Below the pieces are notes generated by a model. That model saw only the letters and a program-made list of their open reading frames with translations, was not told the origin of the DNA and ran no database searches. A DNA stretch of 64,000 nt from Alkalihalobacillus sp. CinArs1 (GTDB lineage Bacteria > Bacillota > Bacilli > Bacillales > Guptibacillaceae): NCBI RefSeq assembly GCF_947387515.1, contig NZ_CANDOB010000001.1, positions 620,001 to 684,000 on the forward strand. Reading direction: 5' to 3'. Made by a program: the position numbers and the translations under genes. This document shows, one piece after another, positions 1 through 64,000 of this stretch; position 1 is the first letter of the stretch; each line of letters opens with the position of its first letter.

Positions 1-2163
1 GAAATTGAAGACAGAGCAAAGCGTGCTCTTGCAATGCAATTTGCCGATGAAGAAGGATACGATGGCAAAAAGCTGGCTAAAAGTATAGATCAGTATAATC
101 AAATTTCTTACAATGCCAATATATCAACAAGATCACCAGCAGATATTGCCGAATTCATGGGTCATAGTTGGGAAGATATAAAGAAAAACTCAGAGATATT
201 TGTTGAGTTTATGGAAAATGCAGAGAAAGAGCTTCGGAAGAACGGATACAAAATTCATACAACAATTGATAAAGAAATGTATGAGAAAATGAATTCTGCG
301 AAGGATAGCGTCCTTGATAACTCTAACTATTTCGAAGCACCGAAAACGGCATCAGTGCAGGATCCTGAAACTGGAGAAATGGTTCAAAAAGAATTTCCAA
401 TGCAGGTTGGTAGTATTTTAATAGAAAATAAAACCGGTAAAATACTATCATTTGTTGGTGGTAGAGATTTTAAAGTAGAACAATTAAATCATGCTACAGG
501 AGCTTATCGTGCAAATGGTTCAACAATGAAACCTCTACTTGATTATGCTCCAGCTATGGAAGTAGGTAAAGTTCAACCTGGGTATATCATTCCCGATATT
601 CCTTCAGATGAGATGTGGCTCCCTAAGAACTATGGTGGAAGATATCATGGTTTAGTTACAGCTAGAAAAGCACTAGAGAGATCTTATAACGTTCCAGCAA
701 CAAGGATCTATTCTAAACTGGATCAAAAGGAAGCTACGAATTATTTAGTGAAAATGGGCTTCAGTACACTAACAGTAGATGATCGAGCCAACCTAGCAAC
801 TTCTATTGGCTCCCTAGAACGTGGTGTAAGTGTAGAAGAGAATACAAATGCTTTTGGTACTTTTGCTAACGGTGGTAAATTCGTAGATGCTTATATGATA
901 GAAAAGATTGTAGATCGTGATGGAAATACTATATTCGAACAGAAGTCAGAACCTGTAGATGTTTTTAGTCCTCAAACATCATACTTAACAATTGATATGA
1001 TGAGAGATGTAATAAGTCAGGGTACTGCTATGGATATACCTGGGAAGTTAAAATTCTCTACGGATTGGGCTGGTAAGACTGGTACAGGTCAGGATTATAA
1101 GGATGCTTGGTTTGTAGCTGTAAATCCCAATGTTTCCCTAGGAGTATGGACAGGTTACGATATAGAAATGAGCATGAACTCAAACATGTATTCAAAACGG
1201 AATAAAAACCTTTGGGCGTTATTTGCTAATGCAGCATATGATGCAAATCCTGAAATAATGGATCCACAAAAACGATTCGATATGCCTACTGGTATTGTTA
1301 GAAGGTCGTTCTGTGGAATATCTGGAAAACTCGCATCTGATCTGTGTCAGCAAGCTGGACTTGTTCAAACTGATTTGTTTAATGCTAAATACGTACCAAC
1401 AGAAGTCGATGACAGTTTGACACAAGGAAGATATGTGGTCATTAAAGGGAAAACTTATGAAGCACTTTCTTCAACACCAGCAGAATTTGTCACAAGCGGC
1501 GTTATGATTAAAGAAGATTACTTTGAAGGTATCGACCTTAGTACCCTTCTTCCATCTAAATTCGAAAACTTGAACATCGTTTCCGAGGGAACTGTCGCTA
1601 AAGAAAATGGCAAGAAGCCAGGCGCAATCGGTAACGTATCGATAAACGGCTCTACTCTTAACTGGAACGAATCAGGAGAAAGTGATATTGTGGGTTATCG
1701 CATTTACCGTGCAGGAAATGGTAGTAATTCATTTACTAAGCTAGGTAGTGTGAAAGCATCTGATGGAAGTTCATTCAATATTCCTTCAGGTTCTTATGCT
1801 TACTATGTTACAGCAGTAGATGTTGCCGGGAATGAATCATCTCCTTCTGCAAAAGTTACATCTGGAGATTGGTCTGATAAGCCAGAAGAAGAAGAAAAAC
1901 CAGATCCTCCTAAAGAAGATGAAGATGATGGTTCCGGTGAAGATAACAATGATGATTCAAGTGACGGTAACAGCGATGACTCAAACGATGGGAATGAAGA
2001 GACGAACGGTGAAAGCTCAGGAAACGATTCTGGAGAAGGGAACAATAGTAGCTCCGGTTCAAATTCCAATGATTCAAGTTCCAATAATTCAAGTTCCAAT
2101 AATTCCAACACTAATCAAAGCAACAGCTCGAATAGTAATGGAGAGTCATCCAGCAATGGATAG
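1..2163 (+). CDS. Class A penicillin-binding protein (PBP1A family), 5' truncated
   Basis: The reading frame is open from base 1, so the window cuts off the N-terminus, including the membrane anchor and the glycosyltransferase domain. What remains is a transpeptidase domain that cross-links peptidoglycan outside the cell. Counting from the Met at base 34, the catalytic SxxK box (STMK) is near residue 163, an SYN triad follows near residue 215, and KTGT is near 347. After it comes a fibronectin type III-like domain (about residues 530-615, with WNESGESDIVGYRIYR). A tail of about 90 residues made almost only of Ser, Asn, Asp, Glu and Gly closes the protein. FN3 plus a low-complexity acidic tail is seen in bifunctional PBPs of Bacillaceae. 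It converges on acsA and shares a terminator with it. Confidence 0.9.
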   Translation, partial: EIEDRAKRALAMQFADEEGYDGKKLAKSIDQYNQISYNANISTRSPADIAEFMGHSWEDIKKNSEIFVEFMENAEKELRKNGYKIHTTIDKEMYEKMNSAKDSVLDNSNYFEAPKTASVQDPETGEMVQKEFPMQVGSILIENKTGKILSFVGGRDFKVEQLNHATGAYRANGSTMKPLLDYAPAMEVGKVQPGYIIPDIPSDEMWLPKNYGGRYHGLVTARKALERSYNVPATRIYSKLDQKEATNYLVKMGFSTLTVDDRANLATSIGSLERGVSVEENTNAFGTFANGGKFVDAYMIEKIVDRDGNTIFEQKSEPVDVFSPQTSYLTIDMMRDVISQGTAMDIPGKLKFSTDWAGKTGTGQDYKDAWFVAVNPNVSLGVWTGYDIEMSMNSNMYSKRNKNLWALFANAAYDANPEIMDPQKRFDMPTGIVRRSFCGISGKLASDLCQQAGLVQTDLFNAKYVPTEVDDSLTQGRYVVIKGKTYEALSSTPAEFVTSGVMIKEDYFEGIDLSTLLPSKFENLNIVSEGTVAKENGKKPGAIGNVSINGSTLNWNESGESDIVGYRIYRAGNGSNSFTKLGSVKASDGSSFNIPSGSYAYYVTAVDVAGNESSPSAKVTSGDWSDKPEEEEKPDPPKEDEDDGSGEDNNDDSSDGNSDDSNDGNEETNGESSGNDSGEGNNSSSGSNSNDSSSNNSSSNNSNTNQSNSSNSNGESSSNG
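2064..2108 (+). repeat. 15-bp tandem repeat in the PBP tail
   Basis: Three near-identical 15-bp units based on ttccaataattcaag run head to tail and encode Ser/Asn-rich pentapeptides in the disordered tail. The third unit is degenerate at its end. In-frame repeats like this can change copy number by slippage without breaking the gene. Confidence 0.7.
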
Positions 2164-2167
2164 CAAA

Positions 2168-2200
2168 ATCCCCGCAGCAGTAGCTGCGGGGATTACTTTT
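2168..2200. terminator. Bidirectional terminator between the PBP gene and acsA
   Basis: An 11-bp perfect stem (atccccgcagc / gctgcggggat) with a 4-base loop lies between the convergent stop codons, followed by a T-rich run on the plus strand and an A-rich run before it, so it can serve both genes. Confidence 0.85.
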
Positions 2201-2202
2201 TA

Positions 2203-3918
2203 TTAATCTTCCATGGTAGATAGATCACCAGTTGGTAGATCGAGCTCCCATGCCTTCAATACTCGACGCATAATCTTACCACTTCTTGTTTTAGGTAACT
2301 TATCTCGGAATTCGATTTCACGAGGTGCTGCATGTGCAGCAAGACCTTTCTTTACGTGATTACGAATTTCTTCCATCAGTTCATCAGACGGATCGTAACC
2401 ATCTCGAAGTGCAATAAATGCTTTGATAATCTCACCACGTACTGGATCTGGTTTTCCGATCACACCTGCCTCAGCAACTGCCGAATGCTCAACAAGCTTA
2501 CTCTCAACTTCAAATGGACCGACTCGTTCACCTGAAGTCATGATCACATCATCAACTCGACCCTGGAACCAAAAGTATCCATCCTCATCTTTATATGCAG
2601 AATCCCCTGACACGTACCAATCGCCCTTCATAAAGTAACTTTCATACTTTTCTTGACGATTCCAGATTGCACGCATCATGGAAGGCCATCCTTTTTTGAT
2701 AGCAAGGTTGCCCATACGGTTAGCTGGCAGCTCATTACCTTGATCATCCACGATCGCTGCATGAACACCTGGGATTGGTTTACCCATAGAACCTGGCTTA
2801 ATTTCCATAGAAGGATAATTACTGATGAGCTGTGCACCAGTCTCCGTCATCCACCAATTATCATGGATACGTTGATCTAACACTTTGTTACCCCACTTGA
2901 TAACCTCAGGATTTAGAGGTTCACCTACACTGAGTACGTGACGAAGTGTAGAGAGATCATAATTTTTTACGATTTCATCACCCGCACCCATAAGCATACG
3001 GAATGCAGTAGGTGCACTATACCAGACGGTCACACCATATTTTTCAATGGTAGAATACCAATCTTCTGGGCTAAAACGTCCTCCGCGAATAACATTGGAT
3101 GTACCTGCTAGCCAAGGTGCGAAAATTCCATAAGATGTACCTGTAACCCAACCCGGGTCTGCAGTACACCAGTATACATCATCTTCTTTAAGATCCAGCA
3201 CCCATTGTGCTGTTTGGTAATGTTGAATCATAGCATTATGAACATGAAGGACACCTTTTGGTTTCCCGGTTGAACCTGACGTATAATGAAGAATCATTCC
3301 ATCTTCACGATCCACCCATTCGATTTTCAGGTTTTTATCAGCCGTTTCAAAATGATGGTGAAAATCAATATAAGGTCCTTCTTCTTTCACATTATCCCCA
3401 ACAAGCACGACGCTCTCTAGATGAGGAAGCTCATCTACAGGTACGCGATCGAGCAACTCAGGTGTAGTAACAAGTACTTTTGCTTCGCTATCTTCAAGTC
3501 GATCACGCACTGCCCCTTCCATAAACGCTTCAAATAATGGTCCAGCAATCGCACCAAGCTTCAAAGATCCAAGCAAAATAAAATATAGTTCAGGAGAACG
3601 AGGCATAAAGATGAAAACTCGATCACCTTTTTCAACATTAACCTTCTTCAACACGTTTCCAGCTTTGTTACTTAAGGTTTTCATTTCACTATACGTATAC
3701 TTTTCATCTCTTTTTGAATCAGAGAAATAGAGGGCTACTTTATTTTTCCTATCGGATTCAGCGTGCTTATCGATTGCTTCATAAGCCATATTCACTTTCC
3801 CAGTTTCATTCCAGGAAAATGCTTTTTCTGCTTCTTTCCATTCAAAATTCTCATAAGTAGCTTCATAATCCTGTAGATTGTGATTTCCACGAGTTGCGGA
3901 AAGCGATTTCATTTCCAA
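2203..3918 (-). CDS. acsA: Acetyl-CoA synthetase
   Basis: Makes acetyl-CoA from acetate, ATP and CoA through an acetyl-adenylate, for growth on acetate or products of acetoin breakdown. The 571 residues match the length of B. subtilis AcsA. Visible are the AMP-binding box TSGSTGKPKG (residues 213-222), WWMTETG near residue 300, YVSGD followed by GRVDDVI in the hinge region, and PKTRSGKIMRR near the C-terminus. Lys548 in that last motif corresponds to the lysine that AcuA acetylates to switch the enzyme off and AcuC deacetylates. The start is a TTG at 3916-3918, preceded by GGAGGAG with 6-base spacing. It is divergent from acuABC, which encodes its regulators. Confidence 0.97.
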   Translation of the reverse strand: MEMKSLSATRGNHNLQDYEATYENFEWKEAEKAFSWNETGKVNMAYEAIDKHAESDRKNKVALYFSDSKRDEKYTYSEMKTLSNKAGNVLKKVNVEKGDRVFIFMPRSPELYFILLGSLKLGAIAGPLFEAFMEGAVRDRLEDSEAKVLVTTPELLDRVPVDELPHLESVVLVGDNVKEEGPYIDFHHHFETADKNLKIEWVDREDGMILHYTSGSTGKPKGVLHVHNAMIQHYQTAQWVLDLKEDDVYWCTADPGWVTGTSYGIFAPWLAGTSNVIRGGRFSPEDWYSTIEKYGVTVWYSAPTAFRMLMGAGDEIVKNYDLSTLRHVLSVGEPLNPEVIKWGNKVLDQRIHDNWWMTETGAQLISNYPSMEIKPGSMGKPIPGVHAAIVDDQGNELPANRMGNLAIKKGWPSMMRAIWNRQEKYESYFMKGDWYVSGDSAYKDEDGYFWFQGRVDDVIMTSGERVGPFEVESKLVEHSAVAEAGVIGKPDPVRGEIIKAFIALRDGYDPSDELMEEIRNHVKKGLAAHAAPREIEFRDKLPKTRSGKIMRRVLKAWELDLPTGDLSTMED

Positions 3919-4018
3919 GTAATTCTCCTCCTTCTTCTACATCTTTCAATGATTTCACTGATAGTATAACATAAATTCGTAATATTTTAACAAATAACAA
4001 AAGTTAATAAAATCATTC

Positions 4019-4054
4019 TGAAACCCCTTACATTTACGTGTAATCATGTATAAT
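4019..4054 (+). promoter_or_regulatory. acuA promoter with overlapping cre site
   Basis: TGAAACCCCTTACA (4019-4032) differs from the CcpA operator consensus TGWAANCGNTNWCA at one position. It overlaps a -35-like CTTACA (4027-4032), which is 16 bp from a perfect TATAAT (4049-4054). The B. subtilis acsA-acuABC locus is known to be under CcpA repression, so CcpA blocking RNA polymerase here is a sound inference. Confidence 0.7.
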
Positions 4055-4087
4055 AAGAGCTGAGATCGTTATTAAGGTGGTGACTAG

Positions 4088-4720
4088 ATGGAACATCAAA
4101 AGACATATAATGCAATCGAATGGAACACTCCACATGGAAAATTAATTATCGAGGGACCAATTACTCCCGACCGCCTGGCCTCCTATCATTTACATAAAGA
4201 TCTGGTAGCATTTCGCCCACCCGAGCAGCAACATAAGGCGTTAATAGAAATTGCTGGACTTCCAGAAGGAAGAATCATCGTAGCAAGAGAACGTGAAACC
4301 ATTGTTGGTTACGTGACATATTTGTACCCAGATCCTATGGAACGATGGTCAGAAGGAAATATGGAAAACTTACTTGAGCTTGGAGCCATTGAAGTTATTC
4401 CTAAATATCGCAACGCTAAGGTTGGGAAAAGCTTGCTAAGAACATCCTTTATGGATGATGCGATGAATGATTATATCGTAATCACTACTGAGTATTATTG
4501 GCATTGGGACCTTAGAGGAACTGGCTTGTCAGTATGGGATTATCGAAAAGTGATGGAAAAAATGATGAACGCTGGTGGATTAGAATGGTATGCCACTGAT
4601 GACCCAGAAATAAGCTCTCACCCTGCCAATTGTTTAATGGCTAAGATTGGATCAAGGGTAGACCGAGAGTCCATACAAGCTTTTGACGCGTTACGCTTTC
4701 AAAACCGTTTCATGTATTGA
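4088..4720 (+). CDS. acuA: Acetyltransferase acting on acetyl-CoA synthetase (GNAT)
   Basis: AcuA transfers an acetyl group from acetyl-CoA to the active-site lysine of AcsA and inactivates it. The protein has 210 residues, as in B. subtilis. The central part (about residues 55-145) has the GNAT pattern, with IEVIPKYRNAKVGKSLL resembling the acetyl-CoA pyrophosphate-binding loop R/Q-x-x-x-G-x-G/A. An AAGGTGGTG ribosome site precedes the ATG. It is first in acuABC and divergent from its target acsA. Confidence 0.95.
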   Translation: MEHQKTYNAIEWNTPHGKLIIEGPITPDRLASYHLHKDLVAFRPPEQQHKALIEIAGLPEGRIIVARERETIVGYVTYLYPDPMERWSEGNMENLLELGAIEVIPKYRNAKVGKSLLRTSFMDDAMNDYIVITTEYYWHWDLRGTGLSVWDYRKVMEKMMNAGGLEWYATDDPEISSHPANCLMAKIGSRVDRESIQAFDALRFQNRFMY

Positions 4721-4741
4721 GACTTAAAGGAGTGAGAGGAC

Positions 4742-5389
4742 TTGATCATTGAGGAAATAATGAATAGAAACGTGTATTCTCTGAACGAATCGCAAACGAT
4801 TGCTAGTGGCATTAAAGTGATGAGAGAAAAGAATATACGTCATCTTCCAATTGTTAATAATGATGGAGAATTAGTAGGAATCGTTTCAGATCGGGATGTA
4901 AAAGAAGCTAGTCCCTCAATCCTCGATATGGACCCTAACAGAGAAGTATTACAGTCTTCTCTTTCTTCTATTATGAAAAAAGATGTGATCACCGCCCATC
5001 CGCTTGATTTCGTAGAAGAAATCTCAACTGTCTTCTATGAACATCGAATTAGCTGTATCCCAATCATAGAGAATAGAAAAGTGGTTGGCATCGTTACCGA
5101 AACAGATATGCTTCACACGTTAATCCTGCTTACAGGAGCACATCAACCAAGTTCACATATCGAGGTTCAAGTAGAAAACGTCTCAGGAAAGCTCGCAGAT
5201 ATCACACAGATTATCAGGAAACGTAACGTGAACATCATAAGTGTGCTAGTTTATCCTTGTAGCCATAACGAAGGGTTTAAAAACATCGTGTTTAGAGTTC
5301 AAACGATGAATCCAACAGCTGTTGTAGATGATATTAAGGCTGAGGGATATGAGGTGCTTTGGCCAAGTTTGCCGGGTGTTAAGAGATGA
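4742..5389 (+). CDS. acuB: AcuB: tandem CBS domains plus ACT domain
   Basis: The 215-residue protein has two CBS domains (about residues 1-60 and 75-130, each with the H-P-I-V and G-I-V-[ST]-[ED]-x-D pattern) followed by an ACT-like domain (about 140-210). CBS pairs usually bind adenine nucleotides and ACT domains bind small metabolites, so a sensor role in acetate or acetoin use is likely; its exact job is unknown. Translation starts at TTG, 7 bases after AAGGAG. The stop codon overlaps the acuC start (ATGA), pointing to translational coupling. Confidence 0.93.
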   Translation: MIIEEIMNRNVYSLNESQTIASGIKVMREKNIRHLPIVNNDGELVGIVSDRDVKEASPSILDMDPNREVLQSSLSSIMKKDVITAHPLDFVEEISTVFYEHRISCIPIIENRKVVGIVTETDMLHTLILLTGAHQPSSHIEVQVENVSGKLADITQIIRKRNVNIISVLVYPCSHNEGFKNIVFRVQTMNPTAVVDDIKAEGYEVLWPSLPGVKR

Positions 5390-6534
5390 AGTGTGATTCA
5401 TTATTCGTCTACTCCTCAGATTACTTAAACTACAAATTCAGTGACAACCATCCCTTCAACCATATCAGGGTTCAATTAACCCATGATCTATTAACAGAAG
5501 TTAACGTATTATCAAAGGATGATATTATATCGCCTCGCATTGCGACTGACGATGAGATAGCATTGATTCACGATCCAGCTTATATACAAGCAGTAAAAGA
5601 TGCTGGAAAAGGAACGCTTGCCTCTTCTGTTGCTTCTAACTACGGTTTAGGAACCGAGGATACACCGATTTTTTCAAATATGCACGAAGCAAGTGCTCTA
5701 CTTGTAGGGGGAACGTTAACTGCAGTCGATGCTGTGATGGATGGAAAAGCAAACCATGCTCTAAATATTGGTGGCGGACTACACCATGGATTTCGCGGAA
5801 AAGCCTCTGGTTTTTGCATATATAATGACAGTTCCATCGCAATCGAGTATATGAAGAAAAAATATAACGCGAAAGTTCTTTACGTCGATACTGACGCTCA
5901 TCATGGAGATGGCGTACAGTGGGCTTTCTATGATGATCCGAATGTGTGCACCCTTTCAATTCATGAAACCGGTCGTTACTTGTTTCCTGGTACTGGAAAT
6001 ATTAATGAAAAAGGTCATGGCAAAGGCTATGGCTTCTCTTTTAACGTTCCGATCGATGCGTTTACTGAAGATGAATCTTTTCAGGAAGTCTATGAGACCT
6101 CTTTTCGAAAAGTAATCGAGTTTTTCAAGCCTGACGTTATTCTTACTCAGAATGGTGCAGATGCGCATTATTACGATCCTCTCACCCATCTTTCCGTTTC
6201 AATGAAGAGCTTTGAATTTATCCCTAGACTAGCACATGAGCTTGCGCATGAATATTGCGGAGGCAAATGGATTGCTGTCGGTGGCGGGGGATACGATGTA
6301 TGGAGAGTCGTTCCAAGAGCATGGTCTAGAATTTGGCTCGAGATGAAGAACAAGAATGCTTCAGGTTCTCTTCCAGAAAAATGGATTGAACGGTGGCAGT
6401 CTTTAGCACCGTTCGAACTACCGAAAACTTGGCATGATCCTCAAGACCTTTATGAACCTATTCCAAGAAAGAGTGAAATTACAGAAAAGAATAAGCTTAC
6501 GTTAGAAAGATCGCTCTATCAGATCAGCCAATAA
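5386..6534 (+). CDS. acuC: Protein deacetylase of the histone deacetylase family
   Basis: A 382-residue class I/II HDAC-fold enzyme. The zinc and catalytic region is visible as DTDAHHGDGVQ near residues 168-178, with GGGLHHGF upstream near 127-134 and an NGADAHYYDPL loop near 256. AcuC removes the acetyl group from AcsA and reactivates it, so acsA, acuA and acuC form a reversible switch. The gene overlaps acuB by 4 bases and ends at a terminator shared with ccpA. Confidence 0.95.
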   Translation: MKCDSLFVYSSDYLNYKFSDNHPFNHIRVQLTHDLLTEVNVLSKDDIISPRIATDDEIALIHDPAYIQAVKDAGKGTLASSVASNYGLGTEDTPIFSNMHEASALLVGGTLTAVDAVMDGKANHALNIGGGLHHGFRGKASGFCIYNDSSIAIEYMKKKYNAKVLYVDTDAHHGDGVQWAFYDDPNVCTLSIHETGRYLFPGTGNINEKGHGKGYGFSFNVPIDAFTEDESFQEVYETSFRKVIEFFKPDVILTQNGADAHYYDPLTHLSVSMKSFEFIPRLAHELAHEYCGGKWIAVGGGGYDVWRVVPRAWSRIWLEMKNKNASGSLPEKWIERWQSLAPFELPKTWHDPQDLYEPIPRKSEITEKNKLTLERSLYQISQ

Positions 6535-6537
6535 AAA

Positions 6538-6567
6538 AACGAACCTGAATTCCAGGTTCGTTTTTTA
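6538..6567. terminator. Bidirectional terminator between acuC and ccpA
   Basis: An 8-bp stem (cgaacctg / caggttcg) around a 5-base loop is flanked by an A-run on the left and a T-run on the right, so it works for both convergent operons. Confidence 0.9.
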
Positions 6568-6575
6568 TGCAAAAT

Positions 6576-7577
6576 TTACTTCTTAGTTGAGTTTCTATGC
6601 TGAATACGGTGAGGAAGGACAACGGTTTGTTCTTCCACTGTTTCTTTGTTCATGAACTTCGTTAAGAGTCGCATTGCTACAGCTCCAATATCGTACATAG
6701 GTTGTACGACTGTAGATAGCGTTGGTCGAACCATCGTTGCAAGTCTTGTGTTATCAAAGCCAACAACTTCGAGGTCTTCAGGAACCTTGTAGCCATTATC
6801 CTGAGCACCATGAATGATTCCGAGTGCCATCTCATCAGTACCTCCAAAAATGGCAGTCGGCATGTTGTCTTTTTCAATAAATCCAGTCATCGCTTCGATT
6901 CCAGAATCGTATGTGTAATCACCAATAGCAACCATGTCTTCATCCACTTTTAACCCAGCATCTTCAAGTGCTCTGCGGTAACCTAGGAACTTTTCTTCAC
7001 CATTGATAGGATCTTCAAGAGGGCCACTTACTAGTCCAATCTTCTTATGACCTTTCTCAATGAACTCCGATACTAAGTCATAAGCTGCCTGTTGATAATC
7101 GATGTTAACAGATGGTACCTCATTTGTTTTCTCAAGTGTAGCAGCTAAAACGATCGGTACAGGTGAGCGTTTAAACTCTTCAACGTGTTCTTCAGTAATT
7201 TCCCCGCCCATAAAGACGATTCCATCTACTTGCTTACCAAGCATCGTGTTAAGAAGATGGATTTCTTTTTCTTTGTTCTGATCTGAATTACTGAGGATGA
7301 TATTGTAATTATACATCGTTGCAATATCCTCAATACCTCTAGCAAGCTCAGCAAAGAAAATACTGGATATATCAGGGATGATTACACCAACAGTCGTCGT
7401 TTTCTTACTAGCAAGACCACGTGCTACTGCGTTAGGTCGATAGCCTAAACGTTCGATTGCTTCGTGGACCTTTTTCCTTGTAGCAGGTTTAACATTAGGG
7501 TTTCCATTTACAACCCTCGATACCGTCGCCATGGATACTCCTGCTTCTTTTGCTACATCATAAATCGTTGTATTCAC
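6576..7577 (-). CDS. ccpA: Catabolite control protein A (LacI family)
   Basis: Global regulator of carbon catabolite repression; with HPr-Ser46-P it binds cre sites. The 333 residues begin with the LacI-type helix-turn-helix [20 protein letters not shown], then the hinge helix near residues 50-58 (PNAVARGLA) and a periplasmic-binding-protein-like core starting [10 protein letters not shown]. Length, N-terminus and position next to acuC and aroA fit CcpA rather than a sugar-specific LacI paralogue. Several of its likely targets (acuA, fru, ytnP, proC) are in this window. Confidence 0.96.
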
Positions 7578-7825
7578 GATAATCCTCCTTCATGCTCTTT
7601 CGGACTTTGATTTAGTTAATGATACGATACTATCCTTCTGACTGCAAATTTCCCGCAGTCGCTCCTACCTATAAGTTTCGGTATTATTCTATCACCCTAT
7701 ACGGTATATGCGTATGTATTTTATTTCACAAGAAAGTAACTGTATTAAAGATAGCACATTTATAACTTTTTTGCTTTAATATAAAGAAATTTTCACAAGT
7801 TAGATAGAAATCCATTATAACGCAA

Positions 7826-7868
7826 AAAAACAGACCGTCGAAAGGGATATCTCGACAGTCTGTTTTTG
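7826..7868 (-). terminator. Terminator after aroA
   Basis: A 12-bp stem with one mismatch (acagaccgtcga / tcgacagtctgt) is followed in minus direction by seven T. Confidence 0.85.
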
Positions 7869-7872
7869 GTTA

Positions 7873-8970
7873 CTACGTAGTAGGTGCAGCTTTCGCTGGG
7901 TTGAAAAGCCCGCTCAATTTTAAATCATCTACGAATTTCTCGTATTGAGGAATATCAAGCTGTTGTGCCGCATCTGAAAGCGCTACTGCTGGGTCAGGGT
8001 GAACCTCTACCATGATTCCATCTGCTCCAATAGCAAGTCCAGCCTTTGCTGCAGGCAGTAGAAGATCTCTTCGACCTGTTGAATGTGTAACGTCTACAAA
8101 TACAGGTAAATGAGTTTCTTGCTTTAAGATCGGTACTGCAGTGATGTCTAGCGTGTTGCGTGTTGCTTTCTCGTAAGTTCGAATACCACGCTCACAAAGC
8201 ATTACTTGTGTATTTCCTTTTGAGACAATGTATTCAGCGGCGTTGATAAACTCCTGAATCGTTGCTGAAAGACCTCGCTTGAGAAGTACAGGCTTATCGA
8301 CTGAACCAGCTGCCTTTAACAATTCAAAGTTCTGCATGTTTCGTGCTCCGATTTGAATAACATCCACATATTTCTCAGCAATTTTGATATCTGCTGGGTT
8401 TACGATCTCACTTACAACTGCTAGATCATATTCATCCGCAACCCGTTTTAAGATTTTAAGACCTTCTTCACCAAGACCTTGGAAATCATATGGTGAAGTA
8501 CGAGGTTTAAAAGCACCTCCGCGAAGCATTTTAAAGCCTTGCTTCTTAACAGCCTTTGCAACTTCCGCAACTTGTTCGTAGCTTTCAACTGCACACGGAC
8601 CTGAGATCAATACTTGACCACCAGCTCCAATCTTTTCGCCTTTGATGTCGATCACTGTGTTGTCAGGCTGACGCTTACGTGAAACCAATAGAGCTTTTCG
8701 ATGGTCATCTTCTTGTAACTCAAGACTCGCTTTGAAAATCTCTTTAAAGATATGCTGCAGAGTGGACGTTTCAAACGGCCCATCATTCTTCTCTGCTAGC
8801 AGATCAAGCATTTTGCGTTCTCGTACTGGATCAAAACGATTGATCCCCTGAGATTTCTTAATTCTGCCTATTTCCTGTGCTATTTCTGCACGCTCGTTAA
8901 TTAAATCGAGCAACTGCAAGTTAATCTCGTCTAGTTTTTCTCTCAACTCGTCAATCTGAATGTTAGCCAT
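7873..8970 (-). CDS. aroA: Bifunctional chorismate mutase / DAHP synthase
   Basis: Catalyses the first step of the shikimate pathway, joining phosphoenolpyruvate and erythrose-4-phosphate. Residues 1-90 form an AroQ-type chorismate mutase domain ([20 protein letters not shown], then [10 protein letters not shown]), which in this family senses chorismate or prephenate for feedback control. Residues about 105-350 are a type I-beta DAHP synthase with [39 protein letters not shown] and a C-terminal metal site around [10 protein letters not shown] and EVHPDP. It lies just upstream of ccpA in the transcription direction, separated from it by a terminator and about 250 bases. Also called aroG in some annotations. 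Confidence 0.95.
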
Positions 8971-9090
8971 AATGTTTCCACTCCCTATCTATATAAGTGA
9001 TTAGGGATATTATATACGAAGAAAAATAAAATGTCACTACTTTTAGTTTAATTCTTAGACGCTTTTAAGCATTAAATCGTGTAAGTGAAT

Positions 9091-9118
9091 AAAAAACGGC
9101 TTCATAGAGCCGTTTTCC
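9091..9118 (-). terminator. Terminator after ytxJ
   Basis: A 9-bp stem (aaaacggct / agccgtttt) with a 6-base loop ends just past the ytxJ stop, followed by T residues in minus direction. Confidence 0.8.
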
Positions 9119-9119
9119 C

Positions 9120-9449
9120 TCAATTTTTTTTCACAGCATCGTTTAAAGAAGTATATGTGATTCTCCAATGTGAATCATTCCATACCACATTTTCACCATC
9201 GATCAGTAACGCCTGTGGCGATTGATGTTTCACTCCATAAGATTCAGCAATATCGTTTGATAGGGGTCTTGCTTCCTGTACATTTAAGTAATAGACGTCC
9301 TGATCATAATCTTCAGCGAACTTCTCAAACTCCTCAAAAGCCTGAGCACTGATTGGACAAGTCGTGCTATTTTTGAATACTAGAATCTTGTTGTTTTCGT
9401 TCTTTATTTTTGAAAAGTCGTCTAGTGTTGAAAGTTTGTTAATTGCCAT
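9120..9449 (-). CDS. ytxJ: YtxJ, thioredoxin-fold monothiol protein
   Basis: A 109-residue protein with a thioredoxin-like fold and a single active-site cysteine (TCPIS, Cys31) where thioredoxins have CxxC. The family is linked to bacillithiol redox chemistry in Bacilli and is a SigB general-stress protein in B. subtilis. A cis-proline loop is suggested by HQSPQALL near residue 75. It is the last gene of the ytxG-ytxH-ytxJ set, but a hairpin separates it from ytxH, so it may be partly uncoupled. Confidence 0.9.
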   Translation of the reverse strand: MAINKLSTLDDFSKIKNENNKILVFKNSTTCPISAQAFEEFEKFAEDYDQDVYYLNVQEARPLSNDIAESYGVKHQSPQALLIDGENVVWNDSHWRITYTSLNDAVKKN

Positions 9450-9503
9450 ATGATCATCATCCTTTCCTTCTTAATCCCCATTATAAAGGAAAAGAGAGCA
9501 TAC

Positions 9504-9533
9504 AAAAAGGAGAAGCACTTATTGCTCCTCCTT
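9504..9533 (-). terminator. Hairpin between ytxH and ytxJ
   Basis: An imperfect stem (aaggagaagca / tgctcctcctt) ending in a T-run in minus direction lies just past the ytxH stop; probably a partial terminator that lowers ytxJ expression. Confidence 0.55.
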
Positions 9534-9539
9534 CGTTCA

Positions 9540-9980
9540 TTAGTCTTGCTGATACTGGTGTCTAGTTGGGTTTTCGTTTGTAGCTGGCTCATCCTCAACA
9601 AAATGATCGTTCAAGTCACGCTGAAAGCTTTCAACATCTTCGTCCGCTTGTGCACGCACTTCAGGATCTTCAGAGTTAGCTTTTCGCTCTTTGATCTTTG
9701 AAACGATATTGTTTGATTGATCAGATACCTGCTTGTAAATTGTGTTTGATTTCTCTTTCGCACGGTTCGCAAAGTCCGTTCCACGCTCAACAGCTGTATC
9801 GCGGAATTGAGACGTTCTTTCTTTTACTACACCAGCTTGCTGGTTCAAGTCACTGCGAAGCTCTTTACCTGATTTTGGAGCAGATAGTAGGGCTGCAGCT
9901 GCACCTACGATTCCACCGATTAATGATCCGATGATAAAATCTTTTGTGTTAATATTATTGTTATTGTTCTCGTTTGACAT
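9540..9980 (-). CDS. ytxH: YtxH general stress protein
   Basis: A 146-residue protein with an Asn-rich N-terminus followed by a Gly/Ala-rich hydrophobic stretch (about residues 15-35, FIIGSLIGGIVGAAAALL) and then SAPKSGKELR, the signature of the YtxH family. The rest is polar and likely helical coiled coil. It is probably membrane-attached. Its role is unknown; in B. subtilis it belongs to the SigB stress regulon. The gene starts 12 bases after the ytxG stop, so the two are co-transcribed. Confidence 0.9.
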   Translation of the reverse strand: MSNENNNNNINTKDFIIGSLIGGIVGAAAALLSAPKSGKELRSDLNQQAGVVKERTSQFRDTAVERGTDFANRAKEKSNTIYKQVSDQSNNIVSKIKERKANSEDPEVRAQADEDVESFQRDLNDHFVEDEPATNENPTRHQYQQD

Positions 9981-9992
9981 GTGATCAACCTC

Positions 9993-10436
9993 CTAAGATT
10001 TTGAATCGATATATTGATCTGTCGCTTTTTTCTTTACTTGCCATTTCTGCCAGATTTGCATCGCAGCATTACCCCATTGAACAACTTTGGTTACTTGTTC
10101 TGATTGGCGCTCTGCTTCATCAGTTACTTTCTCTGAAATGTTCTTCAATGAACTGTTCATCTTACCTAGTGACGTTCCAACCTCTCTCACTTGAACGAAT
10201 ACCGTATCCAGAGCTTCTGATTTCCCCTGAATATCCTCTGCAAGAAGGTTAGTCTTATGTAACAATGCTGTTGTTTCTGTAGTAAGACCATTCATTTGTT
10301 TTTCAAGACTATCAAGAGTTTTTGCTGTGTTACTAAGCGTGTCTTTTAACGATTTCAATGTTTGTGCAACGAAATATACAAGTACTGCAAATGCAATGGC
10401 AATAATAGCTACACTCAAATAAAGAATAATCTCCAT
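9993..10436 (-). CDS. ytxG: YtxG general stress protein (DUF948)
   Basis: A 147-residue protein with one N-terminal transmembrane helix (about residues 5-25, LYLSVAIIAIAFAVLVYFVA) and a long amphipathic region with heptad character (SLKDTLSNTAKTLDSLEKQM), typical of DUF948. The C-terminus is basic. Function is not known; homologues are SigB-dependent. It leads the ytxGHJ set behind a SigB-like promoter, with AAAGGAGGTG as ribosome site. Confidence 0.9.
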   Translation of the reverse strand: MEIILYLSVAIIAIAFAVLVYFVAQTLKSLKDTLSNTAKTLDSLEKQMNGLTTETTALLHKTNLLAEDIQGKSEALDTVFVQVREVGTSLGKMNSSLKNISEKVTDEAERQSEQVTKVVQWGNAAMQIWQKWQVKKKATDQYIDSKS

Positions 10437-10462
10437 CTCCTGGCACCTCCTTTTCTAACTGT

Positions 10463-10488
10463 GTTCCCTTGATTGGTCTCTTATAAAC
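10463..10488 (-). promoter_or_regulatory. SigB-like promoter of ytxGHJ
   Basis: On the minus strand, GTTTAT and GGGAAC are 14 bp apart, close to the general-stress SigB consensus GTTTAA-N12-15-GGGTAT (five of six at each box). It ends 26 bases before the ytxG start. SigB control of this operon is known in B. subtilis. Confidence 0.6.
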
Positions 10489-10637
10489 ACTAGTTTGGCA
10501 TTTCACAAAAAGTAACAAAATGAGCCAACCTTACTACTACTATTCGTTAGAATATCCATTATTCCTTTTTTACAAACTTTCTTTTCAGAGAAGAAATTGG
10601 ATAAATTGTGACTTTCTTCTATGAAAGGCTTTTCATT

Positions 10638-10676
10638 AAAAAATAAAAACAAGAAAAGGCTCTTGGCCTTTCCTTG
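10638..10676 (-). terminator. Terminator after murC
   Basis: In minus direction an 11-bp stem with one mismatch (caaggaaaggc / gccttttcttg) is followed by a T-rich tract. Confidence 0.8.
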
Positions 10677-11981
10677 CTATAGTGACGCTTTCTCCGTTTC
10701 ATAAGCAGCTTGATATTTTTGAATATCACCAGCACCCATGAATAGGAGAACGCCTTTATTATGATCATTCAGTTTCTGAATCGATTCCTCAGTAATAAGA
10801 TGCGAGTTCGGAATCTTTTCCATCAGATGATCAATCGTTAATTGACCTGATTCTTCTCTAGCTGATCCAAAAATGTCACAAAGATAAACGACATCTGCTT
10901 CTTTTAAGCTATCAGCAAAGTCATCTAAGAACGTTTTCGTACGCGTAAAAGTATGAGGTTGGAAAATAGCGACCACTTCACGGTTCGGATACTTTTGTTG
11001 AGCAGATTCAATCGTTGCTTTAATCTCAGTAGGATGATGAGCATAATCATCGATCAACACCTGATCGTCCACAGTTTTTTCGGTGAACCTACGCTTTACG
11101 CCCTTGAAATTTTGAAGTTGCTTTTGTACAGCATCACCCGGAAGGTTTTCATAATGGCATAACGCAACTACGGAAAGTGCGTTTAGGACGTTGTGCTTCC
11201 CATAGGTAGGGATCTGGAACGTTCTATAATAATCATCACGAACATGTACATCGAACGTTGTGCCATTTTCGTCTACTTTAATATTCGTAGCTTGAAAATC
11301 GTTCTGCTCATCGAAACCGTAGAAGACTACGGGCACTTTTGTTTGAATTTGCTGAAGGTAAACATCGTCACCAAATGCGATGATTCCTTTTTTAACAAGC
11401 ATAGCCATCTCTTGAAACGCTGAAAAAACATCTTCGACATCTGAAAAATAATCCGGATGGTCAAAATCGATGTTTGTCATGATCGCATAATCAGGCTGGT
11501 ATGATAAAAAATGACGGCGATATTCACATGCTTCAAATACAAAATACTGGCTATCTTTAACCCCTTTTCCGGTACCATCTCCGATTAAAAAGGATGTTGG
11601 TTCTGCTTCGCCGATTACGTGAGCGAGCAGCCCAGTGGTTGATGTTTTGCCATGTGAACCTGTCACTGCAATACTGGTGAACTTTTGAATAAAGTCACCA
11701 AGGAATTTATGATAACGATAGACAGGAAGGTTCATCTCTCGAGCGCGAACTAACTCCTCGTGTTCATCATCAAACGCATTGCCGGCGATTATAATCATGT
11801 TCTCATCAATATTTTCTTCTGAGAACGGAAGAATGGTAATACCTTTTTGCTCAAGGGCTTCCTGGGTAAAAAAGCGTTTCTCAACATCAGAACCTTGAAC
11901 GTTGTAACCCATGTCGTTCAAGATCTGCGCAAGTGCGCTCATTCCGGAGCCCTTAATGCCAACAAAGTGATATATAGTCAT
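10677..11981 (-). CDS. murC: UDP-N-acetylmuramate--L-alanine ligase
   Basis: Cytoplasmic enzyme adding the first amino acid of the peptidoglycan stem peptide. 434 residues, the usual length. The N-terminal Rossmann domain starts [15 protein letters not shown]; the ATP P-loop of Mur ligases is [10 protein letters not shown] near residues 108-117; [15 protein letters not shown] and DFDHPDY mark the central domain, and [10 protein letters not shown] the C-terminal ligase domain. Its place between ytxG and sftA is conserved in Bacillus. Confidence 0.97.
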
Positions 11982-12121
11982 TTCAGAACCTCCACACTTT
12001 CATTTCTACACCGAATATCTTCTTTATTATATGAAATCTTTACAATCATGCTCCCTAATTCTGTACAATAACGCATTATAGCATAAATAAGGGGATGCTC
12101 CAATAATCGATAAACACTGGC

Positions 12122-12149
12122 TAAAAAAGACAGGATTTTCCCCTGTCTC
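12122..12149 (-). terminator. Terminator after the nicotinate phosphoribosyltransferase gene
   Basis: Stem agacagg / cctgtct with six T on the minus strand. Confidence 0.75.
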
Positions 12150-12150
12150 C

Positions 12151-13248
12151 TTACTCTACTCGTTCTAGCCTAGGGTTCGGACGATATTTCCTACCTGCTT
12201 TCGCTTCTGGCTCCTCGTCGATAATAACATTATCTCCGGTAAACCCGATGTTTACTTTCAGCAGGCTGCTCCCAACTCCATAAATATCTACCGGTACGTT
12301 CTGGCCCTCGAATTCTCGAATTCTTTCTTCTGTGAATCCTCCGCTCACAACGATCTTAACATGATCGAAACCTTCTTGATTTAGAGCTTCTCTTAACGCG
12401 AATATTAATTCAGCATTTACGCCTCGAGGGTCAAATGTTCCAAGCACATCTGGATTTCTCCAGAAATATTGATCGACCATCGTTCTAGACGTGTCGACTC
12501 GAACACCTTTTAATGTATCACCGAACTCTCTAGCTACTCTGAGAGAATCTGTAATCACGTCGTTATTATAATCTACTAAGGCGATCAAATCATCTTCAGG
12601 ATATTTAGAATGGTACGCTTTTGATGCTTCGACCACATCTCCTTTGAACAATTGGATCAAAGCATGCGGCATCGTGCCCATCCCTCTTTTTCCCCACCAT
12701 TCATTCATAGCGTGTGTTGCTTGCGCTGTAGATCCACCAATGTATGAGGCATAACCATCTCCTGCTTGTTGTGTATAATGATCGTCACGATCACCCATAA
12801 AGATAACTGGTTTTTGAATACCTGAAGATCTCGCTGCTTTAACAACATGATATACATTCGTAGCAACTGACGTTCTTCTGCCTAGTATTCCATCAATTAT
12901 CCCTTCAAGAAAACCAAAGTTTTGATATGGTCCCTTAATTTTCAGCACCGTTTCGAACGGTGATATTTTATCTCCATCCTTTAATGAATGGATTTCAAGT
13001 GAGTCAGGATCTTTTGCGAACGTTTTAATCAAAGCAATTGCTTCGTCTGACCCACAAAGGACAGCATCATTCTTTTGGAAGAACTGCATCGTCACGATAT
13101 TATCCGGTTTATACTCTTCTACGATCTCACACGTTTTCAAAAAGTAGACTGCTGAAAACCAGCCCTCTTTCACTCGTTCGTCAAATTTAAACGTGCGATT
13201 TGTTAAACGTTTTATTTCACCTTGCATTTTCAGTTCAATTTCTTTCAT
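12151..13248 (-). CDS. Nicotinate phosphoribosyltransferase family protein
   Basis: Predicted to convert nicotinate and PRPP to nicotinate mononucleotide in NAD salvage. The 365-residue protein has the type II phosphoribosyltransferase barrel of the NAPRTase/QPRTase group: RRTSVATNVYHVVKAAR (about residues 125-141), an AGDGYASYIGGSTAQAT segment near 164-180, VRVDTSR near 254, and the phosphate-binding strand IVVSGGFTEERI near 301. It is clearly shorter than B. subtilis PncB (YueK), so it belongs to a compact subfamily; substrate specificity is inferred. It lies between sftA and murC in the same direction. Confidence 0.85.
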   Translation of the reverse strand: MKEIELKMQGEIKRLTNRTFKFDERVKEGWFSAVYFLKTCEIVEEYKPDNIVTMQFFQKNDAVLCGSDEAIALIKTFAKDPDSLEIHSLKDGDKISPFETVLKIKGPYQNFGFLEGIIDGILGRRTSVATNVYHVVKAARSSGIQKPVIFMGDRDDHYTQQAGDGYASYIGGSTAQATHAMNEWWGKRGMGTMPHALIQLFKGDVVEASKAYHSKYPEDDLIALVDYNNDVITDSLRVAREFGDTLKGVRVDTSRTMVDQYFWRNPDVLGTFDPRGVNAELIFALREALNQEGFDHVKIVVSGGFTEERIREFEGQNVPVDIYGVGSSLLKVNIGFTGDNVIIDEEPEAKAGRKYRPNPRLERVE

Positions 13249-13379
13249 TCTGGGGCTCCTTCAAGTAGTTTCGTCATTCGAATGTGAGCTCTATAGTTAC
13301 TAGTATTCTTAATTATTAAGATAAAAAAACATATCTTTTTACACACTCTATATCATATAGAACAACCCTGGATAAAACA

Positions 13380-13415
13380 AGTAGAAAAGATATGCACTAT
13401 ACGTGCATATCTTTT
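13380..13415 (-). terminator. Hairpin overlapping the sftA stop
   Basis: A 12-bp stem (aaagatatgcac / gtgcatatcttt) contains the last sftA codons and the stop. In minus direction it is followed by TTCTACTTGTTTT, a modest T-tract. Confidence 0.65.
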
Positions 13416-16225
13416 AGGAACGTCTCTTCAAAATCAGCCTTACTCATAAGAATGCTCCTTGGCTTACTTCCCATTGCTTCAGAGACTAACCCTCTTTCTT
13501 CCATCATTTCGATCAATCTCGCAGCTCTATTGAAGCCTATGCGGAATCGTCTTTGGAGAGCGGAGGATGATGCTTGACCTTGATCGATCGCCCACATACA
13601 CGCTTCCTCAAACAAATCATCTTCTTGTTCGTTATATTGTTGCTTCTTTGCAAGGTCCTCTTTTGCAATCAAGTAATTAGGCTTACGTTGCTTTCTCACA
13701 TAGGATGTGACACGCTCGATTTCTTCATCAGACACGAAGTTCCCTTGCAAACGCACTGGTTTAGACGATCCATTCTCTAAACAGAGCATATCCCCTTTTC
13801 CAAGTAGTTTTTCTGCTCCACTCGAATCAAGGATCGTTCTAGAGTCGATCTGGGATGAAACAGAAAAGGCAATACGTGTAGGGATGTTTGCTTTTATTAA
13901 GCCAGTAATAACGTCAACAGAAGGTCTCTGTGTAGCTACAAGCAAATGAATGCCGCATGCTCTAGCCTTCTGAGCAATTCTGCATATCGCATCTTCAACA
14001 TCTTGTGGAGAAACCATCATAAGGTCAGCCAATTCATCGATGACTACAACGATATAAGGTAACTTATGCTGTGGTTCACCATGTTCGATCGCTCTGTCAT
14101 TATAGCGTTTGATATCCCTTACACCAGCAGCTGCAAATTTTTCATATCGCTCTTCCATCTCATCCACTGCCCATTTCAATGCTGTAGTCGCTTCCTTTAC
14201 ATCATTGATAACAGGTGTGACAAGGTGTGGTAGACCATTATACGGCGCTAACTCTACCATCTTGGGGTCGATTAGGAGCATTTTCACATCTGCAGGATTT
14301 GAATTTAGTAACAAGCTTACGAGAATTGAATTGATACACACACTTTTTCCAGACCCTGTTGCACCTGCAATCAAACCGTGTGGCATTTTTTGAATATCTG
14401 TTACTTTAGCATTTCCGCCAATGTCAAAACCTAACGCTGCATTCAGTAGAGAGTCTTTCGATTGAAAAACACCGCTCCGTACGACTTCCCGTATAAAAAC
14501 AGGGCGACTTCTTGGGTTAGGAACTTCGATACCAATCGCATTCCGACCAGGAATCGGTGCTTCCATCCGAATATCTCTTGCTGCAAGGCTCAGTTTAATA
14601 TCGTCACTAAGATTTGTGATTTTGTTCACTTTAACACCAGGGCTCGGCTGTACTTCAAAGCGAGTAACGGTTGGTCCCATCGTAGCTCCGATCACGCTTG
14701 CCTGCACATTAAAGTTCTTCAAGGTAGATTCCAGCAGTTCACGCTGATCTTTGAGCCACTGTTCATCATTACCTTCGTCACGCGGTGGAATATCCAAGAG
14801 GGAAATAGGAGGGAGCTTATATTCTCCGTTTGACGTCGGCTTTTTCACAAGATGTCTTCTATCACTTGCAAGCATCATTACGTTATATGGAACTTGTGGC
14901 TTCGGCCGGCCCTCTTCTCTCTTTTTCTCCACTTTGTTTTCTTTATGTTTTTGCGTCACTCCACTCTCTTCAACTGTTTCTGCTTGAGACTCTTTTGATT
15001 CATCCGTAATAGCAGAAACTTCACTTACGTTTTGTAATGTCTCTTTATCGTCTACCTCTGTAAGTGAGTGGGTTCCTATATCTTTCTCAGAAGCTTCTTC
15101 ATGTCCATCTTCTAGTACTTCCTCTTGTGTTTCCTCTGGCGTATCCTCTTGTCCATCTTCTTGTTCTTTCCCTAGTACTTCTTCTATAAGTTCTTCCTGT
15201 ACATCCTCTTGTTCCTCTGTTACTTCTTCATGTATTTCCACTTCATCTTCTATTTCGACTGGTGATTCACTAGCTTGAATCGCTCTCTCAATGTATGAGC
15301 CGCTGGATTCTCCCTGGTCGTTTAACGGCTCTAAATCTTTCTGATCATCATTCTCGAGCTCTTTACGTAAAGGTGACTCATCAAACTCTCTCTCGCTATC
15401 TCGATCAGATTGGGGAGCATCGTTTTCAATCCCCTCAGTTGTATCCTCCGCCTGGTTATCTTCTTCATAATTTGAAACTAACACTTCTTCAATATGGTTT
15501 GCTTCATCTGTATGATCAAAGCCTTTGTTAGGCTCTGTAGAAGATAAAGGTTTATCCTCTTTCACTTCTTCTGTATGTTCATTTTTTAGATCATAACTTC
15601 TTATTTCTGATTCCTCAGATCGATAATCAGTTGGTTTGTGTATGAGTTGATCGATAACTTTATGTTCGTTTAGAGGTGTATATTTATGCCTGTATTCACT
15701 TTCTTTAATCGCTCTTTCAACTTTCTCCACTACAGGACGCTTACTGAAGCCATAAATCGGTGATGGAATATCAGTAGGCTTAAAGTTAACACCGCTAAAC
15801 TTCTTTGGAGTATCTTCTTTTATTTGTTCACTCGATGTCTTCGCTTTATTTTGGTTTGAACTTGAACTCGAATTTGAAACGGCCCTAACATTCGAATTTT
15901 CATTTTTGGTTTTATGAGATCGGTCGCTCGAATCAGCAGGCTTAGGCTGTTGTGTAGTTTTTTTACTTTCCGCTCTTCTACCGCTTTTATAAGACTCATC
16001 AGGAATTAAAGGAAATCGAAAATTTCCTTCTCTGGGATATTGGTGAACGATTCTCGCTTCATTCTTTCTCGTTCCACTTTCGATTCTCCCAATTGAGTTT
16101 TTCCGGTCTATTTTTGGGTACTCTTTAGACTGCCTCGCCCCCTCATCAGCACGATCATCCATTTCTTTCTCTTCATTCACATCAAATAATTTATTCAGTG
16201 CTTTTTTAAACCAGTTATTGCCCAA
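13397..16225 (-). CDS. sftA: DNA translocase SftA (FtsK/SpoIIIE family, soluble)
   Basis: Moves chromosomal DNA away from the closing septum. The 942-residue protein has no transmembrane segments, which separates SftA (YtpT) from SpoIIIE. The first ~470 residues are highly charged and low in complexity, with a Glu-rich stretch at roughly 325-400. The motor follows, with Walker A GATGSGKS near residues 618-625, Walker B MLLIDPKMVEL near 650, and VVVIDELADLMMV. The C-terminal winged-helix gamma domain that reads KOPS/SRS-type DNA signs is at about 865-930 (QRRFRIGFNRAARLIEMMEE). Confidence 0.95.
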   Translation of the reverse strand: MGNNWFKKALNKLFDVNEEKEMDDRADEGARQSKEYPKIDRKNSIGRIESGTRKNEARIVHQYPREGNFRFPLIPDESYKSGRRAESKKTTQQPKPADSSDRSHKTKNENSNVRAVSNSSSSSNQNKAKTSSEQIKEDTPKKFSGVNFKPTDIPSPIYGFSKRPVVEKVERAIKESEYRHKYTPLNEHKVIDQLIHKPTDYRSEESEIRSYDLKNEHTEEVKEDKPLSSTEPNKGFDHTDEANHIEEVLVSNYEEDNQAEDTTEGIENDAPQSDRDSEREFDESPLRKELENDDQKDLEPLNDQGESSGSYIERAIQASESPVEIEDEVEIHEEVTEEQEDVQEELIEEVLGKEQEDGQEDTPEETQEEVLEDGHEEASEKDIGTHSLTEVDDKETLQNVSEVSAITDESKESQAETVEESGVTQKHKENKVEKKREEGRPKPQVPYNVMMLASDRRHLVKKPTSNGEYKLPPISLLDIPPRDEGNDEQWLKDQRELLESTLKNFNVQASVIGATMGPTVTRFEVQPSPGVKVNKITNLSDDIKLSLAARDIRMEAPIPGRNAIGIEVPNPRSRPVFIREVVRSGVFQSKDSLLNAALGFDIGGNAKVTDIQKMPHGLIAGATGSGKSVCINSILVSLLLNSNPADVKMLLIDPKMVELAPYNGLPHLVTPVINDVKEATTALKWAVDEMEERYEKFAAAGVRDIKRYNDRAIEHGEPQHKLPYIVVVIDELADLMMVSPQDVEDAICRIAQKARACGIHLLVATQRPSVDVITGLIKANIPTRIAFSVSSQIDSRTILDSSGAEKLLGKGDMLCLENGSSKPVRLQGNFVSDEEIERVTSYVRKQRKPNYLIAKEDLAKKQQYNEQEDDLFEEACMWAIDQGQASSSALQRRFRIGFNRAARLIEMMEERGLVSEAMGSKPRSILMSKADFEETFLKDMHV

Positions 16226-16389
16226 TTAAAATCACCTTTTCTAGTTAAGCCTTTTAGCTTTTGTTATTCTATTTTATCGGAAATTCCCCTGTCATTGTAA
16301 GGCTCTTTCTAAAATCTTTCGTTATTTTAGATGCTTCTTAGTCTAAATTAGTAAAATCGGTCCAATATCCCTACACAAAAACAGTAAAA

Positions 16390-16423
16390 AGAAAAAACCT
16401 ACTAGATAAAATCCTAGTAGGTC
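16390..16423 (-). terminator. Terminator after ytpR
   Basis: Stem acctactag / ctagtaggt with an 8-base loop; six T follow in minus direction. The stem includes the ytpR stop codon. Confidence 0.85.
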
Positions 16424-17022
16424 TTAAATTCTGATCCAATTTCATAGTCTTCTGAAAGGACCAAAATACCTTTTTCTTTTGGTGCATCAGGAAGATCAAG
16501 CTCTTTTGCTGAGCAAATCATCCCAGAAGATTCAATACCACGTAGACTTGCATCTTTAATAACCATACCAGAAGGCATTACCGCACCAACCTTTGCCACA
16601 ACTACTTTTTGGCCTTGATCAACGTTTGGCGCACCGCAAACGATCTGCAATCGAGCGTCACCTACGTTAACTTGACAAATATTAAGTTTGTCAGCATTTG
16701 GGTGTTTGGTCATCTCTTCAACCAGTCCAACAACAAATTTTGGTGATGCATCGTATACTAATTCATCCTCAAAACCGTTTTCTTTAAGGATACGATTCAC
16801 TTCAGAAATCAACTCTTCACTTTCTTCTACAACACCCGTTGCATCGATGTTATAGCTCTTAGAAATATCAAAGATATTGTATCCTACAGTTTGATTTGAC
16901 TCTTGGCTGAATACACGCGCAACGCTACCCTTTCGTTCTACAGATCGGTCTTCTCGATCTGTACTTCCAAGCGTTACGATCAATGTGTCACCAATACCTT
17001 CTTTGTTATAAAACAAGTTCAT
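16414..17022 (-). CDS. ytpR: YtpR, tRNA-binding domain protein
   Basis: A 202-residue protein whose C-terminal half (about residues 90-200) is an EMAP-II/Arc1p-type OB fold, as in the N-terminus of bacterial PheT and the C-terminus of MetG: VEEMTKHPNADKLNICQVNVG, IVCGAPNV and VAKVGAVMPSGMVI. It should bind tRNA in the cytoplasm. The N-terminal ~90 residues are specific to the YtpR family. Its precise function is unknown. It lies 21 bases after ytpQ and is likely co-transcribed with it. Confidence 0.92.
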   Translation of the reverse strand: MNLFYNKEGIGDTLIVTLGSTDREDRSVERKGSVARVFSQESNQTVGYNIFDISKSYNIDATGVVEESEELISEVNRILKENGFEDELVYDASPKFVVGLVEEMTKHPNADKLNICQVNVGDARLQIVCGAPNVDQGQKVVVAKVGAVMPSGMVIKDASLRGIESSGMICSAKELDLPDAPKEKGILVLSEDYEIGSEFKTY

Positions 17023-17043
17023 ATTTCGTGTTCTCCTTTAATG

Positions 17044-17844
17044 TTAATCTTCTTTTGGTTTATTTTTAGCAAGGATAAAGACAGGTTCTAATTTGCCATC
17101 TTCGTAAATGAAGGGTAGTCCAGTAACAGGTACTAGTCCATTTGAGAAGAAATGCATCGTTAGCTGTGCAAGTGCATCATAGCCACGTTCGTTCACAATA
17201 TCAGCAAAGATCAATACATCTTGATGAGGAATTGCTACGGCTAATTCCCCTTTTGCTTTAGATGCCATCTCCTCTAATAAAGATTGATTCAGCACTCGAC
17301 TCGCATCATAGCCATCATTGGTATTTAAAAAGTAGAAGGTGCACCCCGCCACTGTATCTGTTTTCATTTCAGTCGACAGACCTCGAACATTAAACCTCGA
17401 TACTTCTTGAAGCGTTTCTTTGGTCATGCCCTCTTTCTCCAGCCAATTCTTGTCGATTAAGCGGTACGATTTACCAAGGTCGAGGGCATAGTAGATCCTT
17501 GTTTCTCCAGTGTGCTCATCGAAAACGAGCGGTACACCAGATTCAGTTTCTGAAGGAAATGAACCAGATCGAATAACAGGGAAGATGTTGCTTTCGCTTC
17601 CGCTTAGTTCCTGGTTATCATTCATCGCTTTCAACGTTTCTTCAACATGATGCACGATTTCATCAAGAAGGGATTCTTTACGTTCTTCATATTTTGCAGC
17701 AAGTCCTTTTAAAGAGAGACTCATCCCTTTTCCTGAACACTTTGTTTCGATTCGAAGCTTCTCTTCTTTCTTATTATATGTAAGTTCACGGTCTTCACTT
17801 TGCAGCCGTTCTTCTAACAGTTTTCGCAAATCTTTCGGTTCCAT
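17044..17844 (-). CDS. ytpQ: YtpQ, DUF1444 family protein
   Basis: A 266-residue soluble protein of unknown function found across Bacilli. I chose the ATG at 17842-17844 because GGGTGGTGA lies just before it and the product then starts MEPKDLRKLLEERL, close to the usual family length; an upstream ATG at 17868 lacks a good ribosome site. The middle has FPVIRSGSFPSE and VPLVFDEHTGETRIYYALDLG, typical of the family. It is preceded by an unassigned structured RNA or leader (17908-18165). Confidence 0.88.
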   Translation of the reverse strand: MEPKDLRKLLEERLQSEDRELTYNKKEEKLRIETKCSGKGMSLSLKGLAAKYEERKESLLDEIVHHVEETLKAMNDNQELSGSESNIFPVIRSGSFPSETESGVPLVFDEHTGETRIYYALDLGKSYRLIDKNWLEKEGMTKETLQEVSRFNVRGLSTEMKTDTVAGCTFYFLNTNDGYDASRVLNQSLLEEMASKAKGELAVAIPHQDVLIFADIVNERGYDALAQLTMHFFSNGLVPVTGLPFIYEDGKLEPVFILAKNKPKED

Positions 17845-17907
17845 TTTTTCACCACCCTGTACATTCAATTAGAGTTGTCACTTTATGATACCATGAAAGT
17901 TCTATAG

Positions 17908-18165
17908 ACAAAAACAAAGCTATGTTAGACATAGCTCAGGTTGTTAATGACCTTAAAATGTTGTACTCCCTATAACGGAGGAGTTTGGATCCCTCATACT
18001 TTCCTATGGACACACGCCCGTTGGACCACGGTAGTCAAGAGGGACCCACTCCTACTAGCATACTTCAAACCAACTTTCCGACCTACAATGCTTACGAATA
18101 TTTACGCTCATGTTGATTTATTCTTCATTCGTAAGACTTTATCAACAGCCTGAAGCTAAGTTAGA
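17908..18165 (-). ncRNA. Unassigned structured RNA or attenuating leader between ytpP and ytpQ
   Basis: No protein gene fits this 309-base gap, but the minus strand folds well by eye. A closing stem pairs 18141-18156 with 17934-17948 (about 14 pairs). A 9-bp hairpin cttacgaat/attcgtaag joins 18127-18135 and 18091-18099. A central arm pairs 18039-18052 with 17980-17995 (ggagtgggtccctc with gagggatcc...ctcc). The 3' end is a strong intrinsic terminator (17908-17936; stem agctatg/catagct plus T-run). The closing stem and terminator share bases around 17933-17936, so they compete. I do not recognise a T-box, SAM, TPP, FMN, lysine, cobalamin, M-box, 6S or SRP signature. It could be a free RNA or a riboswitch for ytpQ. 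Confidence 0.55.
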
Positions 18166-18177
18166 CATTTGTTTTTC

Positions 18178-18492
18178 TTATTTAACACTTGATAAAAAGT
18201 CTTCGATTTCTTCACGTGTTTTTCTATTCTTGCTTACAAAACGTCCAGTCTCTTCTCCTTCGTTGAATGCAACAAAGCTTGGGATTCCAAAAACATTTAA
18301 TTCCTGACAAAGTTCAATATGTTGATCTCTGTCTACATAGTAGAAAGTCAGTTCCTTATACTCTTGTTCCAGTTCTGGTAGAAATGGCTCGATTACGCGG
18401 CAATCGGGGCACCAATCTGCTGAGAATAAAAAGACAGATTTCCCTTCGTTCATCGCTTGGACGTAGTCTTCGTGCTTATCAAAAGTTTTCAT
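18178..18492 (-). CDS. ytpP: Thioredoxin-like protein YtpP
   Basis: A 104-residue cytoplasmic thioredoxin-fold protein with the redox motif WCPDC (residues 27-31) and a cis-proline in GIPSFV near residue 75. It likely reduces disulfides or bacillithiol mixed disulfides; targets are unknown. CPDC is unlike the CGPC of housekeeping TrxA, which suggests a distinct partner. An AGGAGG-like site precedes the start. It is followed by the structured RNA region and ytpQ. Confidence 0.9.
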   Translation of the reverse strand: MKTFDKHEDYVQAMNEGKSVFLFSADWCPDCRVIEPFLPELEQEYKELTFYYVDRDQHIELCQELNVFGIPSFVAFNEGEETGRFVSKNRKTREEIEDFLSSVK

Positions 18493-18509
18493 TGTATATC
18501 CTCCTATGA

Positions 18510-19523
18510 TTACTCAGTTGATATCTTCATATCCCCTGACTTAATAAGACCTTTTTTCCTCATTACCTCGGATATTATCAAACTTATCAATGCTGGTCCA
18601 ACGATATGCAATAGAAGGATTGCGATCCACACATTGTAGCTAGCACCCATTACATTGATGGTCATAATCTGACCTACAAAACCACTCGTGCCCATCCCTG
18701 CACCAGGAGGATTATTTAGCATTCCGATCCAACCGCTTCCGAACGGTGCCAGTATTGCACCTGCTAATGTTGGAGGTAGTAATATCCATGGATTTTTAAC
18801 GATGTTTGCTACTTGGAGCATCGATGTTCCTAATCCTTGAGCAATAAAGCCCCCGAACCCATTTTCCCTATAGCTGCTAACTCCAAAACCAATCATTTGA
18901 GCAGCGCATCCGATCGTTGCTGCACCAGCAGCAATTCCCTCCAACCCAAGCATAATGGCAATCGCGGCACTAGAAATGGGCGCAGTCAATGCTAAGCCCA
19001 TCAAAACGGCAACGATGATTCCCATAACGATTGGTCGTTGCTCTGTTGCCCACATGATAAGTGAACCAAAATTTTGCATGAGCGCATTAATCCCAGGACC
19101 CGCTATTGTTGCTGTTCCAAAACCAGCGAATATAGTGACCATCGGAGTAATAATGATATCAAGCTTGGTTGATTTTGATACGAGCTTTCCACATTCAGCA
19201 GCGATGATTGCTGAAGCGTAGCTTCCAGCTGGACCACCAAGCTCCGCTCCCGCCGCACCTGCTAATAAAGAAGCGAACAGTACGAGGGGTGGAGCTCCTA
19301 AACCATAAGCAACAGCTACACCGATCGCAGGCCCCATCAGGCTCATTGCTAATTCTCCTATTGGAATAAGGAAGCTAGCCCATGAAAGCTGTTCCCCAAT
19401 CGTTTTTAAGATTAGACCAATAATAAGCGAAGAAAACAAGCCGAGTGCCATGTAACTAAGTGCCGTTACAAAATATGTATGGGGTGATAAAGACACACCT
19501 TTTCTTTTCAATAAATCTCTCAT
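18510..19523 (-). CDS. PTS EIIC-like membrane protein, stand-alone
   Basis: A 337-residue, very hydrophobic protein rich in Gly and Ala with about eight to ten transmembrane segments (for example YMALGLFSSLIIGLILKTIG and LAMSLMGPAIGVAVAYGLG). It resembles the PTS_EIIC_2 group of sugar permease-like proteins. No EIIA or EIIB domain is fused or adjacent, so transport by a normal phosphotransferase route cannot be assumed. I place the start at 19521-19523 (MRDLLKRKG), 7 bases after GGAGGGAG. Function is unknown. Confidence 0.75.
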   Translation of the reverse strand: MRDLLKRKGVSLSPHTYFVTALSYMALGLFSSLIIGLILKTIGEQLSWASFLIPIGELAMSLMGPAIGVAVAYGLGAPPLVLFASLLAGAAGAELGGPAGSYASAIIAAECGKLVSKSTKLDIIITPMVTIFAGFGTATIAGPGINALMQNFGSLIMWATEQRPIVMGIIVAVLMGLALTAPISSAAIAIMLGLEGIAAGAATIGCAAQMIGFGVSSYRENGFGGFIAQGLGTSMLQVANIVKNPWILLPPTLAGAILAPFGSGWIGMLNNPPGAGMGTSGFVGQIMTINVMGASYNVWIAILLLHIVGPALISLIISEVMRKKGLIKSGDMKISTE

Positions 19524-19678
19524 CTGTTTCTCCCTCCAATAAACTTCACACATTAGTATACACAATTTATAAGGAATAACGCTGAAGAAGCATAATCGTT
19601 TCTCAATTCAAATAATTGGGAACAATGAAGGGATTGTGCTACAATGACAGCGTTACTATCTATAGGAGGCGTTATATC

Positions 19679-20125
19679 TTGGAACTTACCGTATACTTGG
19701 CTGGACAAATACATGATGACTGGCGTAACGAACTTAAAGAAAAAGCGAAGCAAATGGATCTTCCTCTTTTATTTGTAGGGCCGATGGAAAACCACGACCG
19801 CTCAGATAACATAGGAGAGGAAGTTAAAGGTGAACAACCGAACGCCATATTTAAAGACGAAGCAGCCTCAGAAATCAACAACCTTAGAACACAAGTACTA
19901 CTAGGAAAGTCAGATGTTGTGGTCGCTTTGTTCGGTGAAAAATACAAGCAATGGAATAGTGCGATGGACGCTGCTACGGCCATCACACTTCAGAAACCTC
20001 TTATTTTGATTAGACCCGAATCTCTCCATCACCCGCTAAAAGAGTTAGCAAATAAAGCACAGGTGGTAGTAGAAACTCCTGAACAAGCGCTTCGAGCACT
20101 TTCATATATTTTCGAAAGTAATTAA
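19679..20125 (+). CDS. ytoQ: YtoQ family protein
   Basis: A 148-residue soluble protein of a conserved Bacillus family with unknown biochemistry. It looks like a nucleoside 2-deoxyribosyltransferase-like or TIR-like alpha/beta fold: VYLAGQIHDDWR at the start, FVGPMENHDRSD, and SDVVVALFGEKYKQWNSAMDAATAITLQKPLI, which resembles the segment that carries the catalytic Glu in deoxyribosyltransferases, but no such Glu is obvious. Translation starts at TTG 19679-19681, with AGGAGG 9 bases upstream. It overlaps the next gene tail to tail by 4 bases. Confidence 0.8.
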   Translation: MELTVYLAGQIHDDWRNELKEKAKQMDLPLLFVGPMENHDRSDNIGEEVKGEQPNAIFKDEAASEINNLRTQVLLGKSDVVVALFGEKYKQWNSAMDAATAITLQKPLILIRPESLHHPLKELANKAQVVVETPEQALRALSYIFESN

Positions 20126-20625
20126 TCCGAATAGTATTCATACTGACCAAAAAGCATTTTTACAATATGCTCATACATCGTAGTCCTTGTGATGGCGCCC
20201 TTCGTAACGATTCCGATGGCGCCTTCTTTTTTGTTTACATTGGCTCGACTCGCAAACTCCGACATAACCGGCCCTAGTTCATCTCCATTTTCCAACCTCT
20301 GCTTAACTTCATCCGGTAAAGGAAATCGAGCTCCTCCTGCCACAATCTCCTTCCCGTTACGATCAACAAGTACACCCCAATTACAAACGTACAATAAATG
20401 ACCGATCTGGTGCACGCCACCTTCTAACCCTATGCCGATATCACTCTGACCTTCTTCAAGTGCCGCGAATGCTCGCTGCTTTGCACCTAAAATAGTTTCT
20501 TCATCCCCCCATGGTTGTTCTGAGACTCCTGATGAGACATCATACCCTTTCACTTCAAATGTGGTTAATGTTCTAACTGAATCGAGTTTTACTGGGTTAA
20601 GTGAACCTACAGCAACTTTTTTCAT
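20122..20625 (-). CDS. DUF84 family inosine/xanthosine triphosphatase
   Basis: A 167-residue protein of the YjjX (DUF84) family, which hydrolyses ITP and XTP to keep non-canonical purines out of nucleic acids. Visible are the N-terminal VGSLNPVKLDSVR, SEQPWGDEETILGAKQRA near residue 40, and DIGIGLEGGV near 62, which carry the acidic metal-binding residues. GAIGIVTKGAITRTTMYEHIV near the C-terminus is typical. It converges on ytoQ and lies downstream of ytoP after a terminator. Confidence 0.82.
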   Translation of the reverse strand: MKKVAVGSLNPVKLDSVRTLTTFEVKGYDVSSGVSEQPWGDEETILGAKQRAFAALEEGQSDIGIGLEGGVHQIGHLLYVCNWGVLVDRNGKEIVAGGARFPLPDEVKQRLENGDELGPVMSEFASRANVNKKEGAIGIVTKGAITRTTMYEHIVKMLFGQYEYYSD

Positions 20626-20654
20626 GATTATGCCTCCTTTAATGAGAATTACAT

Positions 20655-20684
20655 TGAAAAAGGAGCCGATCGGCTCCTTTCCTT
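20655..20684 (-). terminator. Terminator after ytoP
   Basis: Perfect inverted repeat aaaggagccga / tcggctccttt with a T-run in minus direction. Confidence 0.85.
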
Positions 20685-21758
20685 CTAAACTCTACTCTTT
20701 ATCTGGTCAACCGCATTTTGATCTGTTGTTCTTACCAACTTAAACAGAAGTTCTTTTGCCGCTGCATAATCATCAACATGGATGATTGATGAAGAAGTAT
20801 GAATATATCGTGAGCAAATGCCAACCACTGCTGATGGTACTCCATTATTCGAAAGATGAACCCTTCCTGCATCCGTTCCACCTTGAGAAATAAAATACTG
20901 ATACGGAATATCATTACTTTCAGCAGTATCGAGAACGAAGTCTCTTAAACCTTGGTGTGTAACCATAGAGCGGTCGTATATGCGAAGGAGGGCTCCTTTA
21001 CCAAGTTGACCAAACTCACTCTTATCACCCGTCATATCATTTGCTGGGCTTGCATCTAAAGCATAAAACAAATCTGGATTGATTAAATTTGCTGCAGTTT
21101 GTGCGCCTCGAAGCCCAACTTCCTCTTGTACAGTAGCTCCAGAATAAAGTTCGTTCGGTAGTTCCTCATTCTGCATTTCTTTCATAAGCTCGATAGCAAG
21201 TCCCACTCCGTAGCGGTTATCCCAAGCCTTGGCCATAATCTTCTTATTGTTAGCCATCGGTGTAAATGGACAAGTAGGAACGATTTGCTGACCAGGACGC
21301 ACTCCAATTTTTTCAGCATCTTCTTTGTTATCTGCACCAATATCGATAAGCATATCTTTGATCGCCATCGGTTTTTGACGTTTTGCTTCATCTAAAAGAT
21401 GTGGAGGGATGGAACCGATTACTCCTGGTATCGGTCCGTCAGCGGTCATGACTTGAACACGTTGTGCAAGTAGGACCTGACTCCACCATCCGCCTAACGT
21501 TTGGAAACGGAGCATGCCGTTGTCTGTAATAGAAGTTACCATAAATCCTACTTCATCCATGTGACCAGCAACCATAATTTTAGGACCTTTGTTCTCACTG
21601 CGTTTTACCCCAAAAACACTTCCTAAGTTATCCTGTATTAACTCGTCTGTGTATTTGCTAAGTTCACCCTTAACAAATTTCCTTACGTCATGCTCAAATC
21701 CAGGAGCACCTTGAAGCTCAGTCAACGTTTTGAATAGTGACAGCGTTTCTTTATTCAT
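20685..21758 (-). CDS. ytoP: M42 family metallopeptidase (glutamyl aminopeptidase type)
   Basis: A 357-residue cytoplasmic aminopeptidase of the tetrahedral TET/PepA type that trims peptides from their N-termini using two metal ions. Metal and catalytic residues appear in [12 protein letters not shown] (near 65-76), [11 protein letters not shown] (near 175-185), [14 protein letters not shown] (near 207-220, with the catalytic Glu), and [12 protein letters not shown]. The internal ATG at 21756-21758 is preferred over the one at 21779 because GAGAGGGG sits at the right distance. Confidence 0.9.
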
Positions 21759-21925
21759 ATATGTATCCCCTCTCTTCAATATATACCTCTTTCATTGTAT
21801 CGAATTCCATTATGCGTTGCTAGTCGTTTGAATTTTCAGCTTAAGTAGTTGGTACATGAATCAACTTCAGATATACTAAAAGAGGAAACAACAATAGAGG
21901 TGAATAGAAGGGAGAAGTGAACACC

Positions 21926-22240
21926 GTGAAGATGAAAGACTTGTTGTTAGGTGCACTTATCGGAGCAGGGGCTGCTTTGGCAGCAACTTCTTTGGCAACG
22001 TGCAAAAAATCGACGATTCCGCCTGAAAAGGCTCTTAAATCTGTTAAAGAAGCAGTTAAACACTCATACGCAGTGAAAGGATCATGGATTCATATGAAAA
22101 CGGATTCAATCAAGAAGTTCGACGTGCCTTTCACCGTTTATTCTGGTGGTTTAACATGTGAAAAAGCAGGACGATTGGAACAGATGGATTTCGTGGTCGA
22201 CGCAAATACAGGTACAATTGTAGAACTTCAAAAACAATAA
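21926..22240 (+). CDS. ytzB: YtzB-like small protein with PepSY-type domain
   Basis: A 104-residue protein with an N-terminal hydrophobic helix (LLLGALIGAGAALAATSLA) that may be a membrane anchor, followed by a PepSY-like domain: PPEKALKSVKEAVK, then a beta-rich part ending QMDFVVDANTGTIVELQKQ. The GTG at 21926 is favoured because GGGAG lies about 10 bases before it; the GTG at 21917 is too close to that site. Role unknown; such domains often inhibit extracytoplasmic peptidases. Confidence 0.75.
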   Translation: MKMKDLLLGALIGAGAALAATSLATCKKSTIPPEKALKSVKEAVKHSYAVKGSWIHMKTDSIKKFDVPFTVYSGGLTCEKAGRLEQMDFVVDANTGTIVELQKQ

Positions 22241-22281
22241 AAACAACCCTCTACCAAGTAGGTAGAGGGTTGTTTTTATTT
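22241..22281. terminator. Bidirectional terminator between ytzB and the next gene
   Basis: A 15-bp stem (aaacaaccctctacc / ggtagagggttgttt) with a 5-base loop and T-runs on both strands. Confidence 0.9.
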
Positions 22282-22290
22282 CATAGCAGT

Positions 22291-22833
22291 TTAGAACGTT
22301 GCGTTCGTCTTATATACGTTGTTCTTTAACTTAAAGCCAAGAGTCGTATACCAGCCTTTAATAAACACATAAATAATAATTGCTGGAACTATGATCATAA
22401 GAAAGTGAAGGAACAATACAACTCCCATATGAAGATGAGAACCAGTTTCTTCAGCATGACTGTCCTTAAATTCTTTTGCTTGATCTAGGTCAAGTACCTT
22501 TGTATCAGGAAGTACTGCATTTGCATCAGCATCATAGAAGATTACCTGTTTGTGATCTTCAAAGAAGATATTATCACGAACAGTTTGGAATTCTACAACC
22601 ATCATCGTTACTTGACTAAATTCTTTATCCGCTGAACTACTTACTTCAAAACTCTCAGATTCCTCAATAGAAAGAGACCCTTTGTCATAGTCATAGTGCT
22701 CTTCTCCAATATAGCTAGCGACACCCTTCTTAACTTCATCGCTGACATCTGCTTCAGCATGAACAGCTGTACCTGCAAACGGAAATGCGACTAAAAGAGC
22801 TAAAATAAGAGCAAAAATCCCTTTTTTCATCAT
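22291..22833 (-). CDS. Secreted or membrane protein of unknown function
   Basis: I do not recognise this 180-residue protein. It starts with a clear Sec signal peptide (MMKKGIFALILALLVAFPFAGTA..., likely cleaved after VHA near residue 25). A polar, acidic extracellular part of about 110 residues follows, and a C-terminal transmembrane helix (about 140-165, VVLFLHFLMIIVPAIIIYVFI) leaves a short basic tail in the cytoplasm. It would be a type I membrane protein. The ATG at 22833 sits 5 bases after GGAGG. It converges on ytzB. Confidence 0.7.
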   Translation of the reverse strand: MMKKGIFALILALLVAFPFAGTAVHAEADVSDEVKKGVASYIGEEHYDYDKGSLSIEESESFEVSSSADKEFSQVTMMVVEFQTVRDNIFFEDHKQVIFYDADANAVLPDTKVLDLDQAKEFKDSHAEETGSHLHMGVVLFLHFLMIIVPAIIIYVFIKGWYTTLGFKLKNNVYKTNATF

Positions 22834-22951
22834 TATTTCCTCCTTCCAACTACAAATCATCCAATTATTATCATATCATATTTTGTCTATTATTCTACTA
22901 ACATTTTTTAGAAATGAACATTCTGTAACATCTCCCTTAAATTAGCATCAA

Positions 22952-22982
22952 TAAAAAAAGAACCGGAAGACCGGTTCTTTAT
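22952..22982 (-). terminator. Terminator after proC
   Basis: Stem aaagaaccgg / ccggttcttt with a 4-base loop and a long T-run in minus direction. Confidence 0.88.
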
Positions 22983-22985
22983 AAC

Positions 22986-23840
22986 TTATTGCATTACTGG
23001 CTTTTTCTCGTTTTCTTCATCGAACTGACTGCTGATTTCTTTTGAACGGACTGCAGCGTTTCTTACGGCTTCAACAAATGCATCTCCACCGCCGTTTTCA
23101 TAAAGTGCCTCTAGTCCAGCTTGTGTGGTACCGTTCGGTGAAGTGACTTTCTTTCTAAGTTCTGAAGGAGAATCCTCAGACTGTTCTGCCATCATTCCAG
23201 CTCCGAGTACTGTTTGCACAGCCATCTTACGAGCTGTTTCTTCTTCAAGCCCACCTTCAACAGCGGCTTTCTCTAAGCTCTCGATCACGTAATAGATATA
23301 TGCTGGTCCGCTACCTGCAACACCAGTGAACACATCCATTTGTTCTTCATCGATTACTACTGTATCTCCAATAGAACGGATAAGCGCTCTTGCAATTGTA
23401 ATTTGCTCTTCATCTACATACTTTCCTGCTGCAAGTGCAGAAATTGATTTTCCAATCATGCTTGAAGTGTTCGGCATCACACGAATCACTGGCTGCTCAC
23501 CTTCTAGGCTTTCTTCGATGAAAGCAGATGGAACGCCAGCTAGAACGGATAATAATAGCTGTTCATTCGTAATATATTCTTCAATTCCCTTAAGAGCTTT
23601 TTCAATATCTTTAGGTTTCATTGCTAAAATTACAACATCCGCTTCACGCACAGCGAATTCTATACTTTGCGTTGCAAGAACTCCGTGATTTTCCATTAGT
23701 TCTTGACGTCTTTCTTCATTACTTCTATTCGTCATAATAATACGTTCAGGTTCAATTGTACCCGATTCGATCATTCCTGCTGCCATTGCTTCTGCCATTG
23801 AACCCGCTCCGATAAACGTTACGGTTTTATTCTGTAGCAT
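22986..23840 (-). CDS. proC: Pyrroline-5-carboxylate reductase
   Basis: Last enzyme of proline synthesis, NAD(P)H-dependent. The 284-residue protein has an N-terminal Rossmann motif FIGAGSMAEAMAAGM (residues 10-24), RVMPNTSSMIG near 119-129, and the dimerisation domain signature VAGSGPAYIYYVIESL near 173-188 followed by KKVTSPNGTTQAGL near 230. It resembles ProI/ProG of Bacillus. The start follows GGAGGAAATC. No T-box is visible in the leader, unlike B. subtilis proI. A consensus cre site lies upstream. Confidence 0.92.
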   Translation of the reverse strand: MLQNKTVTFIGAGSMAEAMAAGMIESGTIEPERIIMTNRSNEERRQELMENHGVLATQSIEFAVREADVVILAMKPKDIEKALKGIEEYITNEQLLLSVLAGVPSAFIEESLEGEQPVIRVMPNTSSMIGKSISALAAGKYVDEEQITIARALIRSIGDTVVIDEEQMDVFTGVAGSGPAYIYYVIESLEKAAVEGGLEEETARKMAVQTVLGAGMMAEQSEDSPSELRKKVTSPNGTTQAGLEALYENGGGDAFVEAVRNAAVRSKEISSQFDEENEKKPVMQ

Positions 23841-23895
23841 GATTTCCTCCTTTGAATTTCCGACAAATCATCTGACATTTCGTCTACGGTCATTT

Positions 23896-23924
23896 ATACT
23901 AACACTGCTTCTTATACGCATCAA
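23896..23924 (-). promoter_or_regulatory. Predicted proC promoter
   Basis: On the minus strand TTGATG and TAGTAT are separated by 17 bp, about 55 bases before the ATG. The -10 box is weak, which would suit activation. Confidence 0.45.
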
Positions 23925-23966
23925 CCGTTATAGAGGAAATAAAAAGCATTTGTACAAGATAGGTAG

Positions 23967-23980
23967 TGAAAACGCTATCA
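23967..23980. promoter_or_regulatory. cre site upstream of proC
   Basis: TGAAAACGCTATCA matches the CcpA operator consensus TGWAANCGNTNWCA at every defined position. It is centred about 85 bases upstream of the expected proC transcription start, a place where CcpA can activate rather than repress. Confidence 0.6.
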
Positions 23981-24162
23981 TTTAAACCTGGGATGCATTT
24001 GCATGAACGAGATGCTGATATATGCAATCTCACGCCTTCTCACACCATCTCATCACAACTCACTTTTTTACAATAATTGGATAAAACGCAATGAAATGAG
24101 CTAAAGAACTTTAAAGCGCGCCTTTTATGATGGTGATTCCGCCTCTGATATGAGCAAAATGC

Positions 24163-24192
24163 AAAATAAAGAGGCTTCTTATGAAGCCTCTC
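24163..24192 (-). terminator. Terminator after fruA
   Basis: Stem agaggcttc / gaagcctct with a 4-base loop; the minus-strand transcript ends in a T-rich run. Confidence 0.88.
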
Positions 24193-24196
24193 ACTT

Positions 24197-26095
24197 TTAC
24201 ACCTGCGGTTTGGATTTCTTCAGAATACCTACCATCATTGCCGTTACGACTGTACCGATTACAATTGCAAGGAGATAAAGCAGAATATGCTGAATCGAAA
24301 TGTTGTTTACAGACCACATTACGAATGCTCCGCCATGTGGAGCTGGGAGCGCTATATTAAAGAGCATTGTCAAAGCCCCTGCAACCGAAGAACCTGCGAT
24401 GATAGAAGGAATAACCCGCCCGGGATCAGCAGCTGCGAATGGAATAGCCCCCTCTGTTATAAACGAAGCTCCCATGACATAAGCAACTTTTCCAGCTTCT
24501 CTTTCTGTTTTATTAAAACGTTTCTTAAAGATCGTGGTCGCTAGTGCCAATCCTAATGGAGGTGTCATTCCTCCGGCCATGATCGCTGCATGATAAGTTA
24601 GGTTTCCTGCGTCAATCATCGCGATTCCAAACGTGAACGCTGCCTTGTTAATCGGTCCACCCATGTCTACAGCCATCATACCCCCAAGGATTAAACCAAG
24701 TAGGAGTTTGTTCGTCGTTCCAAGTCCGCCTAACCAGCTTTCTAATCCAGTATTTAAAGCTTGGACCGGTTCGATCACAACATACATCATGATCATACCT
24801 GTGATGAAGATACCGAATAGTGGATAAAGCAGAACTGGTTTGATTCCTTCCAAAGATTGAGGAAGACTTGAAAATAGTCTTTTAAGTAAAAGTACAGCAT
24901 AACCAGCAAGGAAACCTGCGATTAGGCCACCTAGAAAGCCGGCCCCATTCGTCGAGGCCATCAAGCCACCTACAAGACCAGGAGCAAGACCTGGACGATC
25001 GGCAATACTCATTGCGATAAATCCGGCAAGAACAGGAATCATAAGTGCAAATGCATTGCCTCCACCGATCGTACTCAGTGCTTCTGCAAAAGGATTGTAA
25101 CTTGGATGTTCTGGATCTGCTGCATTGATTCCGAAAATAAACGATAAAGCGATTAAGATACCACCACCAACAACAAGTGGTAACATGTTTGATACGCCGT
25201 TCATCAGATGCTTATAAAAAACGGGCTGTTTCCCTTTTCTCTCATTTTTCTTCTCATTGATTTCATCTTCATATGAACGAGAGCTTTGAAACACTTCAGC
25301 ATCACCACTAGCTGAACGTTTTAATAATTCCTCTGGTTTTCTAATTGCCTCTGCTACAGGAACTTCAATCACTTTCTTACCTTTGAAGCGTTCCATCTCT
25401 ACTTTTGTATCTGCTGCGACAATAATACCATCTGCTTCTTTTATATCTTGATCCGTTAATCTATTCTTTACACCACCAGAACCATTCGTTTCAACTTTTA
25501 ATGCCAAACCAAGCTCTGAAGCCTTTGACTTTAAAGCATCTGCTGCCATATAAGTATGAGCGATACCTGTCGGGCAAGCTGTAACCGCTAACAACTTTGC
25601 TCCTTGTGAGGTTTCTTCCGTGCTGCTTTCTATTTCCTGCTCTTCTTCTTTAGAATCGAAAGCAATCAATACCTCATCCGTTGACTTAGCATCATTTAAA
25701 ACCCTTCTAAAATTAGTATCCATCAGAAATGAGGAAAGTCTTGAAAGAGCCTCAAGATGGGTCTGGTTCGCACCTTCAGTAGCTGCGATCATGAAGAAAA
25801 GGTGAGCCGGTTGACCATCTAACGAATCATAGTCAATTCCTTCATGAGACCGTCCGAAGACGATCGCTGGTTTTTTTACAGCTGAAGTCTTTGCATGTGG
25901 AATTGCAATTCCTTCCCCTATTCCAGTAGTACTTTCTTGCTCACGTTTATGGATTGCTTCTTTAAAGCTTCTTACATCATTTAAGTTTCCCGCACGATCT
26001 AGTTTATCAGTGAGCTCATCGATAACCTCTTCTTTCGTTTTTGACGCAAGATTAAGGATAATCGTTTCTTTTGTTAAAAGCTCTGTTATCTTCAT
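24197..26095 (-). CDS. fruA: Fructose PTS permease EIIABC
   Basis: Imports fructose and releases fructose-1-phosphate inside the cell. The 632 residues carry three PTS domains in the order A-B-C: EIIA (1-145) with the phosphohistidine in IPHAKT (His67), EIIB (about 165-265) with the phosphocysteine in VTACPTGIAHT (Cys174), and a multi-pass EIIC (about 295-625). Length and order match B. subtilis FruA. It is last in fruR-fruK-fruA, 19 bases after fruK. Confidence 0.96.
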   Translation of the reverse strand: MKITELLTKETIILNLASKTKEEVIDELTDKLDRAGNLNDVRSFKEAIHKREQESTTGIGEGIAIPHAKTSAVKKPAIVFGRSHEGIDYDSLDGQPAHLFFMIAATEGANQTHLEALSRLSSFLMDTNFRRVLNDAKSTDEVLIAFDSKEEEQEIESSTEETSQGAKLLAVTACPTGIAHTYMAADALKSKASELGLALKVETNGSGGVKNRLTDQDIKEADGIIVAADTKVEMERFKGKKVIEVPVAEAIRKPEELLKRSASGDAEVFQSSRSYEDEINEKKNERKGKQPVFYKHLMNGVSNMLPLVVGGGILIALSFIFGINAADPEHPSYNPFAEALSTIGGGNAFALMIPVLAGFIAMSIADRPGLAPGLVGGLMASTNGAGFLGGLIAGFLAGYAVLLLKRLFSSLPQSLEGIKPVLLYPLFGIFITGMIMMYVVIEPVQALNTGLESWLGGLGTTNKLLLGLILGGMMAVDMGGPINKAAFTFGIAMIDAGNLTYHAAIMAGGMTPPLGLALATTIFKKRFNKTEREAGKVAYVMGASFITEGAIPFAAADPGRVIPSIIAGSSVAGALTMLFNIALPAPHGGAFVMWSVNNISIQHILLYLLAIVIGTVVTAMMVGILKKSKPQV

Positions 26096-26114
26096 CCCGA
26101 TATTCTCCCCTTTC

Positions 26115-27023
26115 TTATATAGAACGAACTGTTATTTGAGTTTTTAATGTTTCAATTTCTTCTTTTGTACAGAACTCGTTAGAAAAAGCACTTGCACTAC
26201 CAGCAGCGATTCCAGTGTGAAAAGCATCTATTAAATCTTTTTTAGATAAGTACATGCTTAGAAATCCAGCGACGACAGAGTCGCCTGCTCCTACAGAGTT
26301 TTTCACTTCACCCTTTGGCGCGTTGCCTATAAAATCACCTTCTGAGGATAAAAACACGGCGCCTTTCTCAGCAAGGGAAATGATGACGTTCTGTGCTCCA
26401 AGGTCTCGAAGTTTTCTACCATATGAAGTTGCTTCTTCGACCGAATTGATCTGTACACCAAAGAACTCACCAAGTTCATGATGATTTGGTTTGACTAAGA
26501 AGGGTTTTGAGTCAACTACTTCTTGCAATGCAGTCCCTTTCGTATCAACGATGGCTTCCACACCTTCGGGAAGAGAATCAATAATACTTGAGTAAATTGA
26601 GGATGGCACACTTGAAGGAACGCTACCAGCCAACACGACGATGTCACCCGATTCTAGTTCAGACAGTTGTTCGTACAATGATGCAATCGATGATTCATCT
26701 ATCTCAGGTGAAAGTCCATTAATTTCCGTTTCCATTTCTGCTTTCAACTTGATATTGATCCGGGTATCTCCATCTACTTTAATGAACTGTGGAGATAACC
26801 CCTCTTCTTTGAGTGCCGTCTCAATAAATTCTCCTGTAAAACCTCCAATAAATCCTAGCGCTTTAGAAGCATAACCAAGCTTATGAAGAACTCTTGAGAC
26901 GTTGACACCTTTTCCACCTGCAAATTTCTTATCATGATTCACAATATTAACCTGACCTGCCTCAAAATGCTCCAACCCGACTATATAATCGACTGACGGA
27001 TTTAATGTAACTGTATATATCAT
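26115..27023 (-). CDS. fruK: 1-phosphofructokinase
   Basis: Phosphorylates fructose-1-phosphate to fructose-1,6-bisphosphate with ATP. The 302-residue PfkB/ribokinase-fold protein has the PfkB signature 1 GGKGVNVSRVLHKLG near residues 37-51 and signature 2 around SVGAGDSVVAGF near 243-254, with the catalytic Asp in GAGD. The gene overlaps fruR by 4 bases, so the two are translationally coupled. Confidence 0.96.
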   Translation of the reverse strand: MIYTVTLNPSVDYIVGLEHFEAGQVNIVNHDKKFAGGKGVNVSRVLHKLGYASKALGFIGGFTGEFIETALKEEGLSPQFIKVDGDTRINIKLKAEMETEINGLSPEIDESSIASLYEQLSELESGDIVVLAGSVPSSVPSSIYSSIIDSLPEGVEAIVDTKGTALQEVVDSKPFLVKPNHHELGEFFGVQINSVEEATSYGRKLRDLGAQNVIISLAEKGAVFLSSEGDFIGNAPKGEVKNSVGAGDSVVAGFLSMYLSKKDLIDAFHTGIAAGSASAFSNEFCTKEEIETLKTQITVRSI

Positions 27024-27772
27024 AATTTCACCACTTCTACTGTTGTTTGTTCACTGATCTTATCTAGGTTCGGTTCTGTAAAATGACTGGTTATAATCGT
27101 ACATTCATGTAGTTCGGCAACCTTACTAAAAGCAGTCTCCCCAATTTTTGAATGGTCAGCTACTATATAAGATTCTTTAGAAAGATCGATCGCTGTTTTC
27201 TTCATGATGGCTTCCTCAGGATCGGCGGTTGTATATCCGAAAGACTCATGTATGCCGTTAATTCCAATAAAACTCTTATCAAAACGATAAGTAGAGATCC
27301 CCTCTAGAGCTTTGCCACCAATCATCGCACCTGTATTCGGCTTTAGCTTACCTCCGATCAAATATGTCGTGATACCATTTGCGAGAAGTGTTTCGACTAC
27401 TTGATAACCGTTAGTGACAGCAATTAGGTTTTTACCTCTTAATTGTTCTGCTACCTTTTGGGTTGTCGTACCTGCATCAAGAAAGATGCAATCACCGTCT
27501 TCAATAAGACTGGCTGCATAAGTTGCGATAGACGTTTTTTCGGTCAAGTTTTGTGAAGACTTTTCATTTAACGATGGTTCAGTCCATTTTGTCCTGTATT
27601 GAGTGGCACCGCCGTGTACTCGTTTTAACTTATCTAACTCTTCAAGTTGAACAAGATCACGACGTATCGTTGAGATAGAAGCTCCTGTGGCTTCACTTAA
27701 TTCATGGACCGTAGCATTCCCTTGCTCTTTTAGTACTTGTAATATGATGAAATGGCGTTCTGCTGTTAGCAC
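27020..27772 (-). CDS. fruR: Fructose operon repressor (DeoR family)
   Basis: A 250-residue DeoR-type repressor. The N-terminal helix-turn-helix is ATVHELSEATGASISTIRRDL (residues 20-40 region) and the sugar-phosphate sensor domain contains FLDAGTTTQKVA near 97-108 and the DxSK-like VADHSKIG near 205. Fructose-1-phosphate is the probable inducer in this family. First gene of the fru operon. Confidence 0.93.
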   Translation of the reverse strand: MLTAERHFIILQVLKEQGNATVHELSEATGASISTIRRDLVQLEELDKLKRVHGGATQYRTKWTEPSLNEKSSQNLTEKTSIATYAASLIEDGDCIFLDAGTTTQKVAEQLRGKNLIAVTNGYQVVETLLANGITTYLIGGKLKPNTGAMIGGKALEGISTYRFDKSFIGINGIHESFGYTTADPEEAIMKKTAIDLSKESYIVADHSKIGETAFSKVAELHECTIITSHFTEPNLDKISEQTTVEVVKL

Positions 27773-27806
27773 ATGTTCACCTTCCTGTCTTAGTTATGTT
27801 AAACCC

Positions 27807-27835
27807 ATTATAGTGTAAGCACTTTCATAAATCAA
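27807..27835 (-). promoter_or_regulatory. fru promoter with internal cre site
   Basis: On the minus strand TTGATT (27830-27835) and TATAAT (27807-27812) are 17 bp apart. The spacer and -35 edge hold TGTAAGCACTTTCA as read on the plus strand (27814-27827), one mismatch from the cre consensus. CcpA bound here would block RNA polymerase. Upstream (27840-27895) lie AT-rich near-repeats of TTTGAA/TTGATT type that could be FruR sites. Confidence 0.68.
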
Positions 27836-27899
27836 TCATTTTTGTTCAAATAAATTCAAAAACAATCAACAAACGTTTAAAACCGTTCATTTAGACATA

Positions 27900-27932
27900 A
27901 GAAAAAGACTGCATATGCTGCAGTCTTTTTAA
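27900..27932 (-). terminator. Terminator after ytnP
   Basis: A 12-bp stem (aaaaagactgca / tgcagtcttttt) with a 5-base loop. Confidence 0.85.
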
Positions 27933-27938
27933 CATTAC

Positions 27939-28781
27939 TTACTTTTCTCTTTTTATTTCCTCAATAATTTCATAGCGTTCGTTCCACTTCAGCGCACGAT
28001 AACTCGCATCATGATAAAAGATAAACCACGCTTCTTCTTTTACAGCTTCATTTATCCACTTTTCCTTGGCGTAGATCGACGTCATCGGATAGTCATCATA
28101 AGCCAGGACCCAAAGTGGATTCACATGAGCATGAGTAGGCATCAAATCAGCCATATGGATGATCTTTTGTTCATCTTCGGTCATTGTGATAATACAATGT
28201 CCATCACTATGGCCACCAGTGTGGTGCATCTTTAATCCAGGTAGAACTTCTATCGATTCGTTAAAGGTGCGAACTTGATTCACGATCGCTTCCCAGTTCT
28301 CTTTCCAGTATGTATTCTTAGAACGAATATTCGGGTGTCTCATTTCATTCCATTCAACTTCAGAAGTATAAATGACTGCATTTGGAAATACAGATCGATA
28401 CCCTTCACCTGCAGGCTCTGTTAGTCCACATGCATGATCGAAATGCAGATGAGTCATCAATACCATATCAATATCTTCTACGGAGAGCGAGAGTTCCGCT
28501 AAACTGTTTTTCACGTCAGACTCTTCATTTACCCCATAATTCCTTTTTTGTTTTTCTGATAGCTTCTCAGAACCTATCCCTGATTCGATAAGGATATTTT
28601 TACCTTGCCATTGAACAAGAAGTGGGTCTGTCCTTAGCTCGATTTGATTGCGTTCATTAACCGGATATTTCTTACTCCACAATGGCCTTGGAACAACACC
28701 AAACATTGCTCCTCCATCCATGTGAGTAACGCCCCCTCTTAACCAGTGAATCGATAAAGAGCCTAGCTGAAATTTCTCCAT
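27939..28781 (-). CDS. ytnP: Metallo-beta-lactamase-fold hydrolase YtnP (lactonase-like)
   Basis: A 280-residue MBL-fold enzyme with the zinc motif HLHFDH (residues 111-116), a downstream HTGGHSDGH near 211-219 and an aspartate in [11 protein letters not shown]. subtilis YtnP degrades N-acyl homoserine lactones and interferes with Streptomyces signalling, so a lactonase role is likely. No signal peptide is seen. A cre-like site lies 40 bases upstream. Confidence 0.9.
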
Positions 28782-28820
28782 GACGATCTCCTTTCACCTA
28801 CTTAGTTTATTTTTCTCTTT

Positions 28821-28834
28821 AGTAAACGCTTTCA
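28821..28834. promoter_or_regulatory. cre-like site upstream of ytnP
   Basis: AGTAAACGCTTTCA matches the cre consensus at all but the first position. It sits just after a possible -35 (TTGATA on the minus strand, 28838-28843), 40 bases before the ytnP start. Confidence 0.45.
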
Positions 28835-28842
28835 AATATTAT

Positions 28843-28868
28843 CAAAAAAAGAACCGTTTTCGGTTCTC
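28843..28868 (-). terminator. Terminator after trmB
   Basis: Stem agaaccg / cggttct with TTTT loop and seven T in minus direction. Confidence 0.82.
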
Positions 28869-29507
28869 TTATCGAAACTGAGCGACACAACGGTAAATCC
28901 TACTGCCTTTTGAGGAAAACTTCTGTTCATATTCAGTCATGACATTTCCTTCAAAATCACTCTGATGCAAGTCAAGGCTCACTTCATGAAGCACCATTCC
29001 ATAGTCTGAGAAACTGTGGAGTGCATATTCGAAAAGACCCTGATTATCCGTTTTAAAATGAATCTCACATTGTGATTTTAAAACTGTTTTATAAAGATCT
29101 AAAAATGTACGATACATTAATCTTCTTTTTTCGTGTCTATTTTTTGGCCATGGATCAGAAAAATTCAAATAAATTCTGCTCAACTCATTCTCGTTGAAAA
29201 GCTCCGTTAGGTTCTGAGCATTTTCGTTCAGCAATCGAACGTTCGTGATGTTTTCCTCGATAAGTTTTTCCAAAGCGGAAACCATTACACTCGGGGATAA
29301 CTCGATTCCAATAAAATTTATATCAGGATATTGCTTAGCCATTCCGATAATAAATTGGCCTTTTCCTGTTCCTACTTCCAGATGAATTGGATTATTGTTT
29401 CCGAAGACCTCGCTCCATTTGCCATTTAACTCAGACGGAGCATTTGGTACTAAGGTAGGATGTTCCGCGAACATATCCTCTGCCCATGGTTTATTGCGCT
29501 GACGCAT
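28869..29507 (-). CDS. trmB: tRNA (guanine-N7-)-methyltransferase
   Basis: Makes m7G46 in tRNA variable loops using S-adenosylmethionine. The 212-residue protein has the SAM site [16 protein letters not shown] (about residues 38-53), [11 protein letters not shown] near 65, and the family signatures [17 protein letters not shown] (near 114-130) and [12 protein letters not shown]. Length matches B. subtilis YtmQ/TrmB. Confidence 0.95.
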
Positions 29508-29650
29508 ACTTTCACTTCCTTATTTGCCTATCGTTCACACAATCGACATTTTACCATGAAACTTTCCGAATAGGAAGGTCTCATAAAGGCAATCACTCTC
29601 GATATATGTTATCTTGTATTAAAATCAATCCAAACGGGAGGAGTTATCTT

Positions 29651-29746
29651 ATGGAACATTTTCTAATCATGTGGGCTCCATGGATCGTTATAGTATTGTC
29701 AGTGCTCGCTCTATTTGGATGGGGCGCAAAAGGAGACACTAAGTAA
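29651..29746 (+). CDS. cydS: Small membrane protein resembling cytochrome bd subunit CydS
   Basis: A 31-residue protein (FLIMWAPWIVIVLSVLALF in the core) with one transmembrane helix and a short basic tail. It resembles the CydS subunit of Geobacillus bd-type quinol oxidase, which shares the pattern F-L-I-M-[YW]-A-P-x-[IV]-V and ends just after the helix. GGGAGGAG lies 7 bases before the ATG, strong support that it is translated. No cydA or cydB gene is in the window, so it is an orphan here. The stop is followed at once by the first copy of a duplicated hairpin. Confidence 0.72.
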   Translation: MEHFLIMWAPWIVIVLSVLALFGWGAKGDTK

Positions 29747-30076
29747 AACACGGACCAAATATGTCCGTGTTAGAGTGTAGAGAAAGTCTCGGTGTTGCGA
29801 TGAGAGTAGACGACCATCTCCGTTTCAATTAACGTTACTCGTCTGTTAAACCATTGGGCGGAAGATTCGTTTTTGATTAAATCTCATCAAGTAGGAGAGA
29901 CGATCGCGGACTCCTGCGGTCGTACGGACGGCCGAGACCGGGGTGTGGGTTTCACCTCGGGCTTGGACGTTCGTCCGCGGAAAGCATGCGATCGTCATCG
30001 ACTACGGCATAGGGAGCACACCGATTAATGACATAGGTTTCTCAACAAGCTTACACGGACCAAATATGTCCGTGTT
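29747..30076. repeat. Structured intergenic repeat flanked by 24-bp direct repeats
   Basis: A hairpin of the form acacggacc...gtccgtgtt occurs at 29748-29771 and again, identical over 24 bases, at 30053-30076. Between them are about 280 bp. The inner half pairs with itself: gacgatcgc (29899-29907 region) with gcgatcgtc (near 29988-29996), and a block from cggactcctgcgg to gtccgcggaaagc that resembles a GC-rich repeat common between genes of Bacilli. The element ends carry gagaaa near 29780 and tttctc near 30038, an imperfect terminal inverted repeat. No open reading frame of note is inside. It looks like a small non-coding mobile or structured-RNA element. Confidence 0.6.
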
Positions 30077-30082
30077 TTTTTA
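30053..30082 (+). terminator. Terminator, second hairpin copy
   Basis: Stem acacggac / gtccgtgt followed by seven T. The first copy at 29748 lacks the T-run, so this is the working terminator for cydS-like transcripts. Confidence 0.75.
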
Positions 30083-30151
30083 TTGATTTTACATAATAAG
30101 GCTCAGTTCATGTCATCCTACTCAATAGAATGATCAAAGGAGGAATGAACA

Positions 30152-30430
30152 ATGCCACTCACGCATGAACATCAGCTCGCGATCTTAGCTGATATTTTAA
30201 CCAACCACCGTACTGATTGCACAGGTACAACATCTGAATGTGAACAAGTTCAAAGGCTTGCAAAGTTGTTAAAACAAAACCATGTGATCGCTCCTGAGAT
30301 CAAACAAGTCTTAGATCAGATAGAGGAGTACAGTACAACTGGAGCGCAACAAGCCGATTTATTAAACCATATAGAAACCCACCAGCCAAATTTAAGCCAG
30401 TGGGTAGATACCATCAATCATTATCAGTAA
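30152..30430 (+). CDS. ytzH: YtzH family protein
   Basis: A 92-residue, soluble, mostly helical protein of a small Bacillus-specific family of unknown function. It starts MPLTHEHQLAILADIL after AAAGGAGG and has one Cys pair region (DCTGTTSEC). Position beside ytmP and trmB supports the name. Its 3' end overlaps the end of ytmP on the other strand by 17 bases. Confidence 0.83.
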   Translation: MPLTHEHQLAILADILTNHRTDCTGTTSECEQVQRLAKLLKQNHVIAPEIKQVLDQIEEYSTTGAQQADLLNHIETHQPNLSQWVDTINHYQ

Positions 30431-31220
30431 GTCGATTTTTATTTAGATTAAGAAGATCTCTCTTCCAATATTCCACTTCTCCGTAGAGACCTTTATAATC
30501 GTACCAATAAATGGATAATAGGGTTTGAGCGAGCACATACCAGTACATCCTTTTTCTCAGCCCTTCTGTGACTGACAACCCGTAATGAGTTAACCAGTCT
30601 GCCCATTCATTTTTTGGTACGTACCAATATAGCAGCATTCCGATATCTAAAGCTGGATCTGCAACGACAGCCCCGTCCCAATCAATCAAGTATAGATTTC
30701 CTTCATCACTGAACATCCAATTATTATGATTGACGTCACAATGACAAACGACTTTTTCTACATGATCAAGATTGTCTTTGTTTGAAGCTAAATAAGACAA
30801 AGCACTCTCCACTTCGGGATCTTTTCTATGATGACCATCAAATTTCATGATCAGGTCATGATAGATTACATCTGGGGATAGAGGCTTTTTTCCAAGACGG
30901 TGAAGCATTCTAAGAAGTTCTGAAGAACGATGGATCTTCCTTAGCAGCTTTGCTACTCTAGGCTTTTTCATCTCAAACGCCTTCAGCTCTCTCCCAGGCA
31001 GCCATTTCTGGGCTGTAATGACGTCCCCATTCTCAAGTCTTTTGGTCCAGAGAAGCTTCGGTACAATTCCTTCCGCCGACAAAACAGCCAGAAAAGGCGA
31101 GGAGTTCCTCTTAAGGAATAGTTTCTCGTCTCCATATTGAGCTAAGTATGCTTCACCTGTCGCTCCGCCAGCAGGGGTCACCTGCCAGCCTTCGCCTAAA
31201 ATGTTCTCCAACAAATTCAC
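30414..31220 (-). CDS. ytmP: YtmP, aminoglycoside/choline kinase-like phosphotransferase
   Basis: A 268-residue protein with the APH/choline kinase fold. The catalytic loop is CHCDVNHNNWMF (Asp and Asn of the HxDxxxxN motif, near residue 165), and the metal site is LIDWDGAVVADPALDIG near 182-198. The small molecule it phosphorylates is not known; it is not a classical resistance gene and is conserved next to ytzH and amyX in Bacillus. Confidence 0.87.
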   Translation of the reverse strand: MNLLENILGEGWQVTPAGGATGEAYLAQYGDEKLFLKRNSSPFLAVLSAEGIVPKLLWTKRLENGDVITAQKWLPGRELKAFEMKKPRVAKLLRKIHRSSELLRMLHRLGKKPLSPDVIYHDLIMKFDGHHRKDPEVESALSYLASNKDNLDHVEKVVCHCDVNHNNWMFSDEGNLYLIDWDGAVVADPALDIGMLLYWYVPKNEWADWLTHYGLSVTEGLRKRMYWYVLAQTLLSIYWYDYKGLYGEVEYWKRDLLNLNKNRLTDND

Positions 31221-31349
31221 CTTCGATTTCTGTTAGTTTGTAGATTCTGGAAGTTTTGTCCTCTGCTTTGGCGGCAGAATCTCTGGACGTTGTTCAAAAC
31301 CGCCTACGAATAAAAAATTATAACACAGGTTAATGAATTCTTCATGTTT

Positions 31350-33488
31350 TTATTCCATCTTTATTAATACAACAGTGTTTAAAGGCGCTACAAAAATAGA
31401 ACTGTCATGTGTTTTATCTAATGGATCGATTCCTGCTTCTGTACCATTAGCCACTATCCATTTCTCTCCCTCACCAATATAAATCCATTCAGAATGATGA
31501 CCGGCATTATGAATCACGACAATCTTATCGTCACTGTGCTCTTGATCTATTCGATAAGCGATCATCGATTCAGGGGAGTCAATAAATTGAATGCTGTGCA
31601 TCTCATGGATCTCTGACATACGCAAGGCAGAAAAGTACTTTCTGATTTCGATAAGACCCTTCAAGTAGGTAACGTTCTCTTTTACAGCCCTCATCCTTCT
31701 CCAGTCAAACTTATTGACCCTGTCTGGTGATTTGTAGCTGTTTTCAACCCCATTTTTCGTTCTAAAAAACTCCTGACCGGCATGCAAAAAAGGAATTCCT
31801 TGTGAAAGAATCGTAATCGCTGTTGCGAGTCGGTGCATCTGTTGTTTAACTTCTTCGTTAGAATGAGGATGGCTGCGATTCAATCGATCCCATAACGTAT
31901 GATTATCGTGGCATTCAACATAATTGATCGACTGGGATGCTGTAATAAAATAATCCTCAACACTTCCCATTATACACTTCTTCACGTCTTCTTTAACTGA
32001 GAAATTTCCAGTAGCAAATCCTGAAGAATGAGTATCAAATAGTTTTCCTTTAACAGAATCTCTAAAACGGTCGTTAAAAAAGCCGATTCTTGGAAGTTCC
32101 TTAGCATGTGAAATCGTTGCCTTACGATAATCAGGTAAGATGGTGTTCAGATGCCATCCTTCTCCAAATAGTAAGATGGTAGGATCGATACAGTCAATCG
32201 CATAGCGAACCTCTTTCATCGTTTCTTTATCATGAATGCCCATTAAGTCAAACCGAAATCCATCCACTCCAAATTCTTTCGCCCAGTACGTGACAGAATC
32301 GATGATGAGTTTTCTCATCATCTTTCTTTCAGAAGCTGTATCGTTTCCAACACCTGTACCGTTCGAAGGCTTCCCGCCATGATCGTATCGGAAATAATAT
32401 CCTGGTACGATTTTCTCTAGATTAGAAGCCTCTAGATGGTACACATGATTGTAAACCACATCCATGATCACCCTTAGCCCTTTGTTGTGAATAGCAGCTA
32501 TCATTTCTTTCACTTCACGTATTCTCGTATAAGGATGATGAGAATCTGTAGAATAGCTACCTTCAGGAACAAAGTAATGAATAGGGTCGTATCCCCAATT
32601 GTATTGTGGCTCTGCTTTCATCTCATCTACGCTACCGAAATCCTGAATAGGAAGCAATTCAACGTGCGTAACACCTAACCATTTTATATAGTTCAGTCCT
32701 TGTGGAATGCCGTCTTTCTCTGGTAACTCTTCTGTGAAAGCCTTGTATTTCCCTTTATATTTTAGACCGCTTTTCGTTTGGATGCTAAAATCCCTAACGT
32801 GTAATTCATAAATGATTGAATCTGAGGATTTCGCATGCGCTGGTTTTACCGTAGGATCCCAATTTGGAGGGTTGGTATTAGAAAGATCTGTGACCATGCC
32901 AAATTTACAATTTGAGGTAGCCGCCTTAACATATGGGTCCACTACTTCCTTCGTACTCCCGTTAACCCGAACGCTATACGTGTATAAAGTTCCTTCTCCA
33001 TAGCCATTCGCTTCACAATCCCATAATCCTTTATCCTGTCGTATCATTGGGAGTTCATCTACTTTTTGAAATAAGTCATTATAAATATTTACAATAACGT
33101 TGGTAGCAGTAGGTGCCCAGACTTTGAATAAAGATCCTTTCTTCGTTAGTGAATTGCCAAGTTCACCATCGTAATGGTACTTTTCATCAAAGGCTTTTGT
33201 TCGGACAACTTTACCTGTCATCACCAACGCCTCTTCACCACTAGAGTGGATGAGGTAATATTCTGTGCCAGGATGGTAGTCTGAATCTGTTAACAATGAA
33301 ACGATCCTCTTCTTGCCAAGTTTGAAATCACCATTGATCTCTAGATTGATATCAAGGTGACCATCCGTTAACGTAAAGCCTTGATGATCGTCTATACCTT
33401 CTTCTACCATTACTGTTATCACATTGAAATCATCCCAATAAGCAGTAAAAGCGTGACTATCAGTTTGATAATTAGAGTGATTTCTCAT
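31350..33488 (-). CDS. amyX: Type I pullulanase
   Basis: Cleaves alpha-1,6 branches of pullulan, glycogen or limit dextrins. No signal peptide, so it acts in the cytoplasm on imported or stored glucans. The 712-residue GH13 enzyme has the type I pullulanase mark YNWGYDP near 297-303, region II GFRFDLMG with the nucleophile near 405, region III LLFGEGW with the general acid near 435, and region IV ECHDNHTLWDR near 520. An N-terminal domain and a CBM48-like domain (KVWAPTATNVIV) precede the barrel. ATG 33486-33488 is chosen because AAAGGA is 8 bases before it; an ATG at 33497 is too close. Confidence 0.93.
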   Translation of the reverse strand: MRNHSNYQTDSHAFTAYWDDFNVITVMVEEGIDDHQGFTLTDGHLDINLEINGDFKLGKKRIVSLLTDSDYHPGTEYYLIHSSGEEALVMTGKVVRTKAFDEKYHYDGELGNSLTKKGSLFKVWAPTATNVIVNIYNDLFQKVDELPMIRQDKGLWDCEANGYGEGTLYTYSVRVNGSTKEVVDPYVKAATSNCKFGMVTDLSNTNPPNWDPTVKPAHAKSSDSIIYELHVRDFSIQTKSGLKYKGKYKAFTEELPEKDGIPQGLNYIKWLGVTHVELLPIQDFGSVDEMKAEPQYNWGYDPIHYFVPEGSYSTDSHHPYTRIREVKEMIAAIHNKGLRVIMDVVYNHVYHLEASNLEKIVPGYYFRYDHGGKPSNGTGVGNDTASERKMMRKLIIDSVTYWAKEFGVDGFRFDLMGIHDKETMKEVRYAIDCIDPTILLFGEGWHLNTILPDYRKATISHAKELPRIGFFNDRFRDSVKGKLFDTHSSGFATGNFSVKEDVKKCIMGSVEDYFITASQSINYVECHDNHTLWDRLNRSHPHSNEEVKQQMHRLATAITILSQGIPFLHAGQEFFRTKNGVENSYKSPDRVNKFDWRRMRAVKENVTYLKGLIEIRKYFSALRMSEIHEMHSIQFIDSPESMIAYRIDQEHSDDKIVVIHNAGHHSEWIYIGEGEKWIVANGTEAGIDPLDKTHDSSIFVAPLNTVVLIKME

Positions 33489-33565
33489 TGATCCCATCCT
33501 TTACAAAGGTGTTTACACATCATCATATTTTCTCTTATAGAAAATGACCGCTTGATTAATTGAAT

Positions 33566-34249
33566 TCATAGCCAATTTATTAAGATAGGAGCTAAGACCG
33601 AGACACATAGCGCACAAAGGCTCATACCAATCGAACTAACCGCTGCTTCTTCTTGACCGTATTCGAGCGCTTTTGCTGTACCAATCGCATGAGAAGCTCC
33701 CCCTAACGCAATACCGACCCCAAGGAAGTTTGTAATCTTAAATAGTTTCAAAATCCATGGACCCGTTACAGCTCCTCCTATTCCAGCGATCATTACGAAA
33801 ATAACGGCAAGGGCTGGTTCTCCACCGATCATTCTTGAAACCTCCATAGCGACAGGGGTCGTCACATTCTTCGGAACAAAGGAGAACTGAATCACTTCTC
33901 CAAATCCAAACAGGAGGGTAAGCCAATAACCTGAAAGAATTCCTAACATGCTTGATAATAGGACAGTTGAAAGAAGCTCGTTTTTGTACTTGTTTAGGAG
34001 CTTTCTTTGTTTATATAAGGGATAGGCAAGAGCAACGATCGCTGGTCCTAGAAATGCATCGATAACCTTTCCACCGCTAAAATATGTATCATAAGAAACA
34101 TCAAAAGATGTGAGCAAGATTACTAGCAAGACCGTGCAAGTCAAGATTGGAATTAGGAATGGATATGGCAGAAGTCGATAGAGAAGAGTAAAAATAAAAT
34201 AGATTGCAATTGTAAAGATGAGCCAAAACATGGCTTGTAATAAAAACAT
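33566..34249 (-). CDS. lrgB: LrgB/CidB family membrane protein
   Basis: A 227-residue protein with about six transmembrane helices and the LrgB features FVPKNVTTPVAMEVSRMIGG and GVGIALGGASHAIGTAKALEYG. In B. subtilis such pairs (YsbAB/PftAB) act in pyruvate transport and, in staphylococci, in control of lysis. It starts 4 bases after its partner lrgA. Confidence 0.9.
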   Translation of the reverse strand: MFLLQAMFWLIFTIAIYFIFTLLYRLLPYPFLIPILTCTVLLVILLTSFDVSYDTYFSGGKVIDAFLGPAIVALAYPLYKQRKLLNKYKNELLSTVLLSSMLGILSGYWLTLLFGFGEVIQFSFVPKNVTTPVAMEVSRMIGGEPALAVIFVMIAGIGGAVTGPWILKLFKITNFLGVGIALGGASHAIGTAKALEYGQEEAAVSSIGMSLCALCVSVLAPILINWL

Positions 34250-34253
34250 GACG

Positions 34254-34622
34254 CTATTCCTTTCGATTTACAAGTGTCTGACCAATGAAGCCAGTTGTGA
34301 TCATAATAATCCATGTGCTGACAAGAACGATCGGTATTAACCAAAGACTTTTACCATTAAAGAAATCCAAGTGATTCATGACACCAACAGTAACAGGGAT
34401 AAAAAATAGCGGCAGGTGGTTCAATAAAAACGTAGCCCCTTTTGAAACCCATTGCTCTGGTAATAGGTTCGTATAGAGGCAAACCAAAAGAAGTACCATT
34501 CCTATTACACTTCCTGGAATTAATAAACCGAATAACTTTTGGATTGAGACGCCTATAAGATAGAACCCAAACAATAATGCGAGTTGGAGTATGGTGATGA
34601 AAAGGTTACTTTTTAAATTCAT
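34254..34622 (-). CDS. lrgA: LrgA/CidA family holin-like protein
   Basis: A 122-residue protein with four predicted transmembrane segments and the family pattern IPGSVIGMVLLLVCLYTNLLPEQWVSKGA followed by LPLFFIPVTVGVMNH. It forms a pair with lrgB. Its start lies inside the 3' end of the thpR gene (17-base overlap) and lacks a clear ribosome site, so it is probably translationally coupled to it. No lytST-type two-component genes are nearby. Confidence 0.9.
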   Translation of the reverse strand: MNLKSNLFITILQLALLFGFYLIGVSIQKLFGLLIPGSVIGMVLLLVCLYTNLLPEQWVSKGATFLLNHLPLFFIPVTVGVMNHLDFFNGKSLWLIPIVLVSTWIIMITTGFIGQTLVNRKE

Positions 34623-35148
34623 AACGCGCTACACACTTGTACCTGGGTATTTCAAACGGTGCCACTCTGAATAATCCAATACTTGAGATTTCTTGCGATG
34701 CTTTATGAATATCTGGGGTATTTCTCCCTATTTTCTTTTCTGGATATCGCCATTTTTTAGCGAGCGTAATATGAGGACGATACTCTCGGCGATCGACTCT
34801 GAAACCGGAATCCTTACAAGCCTCGGCAACCATCTGATGTAAATGCTCTAGGCTCTTGGTCTTCTCCACATCTACATACAGTACACGAGGTTGAGATAAT
34901 TTTCCGAATGTCCCGATTTTATTTAGCGTGATCTCAAATGAACTTACATTCTCAGTTATTTCCTTTAGTTGTTCACCTAAATCACTTAATTGCTCTTCCT
35001 TCGCTTCACCAAGAAACTGCAATGTAATGTGAAAATCATCCGGTTCAACAACATGCTTAAATAGAGATGTATCTAGGTTTTTCTGCACTGACTTCAGCTC
35101 AGATTTCATATCTTCGAGCGTGATCGCAATGAAATAATGGGTGCTCAT
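34606..35148 (-). CDS. thpR: RNA 2',3'-cyclic phosphodiesterase
   Basis: A 180-residue 2H phosphoesterase, called YtlP in B. subtilis, with the two catalytic HxTx motifs HITL near residues 41-44 and 126-129. It opens 2',3'-cyclic phosphates on RNA ends; its cell role is unsettled. It begins an unusual group with lrgA and lrgB through overlapping reading frames. Confidence 0.9.
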   Translation of the reverse strand: MSTHYFIAITLEDMKSELKSVQKNLDTSLFKHVVEPDDFHITLQFLGEAKEEQLSDLGEQLKEITENVSSFEITLNKIGTFGKLSQPRVLYVDVEKTKSLEHLHQMVAEACKDSGFRVDRREYRPHITLAKKWRYPEKKIGRNTPDIHKASQEISSIGLFRVAPFEIPRYKCVARYEFKK

Positions 35149-35248
35149 CTATCCCCCACTCCTTTAGATGATTATATTCTACCAAAAAACTGAATCTTCT
35201 TGCATTTATCTTTTGAGCCGACTTCTTATCCTCTACTTTATCATTTGC

Positions 35249-35254
35249 TATAAT
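35249..35254 (+). promoter_or_regulatory. Likely -10 box of ytkP
   Basis: TATAAT with a weak TTATCC 17 bp upstream, about 100 bases before the ATG. Nothing else is recognised in the 206-base gap between thpR and ytkP. Confidence 0.4.
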
Positions 35255-35354
35255 AGGGAACAGTAAAAGAAGCATCACAATAAAACTTATCCTTAACTTT
35301 AACCTTTTATTGGATAAAGATAAACTCTTATAAATTTCGAAAGGATGTGGACAC

Positions 35355-36284
35355 ATGATTTACGAAAACATGGCTGAACTTATCGGTAATACTCCTCTTC
35401 TTAAATTAAACAGGGTTCCGAATCCTGATGGTGCTAAAATATACGCAAAACTAGAATATTTTAACCCAAGCCGAAGTGTAAAAGACCGAGCAGCTTATAA
35501 CATGATTGCGACCGCTGAAGAAAAAGGATTACTCAAGTCCGGATCGACCATTATCGAACCTACATCAGGTAATACAGGGATTGGACTAGCAATGAACGCT
35601 GCTGCTAGCGGATATCCTGCCATCATCGTCATGCCTGACAACGCGACAGAAGAGCGGATCAAACTCCTTAAAGCTTACGGTGCAAAAGTAGTCTTGACTC
35701 CTGCTTCTGAGAAAATGCCTGGTGCAATCAAAAAAGCAAAGGAATTAGCTGAGACAATTGAAGACAGCTTTATTCCAATGCAATTTGAAAATGCTGCAAA
35801 TCCGGATGCACATCGAACGTCTACTGCTTTGGAAATTATTGAAGCGATGAACGAACTAGGAGTTACCCCTGCCGCTTTTGTTTCCACAGCAGGTACGGGT
35901 GGAACCGTAACCGGCACTGGAGAAGTACTAAAAGAACATTACCCGAACATGACTGTTCATGTTGTAGAGCCAGAAGGATCTCCTGTTCTTTCAGGAGGCA
36001 AACCTGGAAAACATAAGCTCGTTGGAACGAGTCCTGGTTTTATCCCTGATATTCTTAATACCTCGATCTATGATGAAATTATCCAGATAAAAGACGAACA
36101 AGCTTACGAAGTAACCCGTAAACTTGCAAGTCAAGAAGGACTTCTTGTCGGTCCTTCATCAGGAGCAGCCGTTTACGCAGCTATGAAAGTAGCTCAGCGA
36201 CTTTCCCCTGACCAAGTCGTTGTAACGATGACGTGTGATTCAGGAGAAAGGTATTTATCTAGCGATCTTTTTAGTTCCCTATAA
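35355..36284 (+). CDS. ytkP: Cysteine synthase-like PLP enzyme YtkP
   Basis: A 309-residue fold-type II PLP enzyme. The PLP lysine is in NPSRSVKDRAA (Lys43), the substrate loop is EPTSGNTGIG (near 69-78) and the phosphate loop is STAGTGGTVTGTGE (near 176-189), as in O-acetylserine sulfhydrylases. However, the loop after residue 215 reads KHKLVGTSPGFIP where CysK has K-x-x-G-I-G-A-G-F-[VI]-P, so substrate preference may differ. Gene order next to pepV fits the CysK paralogue YtkP rather than the main CysK. AAAGGATGTGG precedes the ATG. Confidence 0.88.
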   Translation: MIYENMAELIGNTPLLKLNRVPNPDGAKIYAKLEYFNPSRSVKDRAAYNMIATAEEKGLLKSGSTIIEPTSGNTGIGLAMNAAASGYPAIIVMPDNATEERIKLLKAYGAKVVLTPASEKMPGAIKKAKELAETIEDSFIPMQFENAANPDAHRTSTALEIIEAMNELGVTPAAFVSTAGTGGTVTGTGEVLKEHYPNMTVHVVEPEGSPVLSGGKPGKHKLVGTSPGFIPDILNTSIYDEIIQIKDEQAYEVTRKLASQEGLLVGPSSGAAVYAAMKVAQRLSPDQVVVTMTCDSGERYLSSDLFSSL

Positions 36285-36287
36285 CGT

Positions 36288-36318
36288 GAAACGCCATGGC
36301 TTACCGCCATGGCGTTTG
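36288..36318. terminator. Bidirectional terminator between ytkP and pepV
   Basis: Stem aacgccatggc... / gccatggcgtt with a 5-base loop; T-rich on the plus strand. Confidence 0.8.
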
Positions 36319-37728
36319 TTATTTTGCTAGTTCATAAATCGCTTCCGCGTAGATCGCTGCTGCTTTCAGCAAATCACTAACCTCTACGTATTCATCTTTT
36401 TGGTGGGCCATCTGTGGTTTACCTTGGAATAACGCGCCAAATGCAACTCCAGCGTCTAATGACCGGGCATATGTTCCGCCTCCTATTGAAAGAAGCTCAG
36501 CAACGTCTCCCGTTTGCTTTTCGTATACTCTTTGTAGTCTTTGAATCAGCTCATGATCTTCAGGAACGTGATGGGGTGTCATATGATCAATGATGTTCAT
36601 CGTAATTCCCTCAGGTCCCGTAACTTTATCAAACTGAGTTTTCACCTCACTAAAATCACATGTAACAGGGTATCGAAGATTGATGCCTATTTTACCTCCG
36701 TGTAAAGCTGTGTATGAGAACGTTCCTGCGTTCATGGTTAAATCGCCCGTAATGGTATCCTCACAGTTCACTCCCAGCTTTTCACCCTTGAAATCATCGG
36801 TGAGCCACTTTGTAATGAAATCGATATAAGTCGTTCCGCCCGTATCAAGACCTACTCCTGAAAGAAATTCTGCTAATCTGAACGCTGCATTATTCCCTTG
36901 CTCAGGTTTAGATCCATGCGCTGAAACTCCTTCTATCTCGATGGTCAACGATTCATCTAATGATGTATTCCCACTCAAATGTCTTTGAGATACAAACTCT
37001 TCAAAAACCGTTTTTAGTTCAGAAAGCACCTTCTCTTCACCTATTAATACAGCACTAGCGAAATCTGGAACCATATTCAGTCGTTCACCGGCACCGAATG
37101 ATTTTAACACTAGATCATGTTGCTCTGTCTTCACAGCTGGGAAATGCCATTCAAAATCAGCGATCCCTTTTTCTGCATAAATAATTGGAAAGACTGCGTC
37201 TGGCGCAAAGCCCATCACTGGCATTTCTTCTTGCTTGAAGTACGTATCTACACAACGCCACGAACTTTCCTCGTCAGTACCGACGATCATTCGCACTCTC
37301 TTCGATAACGAAGGGTATAATTCTTTTACGATGTTCATCGCCCAGTAGGCCGCAATCGTTGGTCCTTTGTCGTCGATCGCTCCTCTTGCATAGAGCTTTC
37401 CTTCCCTAAGTTCAGGTTTAAACGGGGGGCTTGTCCATCCGCTACCAGCAGGTACAACATCTACATGACAAAGAATGCCGATCGCTTCTTCTCCATCTCC
37501 AAATTCCAGATGACCTGCAACATGGTGAACATCTTTCGTTTGATAGCCATCACGCTCTCCTAAGCGAAGCATATAATCTAATGCTTCTCGCACCTTATAG
37601 CCAAACGGAGCCTCTTCAGTACTATCCTCTTCGTTCAACACACTTTCGATCTCTAATAAGCCATTAAGATCTGATAAAAGCGCTTCTTTTCTCTTAAGCA
37701 CCTCTTCTGACCAATTCACTTCACTCAT
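36319..37728 (-). CDS. pepV: Dipeptidase PepV (M20 family)
   Basis: Cytoplasmic metallo-dipeptidase, called YtjP in B. subtilis. 469 residues with the M20 metal ligands in GILCHVDVVPAGSGW (near 83-97), RGAIDDKGPTIA (near 115-126), GTDEESSW (near 148-155) and the final His near AHQKDE. A lid or dimerisation domain spans about 190-380. The gene begins inside the last bases of the upstream potassium channel gene (4-base overlap). Confidence 0.93.
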   Translation of the reverse strand: MSEVNWSEEVLKRKEALLSDLNGLLEIESVLNEEDSTEEAPFGYKVREALDYMLRLGERDGYQTKDVHHVAGHLEFGDGEEAIGILCHVDVVPAGSGWTSPPFKPELREGKLYARGAIDDKGPTIAAYWAMNIVKELYPSLSKRVRMIVGTDEESSWRCVDTYFKQEEMPVMGFAPDAVFPIIYAEKGIADFEWHFPAVKTEQHDLVLKSFGAGERLNMVPDFASAVLIGEEKVLSELKTVFEEFVSQRHLSGNTSLDESLTIEIEGVSAHGSKPEQGNNAAFRLAEFLSGVGLDTGGTTYIDFITKWLTDDFKGEKLGVNCEDTITGDLTMNAGTFSYTALHGGKIGINLRYPVTCDFSEVKTQFDKVTGPEGITMNIIDHMTPHHVPEDHELIQRLQRVYEKQTGDVAELLSIGGGTYARSLDAGVAFGALFQGKPQMAHQKDEYVEVSDLLKAAAIYAEAIYELAK

Positions 37729-38744
37729 GAACCTCTCTCCTTCCCGATCAAACTCTGATAAACCGGCTTATCACAAATCACAAATAGCTTTGCATCGGCT
37801 GGTATCGCTTCATCAAGACGGCGATTGATGTCCATGCGATTTCGATCCGCAACGAGTGTTGCCCCCTGTTGAAGTAATGCCTCAAACGCATCTTTATAAG
37901 TTGTCCATTCCTTCCTTACAGGAATTTCATATAAATTTTCTCCGTGTCCTCTACTCAACAGCTGAGAGTATACGCTTGAAATCCCTTTTGTAAATGCAGC
38001 TCGTACAGCCATACGAGAGATCGCTTCATTGGATAGTACGAACTCATCTACCTGGACATGGGCGAAATTCTTAATATGTTCTTCCTTCATCACTTCTACT
38101 GTCGTATGTATCTCAGTTGACATTCTCTCAATAGAGCTTGCGATGATTAGAGACTTTCCATCTGCTAATAACGAATCATGAATCGAATCATCTGAGAAAA
38201 CGAGTACTGCCCGGGCCTTTGTAATCGCAGCTTTCTTGAGGACTGCTTCTTCTGCAGCATCACCTTGTATGTAATGGATATGATCCGCAACGATAGGTGT
38301 TTTTGGAAGTTTATCGATTATGACGATTTCACAATTATCCGAATCCACAATTTCCGATACTGCATAGGAAGCTTTCTGTGACCAACCTATTATGACGATA
38401 TGATCTTGTCCGTGATAGTTCAATTTCCCTTCCTCCTTCCTCTTTTTCAGTTCTGCTACTCCGTCCACTAATTTCCCTATGACGACCCCTAAGAGTCCAA
38501 TTCCAACAATGTAAAGGAATATGGCGTATAACCTACCGCCAACTGTCAATGGAAAATAATCACCATAGCCTACAGTGGTTACAGTAGTCATCACCCACCA
38601 CATCGAGTCGAATAGTGTGGGAAAGGTTTCCGGTTCGATCAGCCTCATAATGACCGAACTGATTGCGACGAGAGCGACTGTCGTATAAAACATAAACCAG
38701 TTATTTAGCTTTAGTGCATTCTTAATGAATAATCGAACGAACAT
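37725..38744 (-). CDS. Two-TM potassium channel with RCK domain (YugO-like)
   Basis: A 339-residue membrane channel: an inner helix near residues 15-34, the pore helix and selectivity filter TVTTVGYGD (filter at 57-62), and a second helix near 68-92. A cytoplasmic RCK/TrkA-N domain begins HIVIIGWSQKASYAV (near 115) and ends about residue 240; a short C-terminal domain follows. It resembles B. subtilis YugO, which mediates potassium efflux and biofilm electrical signalling. AGGAGGAAC precedes the start. The overlap with pepV is unexpected for function and suggests one transcript. Confidence 0.9.
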   Translation of the reverse strand: MFVRLFIKNALKLNNWFMFYTTVALVAISSVIMRLIEPETFPTLFDSMWWVMTTVTTVGYGDYFPLTVGGRLYAIFLYIVGIGLLGVVIGKLVDGVAELKKRKEEGKLNYHGQDHIVIIGWSQKASYAVSEIVDSDNCEIVIIDKLPKTPIVADHIHYIQGDAAEEAVLKKAAITKARAVLVFSDDSIHDSLLADGKSLIIASSIERMSTEIHTTVEVMKEEHIKNFAHVQVDEFVLSNEAISRMAVRAAFTKGISSVYSQLLSRGHGENLYEIPVRKEWTTYKDAFEALLQQGATLVADRNRMDINRRLDEAIPADAKLFVICDKPVYQSLIGKERGS

Positions 38745-39183
38745 GATGTTCCTCCTTTCTATAGCCTGCTCCTATAAGAATAGCAAAGGAGGGAAGAAGA
38801 AGGAAGATGTAGACAATGGCATGAAAATTTTTGCCGAAATAACCGAGATATTGTAAAATAAACTTTAAAGAGGAGGTGTAAACAGGTAAATTAAAGGGAA
38901 TTGGCAATAGAGGTGGAATTATACTATTATACTAACAATGCCGATATGTTACTGTGAAAGTTAGAAAATCCTTATTTATCATTACACCAAGTTGGGACTT
39001 ACCCACAACAGCTAGAAATCACTTCCAGTTTAATACGAAGCACTCAGACCAATCAGACTTTCATCTTATTAATGAGGGAATCATCAGAAAATTAAGTATA
39101 TCTTTACGTTTCCTTCATATTGTTTTAATAGTGAGAAACTATTCTAAGAGTATGGCATTGATTACACGTTAGGGAGTGGTTCT
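38745..39183. other. Intergenic stretch before ytzE
   Basis: No credible gene. It contains the channel gene promoter region, an isolated AGGAGGTG at about 38872 followed by an immediate stop, and AT-rich sequence leading to ytzE. One 72-codon frame at 38954-39172 has no ribosome site and an unlikely composition. Confidence 0.6.
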
Positions 39184-39405
39184 TTGAGTATTACTTCAAC
39201 TGATCGAATGATGACCCGTATCAAGTCTATCTATTTATTTATTAGCAAGCATGGTACCGTCAGTACAACGGAGTTAGTTGAAGAGTTTGGTATTACCCAA
39301 CGAACAGTTCAAAGAGATTTAAATGTCCTGGCCTATAATGAATTAGTCAAAAGCCCAAACCGTGGAGTATGGACTACTACGAGTAAGAAAGTAAAAGTTG
39401 GTTAA
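39184..39405 (+). CDS. ytzE: Small DeoR-type HTH regulator YtzE
   Basis: A 73-residue protein that is only a DNA-binding domain: a DeoR-type winged helix-turn-helix with VSTTELVEEFGITQRTVQRDL near residues 25-45. It lacks the sugar-binding domain of full DeoR proteins. Start TTG at 39184, after GGGAGTGG. Short YtzE proteins are conserved in Bacillus; targets unknown. Confidence 0.85.
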   Translation: MSITSTDRMMTRIKSIYLFISKHGTVSTTELVEEFGITQRTVQRDLNVLAYNELVKSPNRGVWTTTSKKVKVG

Positions 39406-39443
39406 AGAGTTTACTTACAAGCAAAATTCAAAAGTATGATACA

Positions 39444-39476
39444 CAAAAAGCCATGGACTAGTCCACGGCTTTTTCT
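39444..39476. terminator. Bidirectional terminator after ytzE
   Basis: Imperfect stem aaaagccatggac / gtccacggctttt with a T-run on both strands. Confidence 0.8.
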
Positions 39477-39481
39477 ATTGT

Positions 39482-40072
39482 TTATTTAGCTAATTCTTTG
39501 TGAAAATCTTTAGGAACAATCACGTTCCCATCTACAAGCTTTACCGACTCATTCACCTTCATATAAGGTTGTCCACTCATTAAGAAATCTGAAAGGAACC
39601 CTTCAGAAAGTTCAAGACCCTCAACTTCTCCTGTCTTAGCAATATAAACATCTCTTACCTTACCAAGCTTTTGGCCGTCTTCAGTATGAACTTCTGCTTT
39701 ACATAACAAATTGTACGAATAGTGATTTGCGAGTTCTGTCGGTTTAACTTCGTCCTCTCGGTTGTTTATCACAGGTTGACTACCGTTCCATGACAATCCT
39801 GAATAAGGGATAAACACACTCTCTTTTTCAGAAACTTCAAAGTCATCATCCGTAACAGGATAATTATCATGTGTATATTGCCCACCTGAAGCTTGAATTG
39901 AATTTAAGACGTCTTCAGCATGATGATCCGGCTCAAGATTTTTTTGTTTCGTTTTATCATTACTGATTTCTAAATAGGTCGCTGCATTCAACGATTCATC
40001 AAAGTAGACTTGATTCACAGTTTGCTCATCGTTGATACGCAAGTTAATTAGTTCATTCCCAATCTTTAACAT
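39482..40072 (-). CDS. PRC-barrel domain protein
   Basis: A 196-residue acidic protein I cannot name. The C-terminal part (about residues 118-190) is a PRC-barrel-like domain: LLCKAEVHTEDGQKLGKVRDVYI followed by EVEGLELS. The N-terminal part may be a second, more diverged barrel. Such domains bind proteins or RNA in ribosome maturation and sporulation factors. The ATG at 40070-40072 is chosen because GGAGAGG lies 5 bases before it. Confidence 0.75.
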   Translation of the reverse strand: MLKIGNELINLRINDEQTVNQVYFDESLNAATYLEISNDKTKQKNLEPDHHAEDVLNSIQASGGQYTHDNYPVTDDDFEVSEKESVFIPYSGLSWNGSQPVINNREDEVKPTELANHYSYNLLCKAEVHTEDGQKLGKVRDVYIAKTGEVEGLELSEGFLSDFLMSGQPYMKVNESVKLVDGNVIVPKDFHKELAK

Positions 40073-40138
40073 CCTATCCTCTCCTTCTTTACTGACTACA
40101 AGGTGTATTCCCTTAGTCTGCAAAAAAGAAACGATGGG

Positions 40139-40843
40139 TTACTTTCTAAGGAGTTCTACTTCCTCTTCAGTCAATTCACGATATTCTCCTACATCTAAAT
40201 CTTGATCAAGTACAAGATCACCCATGCTGATTCTTTGCAAATAGATGACTTTTTTATCAACCGCTTCGAACATTCTCTTTACCTGATGAAACTTACCTTC
40301 GTGAATAGTGAGTTCGATTTGAGAAATAGGTCCTTCTTCAACGATCGTTAGCTCTCCTGGCTTAGTCTTATACCCGTCATCTAACGTAACTCCATTTTCA
40401 AATGCCTCAACGTCCTTTTCTGTAACACGTCCATTGATCCTTGCATAGTAAGTTTTTGGAACATGGTGTTTTGGAGATGTGAGATGGTGAGCTAGCTTAC
40501 CGTCATTCGTAATAACTAGTAATCCTTCTGTATCTTTGTCTAGGCGCCCAACTGGGAAAGGATTAAAAATTTGATCTTCTGGAATAAGGAGATCAATTAC
40601 CGTTTCCTCTTCATCTTCAGTTGCCGATATGAAACCTGCGGGCTTATTCATCATGATATAGATGTATTCTCTATATTCAACGGTTTCCCCATTAACTGTA
40701 ACGTGATCATTCTCAAGATCGACGTGCTGTTTAGCATCTTTGATGACTGACTCATCCACTCTAACCGCACCTGTTTTTAAGATTTTTTTTACTTCTTTCC
40801 TTGTTCCATATCCCATATTAGAAAGTAACTTATCGATACGCAT
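40139..40843 (-). CDS. rRNA pseudouridine synthase, RsuA/RluB family
   Basis: Isomerises a uridine in ribosomal RNA. The 234-residue protein has an N-terminal S4 RNA-binding domain (MRIDKLLSNMGYGTRKEVKKIL, residues 1-60) and the catalytic domain with the active-site Asp in PVGRLDKDTEGLL near residues 102-114. GKFHQVKRMFEAV near 186 is typical of the RsuA group. The B. subtilis counterpart at this locus is probably YtzG; whether the target is 16S or 23S rRNA is not decided by the sequence. AAAGGAG precedes the chosen start. Confidence 0.9.
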   Translation of the reverse strand: MRIDKLLSNMGYGTRKEVKKILKTGAVRVDESVIKDAKQHVDLENDHVTVNGETVEYREYIYIMMNKPAGFISATEDEEETVIDLLIPEDQIFNPFPVGRLDKDTEGLLVITNDGKLAHHLTSPKHHVPKTYYARINGRVTEKDVEAFENGVTLDDGYKTKPGELTIVEEGPISQIELTIHEGKFHQVKRMFEAVDKKVIYLQRISMGDLVLDQDLDVGEYRELTEEEVELLRK

Positions 40844-40958
40844 GTTCAATCGCTCCTTTTTCCATGTAATTTCCAAAAAAAATAAAATATGAGCATAATT
40901 ATTGTAAATCTAGGGTAAGTAACCGGTAAATGCTAATTTGTACGTTTGGAGTGATAGA

Positions 40959-41384
40959 ATGACTGAAAAAGTTGGACTTTTAGCTACCGCACGAAAGAAA
41001 AGTACAAAATCAGCTCCGGTTACGGAGTTTTATCAAAGCCCTTTATTTCAAAAAACATTAGAATACGCATTGCATCACTACGACAGAATGTATTTTTATA
41101 ATGCCAAAGACGGGCTTTTATTACCAGACGATATGATGGATCCATACGATCTATCTATTAAAACATTAACACACCATCAACGAGAGGAATGGGCGCAAAA
41201 GCTTATTTCACAATTTAGAGAGCAAGAGTCCCCTTCTAACATTACTGTTTATTTGCATGGTGGCTCCGTGTATAGAAAACATATTGAACCTCAGCTGAAG
41301 CAGTATGAATTTAACTATGAAGTACCTCTCAAAGGACTCGGAATAGGTGAGCAATTGAATTGGTACCAAAAAAATTCAGTGTAA
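40959..41384 (+). CDS. DUF6884-like protein
   Basis: A 141-residue protein. The pattern VGLLATARKK...SAPVTEFYQSPLFQKTLEYALHHYDRMYFYNAKDGLLLPDDMMDPYDLSI resembles DUF6884 proteins, which are often found in phages, defence loci and near 7-deazaguanine genes and keep a short LSAKHGLL-PYD core (here YNAKDGLL and PYDL). The expected Lys-His before Gly is Lys-Asp here. Function is unknown. ATG at 40959 after GGAGTGATAG. Not part of the common B. subtilis order, so it may be an acquired gene. Confidence 0.65.
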   Translation: MTEKVGLLATARKKSTKSAPVTEFYQSPLFQKTLEYALHHYDRMYFYNAKDGLLLPDDMMDPYDLSIKTLTHHQREEWAQKLISQFREQESPSNITVYLHGGSVYRKHIEPQLKQYEFNYEVPLKGLGIGEQLNWYQKNSV

Positions 41385-41460
41385 CCATGATAAACGCCCA
41401 GCAACTATGCCCAGTTCCTTCATAGACTATCTCGTAGTCTTAATAAGGAGGTCATCAACG

Positions 41461-41706
41461 TTGGATTATCGACAACAGGGGCAGCAATTTCCTGGGTATG
41501 GCGGAGGAGGTTACCCGCAATATCCGGGTGGTGGACCAGGCGGAGGACCTGGTGGTGGGCAAGGTTATCCAGGCTATAATTATACAGAAGAACAATTCAA
41601 CCAGATAAGAAGAAGATTAAATCGTCTAAATAGAAGAGTGAGAAGAATCGAGAGGTACCTCGGAATCCGAGAAGAAGAGATTGACGAGACGAACTACTAC
41701 GAATAA
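41461..41706 (+). CDS. Small Gly/Pro/Tyr-rich protein with basic helical tail
   Basis: An 81-residue protein of unknown function. The first 40 residues are almost only Gly, Pro, Gln and Tyr (GGGYPQYPGGGPGGGPGGG), and the rest is a basic heptad helix (IRRRLNRLNRRVRRIERYL) with an acidic end. TTG start, 8 bases after AGGAGG. The design recalls spore coat or surface proteins of Bacilli; this is only a resemblance. Confidence 0.72.
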   Translation: MDYRQQGQQFPGYGGGGYPQYPGGGPGGGPGGGQGYPGYNYTEEQFNQIRRRLNRLNRRVRRIERYLGIREEEIDETNYYE

Positions 41707-41732
41707 AAAGAAAAACAACTCTTTCACCTCAC

Positions 41733-41764
41733 AAAAATGAAGGCCGAGCGGCCTTCATTTTTAG
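41733..41764. terminator. Bidirectional terminator before ytgP end
   Basis: An 11-bp stem (aaatgaaggcc / ggccttcattt) around GAGC with T-runs on both strands; it serves the convergent genes. Confidence 0.88.
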
Positions 41765-43398
41765 CGTCTTTTAAGGAAACTGAACCGTTCTCCTAGGACG
41801 AGTCCAGCGAGATTCGAACGGTAAGAAAGCCATAGATAGAGTACCCCACCTACCCCAATACCGATCAGTAAATTAACGATAGAAAACAACATGCTTCCAC
41901 CTTCACTTTGAGATCGATATAGATCAGGCATTGCACTTTCTAAAGGCATCGTTGCTAATTTAGCAGCGAAAGCCATACACGTAACGAAAATTCCAATCAG
42001 TAAAATCCTTCTAAAAACAAATGCAAACTGAAAATCTGTATACCTTTTAATGATAGCAACAGTAACGATTACAGACGTGATTAGCCCTATGTCAGTGGCA
42101 ATAATTGCTCCTTTTCCTTCAAGTAAGACCACTAAAGGGTATGTTAGTGAAACTTTTAATACAAGTCCTGAAAGCAAACTATATACTGCGAACTTCTGCT
42201 TGTTGATTCCTTGTAGAATCGCAGCTGTAACAGAAAAGAGAGCAAACAAGATTGCTGTCGGAGCGTACCACATCAGCAAATGGCTTCCTAAGTCTTGATC
42301 TACCGTTGGATAAAGAACGCGAAACACAGGCTCAGAAAGCACTGCAAGCCCAATCGCAGCGGGCGTTGTCAGAAATAGCAACATCTGAAATGTCTGGGTA
42401 AGCTGTTTCTGGAGTGCGCCTTCTTTTTGTGACGTAAACGATTTTGTAATTGCTGGAATAATCGTCATCGCAAGCGCAGTGGCGAGCGAAACAGGAATCA
42501 TGATCAACTTATGAGCAAGCCCTGTAATAATGGCAAAGACAGCTTCATAAGTAGACTCATCATAGCCGATACTTTGCAGAGCTGGATTGATAAAAAACGT
42601 ATCGACTTGCAGGTACAACGGAATCGCAAGTCCCACGACGACAAACGGGAACGCGTATGTCACGATTTCTTTGTACATATCACTTAATGAAACATCATGG
42701 TCAACCGTGCTTTCCTCTAAATTACGATCTAAGCTAGGTTTACGCTTACGATAGTACCAGAAAACAACCATTAAACCTCCTACAGCCCCCACAAACGCAC
42801 CGAACGTTGCAAACGTTGCTGCAGTCTTTTCGTTTCCGTCCAGAAAACGCATAATAATAACACTAGTTACTAATATAAATACGATACGGAAGATCTGTTC
42901 CACAACCTGAGACACGGCTGTTGGTCCCATCGATTGTAACCCCTGGAAAAACCCTCGCGTTAAACTCATGATTGGTACGATCAATAAAGCAAGACTGACA
43001 ACCCTTATAACAAGTGTAACGTCAGCAATGGTATTCCCTTTACTTCCCTCCTCGATTACAAACCGTGCAATCGGTTCTGCAAGGAAGAAAAGAATTAGAA
43101 ATGCAATAAACCCTGTGAACGTCATGAGCAGCAATCCGGATTTGAATAATCGTCTTCCTGTTCGATAATCTCCGAGCGCGTGATATTTTGAAACAAACTT
43201 TGAAACAGCAAGTGGAATTCCAACTGTTGAAAGACTCAGCATAATCGTATACGGGGTATACGCATAATTATACAACGCGATCCCTGAAGTACCTACTAGG
43301 GCAGTGAAAGGAAACATATAAATCATTCCAAGTATTCTCGAAAAAAGGGTAGCTGCTGTCAACAGCATCGTCCCTCTAACCACATTCGAATCAGACAT
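41761..43398 (-). CDS. ytgP: MurJ-type lipid II flippase YtgP (MOP superfamily)
   Basis: A 545-residue polytopic membrane protein with about 14 transmembrane segments. The first part (GTMLLTAATLFSRILGMIYMFPFTALVG) is typical of MurJ/SpoVB proteins, which flip lipid-linked cell wall precursors. B. subtilis YtgP acts as MurJ, in redundancy with Amj. Length and place beside ytfP fit. No SpoVB-specific feature is noted. Confidence 0.9.
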   Translation of the reverse strand: MSDSNVVRGTMLLTAATLFSRILGMIYMFPFTALVGTSGIALYNYAYTPYTIMLSLSTVGIPLAVSKFVSKYHALGDYRTGRRLFKSGLLLMTFTGFIAFLILFFLAEPIARFVIEEGSKGNTIADVTLVIRVVSLALLIVPIMSLTRGFFQGLQSMGPTAVSQVVEQIFRIVFILVTSVIIMRFLDGNEKTAATFATFGAFVGAVGGLMVVFWYYRKRKPSLDRNLEESTVDHDVSLSDMYKEIVTYAFPFVVVGLAIPLYLQVDTFFINPALQSIGYDESTYEAVFAIITGLAHKLIMIPVSLATALAMTIIPAITKSFTSQKEGALQKQLTQTFQMLLFLTTPAAIGLAVLSEPVFRVLYPTVDQDLGSHLLMWYAPTAILFALFSVTAAILQGINKQKFAVYSLLSGLVLKVSLTYPLVVLLEGKGAIIATDIGLITSVIVTVAIIKRYTDFQFAFVFRRILLIGIFVTCMAFAAKLATMPLESAMPDLYRSQSEGGSMLFSIVNLLIGIGVGGVLYLWLSYRSNLAGLVLGERFSFLKRR

Positions 43399-43594
43399 TT
43401 CTCCAACTCCTACTTCTTACCATTACTCTATATAAATTCGTCAATAATATCCTTTTTTCTACAGTCAATTATAGACACTTCTCCATTTTAAGCTATTTAT
43501 AAAGGAACAACAAACATTATCTATGATTCGTGACTTTTCTATTTTAAATGAATTATGGTATGTTTGTTTGTAGCAAAATGAGAGAGGTGTAAGC

Positions 43595-44851
43595 ATGAAG
43601 TATGATGTTGTCGTGATTGGTGGTGGACCGTCTGGACTCATGGCGTCTGTAGCTGCTGCTGAGCATGGAGCATCTGTCCTACTCGTTGATAAAGGAAATA
43701 AACTCGGTAGAAAACTTGCCATTTCTGGTGGCGGCAGATGTAATGTAACGAACAGACTCCCCCTCGATGAATTGATTAAATTCATTCCTGGAAATGGGAA
43801 ATTTTTATATAGCGCCTTCAATATCTTTGATAATGAAGATATCATTTCGTTTTTTGAAGGCTTGGGAATCAAGCTTAAAGAAGAAGATCACGGCAGGATG
43901 TTTCCTGTTACGGATGATGCAAAGTCTGTCGTGAACGCACTCCTTAATAAGGTAAAAGAACTTAACGTAACGATTCAGGTAAATACACCTGTCGAAAAGG
44001 TCCTTTATGAAGACGGTGCTGTTGCAGGTGTCTTACTGAAGTCGAATGAGAAGATAACGGCTTCGAACGTCATCGTTGCAGTTGGAGGAAAATCAGTTCC
44101 TCACACTGGTTCAACAGGAGACGGGTATGCTTGGGCAGAGGAAGGGGGACACACGATTACAGAGCTTTATCCTACCGAAGTTCCCCTCACATCGAGCGAG
44201 CCCTTTATCAAAAATAAAGAGCTTCAAGGTCTTTCGCTCCGTGATGTAGCTTTGTCAGTTTTGAACCCTAAAGGAAAAGTGATAAAGACACACCGTTGGG
44301 ACATGATCTTCACACATATCGGACTTTCTGGACCAGCAGTATTACGCTGTAGTCAATATGTTGTCAAAGCATTAAAGAAGTTCAACGCACAATTTATTCC
44401 CCTTCAAATCGATGCAGTACCTGACCAAAATGAAGAAGAATTGTATCGCGAACATATGAAGATTGCGAAAGAAGATCCTAAAAAGGCAATTAAAAATATC
44501 TGGAAAGGAAAAGTTCCGGAGCGCTACATGCTGTTTCTACTCGAAAGAGCTGGACTATCCCCAGATACGACGTACGCACATCTATCGAAAGAAAAAGTAC
44601 GAGAATATGTTCGCTCACTAAAACAATTCCGAGTGGCTGTCGATGGTACGTTACCGATTGACAAAGCGTTTGTTACTGGTGGAGGCGTCTCTCTTAAAGA
44701 AATTCACCCAAAAGAAATGGCTTCGAAATTTACGAAAGGACTTTACTTCTGTGGTGAGGTGCTAGATATCCATGGTTATACCGGTGGATATAACATCACT
44801 TCAGCTTTCGTTACTGGGTTCACGGCAGGAAAAAGTGCAGCTGAAAGGTAA
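43595..44851 (+). CDS. ytfP: FAD-dependent oxidoreductase YtfP (HI0933/BaiN family)
   Basis: A 418-residue flavoprotein. The N-terminal FAD motif is [19 protein letters not shown] (residues 5-23), followed by [20 protein letters not shown] (near 36-55), the hallmark of the HI0933-like family. [17 protein letters not shown] and [19 protein letters not shown] close the fold. Substrate unknown. It is divergent from ytgP, as in B. subtilis. Confidence 0.93.
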
Positions 44852-44885
44852 AAAAGGTATCTGCGATTGCAGATACCTTTTTTTT
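44850..44885. terminator. Bidirectional terminator after ytfP
   Basis: A 12-bp perfect stem (aaaggtatctgc / gcagataccttt) with GATT loop and long T-run on the plus strand. Confidence 0.9.
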
Positions 44886-46104
44886 ACCTTCTGTTTCTGC
44901 CACCACTTCGACTGTTTTTCCGTCTGCCATGCGATCGACTTCTATCTTCTCTACCACGTGCAGGATCACGGTCATCCCCCGAAGGTAGAGCGCTCTCTAC
45001 AGATTTGCGTTCGATACGCTTACCAATCCCCTTCTCAATCATTGGAACTGCTTGCTTATCCTTAGAAGCGATAAATGTATATGCTGTACCACCTTCACCA
45101 GCTCGACCTGTTCTTCCAATTCTGTGAATGTAGCTTTCGACATCATGAGGTACATCGTAGTTGAACACATGTGTAATCCCTTCGATATCAAGTCCCCTTG
45201 CAGCTACATCGGTCGCGACAAGAAACTGAATTTTTGCTTCACGAAACTTCTTAATGACGCTCTCCCGCTTTGCTTGTGACAGATCTCCGTGTAGTTCGTC
45301 AACTAAATAACCCTTCGCTTTTAAATCTCCGTAAAGTTTACTCACTCTACGTTTCGTACGACAGAATATGATGCCTAAGAAAGGACGTGCTTCATCGAGC
45401 GTCTCCGTTAAGGCTCCAAACTTTCTTCGATCTGTTGTTTCGATCATGTACTGCTGTACAATTTCAACCGTCTTTCCCTTCTCTTTCCCTTTTATCGTTA
45501 TAGGAGAACGCATAAATCGTTTTGCTAAGCTACGAATATCACTCGATAATGTAGCTGAAAAGAGAGCTGTTTGTCTACTATCTGGCGTTTCGTAAATAAT
45601 ATCCTCAACTTCTTTTAAGAAACCTATATGCAGCATTTGATCTGCCTCATCAAGTATAAGGAAGTTTGTTTGAGAAAGGTCGATCGTCTCTCTTCGAATG
45701 TGATCTAATAATCTCCCAGGCGTTCCTACTACAATATGAACGTGTTTGTTAAGCTTTGATATCTGCTTCTCTACATCCTGTCCACCATATACGGCAAGAA
45801 CGTTTACTTCCGACCGCCCATTAACTAGTTTCAATAATTCAGTGGTGATTTGAAGAGCCAGCTCACGTGTAGGCGTAACGATTAGAGCCTGTACATGATC
45901 TGCTTCTGTATCTACCTTCTCTAATATCGGTAATAAGAAAGCGAAAGTTTTCCCTGTTCCAGTCTGTGCCTGAGCCATCACATCCTGCCCCTTAAGCATA
46001 ACCGGGATCGTTTCTTTCTGTATGTCAGTGGGTGATTCAATTCCTTGTGATTCAAGGGATTCAACCAAACTTATATCTAAACCCATTCCTTTAAAATCTT
46101 TCAT
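44884..46104 (-). CDS. DEAD-box RNA helicase
   Basis: An ATP-dependent RNA helicase of 406 residues. Motifs in order: Walker A AQTGTGKT (46-53), PTRELALQ (near 90), GTPGRL (near 128), DEAD (near 152), SAT (near 183), the ARGLD motif V (near 300) and HRIGRTGRAG (near 325). A short C-terminal tail rich in Arg, Ser and Gly (about 370-406) would bind RNA loosely. It is smaller than CshA and lacks the DbpA-type RNA-binding domain, so I leave it without a symbol. Confidence 0.92.
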   Translation of the reverse strand: MKDFKGMGLDISLVESLESQGIESPTDIQKETIPVMLKGQDVMAQAQTGTGKTFAFLLPILEKVDTEADHVQALIVTPTRELALQITTELLKLVNGRSEVNVLAVYGGQDVEKQISKLNKHVHIVVGTPGRLLDHIRRETIDLSQTNFLILDEADQMLHIGFLKEVEDIIYETPDSRQTALFSATLSSDIRSLAKRFMRSPITIKGKEKGKTVEIVQQYMIETTDRRKFGALTETLDEARPFLGIIFCRTKRRVSKLYGDLKAKGYLVDELHGDLSQAKRESVIKKFREAKIQFLVATDVAARGLDIEGITHVFNYDVPHDVESYIHRIGRTGRAGEGGTAYTFIASKDKQAVPMIEKGIGKRIERKSVESALPSGDDRDPARGREDRSRSHGRRKNSRSGGRNRR

Positions 46105-46157
46105 AGTGCTTCACCTCTCCATGTAGTATCTCACAAAGCATCCCAAAATTCTTTTAA

Positions 46158-46208
46158 AAAAATAAAAAAACTGCCTCCTCACGTCCGCTAAAGAGCAGTC
46201 GTGTGAGA
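46158..46208 (-). terminator. Likely terminator after the lytic transglycosylase gene
   Basis: An imperfect long hairpin (ctgtctcacacg ... cgtgaggaggcag) is followed by TTTTTTTATTTTT in minus direction. Confidence 0.6.
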
Positions 46209-46218
46209 CAGCTTTGCT

Positions 46219-46818
46219 TTATGCTAAATAGTTTTTCATAACTTTAGATACATAGTTTTGTGTTTCTTTAAATGGAGGGATACCTCCATACTTATCAACA
46301 TTTCCCGGTCCGGCATTATAAGCTGCTAGAGCAAGTTCAGTATTCCCACCATATTTACTCAACATTTGCTTAATGTATTTGACGCCGCCTTCGATATTCT
46401 GCTTAGCATCAAATGGATCTTCTATCCCGAGCCCACGAGCTGTCGCAGGCATAAGCTGCATAAGTCCAACTGCACCTGCATGGCTAACTGCTGATGGGTT
46501 ATACCCTGACTCCTGCTTAATAATGGAGTGAACTAGTTTAGAATCCACTTGATGTTCATCGGAGAGTTGCTGAATGTATCCATCTATTTCTAGTGACTTT
46601 GTTGAATGACCAGTAGGCTTAAATGACTCCACCGGAGTTTGCTTTGTTAAAGACGTACTGTCGTATGTAGTTATCTGATCAGATGAAGTGTATGAAATAG
46701 CCTGTTCTAGCATTTCAAGAAAAGGAGTGGCTGCCTGCTGATTTCGACTTCCGTTTCCAGGTTGAAATTGGCGCAATGCCTGTAAATCCATCATAGCGCG
46801 AATAAGTTCTGCCCTCAT
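46219..46818 (-). CDS. Lytic transglycosylase (SLT domain)
   Basis: A 199-residue protein with a C-terminal SLT domain (about residues 80-199). The catalytic Glu is in KQESGYNPSAVSHAGAVGLMQLMP (Glu103), followed by NIEGGVKYI and LALAAYNAGPGNVDKYGG. It would cut glycan strands with formation of 1,6-anhydroMurNAc. No signal peptide is visible; B. subtilis YjbJ has the same layout, so export by another route or spore/lysis release is possible. Confidence 0.87.
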   Translation of the reverse strand: MRAELIRAMMDLQALRQFQPGNGSRNQQAATPFLEMLEQAISYTSSDQITTYDSTSLTKQTPVESFKPTGHSTKSLEIDGYIQQLSDEHQVDSKLVHSIIKQESGYNPSAVSHAGAVGLMQLMPATARGLGIEDPFDAKQNIEGGVKYIKQMLSKYGGNTELALAAYNAGPGNVDKYGGIPPFKETQNYVSKVMKNYLA

Positions 46819-46976
46819 GACGACACCTCTAAGTTATCTTTTTCCTTATTATAACAAAGAAAAGGGAGGCTTCTAGACCTATTTTAAAAAGAAAAAATAT
46901 AATTAATCCTATAATTTTAGTTGGATTAATAGGCGAATGGTACGCCTTCAGAAAAGTCTTCTAAAGGCGTTCCAGT

Positions 46977-47318
46977 TTATGATGAAACTGTCATGTAATA
47001 AATAGGCTGCTTCGATTGCTTTAACAATATTTTTGCAGCCATCCTCGCAGCCTTGCGGTCTTCTGCAAGCACAACGATTTCTTTATCACAAACATCATTT
47101 TCCCTTGTCTGTCTACCGAGATAAGAAAGCGGGATGTTCTTTGCTTTCTCATACGGTGTACGGTGCGAAAGAATGTAATCTCTTACATCGATCAAGCAGT
47201 ATTTATCATCATCAAAGGGATCAACATTGATCGGCTTTAAATACGTATAGGGATGAACGACTTTCCATAGCCCAATCGTTATTGCCGCAACAGCGATAGC
47301 CATGCCCCATAGTGTCAT
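46977..47318 (-). CDS. Membrane-anchored rhodanese-like protein without catalytic cysteine
   Basis: A 113-residue protein with an N-terminal transmembrane helix (about residues 3-20) and a rhodanese-like fold: YCLIDVRDYILSHRTPYEKAKNIPLSYL then KEIVVLAEDRKAARMAAKILLK. The active loop, where an active enzyme has CxxGxRS, reads LAEDRKA (84-90) and has no Cys. The two cysteines present (41 and 77) are outside the loop. It is therefore probably a binding or regulatory protein. It lies 27 bases after ytwF. Confidence 0.75.
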   Translation of the reverse strand: MTLWGMAIAVAAITIGLWKVVHPYTYLKPINVDPFDDDKYCLIDVRDYILSHRTPYEKAKNIPLSYLGRQTRENDVCDKEIVVLAEDRKAARMAAKILLKQSKQPIYYMTVSS

Positions 47319-47345
47319 CTGGATTCTCTCCTTTTCTTAGGAGGG

Positions 47346-47654
47346 TTACTTTACTTCACCCTCCCACTTCATCATACCGCCTACCATATTCTTCACTTCA
47401 TATCCTGCTTCTTGTAAATATTCACATGCATGCTCGCTTCGTCTTCCTGAGCGACAAATCATGATGTGCTCTTCGTTTTTGTTGATCTCATCAAGTCGTT
47501 CAGGAATAGTACCAAGACGAATATGTTTAGCCACAGGAATCTTTCCTTCTGCTACCTCTTCATCCTCACGAACGTCGATTAGCGATACGTTTTTTCCCTC
47601 ATTTAGTAGCTCTTGAACCTCTTCAGGTGTAATCGTCTTAACTTCATTACTCAT
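47346..47654 (-). CDS. ytwF: Rhodanese-like sulfurtransferase YtwF
   Basis: A 102-residue single-domain rhodanese that can carry sulfane sulfur on the cysteine of CRSGRRS (Cys67). LIDVREDEEVAEGKIPVAKHI near 25-45 is the conserved fold part. Cytoplasmic. It precedes the catalytically empty rhodanese-like membrane protein on the same transcript. Upstream is the leuS terminator. Confidence 0.9.
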   Translation of the reverse strand: MSNEVKTITPEEVQELLNEGKNVSLIDVREDEEVAEGKIPVAKHIRLGTIPERLDEINKNEEHIMICRSGRRSEHACEYLQEAGYEVKNMVGGMMKWEGEVK

Positions 47655-47854
47655 TTAACATACTCCTTCCTGAACGATTGTTTTCATTGAATGGTTTCTT
47701 CACCAAAACAATCCTACATCATTTTTATCTTTAATTCAAGAAATCAATCTGGCAAGCTTTTGAACAAGAAGTCTCTAGTGATACCATGTCACAAATATAA
47801 CCCATACTATTATTTTTCACTAAAAAGAGTGATTGGTTCGATACCTTTATAAAT

Positions 47855-47889
47855 CAAAAAAAGCCAGAGGTCATTATGACCTCTAGCTT
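47855..47889 (-). terminator. Terminator after leuS
   Basis: An 11-bp stem with one mismatch (gctagaggtca / tgacctctggc) is followed by seven T in minus direction. Confidence 0.87.
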
Positions 47890-47910
47890 CACTCATTTCA
47901 CTTTAATAAC

Positions 47911-50325
47911 TTAGTTAGCCACAATATTCACAAGCTTTCCAGGAACAGCGATTACTTTACGAATTGTTTTTCCTTCAAGTTGTCCTTCGATCTTCTCGTG
48001 AGCCATGGCAATGTCTTGCATTTCTTCTCGAGTTGCTTCAGCAGGGATCGAAATCTTAGCACGTAACTTTCCATTTACTTGCACGACGATCTCTACTTCA
48101 TCAACAGTCAGCTTGTTCTCATCAAACGTTGGCCAGCTTGCATAAGCGAGTGTATCAGTGTGACCAAGCACCTCCCACAATTCTTCTGTAAGATGAGGAG
48201 CTACTGGAGATAGAAGCTTAACAAAACCTTCCATCAGATTGAATGGTAAAGAATCTTGCTTATACGCTTCGTTCACGAAGACCATCATTTGAGAGATCGC
48301 CGTATTAAAACGCAAGCCCTCGAAGTCTTCCGTAACTTTCTTAACCGTTTCGTGATAAACACGCTCTAGGCCATCCTCTGATGCTTCTTTTGAGATCGAG
48401 CTTTTTGAAAGGTCACCTTCACCGTATAAGCGCCACACACGATCAAGGAATCTTCTAGCACCGTCTAATCCATTGCTTGACCATGCGATGGAACCTTCGA
48501 ATGGTCCCATAAACATTTCGTAAAGGCGAAGTGTGTCTGCTCCATGCGTTTCAACAATTTCATCCGGGTTAACGACATTCCCCTTAGATTTACTCATCTT
48601 CTCATTGTTTTCACCAAGGATCATCCCTTGATTTCGTAGACGCTGGAACGGCTCTTTCGTTGGAACGACGCCAATGTCGTAAAGCACTTTATGCCAGAAA
48701 CGAGCGTATAGCAAGTGAAGAACAGCATGCTCCGCTCCTCCAATATACATGTCTACAGGAAGCCAGTTTTCAAGTTTCTTTGGATCTGCCAACATCTCAT
48801 CATTATCTGGATCGATGTAACGAAGATAATACCAGCAGCTTCCTGCCCATTGAGGCATGGTATTTGTTTCACGGCGACCTTTCATACCAGTCTTTGGATC
48901 AACTACATTTAACCAATCCTCAATGTTAGCAAGTGGAGATTCTCCCGTTCCTGAAGGCTTGATCTCTGTTGTTTCAGGTAGTGTGACTGGAAGATCTTGT
49001 TCAGGAACAGCACTCATCGTTCCGTCTTCCCAATGGATGATTGGAATTGGTTCTCCCCAATAACGTTGACGGCTGAACAACCAATCTCTAAGTCTATATG
49101 TTGTTTTTTTCTTACCTTTGTTCTTTTCTTCAAGCCACTGGATACTCTTAGCGATCGCTTCTGTTTTATCAAGTCCGTTCAGGAAGTCTGAATTAACATG
49201 CTCCCCTTCTTCCGTGTAAGCTTCTTTCGAAATATCTCCACCTGCTACAACTTCTTTTATCGGTAGGTCGAAAGCTGTTGCGAACTCGTAGTCACGCTCA
49301 TCATGAGCAGGAACCGCCATGATAGCTCCCGTACCATAGCTCATTAGAACATAGTCTGCGACCCAGATCGGAAGCTTCTCGTTGTTGATCGGATTGATCG
49401 CATATGCCCCCGTGAAGACGCCTGTTTTTTCTTTCGAAAGTTCTGTACGCTCAAGATCACTCTTCGTTTGCACACTTGCACGGTAGTCTTTTACTTTTGC
49501 AGCTTCAGAATCAGTTGAAATAAGTTCCACTAGAGGATGTTCTGGCGCTAGAACCATATACGTTGCTCCGAACAGTGTATCAGGACGAGTCGTAAAGACA
49601 TCGATCGATTCATCATGTCCGTCGATTTCAAACGTTACTTCAGCACCTTCTGACTTGCCGATCCAATTGCGCTGCATCTCTTTTATACTGTCAGACCAGT
49701 CGAGATCTTCAAGATCTTCTAGCAAGCGGTCTGCGTACTCTGTGATTTTCAACACCCACTGTTTCATTGGCTTACGTACTACCGGGTGTCCACCTCTCTC
49801 ACTTTTACCATCGATGACTTCTTCATTAGCTAGAACCGTTCCTAGAGCTGGACACCAGTTCACAGCAACTTCATCTACGTAAGCAAGACCTTTTTCATAT
49901 AGTTTTGTGAAAATCCACTGTGTCCATTTGTAGTAGTTTGGATCGGTCGTATTTACTTCTCTATCCCAATCATACGAGAATCCAAGTTCCTTGATTTGGC
50001 GACGGAACGTGTTGATGTTTTGCTGAGTAAATTCACGTGGATTGTTACCTGTATCAAGAGCATACTGCTCTGCTGGAAGACCAAACGCATCCCAACCGAT
50101 CGGATGCAATACGTTGTACCCTTGCATTCGTTTCATACGTGACAATATATCTGTAGCTGTATACCCTTCTGGATGGCCTACGTGCAGACCTGCTCCTGAT
50201 GGATATGGAAACATATCGAGAAAATAAACTTTTTCTCCCTCTGCTTCTTCAGTCGTTTTAAACGTTTTATTTTGTTCCCAATAGTGTTGCCATTTCTTTT
50301 CGATCGATTTGTGATCAAAAGACAT
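47911..50325 (-). CDS. leuS: Leucyl-tRNA synthetase
   Basis: Charges tRNA-Leu. 804 residues, identical in length to the B. subtilis enzyme. The class I signatures are the HIGH-like HVGHPEGY (near 48-55) and [10 protein letters not shown] near 575-584; the CP1 editing domain lies between about 225 and 415 ([14 protein letters not shown]). ATG 50323-50325 follows GGAAGGAG. Transcription depends on the T-box leader upstream. Confidence 0.97.
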
Positions 50326-50354
50326 GCTAGCTCTCTCCTTCCAACTATCCATAA

Positions 50355-50625
50355 AATAAAAAACCTCCCATCCCTGTCTATAAACAGGGACGAGAGGTTG
50401 AGAATCTGTTATTCACAATCACCCGCGGTACCACCCGGATTAGTGCTGAATCGCACTCACTTAAAACCTTTAACGCAGGCGGACGGGGCTCCCTACTATC
50501 TTTCAGGATTCCAATTCAAAGGCGAGTTCATAAAGTTTCTATGTTAACTTTCACCACCCGTTAACTCTCTTAAAGTAGAAGCTTTATTACTATTCCTCAT
50601 CATAATCTTTCAGTTTAATCTCAGT
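50355..50625 (-). promoter_or_regulatory. T-box riboswitch of leuS, leucine specifier CUC
   Basis: The minus strand carries the conserved T-box GGGTGGTACCGCG (50424-50436), which pairs with the NCCA end of uncharged tRNA. The specifier loop reads GAACTCGCC, giving the leucine codon CTC (50524-50526). A terminator follows (stem 50362-50376 with 50384-50399, then T-run). When tRNA-Leu is uncharged, antitermination raises leuS expression. Confidence 0.95.
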
Positions 50626-50636
50626 ATATAGTTTGT

Positions 50637-50665
50637 ATTGTATGAATACTTCAGAAAATTGTCAA
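50637..50665 (-). promoter_or_regulatory. leuS leader promoter
   Basis: A perfect TTGACA (50660-50665) and TACAAT (50637-50642) spaced 17 bp on the minus strand: a strong SigA promoter just before the T-box. Confidence 0.85.
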
Positions 50666-50802
50666 GAACATTATCATTTTAGACGGTCACATAGGGGTTT
50701 ATACATTAGGAAAAATCTTTCAACAGTAAGATTTCCGTATGAGGCCTGACACGATACGAAAGCAATAAGGTAAGAAAACAAAGAGAACTCTAAACAAGGT
50801 AA

Positions 50803-50824
50803 AACGCACCACTGTGGGTGCGTT
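50803..50824 (-). terminator. Hairpin after the 70-residue protein gene
   Basis: Stem aacgcacc / gggtgcgtt overlapping the stop, with only four T after it in minus direction. Confidence 0.55.
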
Positions 50825-51035
50825 ATCCTTCTCTATATTTCTTTTGACTAGCTGAGTCATCTTTGGATTTTGGTTTCTGCTTTTCTTCTTTTTGCTCTTC
50901 TTTCAGGTCTTCAAGTGGAATAGGGTCTACATTCATCTCAGAAACATCTTCATCGAGCTGACTTCGCTCTTGATCTGGAAGCTGTTCTGGATTATTCGTT
51001 TCGCCTTTTTTATGACGCTTTTCATTATCTTTCAT
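50823..51035 (-). CDS. Small highly charged protein, unknown
   Basis: A 70-residue hydrophilic protein almost free of hydrophobic residues, with many Lys, Glu, Asp and Gln (EDLKEEQKEEKQKPKSKDD). It is likely disordered. An AGAGGTGAGCG lies before the ATG and a hairpin after the stop, which supports a real gene. Not recognised. Confidence 0.55.
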   Translation of the reverse strand: MKDNEKRHKKGETNNPEQLPDQERSQLDEDVSEMNVDPIPLEDLKEEQKEEKQKPKSKDDSASQKKYREG

Positions 51036-51184
51036 ACGCTCACCTCTTTATCTGTGTATAGTCTTCTTTACCACGACCTAAATATTCCCAAACATTTAAA
51101 AAGGTTTGGAGAAGCCTTTTGAAAGTGATAAAATTTGATTATTATTCTGGACGGGCGCCGTTCGAAAGAGGAGTTGCTCCAATT

Positions 51185-52150
51185 ATGAAATTTGATTATC
51201 TTCCCGACCACTTTGGAACTGACATGCGTTACTACTCGTTTAATCATTTCCTACGTCAGACATTCGGTCATAAGGTATTTAAAGTACCTTTAGATGGAGG
51301 GTTCGATTGTCCAAACAGAGATGGGAAAGTCGCACACGGAGGTTGTACGTTTTGCAGCGTTAGTGGCTCTGGTGATTTTGCAGGTGATCGAAGAGATGAC
51401 CTCGTTACACAGTTTAATACGATAAAAGACCGAACTCGTGCTAAGAAGTGGAAAGATGCGAAATACCTCGGTTACTTCCAAGCGTTCACCAATACTTACG
51501 CACCAGTTAACGAACTTCGTGAAAAATATGAAGTCATATTACAACAGGAGGGCGTAGTTGGTCTTTCGATCGCAACCCGTCCAGACTGCCTTCCGGATGA
51601 CGTAGTCGACTATTTAGCTGAACTAAACGAGCGGACATTTTTAATGGTGGAGTTAGGATTACAAACAGTACATGACCATACAGGTGATCTGATCAATAGA
51701 GCTCACGATTTTGATTGCTATGTTGAAGGGGTAGAAAAACTAAGGAAACATAATATAAACGTCGTTTCACACATCATAAATGGTTTACCTGGAGAAACAC
51801 CTGAAATGATGATGGAAACTGCAAGAGCGGTATCAAAACTAGACGTACAAGGAATCAAAATTCACCTGTTACACCTTTTGCGTAACACAGCTATGGTTAA
51901 GCAGTACGAGAAAGGCATGCTCGATTTCTTAGACCGTGATACTTATGTGAACTTGGTAGTCGATCAGTTAGAAGTAATTCCTGAAGACATGGTGATCCAC
52001 AGGATAACTGGTGATGGTCCTGCAGAGCTGTTGATCGGTCCAATGTGGAGTACCAATAAGTTCGGTGTATTAAACGCGATAAGAGATGAAATGATTCGTA
52101 GAGACACTTGGCAAGGAAAGTTTGCAACAGGAGGAAAGGTAACAACATGA
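51185..52150 (+). CDS. ytqA: Radical SAM protein YtqA (TIGR01212 type)
   Basis: A 321-residue radical SAM enzyme; the iron-sulfur cluster ligands are the cysteines of DCPNRDGKVAHGGCTFCS (near residues 38-55). B. subtilis YtqA has been proposed (as MnmL) to act on the carboxymethylaminomethyl group of wobble uridines in tRNA before YtqB methylates it. The start at 51185 is chosen because AGAGGAG precedes it and homologues begin close to this point; a TTG at 51119 would add 22 poorly conserved residues. The stop overlaps the ytqB start. Confidence 0.88.
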   Translation: MKFDYLPDHFGTDMRYYSFNHFLRQTFGHKVFKVPLDGGFDCPNRDGKVAHGGCTFCSVSGSGDFAGDRRDDLVTQFNTIKDRTRAKKWKDAKYLGYFQAFTNTYAPVNELREKYEVILQQEGVVGLSIATRPDCLPDDVVDYLAELNERTFLMVELGLQTVHDHTGDLINRAHDFDCYVEGVEKLRKHNINVVSHIINGLPGETPEMMMETARAVSKLDVQGIKIHLLHLLRNTAMVKQYEKGMLDFLDRDTYVNLVVDQLEVIPEDMVIHRITGDGPAELLIGPMWSTNKFGVLNAIRDEMIRRDTWQGKFATGGKVTT

Positions 52151-52719
52151 CACTACAAAGGATACTCCCCTTCACGAGAACACTGTTAGATTCCGTCCTT
52201 GAAAAAGGTAGCATCGCCATAGATGGAACATGCGGGAACGGACACGATACGCTCTATCTTGCAGAACGTGTTGGTGAAGAAGGTAAAGTTTATGGGTATG
52301 ACATTCAAGAGGAAGCATTGCTAGCTACGAAAGCGCGCCTCGAAAAAGAAGGGCACCTCTCACAAGTAAACTTGATTCACAGCAGCCATGCTCATGTATT
52401 AGACACCATCGAAGAGACAGATAAAGGACAAGTCGCAGCAGCGATCTTTAACCTTGGTTACCTTCCAGGTGGTGATAAATCGATCGTCACCAATCCGAAG
52501 GATACGCTAGAAGCCGTTTCTTCTATATTAGAACTACTAAAACCCGGTGGACTGTTGATCGTTGTCGTTTACTCTGGTCATCAAGAAGGTAAAAAAGAAA
52601 GTGACGCTGTACTTAAATTCACATCTGAATTAGACCAACGTGATTACCAAGTATTACGATATGGTTTTATAAACCAAAAGAACAACCCACCATATGTACT
52701 CGCAATAAGCAAAACATAG
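52147..52719 (+). CDS. ytqB: SAM-dependent methyltransferase YtqB (MnmM)
   Basis: A 190-residue Rossmann-fold methyltransferase with the SAM loop IDGTCGNGHDTLYLA (near 26-40) and FNLGYLPGGDKSIVT (near 103-117, the NPPY-like position). B. subtilis YtqB was identified as MnmM, which methylates 5-aminomethyl-2-thiouridine at the wobble base of tRNA. The ATG shares bases with the ytqA stop (ATGA), and GGAGG is inside ytqA. The pair thus encodes successive steps of one tRNA modification. Confidence 0.9.
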   Translation: MTLQRILPFTRTLLDSVLEKGSIAIDGTCGNGHDTLYLAERVGEEGKVYGYDIQEEALLATKARLEKEGHLSQVNLIHSSHAHVLDTIEETDKGQVAAAIFNLGYLPGGDKSIVTNPKDTLEAVSSILELLKPGGLLIVVVYSGHQEGKKESDAVLKFTSELDQRDYQVLRYGFINQKNNPPYVLAISKT

Positions 52720-52746
52720 GGGCAGCTCAAGCTGCCCCTATGTTTT
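52711..52746. terminator. Bidirectional terminator after ytqB
   Basis: A stem of about 14 bp (aacataggggcagc / gctgcccctatgtt) with TCAA loop and T-rich flanks. Confidence 0.88.
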
Positions 52747-53044
52747 ATAGAATTCCCATCGATTCGATATGCTCTCTTGTACGCTCTGTTCCAAGCTCGT
52801 GGATCTTTCTGTAGATCTGTTGAAGATGATCATCGTAATCATGGTTATTCTTATCTTCATGATAATTTGTAGGCACATGCGCTCGATAGAGCGATAACCG
52901 ACTATCTGTGTCAGCTAAATCAAATAGTTCACTTAAATGAAAAACATCTTCTTCATCGGCATCTATTTCAAAGTTATAGGATGAAGCCCCTTGGTCTTCT
53001 AAAATTTCACCAGATCCAACCGCTACGTAATACCGTTTCTTCAT
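52745..53044 (-). CDS. Conserved small acidic protein, unknown
   Basis: A 99-residue protein. It begins KRYYVAVGSGEILEDQ, has an acidic centre (EIDADEEDVFHL) and ends in a helix (EHIESMGIL). The sequence has the feel of a conserved Bacillus family found beside ytpB, but I cannot name it. It has a ribosome-like AAGGGGA site. Confidence 0.68.
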   Translation of the reverse strand: MKKRYYVAVGSGEILEDQGASSYNFEIDADEEDVFHLSELFDLADTDSRLSLYRAHVPTNYHEDKNNHDYDDHLQQIYRKIHELGTERTREHIESMGIL

Positions 53045-53111
53045 TATGGAAGTCCCCTTTCAAGTTTCTATAGGTTACTTTTCTCACGAAGAGACGTTTT
53101 TTATACCTTTT

Positions 53112-54182
53112 TTACTGAGAAGCCTTATGGATCCTTCTATATACCCACCCATTAAAATAGAAAAACAAACTCGACTTCCCACCTTGTTGGATGATTTTTC
53201 TAGCAAGCGACCGTACATCTTTCTGTCTCATGACTTTTTTATCTGCAAGATAAATTCCAAGGAGTCCTTTATTAATCAAACGGTGGAAGTTCGAATGTGG
53301 AAGGTTTTTCACACTCTTATCTGCTTCTTTAATGAAATGCCCTACACGTGCTGCGAGTTCATCATTGTCTTGATAATAAAAACAAAAGTTTAGATCTCCA
53401 CCAACACGATCCTCTTCCTGATCAATAAAATAGTCAAGCATAATATGAAGACCCTGGACCCATGGAAAATAACCTTTCTTAATACGATCTGTACTACCTT
53501 TTGGCATCGTTCCCCCAAGTGAATAAGAAACGAGACAAAAGATGCCGAGTGTGGAGCCTGCACATGCAGAAAACTCATGCCAAGACATATCTGGTAGTTT
53601 TTCTTTATTATAATTGAACCATTTCTCTAACCTTGGAACACGTTCTTCCGGAATCACGTGCTTATGTATTTGCAAGTCACAGTAGTATCGACATAGTTCA
53701 AGGAGCGCAGGCTGAACTTCCTCAAAGTTAGGAAGTTCTCTCACCACATCCTGACATGTCTTCACTAACGCTTTAAGATAACCGCCATCGTCTTGCTCTT
53801 CTCTATAGCGATAATAATTGTACGTCAGCTCTACTTTAGGAGAAAGTGCGTGGATCATCGATTCGTGAAGAGCACTGAAATCTTCAGGGTTAAGCGAAGT
53901 GCTCCTATCGCATAAATTATCGAGATAATCACTTATCGTTTGATAGGCGGCTATGAATTTAATCGATTGATCAATATTATTACCTGCGAGCAACCCATAG
54001 ATGGCCCCACCTTCACAGTGAAAAGTTTTGGAATCAATACTAGCGATCGCCTGCGTTCGAAGTTCTTTGTTCGGAATTCGTTCGGCAAATTCCTTCCACT
54101 CACTCAGCTCTTTGTGCACTCTCGGTAACACACGTTTGTAAATGTTTAACATCAACGTCCATGGTTGAGTAGGTACATTCAA
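53112..54182 (-). CDS. ytpB: Tetraprenyl-beta-curcumene synthase
   Basis: A 356-residue soluble terpene synthase of the DUF2600 family, which makes the C35 hydrocarbon tetraprenyl-beta-curcumene from heptaprenyl diphosphate. It has no classical DDxxD motif; family segments such as DYLDNLCDRS (near 86-95) and HIMLDYFIDQEEDR near 243-256 carry the aspartates and glutamates. Products are linked to spore and membrane terpenoids (sesquarterpenes). GGGGTGGAG precedes the start. It follows ytpA by 19 bases on the same strand. Confidence 0.92.
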   Translation of the reverse strand: MNVPTQPWTLMLNIYKRVLPRVHKELSEWKEFAERIPNKELRTQAIASIDSKTFHCEGGAIYGLLAGNNIDQSIKFIAAYQTISDYLDNLCDRSTSLNPEDFSALHESMIHALSPKVELTYNYYRYREEQDDGGYLKALVKTCQDVVRELPNFEEVQPALLELCRYYCDLQIHKHVIPEERVPRLEKWFNYNKEKLPDMSWHEFSACAGSTLGIFCLVSYSLGGTMPKGSTDRIKKGYFPWVQGLHIMLDYFIDQEEDRVGGDLNFCFYYQDNDELAARVGHFIKEADKSVKNLPHSNFHRLINKGLLGIYLADKKVMRQKDVRSLARKIIQQGGKSSLFFYFNGWVYRRIHKASQ

Positions 54183-54201
54183 TAAACTCCACCCCTAATC
54201 G

Positions 54202-55011
54202 TCAGTTTAATTCCACACCTATATCTTCCAACAGATCGAGTCTCAGTTGTGCAAATGACAATGCGGACCTAAAAACAATTTCACGTTCTGGTTCATTGAA
54301 TACTTCATGGTAAAAATTTTCCCATTCTTTATAAGACTTATCGGTTGAAGGGATTCGATCGAACCATGACCTCACTGACTTTTTATCTACGATACGATCA
54401 TCACCGGCCTGTACTAATAGAAGAGGGAGATCAGAGAAAGCTTTCGCGCCTTCGTTTGCTATCCTCATTGCTTTCACTAATTCTCGATACCATCTTACTG
54501 ATACTTTTTTCACAATAAGCGGATCTTCAAGATCTCTTACATGGAAATCTTTGTTTCTAGTTGCAAGTCCGGGCTCAAGCTGTGAATTTAACCGAAGCGA
54601 AGGAACGATCGGGTTTAACATTTTGGATACGAGATCAAGGCTTTTCTTTGGTGGATTAACAAGTCCAACACAAGGAGATGACAGGATAACGCCTGATAAC
54701 GAAAGCTCTTTCTCCATAATAGTACGGATAACAGCAAGTCCCCCCATACTATGCCCAAGTAAAAAGACAGGCAGTTGAAATTCATGTGCTGCTTTAACCC
54801 ACTTTTCAATCGTTTCGATATATTGATCGAATGAATCGATATGACCTCTTCTCCTCGAACTTTCACCTTGCCCAGGCAAATCCCCTAAAACCACATGAAA
54901 CCTTTCATCTAACCATTTGGAAACAAGCCAATCATAACGGCCGTGATGCTCCCCTGCTCCGTGAACTAAAACGATTACCGCTCTTGCACCTTCAGTTTGT
55001 TTTATCTTCAT
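54202..55011 (-). CDS. ytpA: Alpha/beta hydrolase YtpA (lysophospholipase type)
   Basis: A 269-residue alpha/beta hydrolase with the oxyanion HGAG (17-20) and nucleophile elbow GHSMGG (Ser88). In B. subtilis YtpA is a phospholipase that yields the lysophospholipid antibiotic bacilysocin. No signal peptide is visible. It starts one base before the ytoA-side region and is divergent from ytoA. Co-transcription with ytpB is likely. Confidence 0.9.
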   Translation of the reverse strand: MKIKQTEGARAVIVLVHGAGEHHGRYDWLVSKWLDERFHVVLGDLPGQGESSRRRGHIDSFDQYIETIEKWVKAAHEFQLPVFLLGHSMGGLAVIRTIMEKELSLSGVILSSPCVGLVNPPKKSLDLVSKMLNPIVPSLRLNSQLEPGLATRNKDFHVRDLEDPLIVKKVSVRWYRELVKAMRIANEGAKAFSDLPLLLVQAGDDRIVDKKSVRSWFDRIPSTDKSYKEWENFYHEVFNEPEREIVFRSALSFAQLRLDLLEDIGVELN

Positions 55012-55090
55012 GGGTATTGCCCCCTTATCCGACTCTTTTTTGTTACACTACGTTTATAAGTACTTATTATCGATAGGAAGTTGGGATCTT

Positions 55091-55606
55091 ATGTTGTATG
55101 AGTATAAAGGAAAAAAACCTGTCATTCATGAAACAGCCTATATTGCGGATTATACTACCATTACGGGTGATGTGACAATTGGGGAGAGCAGCAGTGTTTG
55201 GTTTAATACAACGATACGAGGTGATGTCTCACCTACCATTATAGGAAAAGGAGTGAATATTCAGGATAACTCAGTTCTTCATCAAAGTCCTAATCTTAAG
55301 CTCATTTTAGAAGATGGTGTAACAGTTGGTCATCAAGTTATTCTTCATAGTAGCCACATCAAAAAGAATGCCCTTATCGGAATGGGGTCGATCGTTTTGG
55401 ATGGTGCAGAGATAGGCGAAGGTGCTTTCGTAGGAGCGGGCAGCCTTGTGCCACCTGGAAAGAAAATACCAGCTAACACCCTTGCATTCGGCCGGCCAGC
55501 GAAAGTTATTAGAGACCTGACAGATGAAGACAAGCTTGATATGGACCGCATAAGAAGAGAATACAAGGAGAAGGCGGCATATTACAAAGCACAATCGCCT
55601 CTTTAA
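55091..55606 (+). CDS. ytoA: Gamma-carbonic anhydrase-like hexapeptide protein YtoA
   Basis: A 171-residue left-handed beta-helix protein with hexapeptide repeats. The zinc histidines of the gamma-carbonic anhydrase family appear as NSVLHQS (near 64), VGHQVILHSS (near 80-89; His82 and His87). Either a carbonic anhydrase or an acyltransferase-like binder; function not proven. ATG 55091 is chosen over an upstream start because AGGAAG precedes it and homologues start here. Confidence 0.87.
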   Translation: MLYEYKGKKPVIHETAYIADYTTITGDVTIGESSSVWFNTTIRGDVSPTIIGKGVNIQDNSVLHQSPNLKLILEDGVTVGHQVILHSSHIKKNALIGMGSIVLDGAEIGEGAFVGAGSLVPPGKKIPANTLAFGRPAKVIRDLTDEDKLDMDRIRREYKEKAAYYKAQSPL

Positions 55607-55681
55607 ACAGAGTACCGCGTATAATTCCGGTAGGCTTGTGGAAAATTACCACTACAATCCTATTGGATAGAGGTGACTACC

Positions 55682-55900
55682 TTGTACAAATTAACGATTG
55701 TTTTGATCGTCTTGGTCATCATCACCCTGGCAATCGGAGCTTTCATGACTTACCGCCTCGGGCAAAATCAAAAAGGTGATTACGAAAATCAAGGTGATGC
55801 AAAAGTAAAAGCGTCGTTTTTCAGCAATCCTATCTACTTAGTTTATCTAATCGGTACAGCACTCGCGATCGGGTATGTTATTTACTTCGCTTTAATATGA
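55682..55900 (+). CDS. Small membrane protein with two helices
   Basis: A 72-residue protein with two transmembrane helices (about 4-23 and 50-70) joined by a polar loop (GQNQKGDYENQGDAKVKASFF). The TTG at 55682 lies 5 to 7 bases after AGAGGTGA; the GTG at 55673 would be too close. Not recognised. A terminator follows directly. Confidence 0.65.
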   Translation: MYKLTIVLIVLVIITLAIGAFMTYRLGQNQKGDYENQGDAKVKASFFSNPIYLVYLIGTALAIGYVIYFALI

Positions 55901-55902
55901 TG

Positions 55903-55937
55903 AGAAGAGACCAGGTTTAGCCTGTCTCTTTTTTTGT
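55903..55937 (+). terminator. Terminator after the two-helix protein gene
   Basis: Stem agagaccagg / cctgtctct with one bulge and seven T. Confidence 0.82.
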
Positions 55938-56041
55938 TTACTATTGCAAAATAAATCTTAATGATTCTTTAATATGTCCTTAATAGTCCCACTAAACGCC
56001 TCCTTTATGATGAAAGTAACAAAAAGTGAAGGGGGATTATT

Positions 56042-56569
56042 TTGAGTAAAGTAGTTGGCTGGCTTCACGAACAAGAATGTTCTGTTTTTCGGTTCTTAAA
56101 CTTAAAATGTCACTCTCGATACCTTACTACCTTCATGGGAACCATCACACACATAGGTGGTGCACGTGCAACGATTATTAGCACATTGTTATTATTCATA
56201 TTCTTACCTTTTCCGTACAAAACATTAGCACTTCAAAGTGCCGTGGCACTTACTTTAAGTCACCTTCCCGTACATTTCATAAAAAAACATTACCCAAGAA
56301 ATAGACCTTATCTAGCGATACCTGAGACAAAAATGCTTGTATATCCATTGAAGGACCATTCTTTCCCTTCAGGCCACACGACAGCTATTTTTTCTGTCGT
56401 CACACCATACATCCTAGTCATTCCATCTCTTGTAATCCCATTACTGGCGATTGCAGCAACAGTAGCTCTCTCACGGATTTATCTTGGTCATCATTATCCA
56501 TCGGATGTTCTTGTTGGAATCATACTTGGAATGGGCAGCGCTTTTATTTCTGCAATTTGGTTAGCTTAA
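56042..56569 (+). CDS. PAP2 family phosphatase
   Basis: A 175-residue integral membrane phosphatase with all three motifs of the family: K81-x6-R88-P89, PSGH (109-112) and SR(144-145)-x5-H151-x3-D155. Targets are probably phosphatidate, phosphatidylglycerol phosphate or undecaprenyl diphosphate. TTG start 7 bases after AGGGGGA. It is first in a three-gene operon with a glycosyltransferase and a dehydrogenase-like protein. Confidence 0.9.
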   Translation: MSKVVGWLHEQECSVFRFLNLKCHSRYLTTFMGTITHIGGARATIISTLLLFIFLPFPYKTLALQSAVALTLSHLPVHFIKKHYPRNRPYLAIPETKMLVYPLKDHSFPSGHTTAIFSVVTPYILVIPSLVIPLLAIAATVALSRIYLGHHYPSDVLVGIILGMGSAFISAIWLA

Positions 56570-56591
56570 TTAGAGGAATGGGGGGACGATT

Positions 56592-57737
56592 ATGAAGTTA
56601 GCGCTTTTCACGGACACCTACTATCCAGAAGTAAACGGTGTGTCAAAAACTCTCGGGAGATTGACCTCATACATGGAGAGGCATTCGATCGAGTACAAAT
56701 TGTTTGCTCCTGATTCGAATAATGATGTGGACTTATTCTCTAGCAACATCCATCGTTTTGCCAGTACAAAGTTCTTCCTTTATCCAGAATGTAGGATGGC
56801 TCTCCCTAAGTTAGGGCTGTTACGGAAACAATTACAGGGTTTCAATCCAGATTTATTACACATTGCTACCCCATTTAATATCGGATTAAGCGGACTCCAT
56901 TATGGAAAAAAACTTTCTATTCCCATGGTGGCTTCTTACCACACGAACTTTGACTCTTACCTCAATCATTATCATCTCGAATGGTCCGCTCCGTTTATTT
57001 GGAAGTATCTACTTTGGTTTCACCAACCGTTCTCATCTATCTTCGTTCCGTCTAAAGATACGCTCGATCGCCTTCAAGAAAAAGGGTTTGATCAGCTTAA
57101 GTTATGGAAACGAGGGGTAGATTGTACGCAGTTCTCTCCCTCCAAAAAGTCTAATGCTGTAAGGGAACGGTATGCCATCAAAGAAAAGTATATCTTTTTA
57201 TTTGTGAGTAGACTTGCTCCAGAAAAAAACCTCGAAACACTCAGAAAGATAATGTGGAAGCTTCCACAAGGGATCAAAGACCACTCACGATGGCTAGTCG
57301 TAGGAGATGGACCATCCTTACCGAAATTCAGAGAGAATCTCCCAGATAATGTAACCCTTACTGGTTATAAGCATGGTGAAGAGCTTTCTGAGCTATATGC
57401 GAGTGCAGACTTATTCGTTTTTCCTTCAGCTACCGAAACATTCGGCAATGTAGCGCTTGAGTCTCTCGCATCAGGCACACCAGTTATCGCAGCAAATGCT
57501 GGCGGGTTGATCGAAGTGGTTTCTCACAACCGTAACGGTGTCCTTTGTTCTCCTTATTCAGAAGCAGACTATATACGTTCTATTGAAAGGTTACTAGAAG
57601 ACCCGACCGAACGTTTGATGATGGGGTATGAAGGTAGAAGGTATGCCCTTATTCAATCCTGGGATGCTATATTCGGCAGGTTGGTTGAAGATTATGAAAC
57701 TGTAATCGGAAACAAAAAAGTCGCGCAGTACGCCTAA
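56592..57737 (+). CDS. Family 4 glycosyltransferase (YtcC/MgtA-like)
   Basis: A 381-residue GT-B glycosyltransferase. The N-terminus has FTDTYYPEVNGVSKTLGRL, typical of diacylglycerol and phosphatidylinositol-mannoside type GT4 enzymes; the C-terminal E-x7-E motif ETFGNVALE (about 281-289) holds the sugar nucleotide. Acceptor and donor are unknown. Gene order (PAP2, GT4, UDP-sugar dehydrogenase-like) suggests a membrane glycolipid. It begins 22 bases after the phosphatase gene. Confidence 0.88.
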   Translation: MKLALFTDTYYPEVNGVSKTLGRLTSYMERHSIEYKLFAPDSNNDVDLFSSNIHRFASTKFFLYPECRMALPKLGLLRKQLQGFNPDLLHIATPFNIGLSGLHYGKKLSIPMVASYHTNFDSYLNHYHLEWSAPFIWKYLLWFHQPFSSIFVPSKDTLDRLQEKGFDQLKLWKRGVDCTQFSPSKKSNAVRERYAIKEKYIFLFVSRLAPEKNLETLRKIMWKLPQGIKDHSRWLVVGDGPSLPKFRENLPDNVTLTGYKHGEELSELYASADLFVFPSATETFGNVALESLASGTPVIAANAGGLIEVVSHNRNGVLCSPYSEADYIRSIERLLEDPTERLMMGYEGRRYALIQSWDAIFGRLVEDYETVIGNKKVAQYA

Positions 57738-57758
57738 AACCCTGAGAGGAAGAGTGAC

Positions 57759-59081
57759 ATGAAATTAGCAGTATTTGGAGCAACCCGTATAGGAGTCACA
57801 GCAGCAGCTACGTTTGCAGCAAATGGGTATGACGTTATTTGCGCTGATGATGATAAAACAATTATTTCAGCACTTAAGAATGGGTCTGTTCCTTTCAATG
57901 AAAGTGGTTTACAGGAACGATACAATGAGGCCCTAAGAACGGGCATGTTAGCCTTCTCCACAAATAAACTGGCTGCCGCTGCAGAAGCTAGCTATCTCCT
58001 ATTCACCGAATCACTTCAAACAAATGAAGACCAAGTTCCAGATCTTACGAACCTTTACCGTTTCATCAGACAAATTGCAGTGAGCGTTCAATCTCACAAA
58101 ACATTTATTATCAAGAGTACGGTGCCACCTGGAACTACGACCAGAATCCATAATATCCTTATCGAACAAGGATTGACTGAACAAGATTTCGAAGTTATTC
58201 ACAATCCAGACTTCTCACGACCGGGGACGATCGTGAAAGATTTTACACATCCATCTGAGTTAATTATAGGTACCTCCTCTTTGAGGGGGTGTCGATTGAT
58301 GGAGTCATTCTATTCTCCACTGACGAACGCTCTTCAATTTATGGATTATGCTAGCGCTGAATTGATGAAATATGCGTGCCACACATACCTTGCTTTAAAT
58401 AGTTCTTGCCTAAATATGATCGCAGGTATGGCAGAGAGATACGGAGCAGATGTGGAAGTTATACACGGGGCACTCCGTGCAGATCCACGAATGGGACATC
58501 ACTCAAGACATCCAGGCTCTTTCTATCAAGGTAACGAAAGCATATCGAACGTTTCAACGTTTCGAGAAATGGAAAACCAGTCGTTTTCTGGCTCAAAGCT
58601 TATTAATTTGATAGAGGAAATCGAACGATATCAACCCGAAATTCTCACACAAAAACTTAAAGATTTTCTAGGAACACTACACGGCTCAATCATTGGGGTT
58701 TTAGGAGATTCATATACAAAAGAGGCTCCCTCTCCTTCAGACCTTGTATCAAAACGGCTTGAAGAAGAAGGGGCTGAAGTTAGATTCTTTGATCCTTCTA
58801 TGGAACATCACCACTCGAGCCAGTACCGTTCGTTGATGAACGATACTGTTTCAAACTGTGATGCTTTGCTATTATTAACCGAATTACCCCTTATTCAGAA
58901 TGTTGATTGGGGTCAAGTGGTGAAACGTCAAAGATTGCCTTTACTCGTGGATGGACATAACTTATTCACGTTGGAAGAAGCAAGAAAGATCGCCAATGAG
59001 CATGACCTAATTTATTGCTCTATCGGAAGACCAAACATTTATAAGGGGTTAGGAGCCATTTCTGTTCAACAGTCAATATAG
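57759..59081 (+). CDS. UDP-glucose dehydrogenase-like protein lacking catalytic residues
   Basis: 440 residues with the three-domain layout of UDP-glucose/GDP-mannose dehydrogenases. The N-terminal GxGxxG is altered to GATRIG (7-12); STVPPGTT (120-127), K204 and N219 are kept. The active-site GGSCFPKD block is replaced by HPGSFYQGNE (251-260), so the nucleophilic Cys and the Lys-Asp after it are gone, and NPEFLREG is changed to NPDFSRPG (149-156). It should not work as a normal dehydrogenase; a structural or regulatory role, or another reaction, is possible. It starts 21 bases after the glycosyltransferase and overlaps the next gene tail to tail. Confidence 0.85.
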   Translation: MKLAVFGATRIGVTAAATFAANGYDVICADDDKTIISALKNGSVPFNESGLQERYNEALRTGMLAFSTNKLAAAAEASYLLFTESLQTNEDQVPDLTNLYRFIRQIAVSVQSHKTFIIKSTVPPGTTTRIHNILIEQGLTEQDFEVIHNPDFSRPGTIVKDFTHPSELIIGTSSLRGCRLMESFYSPLTNALQFMDYASAELMKYACHTYLALNSSCLNMIAGMAERYGADVEVIHGALRADPRMGHHSRHPGSFYQGNESISNVSTFREMENQSFSGSKLINLIEEIERYQPEILTQKLKDFLGTLHGSIIGVLGDSYTKEAPSPSDLVSKRLEEEGAEVRFFDPSMEHHHSSQYRSLMNDTVSNCDALLLLTELPLIQNVDWGQVVKRQRLPLLVDGHNLFTLEEARKIANEHDLIYCSIGRPNIYKGLGAISVQQSI

Positions 59082-59693
59082 GCGCTGTGAGTAACTTTCC
59101 CTCAAGGTCTTGCTAACAGAATTGCTTTCAAGCTTCGCATGGTCTGCGAGCATCTTTGCGGCACTTGGTAACTTTTCTGTATTCGGCCAATAGTCTTGCT
59201 TAAAAAGATGAGAACGCTTTAATGCTTTTCCACAATGAATAAAACATTCGACCACTTCGACTCCTATTCCTAAAGAAGGAATATTCCCAAATGCCTCGCA
59301 GTCTTTAAGTAAGCCTTCCTCTTTAACGATACTCGCTTTACCGTTGATTCTAAGGCTTTCCTCCCTGCCTGGAACAAGAAATAACAACCCTACATTGGGG
59401 TTCTCCAAAATATTCAGTAGGGAGTCCATCCGTTTGTTCCCCGGCCTTTCGGGGATTAGAAGGTGTTTTTTATCGATCACTTTCACAAATCCTGGTTGGT
59501 CTCCCCTCGGGGATACATCGCTTCCCGAATGAGATGCTGTAGCGATTGTTAAGAAAGGTGAATGTGAGATAAATCGTTCACAGTTATCATCTAAGAAGTT
59601 GATCACCTTGTTGGCAGCTAACTTCCCCGGCTCTCCTCCAATCGATCGTAACTCTTCTAGCGATTCAACTTTCTGTCCAAAAACGTCTGACAT
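59073..59693 (-). CDS. FMN-dependent PPOX-type flavoprotein
   Basis: A 206-residue protein of the pyridoxamine-5'-phosphate oxidase-like split-barrel family. DVSPRGDQPGFV (near 59-70), IPERPGNKRMDSLLNIL (near 80-96), NPNVGLLFLVPG and ESLRINGKA are marks of the MSMEG_1061-type group. It probably binds FMN or F420; the substrate is unknown. Its last bases overlap the opposing gene by 9. Confidence 0.85.
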   Translation of the reverse strand: MSDVFGQKVESLEELRSIGGEPGKLAANKVINFLDDNCERFISHSPFLTIATASHSGSDVSPRGDQPGFVKVIDKKHLLIPERPGNKRMDSLLNILENPNVGLLFLVPGREESLRINGKASIVKEEGLLKDCEAFGNIPSLGIGVEVVECFIHCGKALKRSHLFKQDYWPNTEKLPSAAKMLADHAKLESNSVSKTLRESYSQRLY

Positions 59694-59805
59694 GGTAGCC
59701 CCCCTAACTAAATCTCAACTATTTCAAGTTTACCATTAAATGGCTTTTGCGCGTTGGGTAGTTCTGTCATATGACGTTATATAACCATTACGCTACTTAA
59801 ACCGC

Positions 59806-59840
59806 ACAAAAAAGCTGTCGAGAATATCTCGACAGCTTGC
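59806..59840 (-). terminator. Terminator after metK
   Basis: An 11-bp perfect stem (aagctgtcgag / ctcgacagctt) and six T in minus direction. Confidence 0.9.
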
Positions 59841-59862
59841 TAGGCCTCATAGGCTTACTATT

Positions 59863-61059
59863 TTATTGGTCAGCACCCTTTTTAAGAGCTTCTGCTTTAT
59901 CAGTGTACTCCCATGGTAATTCGATGTCTGTACGTCCAAAATGGCCGTAAGCAGCCGTTTGCTTGTAAATTGGGCGTCGCAGATCTAACATCTTGATGAT
60001 CCCTGCTGGACGTAGGTCGAAGTTATCTCGCACCAGTTGTACTAGCTTCTCTTCAGATACGGTTCCAGTGCCAAACGTGTCGATCGAAATCGATACAGGT
60101 TGAGCTACTCCAATCGCATAAGCCAACTGTACTTCACAACGATCAGCAAGTTTTGCTGCTACGATATTTTTAGCTACGTAGCGCGCTGCATAAGCCGCTG
60201 AACGGTCAACCTTTGTAGCATCCTTACCTGAGAATGCGCCACCACCATGACGTGCATATCCGCCGTAAGTATCCACGATGATCTTACGCCCTGTTAACCC
60301 TGCGTCACCTTGAGGTCCACCGATTACAAAGCGACCAGTAGGATTAATGAAATACTTTGTATCTTCATCGATCAATTCTGGAGAAACAACAGGTTTAACG
60401 ACGTGCTCTTTAATATTTCGTTGAATTTGCTCAAGCGAAACTTCTGGATGATGCTGTGTAGAGACAACGATCGTATCGATACGTACCGGCTTACCTTCTT
60501 CATCATATTCTACTGTAACCTGGGTTTTGCCATCCGGACGAAGATAAGGTAGGATTTCCTCTTTTCTTACTTCGCTTAAACGACGTGCCAACTTATGAGC
60601 TAAAGAAATCGGTAGAGGCATAAGTTCAGGAGTTTCATTACAAGCATACCCAAACATCAACCCCTGGTCACCAGCGCCAATCGATTCAATCTCATCGTCA
60701 GACATTTGGCCTTCACGTGCTTCTAAAGCCACGTTCACACCAGCAGCAATATCAGCTGACTGTTCATCGATCGATGAAAGGACTGCACATGTTTCAGCGT
60801 CAAAACCATATTTAGCACGTGTGTATCCAATCGATTGGACCGTTTCACGAACGACTTTCGGAATATCTACATAGTGAGATGTAGTGATCTCTCCGGAAAC
60901 CAACACTAGTCCAGTCGTGACTGTAGTTTCACATGCAACGCGCGCATTAGGGTCGTGCGCAAGAATATCATCCAGAATCGCATCAGAAATTTGGTCTGAT
61001 ATTTTATCTGGATGCCCCTCAGTTACTGATTCAGAAGTAAACAAACGACGATTACTCAC
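59863..61059 (-). CDS. metK: S-adenosylmethionine synthase
   Basis: Makes S-adenosylmethionine from methionine and ATP. 398 residues, the usual length. Signature 1 [11 protein letters not shown] is near 121-131 and signature 2 GGGAFSGKD near 266-274; the N-terminal [16 protein letters not shown] holds ATP-binding and metal residues. Transcription is under a SAM-I riboswitch, giving feedback by its product. Confidence 0.98.
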
Positions 61060-61196
61060 TTAAGTACCTCCTTAAGGATTCATTCCTATTTAATATAGTG
61101 TAATGGATACGGTACTCATTTCCCTAATAGTGTTGTCGAAACGAGACATCGAATTCAATAATAAACGGTAATATTACGCTTTTTTCCAAAAACGAC

Positions 61197-61370
61197 AATA
61201 AAAAAGCCCTTTCCTTCATCATAAAGGGAAAGGAGCTGAAGTCTCTTGCCTTTCGCCTCTTATCTTCCAAGACAATAAGTCTTGCAGGTTAGCACCTTAA
61301 TCCACTATATGAGGAGTTGGTTGCTGAGCTTCATAGGGCCTGTCCCTCCGCTTACTCGGGATAAGAGTAT
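61197..61370 (-). promoter_or_regulatory. SAM-I riboswitch (S-box) of metK
   Basis: The minus strand has the S-box core: CTCTTATCCCGAG at the 5' end (near 61357-61367), GGAGGGACAGGCCCTATGAAGC, then CAGCAACC, GGTGCTAA, and the closing GATAAGAG (61257-61264), which pairs with the first element. The expression platform ends in a terminator (agctcctttcc / ggaaagggct, 61205-61236) with a T-run. High S-adenosylmethionine would stop transcription. Confidence 0.95.
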
Positions 61371-61383
61371 CCATTCTCGAAAT

Positions 61384-61412
61384 ATAATATCGTAGTTCGC
61401 TTTCTCTGTCAA
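61384..61412 (-). promoter_or_regulatory. metK leader promoter
   Basis: TTGACA (61407-61412) and TATTAT (61384-61389) spaced 17 bp on the minus strand, just before the riboswitch. Confidence 0.8.
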
Positions 61413-61484
61413 TCTAATGACACAAGCCCTAATTAGAAAGGTCATTCACCTTTTTTTCACTTTTCAAGGAAAAATCCATAGATT

Positions 61485-61516
61485 AGTATAGAATAATTAA
61501 ATGAATGTGTTATACT
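61485..61516 (+). promoter_or_regulatory. pckA promoter region with paired CcpN-like sites
   Basis: TGTGTTATACT (61506-61516) matches the CcpN operator pattern TRTGHYATAYW as I recall it, and overlaps a -10 TATACT. An inverted copy with one mismatch, TATTCTATACT, is read on the minus strand at 61485-61495. The two centres are 21 bp apart, about two helical turns. CcpN represses pckA during growth on sugars in B. subtilis. No good -35 is seen. Confidence 0.55.
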
Positions 61517-61583
61517 AATTTTGAGTTAAACAAGTTCAGAAAAGATCTTGATGAAATTTTATTATAAAGGATGGGTTTAACGT

Positions 61584-63173
61584 ATGAAAACAGCTTCCTT
61601 CTCTTCACCACTTTTGGATGCCATTTTAAATAAGAATAATCCGCATGTTAATTTATCAGTTTCTGAACTGGTAGAACGTTCACTATCGATGAAAGAGGGA
61701 ACATTAACATCCACTGGCGCTCTTCGTGTTGAAACAGGCAAATACACTGGACGTTCTCCAGAGGACAAGTTCATTGTCCGTGAAGAATCAACAAAAGACA
61801 AAATCAACTGGAAAACAAACCAGTCTATCTCTTCAGAACATTTTGAAAGCCTTTACACTAAGGTTCTGGATTACCTGGGAGAGAAAAAAGATCTTTATGT
61901 TTTCAAAGGGTTCGCTGGAGCAGACCAATCAGCAAGACTACCCATCCAGGTTATCAATGAATATGCATGGCACAACTTGTTCGCACATCAGCTTTTCATC
62001 CGCCCAAATGAATCTGAATTAAAAGGACATGAAGCAGAGTTCACTGTCATTTCTGCCCCTGGTTTTCAAGCTAACCCAGACAAAGACGGCACGAATTCAG
62101 AAACGTTCATTATTATTTCATTTGAAAAACGTACCGTCTTAATCGGTGGCACTGAGTATGCAGGTGAGATTAAGAAATCGATCTTCACTGTCATGAACTA
62201 CTTACTACCTGAGCGAAATATCCTTTCCATGCACTGTTCGGCGAACGTAGGAAAAGAAGGCGATGTGGCTCTCTTCTTCGGTCTATCAGGTACAGGAAAG
62301 ACGACACTATCAGCAGACGCAAACCGTCGCTTGATCGGTGACGATGAACATGGCTGGTCGATGAACGGGGTCTTCAACATCGAAGGTGGCTGCTACGCCA
62401 AATGTATTAATTTGTCTAGAGAAAAAGAGCCTCAAATTTGGGATGCAATTCGATTCGGCACTGTTCTTGAGAACGTTGCACTAGACAACAATTCGAGACT
62501 GCCTGATTATGATGATACAAGTTTAACTGAAAATACGCGTGCTGCATATCCAATCGACGCCATTCCTAATATTGCGGTTCCGAGCGTAGCGGGTCACCCT
62601 AACACGATTATCTTTTTGACTGCAGACGCTTTCGGGGTCCTACCGCCAATCAGTAAGCTGACAAAAGAGCAAGCGATGTTCCACTTCCTTTCTGGTTACA
62701 CAAGTAAGCTAGCCGGAACTGAAAGAGGGGTTACGTCTCCACAAGCAACGTTCTCCACTTGCTTTGGTGCACCGTTCCTACCACTTCCTGCTCACCGATA
62801 TGCAGAAATGTTGGGTGAAAAAATCATGGAACATGATGTTGAAGTCTTCCTAGTAAACACAGGCTGGTCAGGCGGAAGCTACGGCGAAGGTGAGCGTATG
62901 AAACTATCTTATACTCGTTCGATGGTTCATGCTGCTCTTAATGGAGAGCTCGACAGTGTCGAAACGAAAAAAGATCCGATCTTTGGTTTACATGTTCCTG
63001 CCCATTGCCCAGGGGTTCCTGCAGAAGTTCTTCAACCGAGGCAAACATGGAATGACAAAGATAAATATGATGAGAAAGCAAAAGAACTTGCGACTCAGTT
63101 CGTGAAAAACTTTGAGAAATTCTCAAACGTTTCAGATGAGATTAAAAACGCAGGACCTACTATTAACCTATAA
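61584..63173 (+). CDS. pckA: Phosphoenolpyruvate carboxykinase (ATP)
   Basis: Key gluconeogenic enzyme turning oxaloacetate and ATP into phosphoenolpyruvate. 529 residues, near the usual 527. The kinase-1a P-loop is GLSGTGKTT (233-241), preceded by [10 protein letters not shown] (near 191-200, with a metal-binding Lys) and followed by GDDEHGW and the [14 protein letters not shown] segment. It is divergent from metK, ends at a strong terminator, and is probably controlled by CcpN. Confidence 0.97.
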
Positions 63174-63176
63174 TTC

Positions 63177-63206
63177 AAAAAGCACCCTCAGCGGGTGCTT
63201 TTTTTA
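63177..63206 (+). terminator. Terminator after pckA
   Basis: Stem aaagcaccc / gggtgcttt with seven T. Confidence 0.88.
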
Positions 63207-63303
63207 TTTCCTGTTGCCTGTAGGCAAACACACAATGATGCTTTCTACATAAGCTATAGTATTTCAATGTGCCTATTTTGAATGGCAACAGGAGGTTATT
63301 CAA

Positions 63304-64000
63304 ATGCCAAAAGGCTGGATGACGAAAACGATCATATTTATCGCAATATGTTCACTTTTTCTTATGTCTGCATGTAGTAATAACAGTGATAACACGGTAA
63401 GAGTTGCCGAGGTAACCCGCTCCATCTTCTATGCTCCTCAATATGTTGCATTGTCTGAAGGGATATTTGAGAAGCATGGAATCAATGTTGAACTAACCAC
63501 CACATGGGGTGGAGACAAAACCATGACGACGCTCTTATCTGATGGAGCAGACATCGCACTCGTAGGATCTGAAACCTCTATCTATGTGTATGCTCAAGGG
63601 ACTTCTGATCCAGTAATTAATTTTGCGCAACTCACACAAACAGATGGCACTTTTCTTGTTTCAAGGGCGATGGAGCATTTTAAATGGGTCGATGTAAAAG
63701 GAAGTACATTTCTTGGTCAGCGTAAAGGTGGAATGCCTCAGATGGCAGGAGAGTTCGTTCTGAAGGAAAAAGGCATCGATCCTCACAATGATATGACGCT
63801 GATCCAAAATATTGATTTCGCCAACATCGCAAATGCCTATGCTTCTGGAAAAGGAGATTTTGTGCAGCTTTTTGAACCGACTGCCAGTATATTTGAAGCT
63901 CAGGGACTCGGCCACATCGTCGCTTCTTTCGGAAAAGAATCCGGCAAGATTCCTTATACAGTCTACATGGCTAAGGATAGCTTCCTTAAGAAAAACGATG
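63304..64000 (+). CDS. ytlA: ABC transporter substrate-binding lipoprotein (NMT1/THI5-like), 3' truncated
   Basis: The frame runs open from ATG 63304 (AGGAGG 7 bases before) to the window end, about 232 residues. The signal peptide ends in the lipobox LMSAC, so the mature protein is tethered outside the membrane. The NMT1/THI5-like fold shows in SIFYAPQYVALSEGIFEKHGINVEL and FVQLFEPTASIF. In B. subtilis ytlA is followed by permease and ATPase genes ytlC and ytlD; the substrate is likely a nitrogen- or thiamine-related compound, unproven. Confidence 0.83.
   Translation, partial: MPKGWMTKTIIFIAICSLFLMSACSNNSDNTVRVAEVTRSIFYAPQYVALSEGIFEKHGINVELTTTWGGDKTMTTLLSDGADIALVGSETSIYVYAQGTSDPVINFAQLTQTDGTFLVSRAMEHFKWVDVKGSTFLGQRKGGMPQMAGEFVLKEKGIDPHNDMTLIQNIDFANIANAYASGKGDFVQLFEPTASIFEAQGLGHIVASFGKESGKIPYTVYMAKDSFLKKND

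What the first reader, a model, noticed from the sequence alone, without database searches (positions are those of the whole stretch)
17908..18165. Candidate new structured RNA or riboswitch between ytpP and ytpQ
Seen directly: on the minus strand, three independent helices (closing stem, 9-bp hairpin, long central arm) plus a strong terminator fill the gap, with no protein gene. The 15-base segments at the two ends, agctaagttagacat (18154-18168 region) and agctatgttagacat (17918-17932), differ at one base, so the 5' end can replace one arm of the terminator. That gives mutually exclusive closing stem and terminator, the layout of an attenuator that would be ON when the aptamer folds. Inference: a regulator of ytpQ, or a free RNA.
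Basis: partly seen in the sequence, partly recalled or inferred. Interest (0 to 1): 0.72.

Follow-up and report, generated by a model that had tools for sequence, protein, structure and literature searches.

The report
Mobile element inside a duplicated terminator
The supposed riboswitch is an old, non-coding jumping element that landed in a gene's stop-transcription hairpin and duplicated that hairpin; the one conserved structured piece inside it belongs to a large, apparently uncatalogued repeat family in Bacilli.

Summary
The structures are real, but they are not a ytpQ regulator. The segment is one of many dispersed copies: 15 other places in this genome match at E about 0.001 or better. 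Of 14 ytpP-ytpQ loci from relatives, only one has the module in the gap; the 7 closest of the rest show one plain terminator.

It is a 216-bp MITE (17937-18152) between two copies of the ytpP terminator. The 15-base 'end repeats' that suggested an attenuator are a target-site duplication of that terminator. Of 45 copies tested, 31 show such a duplication. A fresher copy at 29772-30052 has a perfect 24-bp one. In Alkalihalobacillus algicola an IS1182-family element has similar ends and an exact 31-bp duplicated terminator. This fits a stem-loop-duplicating pathway that Wan et al. 2017 drew as a possibility; their IS1272 replaces its target instead.

The central hairpin belongs to a covarying module with no Rfam match at gathering scores. 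It occurs in 43 of 200 sampled Bacilli genomes, in at least three kinds of mobile element. That module is the open question.

The parts
17937..18152 (-). MITE body (216 bp), in the orientation of ytpP and ytpQ
   Evidence: Copies across the genome and boundaries set by terminal inverted repeats and flanking duplication
18135..18152 (-). Left terminal inverted repeat CAGGCTGTTGATAAAGTC, 3 edits from the consensus CAGATTGTTGAGAAAGTC
17937..17952 (-). Right terminal inverted repeat GGTCATTAACAACCTG, 6 edits from GGTTTCTCTACAAACTG (degenerate)
17975..18056 (-). Structured module (domain B core, short form without the inner hairpin)
   Evidence: Match to model R2, 76.4 bits (this copy was in the training set); not found by the domain A model
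18153..18168 (-). T1: decayed upstream copy of the ytpP terminator (ATGTCTAACTTAGCTT)
   Evidence: Direct repeat of T2; no hairpin predicted
17907..17936 (-). T2: downstream terminator copy, hairpin AGCTATGTCTAACATAGCT plus T-rich tail
   Evidence: -9.7 kcal/mol; the uninserted relatives have a single such terminator
18091..18135 (-).
   Evidence: ORF
   Evidence: ORF; relatives found with it
29772..30052 (+). Second, better preserved MITE in the same window (281 bp), module core 29890-30007
29748..29771 (+). Upstream copy of its 24-bp duplicated terminator ACACGGACCAAATATGTCCGTGTT
30053..30076 (+). Downstream identical copy, followed by a T run

Best explanation
The gap holds a decayed, non-autonomous DNA transposon (MITE) that inserted into the rho-independent terminator of ytpP. 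A transposase of the IS1182 kind most likely recognised the palindromic terminator as a hairpin or cruciform and joined the element's ends at the feet of the stem-loop; repair then duplicated the whole hairpin. The downstream copy still looks like a terminator and the redundant upstream copy decayed. Inside sits one copy of a structured module that many mobile elements of Bacilli carry. Shown: dispersal, uninserted sites, inverted repeats, terminator duplications, and an IS1182-family element with similar ends and an exact terminator duplication in a related species. Inferred: that this transposase family moved this copy, the strand-transfer chemistry, and near-neutrality for ytpQ.
For: Dispersed copies. 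Only 1 of 14 related loci has the module in the gap; single terminators in the 7 closest others. Own left/right flanks match far better than mismatched ones (33 copies; 31 of 45 copies at or above the 99th percentile); of those 31, 29 have a predicted stem of at least 6 bp and 24 a T or A run at the outer side (counted). Well-kept ends CAGATTGTTGAGAAAGTC ... GTTTCTCTACAAACTG. Perfect 24-bp duplication at 29748/30053. IS1182-family pieces in G003 with similar ends and an exact 31-bp terminator duplication.
Against: No IS1182-family transposase was found in the own genome (0 matches; 11 contigs, so possibly incomplete). The G003 transposase copies are cut by contig ends, so its two ends and the 31-bp duplication are joined only by inference. 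The window copy's right inverted repeat is degenerate (6 edits). 14 of 45 copies show no clear duplication. The end motif is only modestly enriched in the own genome (22 sites vs 14 for the reversed control).
Confidence: 0.87

Rival explanations
1. Cis-acting riboswitch or attenuator of ytpQ that is ON when the aptamer folds.
For: Stable fold; alternative pairing between the end segments; covarying central arm.
Against: Absent from the gap in 13 of 14 related loci; present at many unrelated gene ends; opposite orientation at the one other occupied gap; no Rfam match.
Confidence: 0.02
2. Terminator-targeting MITE as in the best explanation, but moved by a transposase other than IS1182.
For: No IS1182-family gene was found in the own genome; the G003 copies are partial; the ends of the own-genome copies (for example AGAGTGTAGAGAAAGTC) differ somewhat from the G003 IS ends.
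Against: The IS1182-family element of G003 has similar ends and the same kind of target duplication.
Confidence: 0.15
3. Free regulatory small RNA from this locus, with mobility only historical: the module acts in trans or stabilises the ytpP mRNA.
For: Strand-biased variants and covariation in the module family.
Against: This copy's core is the short form, diverged, and is not matched by the domain A model; no conservation at the locus. Transcription not tested.
Confidence: 0.08

Closest known systems
IS1272 / TnSha1 (IS1182 family): Wan et al. 2017 PMC5678879 (abstract, one results section and the first part of the discussion read) and Furi et al. 2016 PMC4923244 (passages seen)
   Same: Same transposase family as the element in G003; targets stem-loops without sequence preference, many of them transcription terminators, in either orientation.
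   Different: IS1272 removes the target hairpin and makes no duplication; here the hairpin is duplicated, as in a pathway Wan et al. drew as a possibility. The finding is a MITE, not an IS.
IS1182-partnered MITEs of Methanosarcina acetivorans (ISMac2), PMC3852290 (one passage of a table seen)
   Same: Short non-autonomous elements (160 and 169 bp) assigned to an IS1182-family partner.
   Different: The last two columns, sizes of direct and inverted repeats whose order I did not see, read 26/4 and 25/0; I take the small ones for direct repeats, so no terminator duplication is indicated. Sequences were not compared.
Bhal-1 and other stem-loop repeat families, Petrillo et al. 2008 PMC2267715 (passages seen)
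   Same: Intergenic structured repeats in Bacillus; could overlap with the module.
   Different: Their sequences were not seen, so identity is untested.
Riboswitch / T-box type leaders
   Same: Structured non-coding segment ending in a terminator.
   Different: Lies at a 3' end of a gene, not conserved at the locus, dispersed and mobile.

Membership tests
MITE | Several dispersed, non-coding, short copies | tested here: met
   15 other places at E about 0.001 or better; element lengths 220-502 between duplications
MITE | Terminal inverted repeats | tested here: met
   Clear in well-kept copies; 3 and 6 edits from consensus in the window copy
MITE | Target-site duplication | tested here: met
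   31 of 45 copies; window copy 15 of 16 bases
MITE | Uninserted site in relatives | tested here: met
IS1182-mobilised element | Ends shared with an IS1182-family IS | tested here: met
   Similar by eye to the G003 IS ends; no statistical comparison made
IS1182-mobilised element | IS makes the same kind of target duplication | tested here: met
   Exact 31-bp terminator hairpin at two contig ends
IS1182-mobilised element | Transposase present in the same genome | tested here: not met
   0 matches in G000; draft of 11 contigs, and a source could be lost
IS1182-mobilised element | Mobilisation in trans | not testable with these tools
   Needs an assay
IS1272-type stem-loop replacement | Target hairpin removed, no duplication | tested here: not met
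   Hairpin duplicated
Riboswitch or attenuator | Fold conserved upstream of the same gene in relatives | tested here: not met
Riboswitch or attenuator | Match to a described family | tested here: not met
Riboswitch or attenuator | Ligand-dependent switching | not testable with these tools
   Needs probing
Structured RNA family (module) | Covariation beyond controls | tested here: met
   17 of 33 and 10 of 23 pairs with changes on both sides; 0 of 500 shuffles reach them; relatedness is not removed by that control
Structured RNA family (module) | Transcription | not testable with these tools
   No expression data held

The most novel reading that the evidence does not exclude
The roughly 80-130-nt hairpin module is an uncatalogued functional structured RNA (or single-stranded DNA) cassette of Bacilli that has been captured by at least three unrelated kinds of mobile element: terminator-duplicating IS1182-type MITEs, MITEs with GGCTCT ends and 8-bp duplications, and an IS701-type element. 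It would give them a shared benefit, such as insulating or stabilising the host transcripts they land in.
Probability: 0.3. Interest if true: 0.72.

Novelty: new variant of a known kind. Interest (0 to 1): 0.42.

Why it matters
It explains an attractive 'new riboswitch' as a mobile element and shows how a duplicated terminator plus inverted repeats imitates attenuator anatomy, a trap for RNA discovery. It gives genomic evidence in the IS1182 family for the stem-loop-duplicating outcome that was drawn as one possible pathway for IS1272. It also points to a structured module common in Bacilli, without an Rfam match, whose presence in several unrelated carriers asks for a functional explanation that RNA-seq can test.

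Tried and rejected
Rfam scans of the window at gathering score and of 17700-18400 at E <= 10 gave only chance-level matches here. Plasmid and phage collections gave no match to the segment. Group II intron, REP/RAYT, ribozyme and CRISPR-repeat ideas were considered from memory only and dropped, because ends and duplications fit a DDE transposon. I tried to decide from the terminator loops whether the opposite orientations at ytpP and (probably) rpmB in the two species reflect inversion or independent insertion; the loops are too short to tell (by eye). An ISL3-family transposase behind the GGCTCT-ended MITEs was looked for in 8 genomes: matches in 2 of them, none over the cut-off, so that label would rest on recall and I do not use it. 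Searching one flank of the A. algicola IS in 3 relatives for an uninserted site found nothing. A query of paper texts with six module strings returned 4 papers, judged irrelevant from titles and abstract openings.

Full report
What was claimed.

Is it there? Yes. The sequence and helices are as described. The fold beats all 200 shuffles on both strands, z -2.5 on the minus and -3.7 on the plus strand, so strand assignment does not follow from stability. Rfam gives nothing here at gathering score and only chance-level matches at E <= 10.

It is a dispersed repeat. Searching the own genome with the segment gives, besides itself, 16 rows at E about 0.001 or better, at 15 places (two rows are parts of one copy), 73-88% identical. 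A fuller copy (L029) gives 35 rows at E <= 0.1. Part of it, query 60-186 (domain A), abounds elsewhere: 30 of 41 genomes, the own one included, match L029 at E <= 0.001. The part that matches the window element (domain B) is strong in the own genome and in G003, whose contig C1 has the same length (1416233) as the A. algicola AmN0-13 contig of L009.

The locus itself. Fourteen related loci were fetched. In the 7 Pseudalkalibacillus-group loci L010-L015 and L020 the gap, read by eye, holds one ordinary terminator, for example AACAAAGCTATGCTCAGCGTAGCTTTGTTTTT in L011. In A. algicola (L009) a larger copy sits at the same terminator in the opposite orientation. Searches of all 14 loci with models of both module types find the module in the gap of L009 only; L020 has one copy outside the gap, and the 6 more distant loci have none at E <= 1.

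Anatomy. Well-kept copies in G003 read: terminator hairpin | CAGATTGTTGAGAAAGTC ... GTTTCTCTACAAACTG | the same hairpin plus, usually, a T run. In the window the body is 17937-18152, the upstream hairpin copy is the decayed ATGTCTAACTTAGCTT (18153-18168), and the downstream copy is 17907-17936. I aligned the left flank region of each copy with its own right flank region and with those of all others. Of 36 copies fetched by then, 33 were used (dropped: L034, truncated; L086 and L087, domain A only): own-pair mean 14.0 against 8.2 (sd 1.4); 14 copies beat all 64 of their mismatched pairings, and the window copy is equalled or beaten by 1 of 64. With 12 further copies (L109-L112, L114-L119, L128 and the second window copy; L113 left out as the same place as L082, L120-L127 not used) 45 copies give 16.1 against 8.5 (sd 1.4); 31 of 45 reach the 99th percentile of mismatched pairs and 14 do not. 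Of the 31, 29 have a predicted stem of at least 6 bp in the right copy, and 24 a run of at least 6 T of 8 after it or 6 A of 8 before the left copy.

A second copy in the window. At 29772-30052 a fresher element lies between two identical 24-bp hairpin sequences ACACGGACCAAATATGTCCGTGTT (29748-29771 and 30053-30076), the second followed by a T run. Related copies occur elsewhere in this genome (L109-L119).

What moves it. A search of 6 genomes for IS1182-family transposases (NF033551) found none in the own genome and four matches in G003, two over the cut-off, all at or near contig ends and partial. The longest piece scores 316.6 bits (cut-off 270) and carries DUF772 and DDE_Tnp_1 domains. Its ends, CAGGTTGTCGAGAAAGTC and GGTTCCTCTACA(A/G)GCTG, resemble the MITE ends (by eye). 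Two contig ends of G003, which look like the two sides of one insertion, share exactly 31 bp, AAGGCAAGTCCTCAAAGTGAGGGCTTGCCTT, a complete terminator hairpin. A search with an end motif, one mismatch allowed, finds 22 sites in G000 (reversed control 14) and 57 in G003 (control 19): clear enrichment in G003, modest in G000. A search for an uninserted site of that IS in 3 genomes found nothing. Two nested copies, L069 and L112, carry a host terminator between an ordinary element and a small element made of ends only (by eye), as expected if outer ends of two neighbours transpose together.

Literature. IS1272, of the same family, targets stem-loops and terminators but removes them and makes no duplication (PMC5678879: outline, abstract, one results section and first part of the discussion; PMC4923244: passages). 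Wan et al. draw a pathway in which joining at the 5' foot duplicates the whole stem-loop; the pattern here matches it. MITEs assigned to an IS1182 partner are listed for Methanosarcina acetivorans (PMC3852290: one table passage). A review of prokaryotic MITEs (PMC10969869: passages) notes SPRITE and BOX elements and that MITE transcripts can form terminators or riboswitch-like structures; the passages do not mention Bacillus. Ten searches of the open-licence library, most judged from listings, showed no description of whole-terminator duplication by IS1182-type MITEs; ISfinder was not available, and I recall that it lists long or palindromic repeats for this family.

The structured module. Domain B (30 copies) and domain A (26 copies) fold into long hairpins: 10 of 23 and 17 of 33 pairs have changes on both sides. 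No shuffle of 500 reaches these values and slid versions stay far below, though relatedness of copies inflates such numbers. Variant pairs are G.T in 31 cells and A.C in 9, or 24 and 9 distinct pair events, which suggests selection on one strand's fold; cells are not independent. The domain A model finds 14 domain B cores in 18 sources at E <= 10 (best 6.6e-14 and 3e-8), but not four others, the window copy among them; the reverse search gives weak support (best E 0.002). A and B therefore look homologous; full elements carry them in opposite orientations. The B model matches 17 of 61 genomes at E <= 0.001. The A model matches 43 of 200 genomes of the class (21 of 95 genera) at E <= 1e-5, with at most 17 candidates scored per genome. 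Rfam gathering scans of 10 loci gave a T-box and an L20 leader, not the module.

Carriers. Of 18 domain-A loci checked, 7 have GGCTCT-like ends on both sides, and 6 of these have an 8-bp duplication with 7 or 8 bases identical (4 of them exact); among 113 mismatched pairings only one reaches that. An IS of about 1.83 kb, 99.7% identical at two places in G046, holds the module and pieces of an IS701-family transposase, each below the curated cut-off. So the module is not tied to one transposon family. Why is unknown.

Effect on ytpQ. The upstream terminator copy no longer forms a hairpin, and the downstream copy is predicted weaker (-9.7 kcal/mol) than the single terminator of L011 (-19.2). Some read-through into ytpQ is possible; ligand-controlled regulation is not supported.

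Verdict. The finding is a decayed MITE in a duplicated terminator. The riboswitch reading fails; the observation that something structured is there holds, and leads to a widespread module that deserves its own study.

Noticed in passing
window 29748-30076: A second, better preserved MITE with the same module, between two identical 24-bp terminator copies, at the end of a tiny ORF.
   Followed up: partly
window 50383-50612 and 61257-61367, minus strand: A T-box leader and a SAM riboswitch (Rfam); ordinary.
   Followed up: no
L069 and L112: Composite copies that carry a captured host terminator together with a small element made only of inverted ends (by eye).
   Followed up: partly
L038/L077 (ytpP) and L028/L070 (probably rpmB, named from recall): The two species carry copies at the same two terminators but in opposite orientations: inversion between palindromes or independent insertions.
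   Followed up: partly
L132 765-2595 (G046): An IS701-family-like element with a broken transposase gene carries the module near one end; at least two nearly identical copies.
   Followed up: partly
L043, L046, L050, L052, L056, L057: MITEs with GGCTCT-like ends and 8-bp duplications that carry domain A; their transposase was not identified.
   Followed up: partly
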